From a virus: a stretch of 24,879 nucleotides of DNA. This document shows, piece after piece, positions 1 to 24,879 of this stretch. The DNA lies in the IMG/VR virus record IMGVR_UViG_3300025449_000052, positions 1-24,879 of that record; one strand, written 5' to 3'. How positions within the stretch are numbered: position 1 is the first letter of the stretch; every line of letters starts with the position of its first letter. The notes below the pieces were generated by a model. The model searched no databases. It was not told the origin of the DNA and saw only the letters and a list, made by a program, of their open reading frames with translations. A program made the translations under genes and the position numbers.

Positions 1-303
1 GTCATACCCAATAACATAATGTGTATCAGTTGCTGGTTTTCCTCTAACCTCAAAGGCAATGTCTAAACAGTCTCTGACAATCAACTCGGCGAACTTTTCA
101 ATTTCATCAAGATCAATCAACACTTGAGCACCTCGATGTGTTGATTCAGTTTTTGCACACGCCTCACGTTCTTTTTCTGCTACCAGTTTGGCAAAGGATT
201 CAAGACCACAATATGTTATTTTCATAACATCGTATTCATCTGGGTTTGAAGAACGTCTTGCACCAGCCTGTTTAGCCATTTTTATGATTTCATCGTTGGT
301 CAT
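1..303 (-). CDS. Hypothetical phage protein, truncated by the window edge
   Basis: An open frame of 101 codons runs from an ATG at 303 off the left edge with no stop, so the C-terminus is missing. The start is set by a strong GGAGG eight bases upstream and by a 4-base ATGA overlap with the stop of the gene before it. The visible protein begins MTNDEIIKMAKQAG and contains a helical stretch ending EKEREACAK, followed by a second similar helix (EKFAELIVRDCLDIA). This layout, with one or two FA-LV helices and an EREACAK motif, is common in small phage early proteins of unknown function. It is the last visible member of a tightly coupled leftward chain starting with the SNF2 helicase. No function is assigned. 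Confidence 0.75.
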   Translation of the reverse strand, partial: MTNDEIIKMAKQAGARRSSNPDEYDVMKITYCGLESFAKLVAEKEREACAKTESTHRGAQVLIDLDEIEKFAELIVRDCLDIAFEVRGKPATDTHYVIGYD

Positions 304-476
304 TGCATTGGCCTCCATTGTGTCCTCGGCTCATTGCAATGCTTGATATAAAAATGAACTAAAAATGCAAACACTTGGACATAGGTCATTTTCACACCAC
401 TGTCTGCAGCCAGTTTGTCCCTGATCAAATCAATTTGCTCTGGCACATACAAAGTTATACGTTTGGTTTTGCTCAT
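300..476 (-). CDS. Small protein, probable ribbon-helix-helix DNA-binding type
   Basis: A 58-residue frame, MSKTKRITLYVPEQ to RPMQ. It overlaps the preceding gene's stop by ATGA (473-476) and the following gene's start by ATGA (300-303), which argues for translational coupling and fixes the start. The N-terminal alternating stretch KRITLYVP followed by two predicted helices (about residues 14-26 and 31-45) matches the shape of CopG/Arc ribbon-helix-helix regulators, in which the strand pairs in a dimer and enters the DNA major groove. The second helix is unusually aromatic (FAFLVHFYIKH). A regulator or DNA-binding accessory protein is an inference from shape only; a general phage early protein is the alternative. 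Confidence 0.7.
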   Translation of the reverse strand: MSKTKRITLYVPEQIDLIRDKLAADSGVKMTYVQVFAFLVHFYIKHCNEPRTQWRPMQ

Positions 477-691
477 TGCTCATTTTCCCTTTTGGTGATT
501 TCATCCTGAATGTACCAAATCGCCTTTTTTAAATCCTCAATGGCATCTTGCTTGAGGTCACACCGCCAAATGTATTTGACTGCATTGCCCAAGTTGAATC
601 CCATGTGCCTGGTGATCTCAATGCACTCGATGCCTGATGGATGATCAGTGTAATGTGGTGGATGATTAATCAAATCGGGTTTCTTTCTCAT
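473..691 (-). CDS. DUF3310 family phage protein
   Basis: A 72-residue protein with the conserved signature of DUF3310: NHPPHY (residues 9-14), a GIECIEI stretch, the central FNLGNAVKYIWR (residues 32-43) and a C-terminal DLKKAIWYI helix. Members are widespread in phages and are sometimes labelled nucleotide-kinase-like, but the biochemical role is not settled. The length is normal for the minimal form, with no extra domain. The start overlaps the stop of the upstream small gene by 4 bases (688-691) and the stop overlaps the next start by 4 bases, so it belongs to the helicase-led leftward operon. Position next to DNA metabolism genes fits a role in nucleotide supply or replication, which is inference. 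Confidence 0.9.
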   Translation of the reverse strand: MRKKPDLINHPPHYTDHPSGIECIEITRHMGFNLGNAVKYIWRCDLKQDAIEDLKKAIWYIQDEITKRENEQ

Positions 692-882
692 GTTGCAGTC
701 CTTTCATTGGTTGGTAATTTCTTTTTTTCTTTGGTCAAATAACGCTCGAGTAAATCTTGAAATCGGTCAATCAATTCCCAGTTGACATCCTCGGGTTTTG
801 ATTCGACAAGATGATCGATAATTCTTGCTGCTTGTTTTAAGAGTATTTTTTCCATAGGATTAAATGATTTGGTTAATGACAT
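688..882 (-). CDS. Small hypothetical protein after the helicase
   Basis: A 64-residue reading starting MSLTKSF at 882, overlapping the helicase C-terminus by 23 bases; a second candidate start, MEKILLKQ at 855, lies 4 bases after the helicase stop and would give 55 residues. Neither has a convincing Shine-Dalgarno site, so reinitiation after the helicase is likely. The frame is open much further upstream (to 1236), but that part is antisense-like noise inside the helicase and is not protein-like. The visible protein is helical and charged (residues AARIIDHLVESKPEDVNWEL, then a Lys-rich end). It ends in an ATGA overlap with the DUF3310 gene. No family recognised. Confidence 0.65.
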   Translation of the reverse strand: MSLTKSFNPMEKILLKQAARIIDHLVESKPEDVNWELIDRFQDLLERYLTKEKKKLPTNERTAT

Positions 883-2077
883 TTTGTTTTTTGAGGATTT
901 TTGAAAGAATGGTGTGATCCAATGAATTGGAAATTGTGAGTAGATAAATGAGTGGAGCTGACCCAGTTTTATTGATATTTTCCACTCTGGAACTGGCTTG
1001 TTGCAGAGCTGATGTTTGCCATGTGGCCTCAACAAAAATGACTGTATCGGCTGCAGATAGGTCAATACCTTCCTGACACGCTGCCAAATTGCCAATGAAT
1101 AGTTTTGTTGTGCCATTTTGAAAGTCTCCAATGAGTTTTTGTCGTGCAGCTGCTGGTGTGTCTCCTGTGATGATGGATGGTTTGTGATCTTTAAGAATGG
1201 TGGCCAATTGATGCACCACATCTTTGTGATGGGCAAAAACGATCACTGGCTCATCGGCCAACTTGGACTCGATGAACTCTGCAGCTGGTTTGACTTTACG
1301 CATTCCAGCCTCTTTCATTACCTCTGATAAACCCTCAAAAGCCAGCATAGGATTTGGGTGTTCGATCAATGCATCAGCGTTGAATTCTTTTTCACGCTTA
1401 TCAATTGGCAAATCAAATGTGATCAGTGAAGTGATTGGCTGCTGGTAATTGGTAAAAATATCAGCCTTGGTGCGTCTGAGCATTACTGGCTGCATGATGG
1501 ATCGCAGCTCTGGCAAATTACTGGCTCCTGAAGTATCCAGCCCCCATGGTGCATTCCATAATTTGGCATATCGCAAACCAAAGTCATACCAGCCCCCCCG
1601 ATAGACTCCCAGGCCATGCAGCAATGGCCACAACTCGATGGGCCTGTTTGGGATGGGTGTGCCTGATAGGGCATAGACTCTGCGAATGCGTTTCATCCAT
1701 TTGAGTGCAGCAATGGTGCGTATGGTTTTGGGGGATTTGATTCTGTGGCTTTCATCCAGCACCAGAGTTTGATATTGGCCAAGCTCATTGAGTGAGCCTA
1801 AAACATCATAATTGATGATGGTGACCCCATCATTTTTTGCATTCTGTGCATTCACTTTGCCATTGACAACTGTGACGTTTCCATGGTAGCCAAGTTTTTC
1901 AAATGCAGCTTTCCAGACATTTTTCACAATGGCTGGGCAAATGATCAGAGCTGGCAAATGCTCGAGTGCTGCAGCTGCCGTTGGCAATGTTTTGCCCACT
2001 CTTGGCTCATCGGCCAGAATGGCTCGCTTGGTGTTTAAGAGAAAATCTCTCGATATTTCTTGATGGGGGAAAAGCAT
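860..2077 (-). CDS. SNF2-type superfamily 2 helicase/ATPase
   Basis: A 405-residue protein with the SNF2/DEAD-like helicase motifs in order: PHQ Q-motif-like start (residues 4-6), Walker A ADEPRVGKT (22-30), Walker B DESH (108-111), motif III SGTP (138-141), the LRRT segment of SNF2 proteins (200-203), then the second RecA lobe with VIVFAHH (278-284), ITGDT (303-307), EGIDLSAAD (336-344) and a motif VI region with QQASSR (359-364). It is short, as phage SMARCAL1-like helicases often are, and probably acts on DNA forks or junctions during replication or repair. Motif VI continues VENINKTG where cellular members have HRxGQ. The ATG at 2077 is the first after an in-frame stop; a TATACT box lies about 32 bases upstream. 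It heads the leftward chain of small genes. Confidence 0.93.
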   Translation of the reverse strand: MLFPHQEISRDFLLNTKRAILADEPRVGKTLPTAAAALEHLPALIICPAIVKNVWKAAFEKLGYHGNVTVVNGKVNAQNAKNDGVTIINYDVLGSLNELGQYQTLVLDESHRIKSPKTIRTIAALKWMKRIRRVYALSGTPIPNRPIELWPLLHGLGVYRGGWYDFGLRYAKLWNAPWGLDTSGASNLPELRSIMQPVMLRRTKADIFTNYQQPITSLITFDLPIDKREKEFNADALIEHPNPMLAFEGLSEVMKEAGMRKVKPAAEFIESKLADEPVIVFAHHKDVVHQLATILKDHKPSIITGDTPAAARQKLIGDFQNGTTKLFIGNLAACQEGIDLSAADTVIFVEATWQTSALQQASSRVENINKTGSAPLIYLLTISNSLDHTILSKILKKQNVINQII

Positions 2078-2108
2078 TTTTGATCCAGTTTTCAGTTAAT
2101 GAATCCCC

Positions 2109-2114
2109 AGTATA
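2109..2114 (-). promoter_or_regulatory. Possible -10 box for the leftward helicase operon
   Basis: On the minus strand this reads TATACT, one mismatch from the sigma-70 -10 consensus, inside the AT-rich run TATATATACT. Transcription would start about 25 bases before the helicase ATG. No good -35 element is seen at 16-18 bases upstream, so this is a tentative call supported mainly by its position in the divergent intergenic region. Confidence 0.35.
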
Positions 2115-2118
2115 TATT

Positions 2119-2153
2119 AAATTTTGTGAAATTGTGGGAAATTTTGAGAATTT
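2119..2153. repeat. Direct repeat in the divergent control region
   Basis: Two 15-base copies, AAATTTTGTGAAATT (2119-2133) and AAATTTTGAGAATTT (2139-2153), lie in the same orientation with a repeat distance of 20 bases, roughly two DNA turns. They sit between the leftward and rightward promoter-like boxes. Such spacing fits a tandem operator for a regulator binding one DNA face, or small iterons of an origin. Which of these applies cannot be told from the sequence. Confidence 0.55.
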
Positions 2154-2154
2154 A

Positions 2155-2163
2155 TGTTATAGT
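2155..2163 (+). promoter_or_regulatory. Extended -10 promoter for the rightward early genes
   Basis: The bases TGTTATAGT match the extended -10 form TGnTATAAT with one mismatch. Extended -10 promoters do not need a good -35 box, and none is evident here. The predicted start near 2170 would give a leader of about 50 bases before the DUF2815 gene, containing the palindrome at 2171-2190 and the GGAG ribosome site at 2211-2214. Confidence 0.45.
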
Positions 2164-2170
2164 GATTCCA

Positions 2171-2198
2171 CCAACACAATTCGGTGTCGGTATTTTTT
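2171..2198 (+). promoter_or_regulatory. Imperfect palindrome followed by a T run in the early leader
   Basis: CCAACAC (2171-2177) and GTGTCGG (2184-2190) form a 7-base stem with one A-C mismatch around the loop AATTCG, followed by TATTTTTT. It lies at or just after the predicted rightward start. It could be an operator for a dimeric repressor, or in RNA a short hairpin plus U run acting as a weak attenuator. The stem is short for an efficient terminator. Confidence 0.4.
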
Positions 2199-2219
2199 AA
2201 ACTGTAAACTGGAGTAAAT

Positions 2220-2768
2220 ATGTCAAAATTTGTAACTGGCAAAGGCCGTTTTTCTTTCCTCAATTGGGCCAGTCCCAAGATCAATGAATTGTCTGGAAAA
2301 GAAGAATTTTCCACTGAATTCATCATACCCAAAGGTGACACACAAACCATTGCTGTCCTCAAAACTGCAATGAAAGCTGCACTTGATAAAAAGTGGAATG
2401 GGAAATATCCAGCCAATCTGCGCAATCCTTTGCGAGATGGTGACACTGAAACAAAGCAAGATGGCACACCATTGCCTGATCAATACAAAGGCAGCTTTTT
2501 CATTCGATGCAAGTCCAATGAAAAGCCTGGTGTCATCGATGCCGAGGGCCAGCCCATCCTGGCAGCCAATGATTTTGTCTCTGGTGACTGGGGCCGTGTG
2601 TCTGTGACTGCATATGCATATTCCCAAGCTGGAAACAATGGTGTAGCATTTTGGCTGAACAACATCCAGCTGCTCGAGAAAGGTGATGCACTAGGGTCCA
2701 AAGCCTCAGCAGTGGATGATTTTGGAGTGGCCAAAACCGCTTTCCAAGATTCTAATATTCCTTTCTAA
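2220..2768 (+). CDS. DUF2815-type single-stranded DNA-binding protein
   Basis: A 182-residue protein that resembles DUF2815 phage proteins, thought to be OB-fold single-strand DNA-binding proteins related in role to T7 gp2.5. Recognisable features are the start KFVTGKGRFSFLNW, the conserved segment NPLRDGD (residues 67-73), YKGSFFIRC (about 88-96) and the VSVTAYAY strand. The tail is acidic then hydrophobic, ending FQDSNIPF, which closely resembles the C-terminal tip of bacterial SSB (DDDIPF). A clear GGAG six bases before the ATG sets the start. It is the first gene after the rightward promoter and faces the SNF2 helicase across the control region. It probably coats single strands during phage replication or recombination. 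Confidence 0.85.
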   Translation: MSKFVTGKGRFSFLNWASPKINELSGKEEFSTEFIIPKGDTQTIAVLKTAMKAALDKKWNGKYPANLRNPLRDGDTETKQDGTPLPDQYKGSFFIRCKSNEKPGVIDAEGQPILAANDFVSGDWGRVSVTAYAYSQAGNNGVAFWLNNIQLLEKGDALGSKASAVDDFGVAKTAFQDSNIPF

Positions 2769-2774
2769 ACCAAT

Positions 2775-2969
2775 ATGTATCAATATCTGCTGAATCAATT
2801 TGGTGTTCGTTTGACTCTCGATGAAGTGGCTGGAGTGCTGAAAGTGCCAATTGGTACGATCTATAACAAACGCTCTAAAAATGAGCTGAGTTTTCGCACA
2901 TACAAAGATGGACTCAGAGTGTTTGTGGACACCAAAGATTTGGCAGATTACTTGGACAAAACAAAATGA
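2775..2969 (+). CDS. Small helix-turn-helix protein (excisionase/AlpA-like shape)
   Basis: A 64-residue protein beginning MYQYLLNQFG. The segment LTLDEVAGVLKVPIGTIYNK (residues 14-33) has the spacing of a helix-turn-helix, and it is followed by a short basic wing and FVDTKDLADYL, the usual ending of MerR/excisionase-type winged domains that read a parameter strand into an anchoring helix. Such proteins are regulators or DNA-bending accessory factors. It lies 6 bases after the DUF2815 gene on the same strand, and its stop overlaps the next start by ATGA. It might control the divergent region upstream, which is an inference from location only. No integrase is seen in the window, so a true excisionase role is unsupported. 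Confidence 0.75.
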   Translation: MYQYLLNQFGVRLTLDEVAGVLKVPIGTIYNKRSKNELSFRTYKDGLRVFVDTKDLADYLDKTK

Positions 2970-3136
2970 AATTTCCAAATATAAAACAATACACACCAGC
3001 AGATAAAACCGATGTAATGACCACATGGAAACGATTCGGTTTTATCCCTCCAAGTGAAGATGCCAATTACCAGCGCAAATGGACACTGTATAAGTATTCA
3101 ATCAACGCTGCTGATTACAATATCAAAAATGTTTGA
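2966..3136 (+). CDS. Small hypothetical protein
   Basis: A 56-residue frame starting MKFPNIKQYT at an ATG that overlaps the stop of the HTH gene by 4 bases (ATGA), the same coupling style seen throughout the window. The protein is basic and aromatic with a WKRFGFIPPSED centre and a KWTLYKYSIN segment, and has no membrane segment. Its stop lies inside the start region of the next tiny gene, an 8-base overlap. No family is recognised; the PPSED linker between two aromatic-basic parts could suggest a small nucleic-acid or protein-binding domain, but nothing supports a specific role. Support for coding comes from the precise overlaps on both sides and the lack of a competing frame. Confidence 0.6.
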   Translation: MKFPNIKQYTPADKTDVMTTWKRFGFIPPSEDANYQRKWTLYKYSINAADYNIKNV

Positions 3137-3245
3137 TTGGTATAACATTATCATGTGGGCAATCGCTCTTGGCTTGCTGGGATTGATTGCCTTTATTTTC
3201 AGCACCATTGGATTGATGGTTTATCTATATCTCAAAGAGCATTAG
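3129..3245 (+). CDS. Tiny single-pass membrane protein
   Basis: A 38-residue frame, MFDWYNIIMW to LYLKEH, that is almost entirely one transmembrane helix (about residues 9-33) with a positively charged C-terminus. The frame is open back to 3054, but the upstream residues are not protein-like and the 3129 ATG overlaps the previous stop by 8 bases, so the short version is preferred. The stop at 3243-3245 overlaps by three bases the end of the endolysin gene on the opposite strand. Small early membrane proteins in phages are often superinfection-exclusion or host-takeover factors; here that is a guess. Confidence 0.5.
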   Translation: MFDWYNIIMWAIALGLLGLIAFIFSTIGLMVYLYLKEH

Positions 3246-3841
3246 GTTCCACAGATTCTTTCGCATTGGTGCATCACTGCAATGCGCTGCTCTGCACCAA
3301 ATAATCCCCCATTGATGATTTCTGTGAGTTTGTTGTAATTTTTGGCCTGTGCAGCCTCATTGCACTTATGCGTTTTCCAATACCAGCCACCAATTTGTGC
3401 AGCATATTTTGGTGTGCGTGCCAGGTCAGGATTGTGGACCAGATCAATGCCCAATGCTTGGCCAGCATGGTAAAAATTATCGTGCCCAGTCAACTGACAA
3501 ATTGCTGATCCTCTAAACCTCCAGCCATCTCCTGATGCCTCATCTCGATTGCCCATCCGATTTGAATAAATGTGATTGGCAATTTTTTCTGGTTGATGGG
3601 CATACTTTAAAGCCTCATCCATCGATGGAAACCGCTTTGGCCACAATTTCATCAGCGTCTCTGGCCGATAATTTAAATTCTCACTCAAATCTTTAAAGTG
3701 ATTTGACTCATATGAGAATTGGCCAATGAAACACGCCTGTTCTTCAAGTGTTGAAATGCCCCATCGATCAAATGTGTCATTGAGTGGGATCGTCCAAACT
3801 GGATCGATTTTCAGCTCGATCAGCTGCTCTGATGTAATCAT
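3242..3841 (-). CDS. Endolysin, glycoside hydrolase family 19
   Basis: A 199-residue enzyme resembling GH19 (chitinase-like) phage endolysins, which cut the glycan strands of peptidoglycan. The family landmarks are all present: FSYESNHF with the likely acid E45, SENLNY with E54, then RMGNRDEASGDGWRFRGS (about residues 95-112), the substrate-loop QLTGHDN (116-122), and INGGLFG (176-182). There is no signal peptide or membrane anchor and no added cell-wall-binding domain, so export would depend on a holin. The start overlaps the i-spanin stop by ATGA (3838-3841). It is the last gene of the long leftward block and meets the rightward early genes end to end with no terminator between them. The first motif has YES where HES is usual. 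Confidence 0.93.
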   Translation of the reverse strand: MITSEQLIELKIDPVWTIPLNDTFDRWGISTLEEQACFIGQFSYESNHFKDLSENLNYRPETLMKLWPKRFPSMDEALKYAHQPEKIANHIYSNRMGNRDEASGDGWRFRGSAICQLTGHDNFYHAGQALGIDLVHNPDLARTPKYAAQIGGWYWKTHKCNEAAQAKNYNKLTEIINGGLFGAEQRIAVMHQCERICGT

Positions 3842-4425
3842 TTCACGCCCTCATTGACTGTTTGCATCACTTGGTTATAGGTGGCAATGCAACTGTTGAG
3901 CTGGATGATGGCATTGTCTCCATCTGCTGCGATTTGGACAATATCTTTAAGAGCCTGTCTTGAAGACTCGGCTCCATTGGTTGTATTTCCGCTGGCAGTG
4001 GTGGCATCTGAATTGGCTTGTAAGGCACAACTGGTGGGGAGCTGCAGCCGACCAGCATCGATGTCAGCATCAATGCTGCTTTGCTTAGATTTGTTTTCAT
4101 CTTTTGATTTTCTGAGTGCTGCGCCAGTTTGCGCCAGCTTTTTGTTCAGCTTGGATTCTTTGGCTCTTGCTTCTTGATTAAGCCTGTCAATTTCAACTTG
4201 ATCTTCAGCCATGCGTCTTTGATAACCATGATGATCGCTGACATAATAACCTCCTGTAATGACCAAAAAAATTCCAAGCACTTTTAATATAAGTGCATGG
4301 GCCTTCAGCATTGGTAGAAACCCCACCAAATATGAAAGAGTGTATGCAATCACTCCACCGATCAGTGCAATGATTGCAATGTAATAAAACAAATCATCAA
4401 AAAACCATGAAAGCCAACTAAACAT
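3838..4425 (-). CDS. Rz: Inner-membrane spanin subunit (Rz-like)
   Basis: A 195-residue protein with an N-terminal hydrophobic region, a coiled-coil body rich in E, K, R and Q (about residues 70-118), then GRLQLPTSC, a segment typical of Rz proteins, and a soluble C-terminal end. In the family the protein sits in the inner membrane, spans the periplasm and pairs with a lipoprotein to disrupt the outer membrane. Here a second frame within the gene encodes that lipoprotein (3867-4100), as in lambda Rz/Rz1. Unusually, the N-terminus shows two hydrophobic segments (about 15-37 and 46-62) separated by KAHALILK rather than one. Positive-inside reasoning puts the body in the periplasm. It overlaps the holin-like gene by 8 bases and the endolysin by 4. 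Confidence 0.82.
   Translation of the reverse strand: MFSWLSWFFDDLFYYIAIIALIGGVIAYTLSYLVGFLPMLKAHALILKVLGIFLVITGGYYVSDHHGYQRRMAEDQVEIDRLNQEARAKESKLNKKLAQTGAALRKSKDENKSKQSSIDADIDAGRLQLPTSCALQANSDATTASGNTTNGAESSRQALKDIVQIAADGDNAIIQLNSCIATYNQVMQTVNEGVK
3867..4100 (-). CDS. Rz1: Outer-membrane spanin lipoprotein (Rz1-like), nested in Rz
   Basis: A 77-residue frame lying wholly inside the i-spanin gene in another frame. It starts MKTNLSK, has a hydrophobic stretch and a lipobox LVGC with the lipid-attachment cysteine at 19, then a proline-rich stretch (VVPYKPIQMPPLP) typical of o-spanins, and a short helical C-terminus. After processing it would sit in the inner leaflet of the outer membrane and bind the Rz C-terminus. 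The ribosome site is weak, as is common for nested Rz1 genes. The combination of position, lipobox and proline-rich body makes a chance ORF unlikely. Confidence 0.85.
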   Translation of the reverse strand: MKTNLSKAALMLTSMLVGCSSPPVVPYKPIQMPPLPAEIQPMEPSLQDRLLKILSKSQQMETMPSSSSTVALPPITK

Positions 4426-4882
4426 TTTTTGTGCTTTCTCGAGCCTGGGCAGTCCTCAAACGCTCCTCAGGGTCTTCCAATGTTGGTGGCCCAGCTGGTG
4501 GTGGTGGTGCAGTCCAGCTTGGTGATGCTGCAGCCATGATGATTGGCGCTGGTGGTGGTGCGACATATGCAGCAGTATTGCCTTTGGCTGCATTCATCAT
4601 GTTGGTGGCCTCATTGCTGATGCCCTTGGTCATAATACCGCCAATGCCCCCCACGATCAAAAGCACAATGTCATTGAGCATTTTGGTAAATGCCTGGTCA
4701 ATTGGGGCCATGGCTTTGATAGGCTGGCTCACAAACATCACGCTATAGATCAGCGTGACCACGATGAAAAACAAAATCAAAGTAACGACAATGATTACAA
4801 ATGCCCTGACTCTGACCTCGATGTCATCTGCATTGAGTCTGTCCTTGGGACTGTTGAGTAATGCCAGCAGTATTTCCTTCAA
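4418..4882 (-). CDS. Holin-like membrane protein with a proline-rich tail
   Basis: A 154-residue protein with two predicted transmembrane helices, about residues 27-52 (a very hydrophobic VTLILFFIVVTLIYS core) and 68-88 (MLNDIVLLIVGGIGGIM), followed by a soluble tail rich in Ala and Pro with APPPAP and APPPPAGPP, ending in charged residues. Its place directly before the spanin and endolysin genes suggests a class II-type holin or another lysis pore component, which is inference from context. The tail is long for a holin, so a structural or regulatory membrane protein remains possible. It overlaps the upstream lipoprotein gene by 59 bases and the spanin by 8. Confidence 0.6.
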   Translation of the reverse strand: MKEILLALLNSPKDRLNADDIEVRVRAFVIIVVTLILFFIVVTLIYSVMFVSQPIKAMAPIDQAFTKMLNDIVLLIVGGIGGIMTKGISNEATNMMNAAKGNTAAYVAPPPAPIIMAAASPSWTAPPPPAGPPTLEDPEERLRTAQARESTKNV

Positions 4883-5054
4883 TTTTCTTCTCCAATATTG
4901 GGGCCACTAAATAATCTGGACAATCTTGATCAAACTCACATCTTGGCCTTTGACAAACATCTTTGCTGAAGTTTTCAGGGTCTTGACAAAAATACCGATA
5001 TTGATCATGGCAGCCAGCCAACAACATCAAAACAATCAAAATCAGATATTTCAT
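4824..5054 (-). CDS. Small cysteine-rich lipoprotein
   Basis: A 76-residue protein with a short signal sequence and the lipobox LAGC (Cys at 15). The mature part has six further cysteines by eye, most in the segment YFCQDPENF to CPDYL, which resembles a small lipoprotein found near lysis genes in several aquatic phages. The cysteine pattern suggests a disulfide-bonded periplasmic or outer-membrane domain. Its C-terminal 59 bases overlap the next gene in another frame, and its start overlaps the previous gene by ATGA. The function is unknown; a lysis helper, an exclusion factor or an alternative spanin-type partner are possible, and none is shown by the sequence. Confidence 0.75.
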   Translation of the reverse strand: MKYLILIVLMLLAGCHDQYRYFCQDPENFSKDVCQRPRCEFDQDCPDYLVAPILEKKIEGNTAGITQQSQGQTQCR

Positions 5055-5293
5055 TTTCCCTCAATTCTGGTCAAAGCCTTATCAACTCGAATTTCCATTT
5101 TTCTGACATCGGTATACATCCACGCCAGCAATGGCAAAAAAAGCAAAATCACAATGAGCAAAATCACAATCAATATTAAAGCTGGTGTGTCAGACTTAGA
5201 ATCATTCCCCACATCCACAGAATCATTAGAACTGTAATTGCTGAAACCACCATTCGATTTTTGATTAAATCCGCTTTTTGGTTTCGTTGCCAT
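5051..5293 (-). CDS. Single-pass membrane protein overlapping the preceding gene
   Basis: An 80-residue protein with a polar Ser/Asn-rich start (residues 1-35), one strong transmembrane helix (about 38-60, ALILIVILLIVILLFLPLLA) and a charged helical end (TDVRKMEIRVDKALTRIEGK). The start at 5293 lies 118 bases inside the end of the previous gene, but is backed by AGAGGA about eight bases upstream. So both frames are probably translated over 5176-5293. The end overlaps the lipoprotein start by ATGA. Its setting in the lysis region suggests a membrane accessory (antiholin, holin or scaffold), but no family is recognised. Confidence 0.68.
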   Translation of the reverse strand: MATKPKSGFNQKSNGGFSNYSSNDSVDVGNDSKSDTPALILIVILLIVILLFLPLLAWMYTDVRKMEIRVDKALTRIEGK

Positions 5294-5835
5294 TGTGCTT
5301 TCCTCTTTGCCAACAACTCCTCTCGTCTTGCAAGTGCTTGGACATTCGCAATGTGCCCAATTTGTTCATTGACCCTTGAATACAAATCTTTCAACTCACT
5401 TGGTACATGATAGACCATGTAATTTGAAAGCTCAGAATTCAATTTTTCCATTTGTAAATCAGCAATGACCAACTTGATAGCAATTTCGTTGCCTTCTTCA
5501 TTGGTAGCGTGCAATGCCAGCTCCTCTTGTTCTTTTTTATAGTTTTTTAGGCCATTGTAGGCTTGAAAGAATTTGATCAATGCATCACTCACTTGCTGGT
5601 AAATGAGATTTTCATCAAACTCTGGTGGTGGCTTTTTTTTCTTTTTGGCAGCTTTTGGAGCTGCTTTTTGCACATTTTGTGCACTTTCTGCGTTTATTTT
5701 TTTATCTTGGCCAAAAATAGCAGTTAAAAATCCAAATAATCCTTTCGCTTTCTTTTGGACATCTTTGGCATCTTTGACAATGCCATCAATTTCTTTGACT
5801 GCATCGGTGACAATTTGCCGTCCTTCCTTGTACAT
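5176..5835 (-). CDS. Helical phage membrane protein, likely start further upstream
   Basis: A 219-residue reading from the ATG at 5835. It has a helical, Lys-rich N-terminal half with an AAKKKKKPPPEF linker (about residues 62-73), a helical domain with FDENLIYQQVSDALIKFF, and a C-terminal transmembrane helix (MVVSAITVLMILWMWGMIL) after a charged coiled stretch. The same frame is open for 22 more codons to an ATT at 5901, two bases after the previous stop. The added residues, IDPFTLVALASGAFKLCK, look like the conserved beginning of this kind of phage protein, so the true start may be that ATT. The last 118 bases double as coding sequence for the next gene. Function unknown; virion or membrane-associated are both possible. 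Confidence 0.72.
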   Translation of the reverse strand: MYKEGRQIVTDAVKEIDGIVKDAKDVQKKAKGLFGFLTAIFGQDKKINAESAQNVQKAAPKAAKKKKKPPPEFDENLIYQQVSDALIKFFQAYNGLKNYKKEQEELALHATNEEGNEIAIKLVIADLQMEKLNSELSNYMVYHVPSELKDLYSRVNEQIGHIANVQALARREELLAKRKAQWQRNQKADLIKNRMVVSAITVLMILWMWGMILSLTHQL

Positions 5836-5903
5836 TTCACACGCATCTTTGCAGAGTTTGAAAGCTCCACTTGCAAGTGCGACAAGGGTAAATGGATCAA
5901 TTT

Positions 5904-6101
5904 TTAGAACCCAAACAATTTATGAGCAAAGGTGGCTGCCACGCCTGGTCCAAGCAAAACCAAAGCCATCACTGTATAAAGCAAATACTCAATCTTGGTC
6001 ATTCGCTTTTCGCCAGCCGTCAAATGTTCTTGGATGATCCTGTATCTTTCAGCACATACTGCCTCATGCACTGCCAGTCTTTTGTCGATTTCAGCGTCCA
6101 T
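5904..6101 (-). CDS. Small XhlA-like membrane protein
   Basis: A 65-residue protein with an amphipathic, charged N-terminal helix (DAEIDKRLAVHEAVCAERYR) and one C-terminal transmembrane helix (about residues 39-58, YLLYTVMALVLLGPGVAATF). This layout is that of XhlA/haemolysin-type phage proteins, small membrane-anchored accessories often coded beside holins. The start has AAAGGTGG a short distance upstream. It is the first gene of the lysis/membrane region after the sugar module. A role as holin partner is plausible from shape and neighbourhood only. Confidence 0.7.
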   Translation of the reverse strand: MDAEIDKRLAVHEAVCAERYRIIQEHLTAGEKRMTKIEYLLYTVMALVLLGPGVAATFAHKLFGF

Positions 6102-6127
6102 TGTCCACCTTTAAATGATGGCCAATT

Positions 6128-6565
6128 TTAAAACAATTCCAATGCCTTGACCACCTCATCAGGATTGACAAATGCATGATGTTTGTATTCTTGGTCTTCC
6201 CACCACAAAAACTGGTCTTTGGCCAGATAATCCCGACTTTTAATCAAATTGACATTCTCTGGATGGCCAAAGATCAATGGATCGGATACTGACCAAAGCA
6301 CAATGCCAGGTTTTTTTTGTATGTATCCCAAATGCTGAAAGAATGAATCGCATGAAATCCATGTCCGACATTGCATCAACAATTCTTTTAATTCATTTAA
6401 TGGCAAATCGGGTCTGAAGTCTGGCCATATTTGCTTTTCACCACTGACACCAACTTGTATTACTTTTTCTTTAATTTGCATCAATAAAACTGACCAATAT
6501 GGGTAATTTTTAGGGTTTTCCCGACCATTCATCAGCTTTTTTGAGTATGGGGAAACAATGATCAT
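6128..6565 (-). CDS. C-terminal half of a GT9-like glycosyltransferase
   Basis: A 145-residue protein that resembles only the second Rossmann domain of GT9/heptosyltransferase-type enzymes, the domain that holds the nucleotide-sugar. The visible landmarks are VIQVGVSGEKQIWPDF (about 35-50), then SCDSFFQHLGY (71-81), in which Asp-Ser and a downstream His match the family's DS..H motif, and a KKPGIVLWS plus FGHPENVNL run. The first Rossmann domain is missing here but appears at the end of the preceding gene, whose stop overlaps this start by ATGA. The two proteins would presumably pair to form one active site. The sugar and acceptor are unknown. Confidence 0.7.
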   Translation of the reverse strand: MIIVSPYSKKLMNGRENPKNYPYWSVLLMQIKEKVIQVGVSGEKQIWPDFRPDLPLNELKELLMQCRTWISCDSFFQHLGYIQKKPGIVLWSVSDPLIFGHPENVNLIKSRDYLAKDQFLWWEDQEYKHHAFVNPDEVVKALELF

Positions 6566-7536
6566 AAGTACATCTTTCTGAATGCTGCATTCAATGAGTC
6601 AGTCCATTTCCACTGCGCCATCTTCAAATATATATTCCATTGGTCGATGTCACCAAACAATGCTTTGGCTGCAGCAATCGATTCGCCTAGCACGATGTCT
6701 GGATAGCAGCTGAACACAATTGGATTTTTAATGTAAGGCAATATTTCAGAAAATACCAAATGATCACCCATGCCACAATTGAGCACAACAATTGTGTTAT
6801 TTTTAAACTTTTGAAAGTTTTGAAATATTTGCTCATCATGCGCATACATTGATTGATCAGTCTCTGACCTAATGCCACCACTGGGATTTTTCAAATGCCA
6901 AGTGACCGCATTGGGCACCACATAAAGATCATATCCTTTTTGATGTAAAGCATTGCTAAACAATGTTTCTTCCCTGTGGGCCACTTTTGAAAGCCCCAAA
7001 TGATAATCCACAATGCCAGCTCGATACAAAAATGAGCAATGCAAATGCTCGACCTTTTTGCGTTTGTGAATATATTTCCATTGGATGTTTGGCTCTGCAT
7101 CGATGTTGGCCATGGTGGCCGTTGGAAATGAATTCTCAAACTGCAATGGTGGTGTCAATATCGATCCACCAACTGCGCCCAAATTGGGATCATGCAGCGT
7201 CCAGCTGAACAATTCATGCAGCACATTGGCCTCTGGAATGGCATCATCATCCATGCGCCAAACCCATTTATATCCCATTGTGTTGGCCGCTTGATGGTTG
7301 TGGTGTGTGCCTTTTTTAGCAGCAAACCTCCATTCCCATTCGATGCCTTTGATGTCCATCATTTGAAACAGATTTTTATAAATCAGCTCATCTCTGACAT
7401 CTCTTGGATTTTCATTGTCATCAAAAATGACCACTTTGTCTGGCCGTTTGGTCTGATTGATGATGGCAGCCAAAGCCAATGGCAGCGTTGTGTCATATCG
7501 GCCTCGAGTGCCAATGCTGCATAAAACCTTATCCAC
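6562..7536 (-). CDS. GT-A glycosyltransferase fused to the N-terminal half of a GT9-like enzyme
   Basis: A 324-residue protein. Residues 1-240 look like a family 2-type GT-A glycosyltransferase: VLCSIGTRGRYDTTLPLAL, VVIFDDN (35-41), the metal-binding triad DDD (96-98), a candidate catalytic HREE (187-190), and HLK (214-216). Residues 245-324 are different: IVVLNCGMGDHLVFSEILPY is the glycine-rich loop that begins GT9-type enzymes, followed by IVFSCYPDI and ending AAFRKMYL. The second half of that enzyme is the next gene. The start is a GTG at 7536, 8 bases inside the methyltransferase gene, with AGGTGG just upstream. It would transfer a sugar from a nucleotide donor in the cytoplasm to a virion or cell-surface acceptor. 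Confidence 0.82.
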   Translation of the reverse strand: MDKVLCSIGTRGRYDTTLPLALAAIINQTKRPDKVVIFDDNENPRDVRDELIYKNLFQMMDIKGIEWEWRFAAKKGTHHNHQAANTMGYKWVWRMDDDAIPEANVLHELFSWTLHDPNLGAVGGSILTPPLQFENSFPTATMANIDAEPNIQWKYIHKRKKVEHLHCSFLYRAGIVDYHLGLSKVAHREETLFSNALHQKGYDLYVVPNAVTWHLKNPSGGIRSETDQSMYAHDEQIFQNFQKFKNNTIVVLNCGMGDHLVFSEILPYIKNPIVFSCYPDIVLGESIAAAKALFGDIDQWNIYLKMAQWKWTDSLNAAFRKMYL

Positions 7537-8182
7537 GATCCCACCTCAGAATCATCAAATTAAATCGATTGTGTTCAGTGATTGATCTTGGCTCTGGTGT
7601 TATTGCACCATGTTCGCTGATGTATTCCACATCAAAATCAAAGAAATTGGTTTCATTGAGGCCATGCAATTTGTGGTGTTCGCCCCAAAAGCCTGGTGGC
7701 TCATTCCATGGCACTGTGATCAATAATCGATTGCAATGCTTTTTCAGCTTTTCAACAATGTCCAAGCCATTGTCCAAATGTTCGATCACTTCAAAAGCAA
7801 TAATGGTGTCAAACTGTGCCAGCTGGATTTCATTGATGTCAGCACATGAAAACTTGATGTTTTCACCCCATTGCTGATCTTGAGCCACATCGATGATGAT
7901 GGGGTCATAATCCAATCCCAAATACTCGATGTCATTGGGTAAAAATTGAGTGCCAAATCCAGTGCTGCAGCCAATTTCCAAAATCTTTTTGCCACGCAAA
8001 TTTCGATTGGCCCACATATATCGTGTGGCCTCTCTAGGATAAACTGGATCGCCTTTCAGAAAAACTGCACGTTCATAATTGTTTGTGAGTTTCCATCGAT
8101 AATATTCTGGATTGTGCTGCTTGGCAAAATTCAGCTCATTGATCAAGAGCATTTGCTCCCATGTTTTGTTTTGTATTGTCAT
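7529..8182 (-). CDS. Class I SAM-dependent methyltransferase
   Basis: A 217-residue enzyme with the SAM-binding Rossmann motifs: motif I ILEIGCSTGFG (67-77), motif II acidic Asp in LGLDYD (88-93), CADINE (113-118) and post-motif EVIEHL (131-136), followed by LLITVPWNEPPGFWG. The EVIEHL and VPWNEP parts are of the UbiG/small-molecule type rather than the DNA methyltransferase type; there is no DPPY or NPPY. It is the first gene of the sugar module, and the glycosyltransferase start overlaps its stop by 8 bases. An AGGAT ribosome site precedes the ATG. The likely substrate is a sugar or a sugar-linked group, by context. O-methylation of a finished glycan would be a reasonable job but is not shown. 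Confidence 0.85.
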   Translation of the reverse strand: MTIQNKTWEQMLLINELNFAKQHNPEYYRWKLTNNYERAVFLKGDPVYPREATRYMWANRNLRGKKILEIGCSTGFGTQFLPNDIEYLGLDYDPIIIDVAQDQQWGENIKFSCADINEIQLAQFDTIIAFEVIEHLDNGLDIVEKLKKHCNRLLITVPWNEPPGFWGEHHKLHGLNETNFFDFDVEYISEHGAITPEPRSITEHNRFNLMILRWDRG

Positions 8183-8294
8183 TTTTTATCCTATTTGGTG
8201 GGGTACTCATTTATTTCTGTGCAATAACGTGCAACAACGATAGCAATGACGAAAAGAATTGTTCACGTCAGGTTTTCAATTTTCCCCCAATAAA
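8183..8294 (-). promoter_or_regulatory. Intergenic region before the sugar module, with a short tandem repeat
   Basis: This 112-base gap is the longest unassigned gap in the right-hand block. It holds a 10-base tandem repeat on the plus strand, GTGCAATAAC and GTGCAACAAC (8219-8238, one mismatch), but no clear hairpin terminator. A promoter for the sugar module would be expected here, since such cargo genes often carry their own, but no convincing -35/-10 pair was found. Confidence 0.3.
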
Positions 8295-8786
8295 TTATAC
8301 TGTTTTGTTTTCAACAATTGGGGCAACATAATCAGGATTATGAGGCCAATTATTCCATGTTCTTGGGTCTAAATTTCCACTTGTAATTGTTTCAGGAATG
8401 TCTCTCAATGTTTGCCTGTATGTTGCCCAAGCTGCTTTTTTGGGGCTTGGATTGTCTGGTGTTTGCGTGTAATCACACGCAGTCAATAAAGCATTTCTAG
8501 TGGCTCTGATGCCAGCCAATGCACTTGCTTTGTTTGCCGTGATTTGGTCAGCAGTCAACTCTACAACTTTAACCAAATCTACCATTTCATTGTTAATGAT
8601 TGGTGTTGATGGCTCAAGAGCTTGTGTCAATGGGTCGTATGTCAAATACAAATTGCATTGCATACATGAGTTTTCTGTTAACCACTCAGCATTTGGTCCT
8701 GATGATGGAAACGATACATTGGGAAACAAATCCCTGTAATCACCCACTTGAGTGACTGCGTTATTAGAAACAATTGCAATTTGCAT
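8295..8786 (-). CDS. Tail fibre assembly chaperone-like protein (Phage_tail_APC type)
   Basis: A 163-residue protein whose C-terminal part has the familiar segment IRATRNALLTACDYTQTPD, then KKAAWATYRQTLRDIP, and the NNWPHNPDY end. This pattern marks tail assembly chaperone or fibre assembly proteins coded right after tail fibre genes, which help fold or trimerise fibres. The N-terminal half (MQIAIVSNNAVTQVGDYRDLF) forms the small domain usual for this group. An AGGTAAACC site precedes the ATG, and the gene follows the LamG protein by 8 bases, so the LamG or Gly-rich fibre is its likely client. Confidence 0.85.
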   Translation of the reverse strand: MQIAIVSNNAVTQVGDYRDLFPNVSFPSSGPNAEWLTENSCMQCNLYLTYDPLTQALEPSTPIINNEMVDLVKVVELTADQITANKASALAGIRATRNALLTACDYTQTPDNPSPKKAAWATYRQTLRDIPETITSGNLDPRTWNNWPHNPDYVAPIVENKTV

Positions 8787-8794
8787 GGTTTACC

Positions 8795-10774
8795 TCAATA
8801 GTTGGGGAATGCTGATGTTGGTGGTGTAAAGTTGGATGTGTATCTTGCATAGCCATTAGTGATTCTTATGTCATCAAGATAGCCTTGAGTGTAATATGTT
8901 GAACCACTATATATAGCTTTACCTAATAACAATGGCCCAGATATAATTGCTGAAGATGTACTACCTGTTTTTGCTATCCCATTTACATAAAGTGTTATTG
9001 ATGTTCCACTTCTTACAATTGCAAGATGATACCAATTATTAATTGGTAGACCAGTTGCACTAGAGTAACTAACATTATTTATATAATATGTGGGTAGTTG
9101 GCTTGTTCCAATATAAAGATACAAACCATTAGATGCAAAGTCTGGACCAATTTGTATACTTGCAGAATTTACACTTGCATTTGATTGATAAAACCATCCT
9201 TCAACAGTAAAGTCACCTGACAATGTTGTTATTGTTGAATTTGGATAACTTACAAAATCACTTGTTGCATTATTTAAATATATAGAACCAGTACCATATT
9301 TTTTTACACTTGTACTGATTTGTGCTGATCCACCTGTAACACCATCATTCATCATGGCATTGTCGTAAATGCCAGCGTTTTGCATACTTAACAATAATTG
9401 AGTATTAGTAATTGCACTCAATGGAGCAGTTGGAGGAGTAAAATTAGTTGTATAAACTGCACTCCCGTTAACAATTCTAAAATCACTTGAGTATCCATAA
9501 GAAAATCCACTGCCACCACTTACTGCTTCAGCAAACAAATAAAAACCATTTGTTTGATAAATTGCACTAGAAGATGTTGTCGTTGTTCCAGCAACTCCAT
9601 TTATATATGGAGTAAAAGTATTTCCATTACGAACCAATGCAACATGAATCCAAGTATTCAATGGAGCAGAGTTTGCACCCATACTAACAGCACTAGCAAT
9701 ATTCCAAGAACTTCCATTACTACTAAGATAATACAAAAAACTTCCAGAGTTATAAACAATTCCAAACGAATCTGTTGTTGTTCCTCTAACAATATTAAAA
9801 CTTGATGTAGATGTTAAATACACCCACAATTCAACAGTAAAATTATTTGTAGAAAGATATAAAACAGAATTATTTGGTGTTACTAAATAATCAGTACTTC
9901 CATTAAAGTACCCACTACCACCATAAACACTTGTTGAATATGCTTGTGATGATGTAGGTAAAAATGGGTTAAATCGTTGTACTGATGGTGCGCCACTTGT
10001 TGTTATTGTAAAATTGTTTGTACTGTTATCAATAAAACGATTAGATTGACAAGTCAATAATTGTGTATTTGTTATTGCTGTTAAAGGTGAAGTTGGAGGT
10101 GTGAAATTTGATGTATAAACAGCAGTGCCTTTAACTATTCGCAAATTAGAAATATAACCAGGAAAATAATAAAATGTAGATGCGTATCTTGCACCAATAG
10201 ATGATGTCGTAGGAGTTACTGAATAATTTGTAGAATCTGTTCCACTACCTATTGATACTCCATTTTGATATATAGTTCCAGTTGTTCCATTTTTTACATA
10301 AGCAACGTGATACCAAGTATTTGTGTTCCATGTTGCTGAACCTGAAATTTCAGTTCCTGATAAACTATTCCAATAAAGCACTCCAGATGTAATATCACCC
10401 CACAAAAAAATTGGTGCAGTGGTATGACTTGCATCTCTACAATCTAAAAGAAAATTTGTAGTTGGAGCCGTAGTAAAATAAATCCAACATTCAACTGTAA
10501 AGTTGCCAGAACCAAATGCAACACTACTTCCAGATGTCCAAGTTAAATAAGAAGTAGAACCATCAAAATAATTACTCCACAAAGTTCCATAAGGACTAAA
10601 TGAACCTTGTGTAGCGTATCCATTACGAGTAATCGTAAACGCATTAGATGATGAATCTACAAACGTATTGTTTTGAGCACCATTTGTCCCATCACCATGC
10701 AATAAAGCAGTGACGTAATTAAACTGTGGGTCTGCAACCCCAGTTGGACCTGATATTTTTGCTGCACTAAACAT
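8795..10774 (-). CDS. Tail-associated protein with three LamG/concanavalin A-like domains
   Basis: A 659-residue protein starting MFSAAKISGPTG at 10774, where ATG overlaps the previous stop as TAATG; the frame is open 16 codons further but with no reason to use it. It holds three copies of a laminin G-like jelly-roll domain, about residues 50-250, 270-455 and 480-655. Each has a GNFTVE or GDFTVE strand, a WYHVAYVKNG or WIHVALVRNG turn and an ending like LRIVKGTAVYTSNFTPP. LamG domains bind sugars or proteins, and phages carry them on fibres as receptor binders. There is no signal peptide. It is clearly more AT-rich than its neighbours (two 60-base lines counted gave 28 and 35 percent GC), a sign of separate origin. 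Confidence 0.88.
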   Translation of the reverse strand: MFSAAKISGPTGVADPQFNYVTALLHGDGTNGAQNNTFVDSSSNAFTITRNGYATQGSFSPYGTLWSNYFDGSTSYLTWTSGSSVAFGSGNFTVECWIYFTTAPTTNFLLDCRDASHTTAPIFLWGDITSGVLYWNSLSGTEISGSATWNTNTWYHVAYVKNGTTGTIYQNGVSIGSGTDSTNYSVTPTTSSIGARYASTFYYFPGYISNLRIVKGTAVYTSNFTPPTSPLTAITNTQLLTCQSNRFIDNSTNNFTITTSGAPSVQRFNPFLPTSSQAYSTSVYGGSGYFNGSTDYLVTPNNSVLYLSTNNFTVELWVYLTSTSSFNIVRGTTTDSFGIVYNSGSFLYYLSSNGSSWNIASAVSMGANSAPLNTWIHVALVRNGNTFTPYINGVAGTTTTSSSAIYQTNGFYLFAEAVSGGSGFSYGYSSDFRIVNGSAVYTTNFTPPTAPLSAITNTQLLLSMQNAGIYDNAMMNDGVTGGSAQISTSVKKYGTGSIYLNNATSDFVSYPNSTITTLSGDFTVEGWFYQSNASVNSASIQIGPDFASNGLYLYIGTSQLPTYYINNVSYSSATGLPINNWYHLAIVRSGTSITLYVNGIAKTGSTSSAIISGPLLLGKAIYSGSTYYTQGYLDDIRITNGYARYTSNFTPPTSAFPNY

Positions 10775-11574
10775 TAGTAATTCAATCCAAAAACAGAGCC
10801 ATAAGTATTTGTGCCATCGCAATAAAAATTGAAGATGTCATACTTACCGCTGGTTGATGTTGCTGTAGGTGTTGTACCACCTGACCATTTCAACGTACCA
10901 CCACCCGCCCAAGTCAATGTGTATGAACCTGAATACGTCACAATGATGGTGTAAGACTTACCAGCTACCGAGCTTGGCAACGTAATTGTTCCATTACCAT
11001 TGAGTGATATTTCTTGGATCGTTCCATTAGCCAAAGAAATGCTGAATGCAGTACCAGCAGATGGTGCATAAAGTGTTTCAACATAATTGGTGATTGTTGG
11101 ATTGGCGTTCAACATCACCGATCCAGTACCAGTTGATGTTGTTGTACCAGTGCCGCCATTTGCAACTGCTAAAGTGCCAATCACTCCAGTTGTCAAATTA
11201 ACTGTACCAAGTGTTTGCTTTAAATTGCCATAAGTGTCAAATGTGCCATCAGTTGACCATGTATCACCAACATTCAATGTGACTTTAACAATATTTCTTA
11301 AAGTGCTTGAATTGTTCAATGTGACTGTGATGGTCACCGCAGCAGTATCTGAATTTTCAATGTAAATGGTTTTTATCAATCTGCGAGTGGATGCAGCTGG
11401 TGAAGCCACCATGGTCACTTGAGTTGTGCCATTCAATGCGCCATCGCTTGAACCCTCAACAAAAGTTGTTCCATTGTCATCAGAATATGCAGTCACAAAA
11501 GATGGGTTTGTGGTGGCTGCAGCACCAGACATTTGGACTGTGATTGATTTGCTGGTTGTATCTAAAACTAACAT
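10774..11574 (-). CDS. Tail fibre-type structural protein
   Basis: A 266-residue protein, rich in Thr, Ser and Asn and mostly beta by appearance. It contains LAVANGGTGTTTSTGTGSVM (about residues 135-154), the NGGTG fibre motif found in many tail fibre proteins at the join between shaft and tip, followed by a C-terminal domain with TLTWAGGGTLKWSGG and NFYCDGTNTYGSVF. This end resembles small C-terminal fibre modules that cap the shaft. The N-terminus (MLVLDTTSKSITVQMSGAA) forms a separate domain. A AAGGG site precedes the ATG, and the stop overlaps the LamG gene's start. Role: part of the receptor-binding apparatus. Confidence 0.78.
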   Translation of the reverse strand: MLVLDTTSKSITVQMSGAAATTNPSFVTAYSDDNGTTFVEGSSDGALNGTTQVTMVASPAASTRRLIKTIYIENSDTAAVTITVTLNNSSTLRNIVKVTLNVGDTWSTDGTFDTYGNLKQTLGTVNLTTGVIGTLAVANGGTGTTTSTGTGSVMLNANPTITNYVETLYAPSAGTAFSISLANGTIQEISLNGNGTITLPSSVAGKSYTIIVTYSGSYTLTWAGGGTLKWSGGTTPTATSTSGKYDIFNFYCDGTNTYGSVFGLNY

Positions 11575-11583
11575 GATTTACCC

Positions 11584-13584
11584 TTATCTTGAAATGAACC
11601 AAGAGAATGCTTGTGCATTGGCTCCAGCACCTGAGTACCCTGAGTATCCACTAAAACCGCTAAAACCACTGATTCCTGACCCAGAAAATCCAGAGTATCC
11701 GCTTATACCAGACCCACTATACCCGCTAAATCCAGAGTATCCGCTGATTCCTGACCCAGAAAATCCAGAGTATCCGCTTATTCCTGATCCACTGTACCCG
11801 CTAAATCCACTGTATCCGCTTACACCAGACCCACTGTACCCACTAAATCCTGACCAACCAGACACACCAGACCCGCTGTACCCGCTAAATCCAGAGTATC
11901 CACTGATTCCTGACCCACTATAGCCGCTATAGCCTGAAGTCCCAGACGCTCCAACTTGGCCACTAAAACCGCTGAATCCAGAAATCCCGCTAAATCCTGA
12001 AATACCAGAATATCCACTATACCCTGATGTACCTACTGCACCCGAAAGAGTGATTGACCAGCTGCTGAATGATGCACCACCATTGACATAAGTCATATTG
12101 ACTGTCAATGAAGTTCCAGAAAACGCTGTGATCAAGCCTTCCATGTATTGGCTTGGCACTGATGTGGCATATACCCTGACATATTGGCCAACTGCAAATG
12201 CTGTGGCACTTGCGTCCAAGTTTGTGGTAAATGATTTGCTTCCAAGTCCCAATGAATTGGAACCTGATCCAGTCAATCCAGAATATCCCAATCCAGAATA
12301 GCCACTATAACCTGACGTCCCTGACGCCCCAACTTGGCCCGACCAGCCCGAAATCCCGCTATAACCTGACGTCCCTTGCGCCCCTGAATAGCCAGACCAA
12401 CCAGACACGCCTGACCCGCTATAGCCACTAAAACCCGACCAGCCAGACACGCCTGACCCGCTATAGCCACTAAAACCCGACCAGCCAGACACGCCTGACC
12501 CGCTATAGCCACTAAAACCTGACCAACCCGAAATGCCAGACCAACCTGACGCCCCTGACGTCCCCAATTGGCCAGACCAACCTGACGTCCCGCTAAAACC
12601 TGACCAACCAGACACGCCTGAACCACTATAGCCCGACCAGCCTGATATACCTGACCCGCTAAAACCTGACCAACCTGACGTCCCGCTATAACCGCTAAAA
12701 CCTGACGTCCCCGATTGACCAGCTGGGCCAACTATTTGGCCAACATTGTTCCAGGTCGTTCCACTCCAAACGTACAAATCGCCATTGGATGTGACAATGT
12801 ATGCATCATTGGGATTGTTGCCTGTCGCTGGCAAATTGGCTGGTGTGGCCACTGTGCCTTTGATATTGATTGATGTTCCTTGCTGGCCCGAGTACCCGCT
12901 AAATCCCGAGTACCCTGAAATTCCTGACCCGCTATAGCCACTGATCCCGCTAAAACCAGACCAGCCTGAAGTCCCAGACGCCCCTACTGCCCCGCTAAAA
13001 CCAGACCAACCTGACGTGCCTGACGTCCCTTGCGCCCCATTTTGGCCCGAAATCCCGCTAAAACCTGACCAGCCAGAAATGCCCGACCAGCCACTGGCTC
13101 CAGACCCGCTGAAACCTGAATAGCCAGATATACCTGAACCGCTATAGCCCGACCAACCTGAAGTCCCTGACGCCCCAACTTGTCCCGACCAACCACTAAA
13201 CCCTGATGTCCCTTGCGCCCCTGAATAGCCTGACCAACCAGACGTTCCTGACCCGCTATAGCCCGAGTACCCTGAAATCCCTGACCCGCTATAACCGCTA
13301 AAGCCCGACTGGCCCGACCAACCTGACGTCCCTACTTGGCCTGACCAGCCGCTAAAACCTGACGTCCCTTGCGCCCCTGAATAGCCCGACCAGCCAGACG
13401 TCCCAGAGCCTGAATAGCCTGAAATACCTGACCCGCTATAGCCGCTAAAACCGCTAAAACCCGAGTACCCGCTAAATCCAGACACACCAAAACTTGATTT
13501 GTTTACAGTAATGATTTGTGGAGCTGGCGGTGTGACCTGAATATTGACATTGTTGTCATTGATAACTGTGACTTTTGTATTCAT
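11584..13584 (-). CDS. Collagen-like Gly-X-Ser repeat tail fibre
   Basis: A 666-residue protein built mainly of Gly-X-Y triplets in which Y is usually Ser and X is Trp, Tyr, Phe, Ile, Thr or Val (GWSGFSGYSG). By eye about 19 triplets are cut short to Gly-Ser, giving evenly placed SGSG breaks. Two globular inserts interrupt the repeat, about residues 233-288 (NPNDAYIVTSNGDLYVW, a common phage fibre insert) and 428-520 (SKSFTTNL, VGQYVRVYA, MEGLITA). The first 30 residues form a non-repeat attachment region. There is only one Gly-Pro triplet, so this is not a standard Pro-rich collagen. It is probably a trimeric side or tip fibre. The ATG at 13584 follows GGAG closely. Confidence 0.85.
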   Translation of the reverse strand: MNTKVTVINDNNVNIQVTPPAPQIITVNKSSFGVSGFSGYSGFSGFSGYSGSGISGYSGSGTSGWSGYSGAQGTSGFSGWSGQVGTSGWSGQSGFSGYSGSGISGYSGYSGSGTSGWSGYSGAQGTSGFSGWSGQVGASGTSGWSGYSGSGISGYSGFSGSGASGWSGISGWSGFSGISGQNGAQGTSGTSGWSGFSGAVGASGTSGWSGFSGISGYSGSGISGYSGFSGYSGQQGTSINIKGTVATPANLPATGNNPNDAYIVTSNGDLYVWSGTTWNNVGQIVGPAGQSGTSGFSGYSGTSGWSGFSGSGISGWSGYSGSGVSGWSGFSGTSGWSGQLGTSGASGWSGISGWSGFSGYSGSGVSGWSGFSGYSGSGVSGWSGFSGYSGSGVSGWSGYSGAQGTSGYSGISGWSGQVGASGTSGYSGYSGLGYSGLTGSGSNSLGLGSKSFTTNLDASATAFAVGQYVRVYATSVPSQYMEGLITAFSGTSLTVNMTYVNGGASFSSWSITLSGAVGTSGYSGYSGISGFSGISGFSGFSGQVGASGTSGYSGYSGSGISGYSGFSGYSGSGVSGWSGFSGYSGSGVSGYSGFSGYSGSGISGYSGFSGSGISGYSGFSGYSGSGISGYSGFSGSGISGFSGFSGYSGYSGAGANAQAFSWFISR
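12401..12519. repeat. 42-base tandem repeat within the fibre gene
   Basis: Two identical 42-base copies (12401-12442, 12443-12484) are followed by a third identical over its first 35 bases (12485-12519). Each codes for 14 residues of Gly-X-Ser repeat including one SGSG break. Identity at the base level, beyond what the protein repeat needs, points to recent duplication and makes this a spot where the number of repeats can change by recombination or slippage. Confidence 0.85.
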
Positions 13585-13587
13585 TCC

Positions 13588-14070
13588 TTACTCCACCACA
13601 ATGCCATCAGACCGCACAATGAAGAATAAAAAAATAATGATATCTTCAGCTGGGGTCGATCCATTGGCTGGAAAACTGATCTTGATTCGGCCCGAATAGC
13701 CAATGCCATTGGGGTCTGCAATGTCCAAGCCTGGATCGCTTGATGCCAGGCCCCATGCACTATCATCCATTACCAATGTAAACGATCCATTGGTATAGTT
13801 GATATTGGTAATTGTAAGTGAAATGGGTGTGGGAGTTGGTGTGTAATCGCCAATTGTAAATGTCAAACCATTTCTGGTGTCAATCACATTGGTCAAAACT
13901 CTGCGAATGATCTGGGCATCAATAGTGGCCCCAGTCAATGGCAAAACACCAGCATCATTGGTAATGAAAAGATTCCAAAATGCTTTTTGATTCCAGACCA
14001 GCTCGCCTGAAAGAATTTGATTATCAAAGCCCGATATTTGAGACAATGAATTTTTATTAAATACTGCCAT
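13588..14070 (-). CDS. Hypothetical tail structural protein before the fibre gene
   Basis: A 160-residue protein with a beta-rich look: NQKAFWNLFITNDAG, GATIDAQIIRRVLTN, then LTITNINYTNGSFTLVMDD and a C-terminal SGRIKISFPANG and DIIIFLFFIVRSDG. It has no signal peptide or transmembrane helix (the IIIFLFF run is short and inside a beta context). A AAGGG site precedes the ATG. It is placed between the J-like tip protein and the Gly-X-Ser fibre, so it is likely a fibre-attachment or baseplate-type connector. A loose resemblance to baseplate upper-protein-like modules is possible but not firm. Confidence 0.68.
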   Translation of the reverse strand: MAVFNKNSLSQISGFDNQILSGELVWNQKAFWNLFITNDAGVLPLTGATIDAQIIRRVLTNVIDTRNGLTFTIGDYTPTPTPISLTITNINYTNGSFTLVMDDSAWGLASSDPGLDIADPNGIGYSGRIKISFPANGSTPAEDIIIFLFFIVRSDGIVVE

Positions 14071-14161
14071 TACATTCCCTTACTAGGTAGTGACGCTGCC
14101 AATGTACTCACTGGCCCCGAATGTTTTGTATTATTTTTTGTTGATTCTAATGACTATTTTA

Positions 14162-14455
14162 TCAACAATCAACTGCTCCAGCCATTTCTGGCAATGCTTT
14201 TAATGCAGTATATGCTTGAGGCACAATATTTTGAGTCATATCTGGTGAAAACACCAAATTAAATGTTACCAATGGTTTTTGATTGGCCTCTCGATTGGCT
14301 TGAGCAAAATAGACTTGAGCCGTTGCCGTTGCCGTTGGAATTGTCACACTTGGCACAATTGGTGGAAATTTTGTATAGTTTATATTGCCAATCACAATAT
14401 AAGCATTTGGGCAGACCACGCCTTGATCTGTGGTGTAATTTTTAGTAATTGCCAT
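14162..14455 (-). CDS. Small tail-region protein
   Basis: A 97-residue frame starting MAITKNYTTDQG at 14455, preceded by AAGGAAAA. The frame is open back to 14575, but the upstream part lies inside the tail tip gene and reads as noise. The body is beta-like, with AYIVIGNINYTKF, TATATAQVYF and NLVFSPDMTQNI, ending near the stop at 14162. It lies 8 bases after the J-like gene, in a spot where small proteins related to tail tip or fibre attachment are often coded. A 91-base gap (14071-14161) follows, with no clear terminator, promoter or ORF in it. No family recognised. Confidence 0.68.
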   Translation of the reverse strand: MAITKNYTTDQGVVCPNAYIVIGNINYTKFPPIVPSVTIPTATATAQVYFAQANREANQKPLVTFNLVFSPDMTQNIVPQAYTALKALPEMAGAVDC

Positions 14456-14463
14456 GATTTTCC

Positions 14464-17400
14464 TTATGTGTAATAGGGTAAATAATAAGTGCCACCAGCA
14501 TAACTGACTTGAATCAATCCAGCCAATGTGTGGCTGCCAACTGTAGTAAATCCAACAACTGAAATTCCATTCCAATTTTGAGCATTTAAATTGTTGACCA
14601 ATGTACTGTTGTTAATAGTCATTTGACCTGACAATTCCAAACCATATCCAGTTAAAGATACTGCTTGGATTGCTGGTCCTGATACTGTACCAACATTAAT
14701 TCCAGTACCACTTGATCCACCAATATTTAATCCAACTCCTGATCCTGTGACGTTTATTAAAACGCCATTTCCTCCTGAATAATTATAAAAATTTGCAACA
14801 TATGAATAGGGGTTTGAACTTTCACCATAAATGGCATATGAATTTGACCATGTTGTTCCTGTGTCAAATCCAAATAATCCAGCTTGACCATTACCATTGG
14901 CCTCTCCATATACACCAAATTTTTGAGCATGAGTTGTATTGGCCACAATAGCTGCATATCCACCAGATGCACTATTGGCTCCATTGAATACCGCTTGCCC
15001 AGTAATATTAATATTTGAACTGCCTGTAATATTTAAATTTGATCCATTAAATAAAATATTATTTGATGCATTGCCCAAAGCAAAAAGCCCAGATGAATAA
15101 ATAACTGCGCCTGATCCAGTCATTGAGCTGCCACTAATTGCAGCATTATTGGATAAAAATGTTCCAGTTACAGTTAAATTTCCAGTATTTGTTGAAAGAG
15201 CCGATAAATTACCAACTTTGAATGAAGATAAATAAGGCACTCCCCAAATTATGTTTCCAGTAGTTGGGTTATATACACCATCTGATTGCCAAAGAGACTG
15301 TCCAGCGGTCAATGTTGGTACTGTATAACTCCATGTGCCACCGCCCCATGATCCGCTTGGTGGTACAGATGTGCTGCCAGATGTTGTGATTGTAAATGGT
15401 GTTGTATTTAATGCAGCAGATGATGTTACTGTATAGCACGTTGTTGCAACTGCACCAGTTGATCCAACATACCCAAATGGAACAATACTGGCTGCAGACC
15501 AATTGATTGTTGTTGTGACTGCAGTCACTGAATCAGTCAAAGTAACTGATGCTGCAAATAATGTATATCCTACACTTGGTGAATCAGAAATTGATGTAAA
15601 CCATCCGCTTGGTGGTGATGAAATGGTGTTGTTTGACCATGTATACGTTGATGTGCCTGAAATAGTTGGTATTGATGCTGCCCATTGATATACAGTGGCT
15701 TTGGCCATTTGCACGCCATTTACTGTTAATCCATTTTGTCCAGCCACATATTTTGAAAATCCACTTGACCAACTGACTGATGTGGATGTTGCAGTTGAAA
15801 CATCAGTAACTTGTTTGCTTACCACCCAAAGTGAAACGCCAGACGTTCCAGGATTTGTTGGTACTGTGGTTTGCCATCCATTTCCACCTGTATAACTAGA
15901 ATTTGCTCCAGTGGCCCATGTGTATGTTGATGTGCCAGATGGATCGCCTGGTGTTGATGATGACCATTGATACAAATAGCTGGTTGCATATTTATTGGCT
16001 GGAATCCCAGAAATTCCAGAAAAACCACTATACCCTGACGCCCCACTGGCCCCTGACGCCCCACTGGCCCCAGACATCCCCACTGGTGCCCAAACAAATC
16101 CAGCACTAATTGGGCTTAATGTAGATAAGCTGGTACCACTGCCAACTGTGTATGCAAAATAATAAGTCCCAGCTGGCAGCACTACATCAACAAACGTATA
16201 GTATGTATTATTTGGAACTGGCAAACTGTTCGCCGTTTGCACGTTGGCCCAAACTTTCCAATCTGATCCAGATGGTGTGGCCACTGTTGTATAGTACAAA
16301 GTGCCGTTTGTGACTCGGCCAGTTACTGGCACAAACACTTGCACGTTGAAATATGGAATATTGGCAGTTTCAAAATGAGCCGTCACTGTTGGTGCAGTCA
16401 ATGAACTGAAAAATGTTGGTGCAGCCAATCCACTGTGACTAGTTGGTGTGTATGCAGTAATGCTTGATGTTGCATATACATTGGGATCATATTGCATCAT
16501 TTGGAATGATGCCCCAAGTGATCCATCAGGCAGCGACGCTTCCTTGACTTGCATCACTCTGAATTGCTGATTTGACCAGCCATAGTAACTGTTGGTCACT
16601 GTTACCACATCACCAGCATTGACTTGAATGCCAGTGTAATTGGTGGAAAAACTGACAATCAAATCCAATCTGTTTTGCTCAAGCACACGATTTGCCAAAT
16701 ATTGAGCCGTGACGCTGCTATTGATCAAATCATATGAAATGGTGAATTTGTTGACTGGCTCATTTGGCAGCAGCAATCCTGATGGAGTTTGCAAATTCAC
16801 ATAACCTGGTTGATCTCGATTGCCCGAATCAATGAATCTGGCCTCGATCTGGTTGACCATTTGAGTGATGTCCAGCTCACTGACTGTGATGTCTGAAATG
16901 ATATTTGAATCATCAAATGAAAATGTGGGGGAAATGGCTTTGTTAACCACTACTGTCCAAAGGCCTGTGGCCACTTGATAAGACTGCCATGAATCGCAGC
17001 AATTCATCATCAAATCGATGTTTGACAATGCAGTCTGGCCAGTATCTAAAACACCATTGAATCTGTATCTTGGGATCGATGCTGATCCTCCACCAGCTGG
17101 TGTGTAAGTAATCAATTCATCAGAATATGCATTCAATGCAGTGGCTGATGCAGAGCTGACAAATTGACTTGAAACTGCTGCACCATAAACTGTGTTGGTC
17201 ATGTAGTCATACCAAACGTCACCAGGCTTTGCACATCCAGTGCCATTCAAATAATGGCTTACATGGAATGTGACTGGCTGCAGCGCAGTTGTTCCAAGTG
17301 AATTTGCATTATAAACCAGCTGCACAATGGCAAATGCAGTGCCGTTCATTTGTCGACCGCTGCTGACCCATTCTTGACCTGATGGAATGCCATTGGCCGT

Positions 17401-17934
17401 ACTCATCACCGCTGATGGCTGGTTTGATGTGTTGATGGGTGTGATCGTTCCAGTTTGTGATGATGTGTACAAACTGATGTACAAATGACCGCTGATTGTG
17501 GTGTCCACATTGCCAGCTTGATCCGTTAAACTCACCACTTTTGTTTGATCAGTGCTATCAAATGCAATGATCTGATCTTGATAATAAAAATTGCTGGTGT
17601 CAAATGAAAATTGGCCATTTGGGCTTATGCAGCTGATCACCATTACATAATACATTGACTCTTGATCTGTGGTCAGTACCGCATCACAAAATCTGCCACC
17701 AGTGTATGCATCACCATATACCAATGGAATGCCAGCCGTTGGATCAGGTGGCACTTGCTGCCTAATGTTATTTTGCTGGGATTGTGGAATATTGGGGGCA
17801 AAAAGCCTTGATGCCACAATCGACACTGCAAACGTGACCGCCATTTGCATGGCCCCAGCATATGTCAAAAACTCCAATTCATATGCACCAGTGACAATCG
17901 CTGCTGCAGTGAAGATAAAACTCAGTAATGACAT
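14464..17934 (-). CDS. Tail tip/central fibre protein (lambda J-like)
   Basis: A 1156-residue protein and the largest in the window. The N-terminal part has the IPLVYGDAYTGG segment (about residues 68-79) and the hub-domain pattern of J-type tip proteins (NSYYGWSNQQFRVMQVKEAS near 445-465). A fibronectin-type region follows (about 510-635), then a short Gly-X-Ser insert (GMSGASGASGASGASGYSG), two similar modules of about 80 residues beginning YLYQWSSS and TVYQWAAS, and a beta-rich end with many Asn/Ser/Gly, probably the receptor-facing part. Siphophage J proteins sit at the tail tip and decide host range. The first 45 residues are hydrophobic but lie in the normal place for J-type N-termini. 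An AAGGT site precedes the ATG. Confidence 0.85.
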   Translation of the reverse strand: MSLLSFIFTAAAIVTGAYELEFLTYAGAMQMAVTFAVSIVASRLFAPNIPQSQQNNIRQQVPPDPTAGIPLVYGDAYTGGRFCDAVLTTDQESMYYVMVISCISPNGQFSFDTSNFYYQDQIIAFDSTDQTKVVSLTDQAGNVDTTISGHLYISLYTSSQTGTITPINTSNQPSAVMSTANGIPSGQEWVSSGRQMNGTAFAIVQLVYNANSLGTTALQPVTFHVSHYLNGTGCAKPGDVWYDYMTNTVYGAAVSSQFVSSASATALNAYSDELITYTPAGGGSASIPRYRFNGVLDTGQTALSNIDLMMNCCDSWQSYQVATGLWTVVVNKAISPTFSFDDSNIISDITVSELDITQMVNQIEARFIDSGNRDQPGYVNLQTPSGLLLPNEPVNKFTISYDLINSSVTAQYLANRVLEQNRLDLIVSFSTNYTGIQVNAGDVVTVTNSYYGWSNQQFRVMQVKEASLPDGSLGASFQMMQYDPNVYATSSITAYTPTSHSGLAAPTFFSSLTAPTVTAHFETANIPYFNVQVFVPVTGRVTNGTLYYTTVATPSGSDWKVWANVQTANSLPVPNNTYYTFVDVVLPAGTYYFAYTVGSGTSLSTLSPISAGFVWAPVGMSGASGASGASGASGYSGFSGISGIPANKYATSYLYQWSSSTPGDPSGTSTYTWATGANSSYTGGNGWQTTVPTNPGTSGVSLWVVSKQVTDVSTATSTSVSWSSGFSKYVAGQNGLTVNGVQMAKATVYQWAASIPTISGTSTYTWSNNTISSPPSGWFTSISDSPSVGYTLFAASVTLTDSVTAVTTTINWSAASIVPFGYVGSTGAVATTCYTVTSSAALNTTPFTITTSGSTSVPPSGSWGGGTWSYTVPTLTAGQSLWQSDGVYNPTTGNIIWGVPYLSSFKVGNLSALSTNTGNLTVTGTFLSNNAAISGSSMTGSGAVIYSSGLFALGNASNNILFNGSNLNITGSSNINITGQAVFNGANSASGGYAAIVANTTHAQKFGVYGEANGNGQAGLFGFDTGTTWSNSYAIYGESSNPYSYVANFYNYSGGNGVLINVTGSGVGLNIGGSSGTGINVGTVSGPAIQAVSLTGYGLELSGQMTINNSTLVNNLNAQNWNGISVVGFTTVGSHTLAGLIQVSYAGGTYYLPYYT

Positions 17935-17943
17935 TTTTAAACC

Positions 17944-18627
17944 TTAATTGTTTTGTGTTGATCCAAATGTCACCAATGGCACTGGATTGCTCGATGTCGA
18001 TCCAATCACTTTGGATATACTGCCAACTGTTGGCTGAGTGCCAAAATTGAAGTAAGTGGATGCAATGACTGGCACTCGATCCATGCTTGAATCATTTGGA
18101 TATAAAAACCTCCAATTGGATGGATTGGTTTTAATTCCAGCAATCCTTGAGTCCAGCACCAATCGCATCGATGCTGATGAAATCACGCACGTTGCCACTC
18201 GAGTCCTGGCTCTTTGATCAAATTTTTCTGAAATGGCAATGTTGTTGATAATGCCTTGGTATCTCTGAAAAAACTGTTGCACACCGCCAATGGTTTGAAT
18301 TTGATTGTTTGAATCAAGAAAACCACGCCATACAATTATTTGGCTGCCTTTCATATTGGATGCCAATACTGCTGCAATGATGTCTGGATTAAGGCCAGTG
18401 ACTGTCAATTTCAAATCAACACTGGTTGATTTCATGTCTTGTTGAATTTCACTCAATCCAACATATGCTCCCATGCCTTGGAACAAAATTCCATTAATGG
18501 TCACATTTGACGCTGCATTGCAGAATGTATAAACCGCAGTGGGTGAACCAATGGTGCCAATGTTGATTTGAATAAATTCAGCGTATCTGATTGAACTTGA
18601 ATTGAGTGCTGCAATGGCAGTGGACAT
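17944..18627 (-). CDS. Distal minor tail protein, possibly DUF2163/BR0599-like
   Basis: A 227-residue protein with an N-terminal half like distal tail proteins that report on ring contacts (RYAEFIQINIG, GLSEIQQDMKSTSVDLKLTV) and a C-terminal segment with RLVLDSRIAGIKTNPSNW and FLYPNDSSMDRVP that recalls the end of phage BR0599/DUF2163 proteins (an R-then-D-W pattern). These sit at the tail tip between tape measure and hub in siphophages with no baseplate. It lies between the 201-residue protein and J-like gene, in the normal order. An AAGGGG site precedes the ATG. The family name is a moderate-confidence guess; minor tail protein is safer. Confidence 0.7.
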   Translation of the reverse strand: MSTAIAALNSSSIRYAEFIQINIGTIGSPTAVYTFCNAASNVTINGILFQGMGAYVGLSEIQQDMKSTSVDLKLTVTGLNPDIIAAVLASNMKGSQIIVWRGFLDSNNQIQTIGGVQQFFQRYQGIINNIAISEKFDQRARTRVATCVISSASMRLVLDSRIAGIKTNPSNWRFLYPNDSSMDRVPVIASTYFNFGTQPTVGSISKVIGSTSSNPVPLVTFGSTQNN

Positions 18628-18636
18628 TTTTTCCCC

Positions 18637-19242
18637 TTATGATGCAGTGATGTATTCTCTAAATACAAATGGACTTGACCACTCGACCCATGCACCATTG
18701 GTCATTGGATTCAATGTGTATGTGGGCAATTGTTCAGCCACCACATAAAAGCTGCAATTGTTGCCAAGCAATACTGGTGCAGTTGATGCTGGTGCGCCAA
18801 TCAATGGCCGATTGATATTGATCACCGATCCAGATGAATCAGCGGTCACTTTGTATACAAATCCATTGATTGAAATAAAGTCACCAGCCAACAATGTGCC
18901 ATTTGAATTGATGTTAATGGTTTGACTGTTTGGTGTGGGTGTTCCATTCAAACTGGCCGTTGTGGCCGTTCCACGCATTGCAGTAAACCAATTCAAATTT
19001 GTCGATTGAAAAGTGATGTAATCTGGCAGCTGACGATCCAAATTGTCAATGGCTTGGATCACATCTCTGACCTGTGGGTAATACAAAAAATTGTGTGGAG
19101 TAATGGTAAACACCCATGGCACTGTGGTCAGGTATTGGGCCACTGTCATTTGACCTGATCGAGAAACCTGTTGTCCAACAGTGCGTCTGTTGTTCACATT
19201 CATTTTTTGTTGAATTTCAACAATGTTTTGAAAGCCAGCCAT
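18637..19242 (-). CDS. Minor tail protein
   Basis: A 201-residue protein, beginning MAGFQNIVEIQQKMNVNNRR, with a beta-rich central domain (VAQYLTTVPWVFTITPHNFL, INSNGTLLAGDFISINGFVY) and a C-terminal end GAWVEWSSPFVFREYI. The start overlaps the tape measure stop as TAATG. This place, directly after the tape measure, is that of the distal tail or M/L-like tip components in lambda-like tails. The last strand pair resembles the edge of minor tail domains. No specific family can be named from the sequence. Confidence 0.72.
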   Translation of the reverse strand: MAGFQNIVEIQQKMNVNNRRTVGQQVSRSGQMTVAQYLTTVPWVFTITPHNFLYYPQVRDVIQAIDNLDRQLPDYITFQSTNLNWFTAMRGTATTASLNGTPTPNSQTININSNGTLLAGDFISINGFVYKVTADSSGSVININRPLIGAPASTAPVLLGNNCSFYVVAEQLPTYTLNPMTNGAWVEWSSPFVFREYITAS

Positions 19243-21152
19243 TATGTTCGGCTCCTAGTTGTTGCAATGTTTTTGGTTGCATATTGATTGGCTGCCCAAA
19301 TCGCACCAGAGCTGCCATATATCCTGTCTTCAAATGATTTGGTGTCAATGGCTTGGATGTTGTAATTGGTGACGTTTTGGACTGTTTGACTGCCCATACC
19401 GCCCAGCTGATTGTTCGGTATCACTGTGGAATTGCCTCGAGGTACAATCACCTCTGGGCCATTTTCACCAACAATGGATGGTTGGCCAGCATCGAGTGGA
19501 CCACCTGTGGCATTTGAAACCATGATGGGTGTGGCCGTTTCCACTGGAGCTGGTCCAGTTGACCCACCAAAAATACCCCCACCAAATCCACTAAACATAT
19601 TGCTAAACAATTGAGTGGCCTGTGCCTTGATTTGAATTGCAATCAAGTCAGCAATAATGCTTTTTGCTAAATCAGAAAAATTCAATTTCCCTGTTTTTAC
19701 AAAAGTTTCCAATGCTGAAGACATTTGATCAACAACAGTGGTAAATGATTTTTTCCCAACATCGGCCATGGTTTCAGCATTTTCTTTGTATTGTGCAAAT
19801 GCCTCATTCCATCCAGTTTCAAATTTTGTCCTGGCCTCTTGATTGGCTGCCACCACTTTTTGTGTTTGTTGCACATAATAATCTGTGGAAACCTGAACCA
19901 GTGTTTTTTGTCTTTCCAGCTCTGCTTGAAGTGCGCCAGCACCAGGCCGTCTTTTATCGATTTGACTCATCTTTTGATCGATGGCATCCAATTCTTTTTG
20001 TTGATTGTTCAAAACTGCATTAATTGCATTTTGCATTTCAACTTCATTTTTGGTGAGCATTTTGTCTTTTTCTTTTTGGCTCAACATTTCCAAATTTAAT
20101 TGTTCTCGATTTTGATAGGCAGCAAATAATTCTTTTTCTGCCAAAATTTGTTTTGAATAAGATTCAATAACTGGTCTGTTTATATCTTCTTTTTTAGGTT
20201 TTTCTTTTTCTTCTGTTTTAGGTGGGTTTAAGATATTTGACTCAAAAGTGGCAATGTTTTTTGCCATTTCCTCGACTTCTTTTTCATATCTTTTATTGTC
20301 TGCAATTGCAGCGTCAATGCCTTGGGTGAATAGAATTTTTGCATTTTCAAATGTATGCTGAATTTCCATTCCAATGGCTTTAAATGTGTTTAAAACCCTT
20401 TCACCCAAAATAGTGACTGTTTCCATGCCAATGCGTAAAGCCTCAAAAAACACATGACTTACACCATTGCTTTTGGTCATTTCATTATAAAAAGCCAACA
20501 AACTGGGTATCACTGCATTGGTGAAATTCAACGACATCTCTTTGCCAGCTGCAGTTAATTTCAAACTTAATTCATGTGCTTTTTCAACTGATGCAGCATA
20601 TTCATCCATTGATCCTTTGCCTTCTTGGATAGATTTGGCCAATCCAGCCAAATCCACGCCTCGAATTGATCGACCCAATGTTTCAAAAGCCAATCCATTT
20701 CTTTCGGCTGCATCTTTCATATTGCCAAGAGAATTGATAACTTTTTCAAACAAATCTTGCTCAGACAAATGCCTCAAGTCATTTAATGTGACTCCAAGTT
20801 TTGCAAATGATTCTTGGGCTTTGGCATTTCCTTGTACTGCAGATTCCATTTTTTGGGTAAAGCCAGAATAAATTCTGCTGGTATCTTCTGCATTTCCACC
20901 ATTTTCCTCAAGTGCTTTGGACAATTCCAAAACTGATGCAGTGGCCACTTCATTGGCTTTGGCAGTTTCCACAATCCTATCTGAAAACTCCAAAGCTGAT
21001 TTTGTCATTTCATAAAAACCAGCCACGCTCAATACTTCAGGCAAATATTCTTTTAATTCTCTAAGAGAATTTTTAGCCTCAGCAATTCCTTTTTTGAATT
21101 CTGTTGTATCCAGCCCAAGTTGCGCACCTAGTCCAGCAATAATATTGGCCAT
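19242..21152 (-). CDS. Tail tape measure protein
   Basis: A 636-residue helical protein. The N-terminus has an early GLDTTEFKKGIAEAKNSL segment typical of tape measures, a long alpha-helical middle with charged coiled-coil stretches (about 320-460), and a C-terminal region matching lambda-type tape measures: FVKTGKLNFSDLAKSIIADL (about 487-506), a Gly-rich stretch with SGFGGGIFGG, IVGENGPEVIVPRG and FEDRIYGSSG near the end. It fixes tail length and is ejected with DNA. At roughly 0.15 nm per residue a tail near 95 nm would be expected, which is an estimate from the general rule. It starts at TAATG after the -1 chaperone extension. Confidence 0.92.
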   Translation of the reverse strand: MANIIAGLGAQLGLDTTEFKKGIAEAKNSLRELKEYLPEVLSVAGFYEMTKSALEFSDRIVETAKANEVATASVLELSKALEENGGNAEDTSRIYSGFTQKMESAVQGNAKAQESFAKLGVTLNDLRHLSEQDLFEKVINSLGNMKDAAERNGLAFETLGRSIRGVDLAGLAKSIQEGKGSMDEYAASVEKAHELSLKLTAAGKEMSLNFTNAVIPSLLAFYNEMTKSNGVSHVFFEALRIGMETVTILGERVLNTFKAIGMEIQHTFENAKILFTQGIDAAIADNKRYEKEVEEMAKNIATFESNILNPPKTEEKEKPKKEDINRPVIESYSKQILAEKELFAAYQNREQLNLEMLSQKEKDKMLTKNEVEMQNAINAVLNNQQKELDAIDQKMSQIDKRRPGAGALQAELERQKTLVQVSTDYYVQQTQKVVAANQEARTKFETGWNEAFAQYKENAETMADVGKKSFTTVVDQMSSALETFVKTGKLNFSDLAKSIIADLIAIQIKAQATQLFSNMFSGFGGGIFGGSTGPAPVETATPIMVSNATGGPLDAGQPSIVGENGPEVIVPRGNSTVIPNNQLGGMGSQTVQNVTNYNIQAIDTKSFEDRIYGSSGAIWAANQYATKNIATTRSRT

Positions 21153-21499
21153 TATGTTCCCTCAAAAAGAATCGATGGTGCATTTGGAGCCATGGCCATG
21201 AAAGCCAAAAGTCTCTGATTGGTTAACTCTTGCCGATCTTGATCGGTCATTGGATAGAGATACTCAAATGCCCTTGGAATTATATCCTCGAGTGTATATG
21301 GGGACTTGCCTTTGGGCAACATTTTATTGAATTGACCAGCGGTCAAATTGCCCAAAACCTCCAAAATCCCACGATTGCCAATTAAGCCATCGGCATACAT
21401 AACCACAATGTCAGTGAATGTGCCCTCATCAATTGCTGCTGGATCGGCCCCATGGGCCGTTAAATAGGCTTTGACTTGCCTTCTGACCGATCCAGTTAT
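21152..21499 (-). CDS. Tail chaperone frameshift extension (GT-type), read in -1 frame
   Basis: This frame has no usable upstream start and is open back from the tape measure to the slippery site at 21499-21505. Joining it to the upstream chaperone by a -1 shift gives 162 plus 115, or 277 residues. It starts ITGSVRRQVKAYL and contains GLIGNRGILEVLG, PYTLEDIIPRAFEYLY and ELTNQRLLAFMAMA. The arrangement is that of lambda gpG/gpGT and its relatives, where the extended form binds the tape measure and the short form coats it. A GTG at 21406 could start an 84-residue protein alone, but continuity to the slip site favours the fusion. It ends overlapping the tape measure ATG as TAATG. Confidence 0.78.
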   Translation of the reverse strand: MTGSVRRQVKAYLTAHGADPAAIDEGTFTDIVVMYADGLIGNRGILEVLGNLTAGQFNKMLPKGKSPYTLEDIIPRAFEYLYPMTDQDRQELTNQRLLAFMAMAPNAPSILFEGT

Positions 21500-21984
21500 T
21501 TTCCCTTGGTGGCCGTGTAATTGGGTGAAATAGTAGCGTTAATGTAATCCAGCAGCTCCAGTTGAACACTGAATGGGAAGAATTCTTCAATGTCTGCATA
21601 TGTGATGGTGTTCATGTCAAAGTCTTTATTCTCTGGCACCAACATTTTAAAAGCCTCAACCAATCTGTTTTCTGTCAAAACTTTGTTTCTAGTGGTTTCC
21701 CTAATGGATCGATCTTTGATTAAAACATCGTTTTCAAGATATTTGACTTCAGGATCATTTTCATATTTGGCCCGATTATCAAGAAATTCTTTGGCCATGT
21801 CCTGATAATATTTTTCTGCTTTTTCTTCATTGACCACTTTGGCTCGCTCAAACATGGCCTCAGTTTCAATTGTCAAAGGCACTTTGACTTTAAATGTGTG
21901 ACCGCCAAATTTGAATGATCTGATTCTGAGTGAGTCTTTTTGCTCCATGAATTTGGAGCCAAATGCGTTTGCCAGATTTGTCAT
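21496..21984 (-). CDS. Tail assembly chaperone (gpG-like)
   Basis: A 162-residue helical, charged protein starting MTNLANAFGSKFMEQK. It includes SFKFGGHTFKVKVPLTIETE (24-43), a beta part that begins many tail chaperones, and a helical region ending NKDFDMNTITYADIEEFFPF. It lies between the gp10-like gene and tape measure, where chaperones are always found. It ends AAG GGA AAA TAA, so that a slippery heptamer adjoins the stop. It coats the tape measure during tail assembly and does not stay in the virion, by analogy with lambda. An AGGA site sits nine bases before the ATG. Confidence 0.82.
   Translation of the reverse strand: MTNLANAFGSKFMEQKDSLRIRSFKFGGHTFKVKVPLTIETEAMFERAKVVNEEKAEKYYQDMAKEFLDNRAKYENDPEVKYLENDVLIKDRSIRETTRNKVLTENRLVEAFKMLVPENKDFDMNTITYADIEEFFPFSVQLELLDYINATISPNYTATKGK
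21499..21505 (-). promoter_or_regulatory. -1 ribosomal frameshift slippery site, G GGA AAA
   Basis: On the minus strand the 0-frame codons are AAG GGA AAA TAA, giving the heptamer G GGA AAA, of the X XXY YYZ form and one base different from lambda G's GGGAAAG. A -1 slip re-pairs both tRNAs on GGG and AAA and continues into the frame that is open to the tape measure gene. The 0-frame stop follows at once, which may add pausing. No strong downstream hairpin was found by eye. Confidence 0.85.
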
Positions 21985-21987
21985 GTT

Positions 21988-22599
21988 TTATTTTCCTGTT
22001 GTCATGTGTCTTGATTTGTATTTCATCAATGCGTCTTTCAATGAATCCACCAATGAATCTGTCACTCGTTGGGAGTTTGATTCCAAAGCTGGTCGAATGA
22101 ATGGCATTCCCTCGCCTTTCAGCCATTTGGCAGTGCCAAATTCAATTGCAAAAGCCCTTGCATCACTGATCATATGCTGCATTACTTTTGTTTTTTTATT
22201 TTTAAATTTTCCGCTTAATAGCTTCTTTTCTGTCCTGGCATTTTTCCCAATATCACCTTCTAATTTTGGATGATCCCAGTCTGGTATGAATTTTTTACCT
22301 GGTGCGACTGTCACTCTAGAAATCATCACCATTGTTGGTGTTGAATAACGTGATCGTTTATCTCTCGATGTTGGCTTTCTTGCTTCAACTTGCAATGAAT
22401 TCAACAATTGACCAGTTTCAATATTATCATGCGTTAAAAGCAAACCTCTAGCTGCTTGCAGCACTGGCAACATTGCTTCTCGACACGCATTTCTCAAAAT
22501 GTTTTTTGCGTCTTTTTCACCAAAATCATCATTGATCTGATCAAGCAAATCCTCGAATTCCTTGAATCCAGACCATTGCATGGTGATGTCTGTTTCCAT
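21988..22599 (-). CDS. HK97 gp10-like tail/neck protein
   Basis: A 203-residue protein with the landmarks of the HK97 gp10 family: an N-terminal helical part (FKEFEDLLDQINDDFG), a basic middle, and ARAFAIEFGTAKWLKGEGMPFIRPAL, in which EFGT and MPFIRPAL match the usual E-GT and PF-RPA motifs. Family members join head to tail or complete the tail end. The usual place is before the major tail protein, but here it comes two genes after it. The ATG at 22599 follows the previous stop directly (TAAATG) with only a weak ribosome site, so reinitiation is likely. Confidence 0.82.
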   Translation of the reverse strand: METDITMQWSGFKEFEDLLDQINDDFGEKDAKNILRNACREAMLPVLQAARGLLLTHDNIETGQLLNSLQVEARKPTSRDKRSRYSTPTMVMISRVTVAPGKKFIPDWDHPKLEGDIGKNARTEKKLLSGKFKNKKTKVMQHMISDARAFAIEFGTAKWLKGEGMPFIRPALESNSQRVTDSLVDSLKDALMKYKSRHMTTGK

Positions 22600-22830
22600 T
22601 TAATTCAATTTTCCAATGATGATTTTCTTGAAAATTAAAGAATTAAGCTGCAACACATAATCGACCACTTCCTCTGGTGCCATCGAGCTGGCATGGTTTT
22701 TTGCAATGTCAAAGGCCAAATTGATGCCTGTAATTTTTTGTTGAGAAAAGCCAAACCAGTCTTTTTTACCAGACTCGGCTTGGCTTACTAGATATCCCAA
22801 AAGATCATTGCTATTTTGTATTATTGTCAT
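22600..22830 (-). CDS. Small hypothetical tail-region protein
   Basis: A 76-residue helical protein, starting MTIIQNSNDLLGYLVSQAE, with a basic segment (GKKDWFGFSQQKITGINLAF) and a hydrophobic end LNSLIFKKIIIGKLN. There is no predicted membrane helix of normal length. It sits 15 bases after the major tail protein stop and its own stop immediately precedes the gp10-like ATG. The ribosome site is weak. No family is recognised; small proteins at this position in other phages are sometimes minor tail or neck components. Confidence 0.65.
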   Translation of the reverse strand: MTIIQNSNDLLGYLVSQAESGKKDWFGFSQQKITGINLAFDIAKNHASSMAPEEVVDYVLQLNSLIFKKIIIGKLN

Positions 22831-22845
22831 TTTGTCGTGTTTTGT

Positions 22846-23367
22846 TTAAGTGTTGTTGGACCAGCCGTATTGGTTGCCCCTGGGATGCACTGTAAATTTG
22901 CACTTTGCCTCGGCATTTGGTGCAGCATCAACTGTGAATTCAGAAACACGACCAGTGAAAGCATAAGCCACTGTGTTTGCGCCTGATGTGGCAGCAATCA
23001 CAAAAGTGCGATCAATGATGCCTGAATATGCATCAGCTCTGATCAACAAAAGGCCAGCATCAGCTGGATTCCAAGCTGCAGTGATGGTCAATGATGTAGG
23101 CTTGGATTGTGTGGGAATAATGTCCGATTGACGAGCACCAGCCACTGCAAATGATGCTGATGCATCATCTTGGCCAAATGCTGGAATTGCCTCGACATTG
23201 AGCTGCTCACCAGCAGAGCCAGTGCCATTGGCTGCAGTGCCAACAATGTTTGCAACTTCAGCAGTCCATGTGGACAATTGAGTCAATGTGAGTGGTGTGG
23301 GTGTTGCACCTGTTTGGCACCAGAGTGATGCACTAAAGCCAGGTAAGACTTGATTGGGTAATGCCAT
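22846..23367 (-). CDS. Major tail tube protein
   Basis: A 173-residue, beta-rich protein with the pattern of tail tube subunits: it starts MALPNQVLPGFSASLWCQTG, holds VEAIPAFGQDDASASFAVAG and ends with GRVSEFTVDAAPNAEAKCKF and a short C-terminal tail. The length is normal for the fold. A clear AAGGA eight bases upstream and a 43-base non-coding leader (23368-23410) suit a highly expressed structural gene. It lies directly after the tail terminator and before the gp10-like and chaperone genes. Hexameric rings would stack on the tape measure to form the tail tube. Confidence 0.82.
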   Translation of the reverse strand: MALPNQVLPGFSASLWCQTGATPTPLTLTQLSTWTAEVANIVGTAANGTGSAGEQLNVEAIPAFGQDDASASFAVAGARQSDIIPTQSKPTSLTITAAWNPADAGLLLIRADAYSGIIDRTFVIAATSGANTVAYAFTGRVSEFTVDAAPNAEAKCKFTVHPRGNQYGWSNNT

Positions 23368-23410
23368 GATTAAATCCTTTGAGAAAAATTAAACAACTTG
23401 TTTTGTTTTA

Positions 23411-23836
23411 TCAACATGGGATGTCCATCCGACAATCCAAGATTATTTGGTGCAATTTTACTTGATCATCATATGTGTTGTATAGCATAGAAATGTCAAT
23501 TTTCGACACATACACACCAGCAAATGAGCCTTTCACGCCCAAAAATCCATTATACCCATGCAAAGCCTGAGTGATCGTATTGGACAAACCAAAGCAATCA
23601 TTCATGTTTTGTGCAAATATTGAACATTGAAAAATTGGTGTATCAATGCCTTTGTTTGCCTGATTCACGCCAGTGTAGACTGGCTGGTGTACATTCCGCA
23701 GCTGCCAGGTCACAAAACTCGGCTCTGCAGCAAAATTCCTGTTGAAGTTTGCGTACACTGGAACTGGTGACACTGCAGCAGCCAAACCATTTTGAATGGC
23801 TTGGGCATAATTGACAATGTTTTGCTGGACTGTCAT
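23411..23836 (-). CDS. Tail terminator/completion protein (DUF3168-like)
   Basis: A 141-residue protein with an N-terminal helix (IVNYAQAIQNGLAAAVSPVP), then VPVYANFNRNFAAEPSFVTW and LRNVHQPVYTG, then FQCSIFAQNMNDCFGLSNTI and a late ALHGYNGFLGVKG and KLHQIILDCRMDI. This is the shape and order of DUF3168 tail-completion proteins, which form a ring at the head-proximal end of the tail. The start overlaps the previous stop by ATGA (23833-23836). The placement just before the major tail protein is the normal one. Confidence 0.8.
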   Translation of the reverse strand: MTVQQNIVNYAQAIQNGLAAAVSPVPVYANFNRNFAAEPSFVTWQLRNVHQPVYTGVNQANKGIDTPIFQCSIFAQNMNDCFGLSNTITQALHGYNGFLGVKGSFAGVYVSKIDISMLYNTYDDQVKLHQIILDCRMDIPC

Positions 23837-24177
23837 ACGCTCACCGCTGGGTCGTTTCTATAGCATAAGAATGACACATTCATGCGGTCATTGGATTCCA
23901 TCACATCATTGATCCGATATTCCTGACCACGCCAAGTGATCGAATACAGATTTTGATGCTCAGACATTTGCAATGTATTGGGTGTGAAATTCAACACAAA
24001 CTTGACATTTTTTGTGTACGTCCGATCATCTTTGCCAATTTGTGCTGCATCACGCACATCTTGAACCAATGCTCGAGTTTGAAACCACAATGTGATGGTT
24101 GTGGTTTGTTGGCCAATCGTGTCCACACTATTGGTGACATTGTTGACATTGATCTGCTCAAAACGTGCAATTGCCAT
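23833..24177 (-). CDS. Head closure/head-tail joining protein
   Basis: A 114-residue protein, all-beta by appearance. It carries a LWFQTRALVQDVRDAAQ segment, then FVLNFTPNTL, and the characteristic LYSITWRGQEYRINDVMESN, which is the common core of head-tail joining proteins (a -I-G--Y-I--V pattern). It sits between connector and tail terminator, as in HK97- and SPP1-type phages, where it stoppers the portal vertex after packaging. The start overlaps the connector stop as TAATG and the stop overlaps the next start by 4 bases. Confidence 0.82.
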   Translation of the reverse strand: MAIARFEQINVNNVTNSVDTIGQQTTTITLWFQTRALVQDVRDAAQIGKDDRTYTKNVKFVLNFTPNTLQMSEHQNLYSITWRGQEYRINDVMESNDRMNVSFLCYRNDPAVSV

Positions 24178-24845
24178 TAAAGCACCAAAGGTTTATAGGG
24201 TCTGAGCAATGCAGCTGCGCCCATGGGAATCTCTTTCAGATTCGTTGATGTGGTGTTTGATCTGTTGTTATACAAATGCGTGAGGATCATCAGTCCAGCT
24301 TGCTGGATCACTGGGTATGCAGCATATGGGCTTGAATTGGATGTGTAAACCACAACAATCGGATTTGTAATAGCTTGATTGATTTCACTTGGAATACTGT
24401 TGCAAATGACTTTATTACCAGTTGGATCGTAAAAATAAGTGGTGGGATCAACAATTGTAAAAACTGGTGGTGTGCTCGAGTCCCAGTATCCAACTTGATT
24501 GATCACAACTCCAGCACCATATTGTGTGGACTGGCTAACCTCGGGCAAATCCAATGATGCCTGAGTACCACTTTCCCCATTGTATGCGCCATAATAGACA
24601 CGATACTGTGTGGGAAATATGCTCATCCCCAAAAAGTCCTCAACCGCCATTCTGGTGGCCAGCTCTAGCCCTTGCAAATAGGAATCCTGAGATTCATCAC
24701 CAAACAAATTCAACTGATTGGTGATCTGATCGAGAGTCAACCATGGAGTTGAAACATCTCGATTAATCTGCTCCACTTTTTCATAAGAAAATGGATTTCT
24801 ATTTGTGCCCAAAAATGGGCCATTGGTGTAACTGTCCAGAGCCAT
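24177..24845 (-). CDS. Head-tail connector (gp6-like / phiE125 gp8 type)
   Basis: A 222-residue protein with an N-terminal helical domain starting at PWLTLDQITNQLNLF (about residues 34-48), the AA-LATRMAVEDFLGM helix (about 62-76) and a beta part with QYRVYYG and FTIVDPTTYFYDPTG. This is the layout of connector proteins that sit under the portal and receive the head closure protein. The start at 24845 follows AAAGG. It is the first complete gene of the right-hand block; capsid and portal genes would be expected outside the window on the right. Confidence 0.85.
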   Translation of the reverse strand: MALDSYTNGPFLGTNRNPFSYEKVEQINRDVSTPWLTLDQITNQLNLFGDESQDSYLQGLELATRMAVEDFLGMSIFPTQYRVYYGAYNGESGTQASLDLPEVSQSTQYGAGVVINQVGYWDSSTPPVFTIVDPTTYFYDPTGNKVICNSIPSEINQAITNPIVVVYTSNSSPYAAYPVIQQAGLMILTHLYNNRSNTTSTNLKEIPMGAAALLRPYKPLVL

Positions 24846-24854
24846 TTTGAGCCT

Positions 24855-24879
24855 TTAAGTTGAAAGTCTCACGCCACCA
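24855..24879 (-). CDS. Last codons of the gene before the connector (maybe major capsid)
   Basis: Seven codons and a TAA run off the right edge in the frame GGVRLST. The stop lies 9 bases before the connector's ATG. The position directly before the connector gene is normally that of the major capsid protein in HK97-like phages, and the ending looks plausible for one, but so few residues allow no real identification. Confidence 0.3.

What the first reader, a model, noticed from the sequence alone, without database searches (positions are those of the whole stretch)
6128..8182. Three-gene sugar module placed between fibre and lysis genes
A SAM methyltransferase, a GT-A glycosyltransferase and a GT9-like enzyme are coded as one overlapping unit directly after the fibre genes. 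The fibre gene just upstream codes for hundreds of Ser in Gly-X-Ser triplets and many Thr, a natural O-glycan acceptor. A phage making glycosylated, methylated fibres would be of interest for immune or phage-resistance escape and adhesion. The alternative is modification of host lipopolysaccharide to block superinfection. Co-location is seen; the link to the fibre is inference.
Basis: partly seen in the sequence, partly recalled or inferred. Interest (0 to 1): 0.6.

Follow-up and report, generated by a model that had tools for sequence, protein, structure and literature searches.

The report
Phage genes for sugar-coating serine fibres
Freshwater phages with a tail fibre built of Gly-X-Ser repeats carry a matching set of sugar-transfer genes, in many unrelated phages, so these viruses very probably decorate the serines of their own fibre with a (usually methylated) sugar chain, a kind of phage fibre modification I found no report of.

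Summary
The three overlapping genes are real: a class I SAM methyltransferase (MT), a GT-A/GT2 glycosyltransferase, and the C-lobe of a GT9-type (WaaC/WaaF/TibC-like) enzyme. Correction: the GT9 is probably split. Its N-lobe, with an invariant GxGD motif, appears fused to the GT2 C-terminus, and the C-lobe is always the next, separate ORF (114/114; never fused). The Gly-X-Ser fibre lies 3.4 kb upstream in the window, but directly upstream in the isolate P19250A. Among relatives sharing the gene next to the fibre, module and Ser-fibre agree in 57/57 (35 both, 22 neither; at least 4 changes on the tree). In a lineage-free sample the GT2/GT9 family occurs in 16/22 records with Gly-aromatic-Ser fibres and 0/30 with Gly-aromatic-Thr fibres, which mostly carry other GT2s. 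A T4-like phage has the module about 80 kb from its Ser-fibre. Best explanation: late, cytosolic O-glycosylation of Y-position serines, with optional methylation. Host-LPS modification is less likely: no membrane anchor, and the module tracks the residue. Sugar, linkage and purpose remain untested. Novelty: new variant of virus-encoded virion and collagen-like glycosylation.

The parts
7529..8182 (-). SAM-dependent class I methyltransferase (MT), 217 aa, first gene of the module
   Evidence: Pfam Methyltransf_12 E 5.9e-11; present with 91 of 97 distinct GT2/GT9N genes that have enough upstream sequence; fused to GT2/GT9N in one ORF in 15 loci
6562..7536 (-). GT-A (GT2-type) glycosyltransferase, residues ~1-245, with a C-terminal ~80-residue domain that is probably the N-lobe of a GT9 enzyme
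   Evidence: Pfam Glycos_transf_2 E 3.8e-6; invariant D96-D97-D98 and H187-R188-E189-E190 region; AlphaFold2 pLDDT 93.8; ppGalNAc-T fold matches up to Z 19.0, tied with several other GT-A enzymes; invariant G255-x-G257-D258 aligns with the GD of WaaC/WaaF in a statistically weak profile alignment
6128..6565 (-). GT9 C-lobe (nucleotide-sugar binding half), 145 aa, start overlaps the GT2 stop (ATGA)
   Evidence: AlphaFold2 pLDDT 95.5; VIA Z 15.0 to WaaF residues 182-342, 14.6 WaaC, 14.4 TibC; D73-S-x-x-x-H78 aligns with the VDTGLSH of WaaC; follows the GT2/GT9N gene in 114 of 114
11584..13584 (-). Gly-X-Ser collagen-like fibre, 666 aa: the proposed acceptor
   Evidence: 141 Gly-X-X triplets in runs of 4 or more; Y position Ser 112, Thr 0; X mostly Tyr/Phe/Trp/Thr; Pro only once; Y-position Ser written by both codon families, TCN 65 and AGY 47; Pfam Collagen 2e-41
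13588..14070 (-). 160-aa tail protein next to the fibre, used as the neutral marker for the co-occurrence test
10774..11574 (-). second fibre-type protein, Thr-rich (20%), no Gly-X-X run
8795..10822 (-). LamG / concanavalin-like distal fibre protein, three lectin-like domains
   Evidence: Laminin_G_3 E 6.7e-51, three stretches
8295..8786 (-). tail fibre assembly chaperone
   Evidence: Phage_tail_APC E 3.3e-15

Best explanation
A phage-encoded O-glycosylation module for the phage's own Gly-X-Ser fibre. Late in infection, in the host cytosol, one of the two glycosyltransferases transfers a sugar from a host nucleotide-sugar to Ser in the Y position of the Gly-X-Ser repeats, and the other extends it; the methyltransferase, where present, methylates the glycan. 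The GT9 works as two chains: a probable N-lobe with the candidate catalytic Asp (GxGD) tethered to the GT2, and a separately translated C-lobe that binds the donor. Shown: gene order, domains, the universal split, co-occurrence with Ser fibres, Ser-over-Thr specificity of that co-occurrence. Inferred: that the fibre is the acceptor, that Ser is the site, the order of sugars, methylation of the sugar. Guess: the GT9 part may be the Ser transferase, by analogy with TibC, and the sugars may stabilise a proline-poor collagen-like helix or shield the fibre.
For: (1) Lineage test: relatives sharing the neighbouring tail gene: 35 with module and Ser fibre, 22 with neither, 0 mixed; at least 4 changes on the tree, 4 of 4 independent pairs agree. 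(2) Module-negative records have no GT2b (0/20) and no PF00535 at all (0/19); the sister clade of one module-positive group (L097, L098) and L101 have Gly-Pro-Thr collagen instead. (3) Lineage-free test by DNA pattern: GT2b in 16/22 Ser-type against 0/30 Thr-type records of 20 kb or more, Fisher 7e-9, not corrected for relatedness. (4) All GT2b loci with at least about 5 kb upstream carry the Ser fibre. (5) Unlinked case: 122.7-kb T4-like record G006 has GT2a, GT2b/GT9N and GT9C about 80 kb from a 409-triplet Ser fibre. (6) Y position 81.5% Ser and 3.2% Thr over 20,601 triplets of module-positive loci; in the window Ser is kept by two codon families that cannot interconvert in one step. (7) Domain fusions MT+GT2b, GT2a+MT and GT2a+MT+GT2b tie the enzymes together. 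(8) No segment hydrophobic enough for a membrane anchor in the three proteins. (9) Precedent: TibC, a GT9-fold enzyme, heptosylates Ser and not Thr of an adhesin (PMC4358343).
Against: No glycan, mass or activity data. 6 of 22 Ser-type records, and several other Ser-fibre contigs (L203, L207, L214, L229, L249, L257), show no GT2b; some are fragments and 4 of the 6 carry other GT2s, but exceptions remain. Co-occurrence could partly reflect a cassette moving as one piece. The sign test on 4 independent changes cannot reach significance (p 0.125). The N-lobe assignment is weak by sequence.
Confidence: 0.78

Rival explanations
1. The module modifies host LPS or another surface glycan to block superinfection or change the receptor.
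For: GT9 relatives WaaC/WaaF act on LPS core; papers on aquatic phages usually read fibre-linked glycosyltransferases this way (PMC7029224).
Against: Presence tracks the amino acid in the fibre (Ser, not Thr) and is lost with the Ser fibre. No membrane-anchored or flippase-like partner and no long hydrophobic segment. Placed in the late structural operon. Only 5 relatives in 84,980 cellular genomes, so it was not recently borrowed from host LPS loci that this scan could see.
Confidence: 0.1
2. Fibre gene and sugar genes form one mobile cassette and travel together, but the enzymes act on another virion protein (e.g. LamG distal fibre or tail tip) or on something else.
For: In most loci they lie within 8 kb; fibre regions are recombination hot spots. 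The neighbouring fibres are also Ser/Thr rich.
Against: Thr-type cassettes in the same place never carry this family; the order of fibre and module is reversed for one of two Ser fibres in L259; in G006 they are about 80 kb apart. LamG and the second fibre gene are absent from many module-bearing loci, so they are not the common partner.
Confidence: 0.08
3. DNA modification: the enzymes glycosylate phage DNA to resist restriction.
For: A common role given to phage glycosyltransferases (PMC10202952).
Against: No hydroxymethyl-pyrimidine or other base-modification gene recognised among the window proteins scanned, though the record is a fragment; location with fibre genes; Ser-fibre specificity.
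Confidence: 0.03

Closest known systems
TibC / bacterial autotransporter heptosyltransferases (GT9-fold)
   Same: GT9-type C-lobe (Z 14.4); acceptor proposed to be Ser but not Thr in a repetitive surface adhesin; TibC has a reduced four-stranded N-lobe (PMC4358343)
   Different: Here split into two chains, N-lobe fused to a GT2, no iron finger or beta-barrel seen, donor unknown, phage-encoded, works with a methyltransferase
Virion glycosylation of mycobacteriophages Che8, Corndog, Myrna
   Same: Phage-encoded glycosyltransferases modify virion proteins (as described in PMC12363180 and PMC12619734; original paper not read)
   Different: There capsid and tail-tube C-termini; here proposed on a collagen-like fibre by a different enzyme set
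Mimivirus L230 collagen hydroxylase/glucosyltransferase
   Same: Virus modifies its own proline-poor collagen-like protein with sugar (PMC9614988)
   Different: L230 acts on hydroxylysine; here direct Ser O-glycosylation is proposed; unrelated enzyme architecture
BclA exosporium collagen-like glycoprotein of Bacillus
   Same: Glycosylated bacterial collagen-like surface protein (PMC8968730)
   Different: Cellular, spore coat, not a phage fibre; enzymes not compared here
Methylophilaceae phage P19250A genes 0023-0026
   Same: Same Ser fibre followed directly by MT, GT2/GT9N and GT9C at 58-68% identity
   Different: Annotated only as 'tail length tape-measure protein' and three hypothetical proteins; no LamG fibre match

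Membership tests
GT9 (heptosyltransferase-like) | GT-B C-lobe with the D-T/S-x-x-x-H nucleotide-sugar motif | tested here: met
   Z 15.0 to WaaF C-domain, rmsd 2.1 over 127 residues; D73-S-x-x-x-H78 aligned with WaaC VDTGLSH
GT9 (heptosyltransferase-like) | Rossmann-like N-lobe with catalytic Asp in a GD motif after strand 1 | tested here: inconclusive
   GxGD invariant in 45 sequences at the strand-helix junction; aligned with the WaaF/WaaC GD but with probability 1.4%; no PDB sequence hit
GT9 (heptosyltransferase-like) | single polypeptide carrying both lobes | tested here: not met
   0 ORFs with both halves, C-lobe always the next ORF: a split variant
GT2 (GT-A) | GT-A fold with D-x-D-type metal motif | tested here: met
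   PF00535 over the gathering score; invariant D96-D98; GT-A matches at Z 17-19
Polypeptide GalNAc-transferases (GT27) | closest fold, with ricin-type lectin domain | tested here: inconclusive
   top rows, but within about 1 Z of other GT-A families; no lectin domain in the 324-residue model
SAM methyltransferase class I | SAM-binding Rossmann motif (E-x-G-C-x-x-G) | tested here: met
   Pfam; LEIGCSTGFG in the sequence
Phage virion glycosylation system | glycan found on a virion protein and lost without the enzyme | not testable with these tools
   needs virions and mass spectrometry
O-antigen / LPS conversion cassette (gtrA-gtrB-gtr type) | membrane flippase and membrane-anchored glycosyltransferase | tested here: not met
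   no segment with 19-residue hydropathy above 1.3 in the three proteins; gene content

The most novel reading that the evidence does not exclude
Aquatic phages use a residue code: fibres of Gly-aromatic-Ser are served by a dedicated split-GT9/GT2/methyltransferase module and fibres of Gly-aromatic-Thr by other GT2 enzymes, so that a dense methylated O-glycan coat replaces proline in holding a collagen-like phage fibre together.
Probability: 0.3. Interest if true: 0.85.

Novelty: new variant of a known kind. Interest (0 to 1): 0.68.

Why it matters
If true, phages from freshwater metagenomes carry a self-contained O-glycosylation system for their own adhesin, built around a two-chain GT9 enzyme, and hundreds of viral contigs encode it. 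It would give a function to genes now called hypothetical, explain why fibre-linked glycosyltransferases need not mean host-LPS change, suggest how a collagen-like fibre almost without proline may be stabilised, and offer enzymes that may O-glycosylate Gly-X-Ser repeats in bacteria.

Tried and rejected
N-lobe as GT9 by sequence: a PDB profile search gave no GT9 hit and profile comparison with WaaC/F/U was weak, though the GD aligned; kept as probable, not shown. Programmed frameshift joining the two GT9 halves: the junction is ATGA in nearly all and TAA with a downstream restart in a few, and I saw no obvious slippery run in the window; stop-start re-initiation preferred, not tested. Cellular origin: one genome scan gave 5 relatives, mostly MAG contigs that look viral. 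Family searches beyond these gave no specific name for the enzymes (only weak hits far below cut-offs). Promoters and terminators in the region no more than in shuffles. No Rfam hit. Literature: searches for phage, collagen-like and glycosylation found no report of this pairing; open-access papers only.

Full report
What is there. The window is a 24,879-base IMG/VR viral fragment, a siphophage-like relative of Methylophilaceae phage P19250A. On the - strand the order is head-tail connector, neck, tape measure, tail tip, a 160-aa tail protein, Gly-X-Ser fibre, a second fibre protein, LamG fibre, fibre chaperone, then the finding: methyltransferase (MT) 7529-8182, GT-A enzyme 6562-7536, GT9-like 6128-6565, then the lysis genes. 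MT and GT2 overlap by 8 bases, GT2 and GT9C by ATGA, and this arrangement is kept in relatives.

A split GT9. The third protein folds with high confidence (pLDDT 95.5) as the C-lobe of a GT9 enzyme: WaaF Z 15.0, WaaC 14.6, TibC 14.4, with the next group at Z 11 or less. The nucleotide-sugar motif D-S-x-x-x-H aligns with that of WaaC. A lone C-lobe should lack the catalytic Asp. The last ~80 residues of the GT2 protein carry an invariant G-x-G-D after a strand, where WaaC and WaaF have the Asp-bearing GD; profile comparison places them together but weakly, so this half is probable, not shown. No ORF in any locus contains both halves, and the C-lobe is the next ORF in 114 of 114 distinct genes, also in relatives at about 40% identity (L199, L267). 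I know of no described GT9 divided this way; this is from memory, not a search.

Variants. MT accompanies 91 of 97 distinct GT2b genes, and an additional GT2 (GT2a), often fused to the N-terminus of MT, 43 of 97. MT+GT2b fusions occur in 15 loci, and L259 has GT2a, MT and GT2b/GT9N in one protein. The core is therefore GT2b/GT9N + GT9C; MT and GT2a are accessories.

Is the fibre the partner? Test 1: starting from the neighbouring tail gene (13588-14070), I collected relatives irrespective of the module. Of 57 distinct contigs with enough downstream sequence, 35 have module and Ser fibre, 22 have neither, none is mixed. On the tree of that gene the state changes at least four times, and in four of four independent pairs both traits move together (four pairs cannot reach p 0.05). 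Module-negative records have no GT2b anywhere on the record (0/20) and no GT2-family protein at all (0/19). L097 and L098, the sister group of module-bearing L109, L111 and L114, carry Gly-Pro-Thr collagen instead.

Test 2, free of lineage: viral contigs with a DNA pattern for four Gly-[Tyr/Phe]-Ser-like triplets or Gly-[Tyr/Phe]-Thr were classed by the repeats they really encode, and records of 20 kb or more searched whole for GT2b. Ser-type: 16 of 22 (one weak hit in G046 counted as no; L281 classed by the same record's L191). Thr-type: 0 of 30. Fisher p 7e-9, uncorrected for relatedness. Thr-type records do carry other GT2 proteins (27 of 30), within about 5 kb of a Thr fibre in 10 of 15 regions read. 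So presence of some glycosyltransferase goes with repetitive hydroxyl fibres in general, and this family goes with Ser.

Test 3: linkage. In G006, a 122.7-kb T4-like record with a 409-triplet Ser fibre, GT2a, GT2b/GT9N and GT9C sit about 80 kb away from the fibre. This argues against mere hitch-hiking, though it is one case. A 494-kb record, G068, also has both.

Selection on Ser. Over module-positive loci the Y position is 81.5% Ser and 3.2% Thr (20,601 triplets). In the window the 112 Y-position serines use TCN 65 times and AGY 47 times, so the residue, not a copied DNA unit, is what is kept. X is mainly aromatic, and proline is found once: a poor collagen by ordinary rules.

How it most likely works. 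Late expression with the tail genes places soluble enzymes in the cytosol with newly made fibre. One GT primes Ser, the other extends, MT methylates. The GT9 part is an attractive Ser transferase because TibC, of the same fold, heptosylates Ser but not Thr in an adhesin (PMC4358343); but GT2b could equally prime (its fold also matches polypeptide GalNAc-transferases, tied with others). The donor is unknown. Purpose is open: helix stabilisation, protection from proteases or shielding, or binding.

Weak points. All evidence is comparative. Six of 22 Ser-type records lack GT2b; some are fragments, some have other GT2s. The LPS reading is not excluded by any single result.

Verdict.

Noticed in passing
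L280, L296, L300, L321, L366, L417, L448 and other Thr-type loci: Phages with Gly-Tyr-Thr / Gly-Pro-Thr fibres carry other, often multi-domain GT2 proteins (ORFs of 500-1000 aa) near the fibre: possibly a second, Thr-specific fibre glycosylation system.
   Followed up: partly
L199 (contig CABMCB010000028.1, archaeal MAG LFW-28): A distant GT2b/GT9N (38%) and GT9C pair downstream of a 120-triplet Gly-X-Ser protein in a contig filed as archaeal; virus or cellular not settled.
   Followed up: no
window 8795-10822 and 10774-11574, against L008-L011: Relatives with 97-98% identical module proteins lack the LamG fibre and the second fibre gene: the distal fibre genes are swapped while the module stays.
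   Followed up: partly
window 3838-4425 with 3867-4100 nested: A small ORF with a lipobox-like start (LVGCSS) lies inside another reading frame of a membrane-anchored ORF next to the endolysin: looks like nested Rz/Rz1 spanins.
   Followed up: no
window 14464-17934, residues ~619-644: The tail-tip protein has its own short Gly-X-Ser run (9 triplets), as do several relatives.
   Followed up: no
L203, L207, L214, L216 (T4-like contigs): Very long Ser fibres (395-453 triplets, up to 2046 aa); only the largest record, G006, showed the module.
   Followed up: partly
L196-L198 (genome contigs): Contigs filed under Nitrosotalea, Mucilaginibacter and Opitutae MAGs carry the whole module at 62-66% identity and look like phage contigs binned into MAGs.
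   Followed up: no
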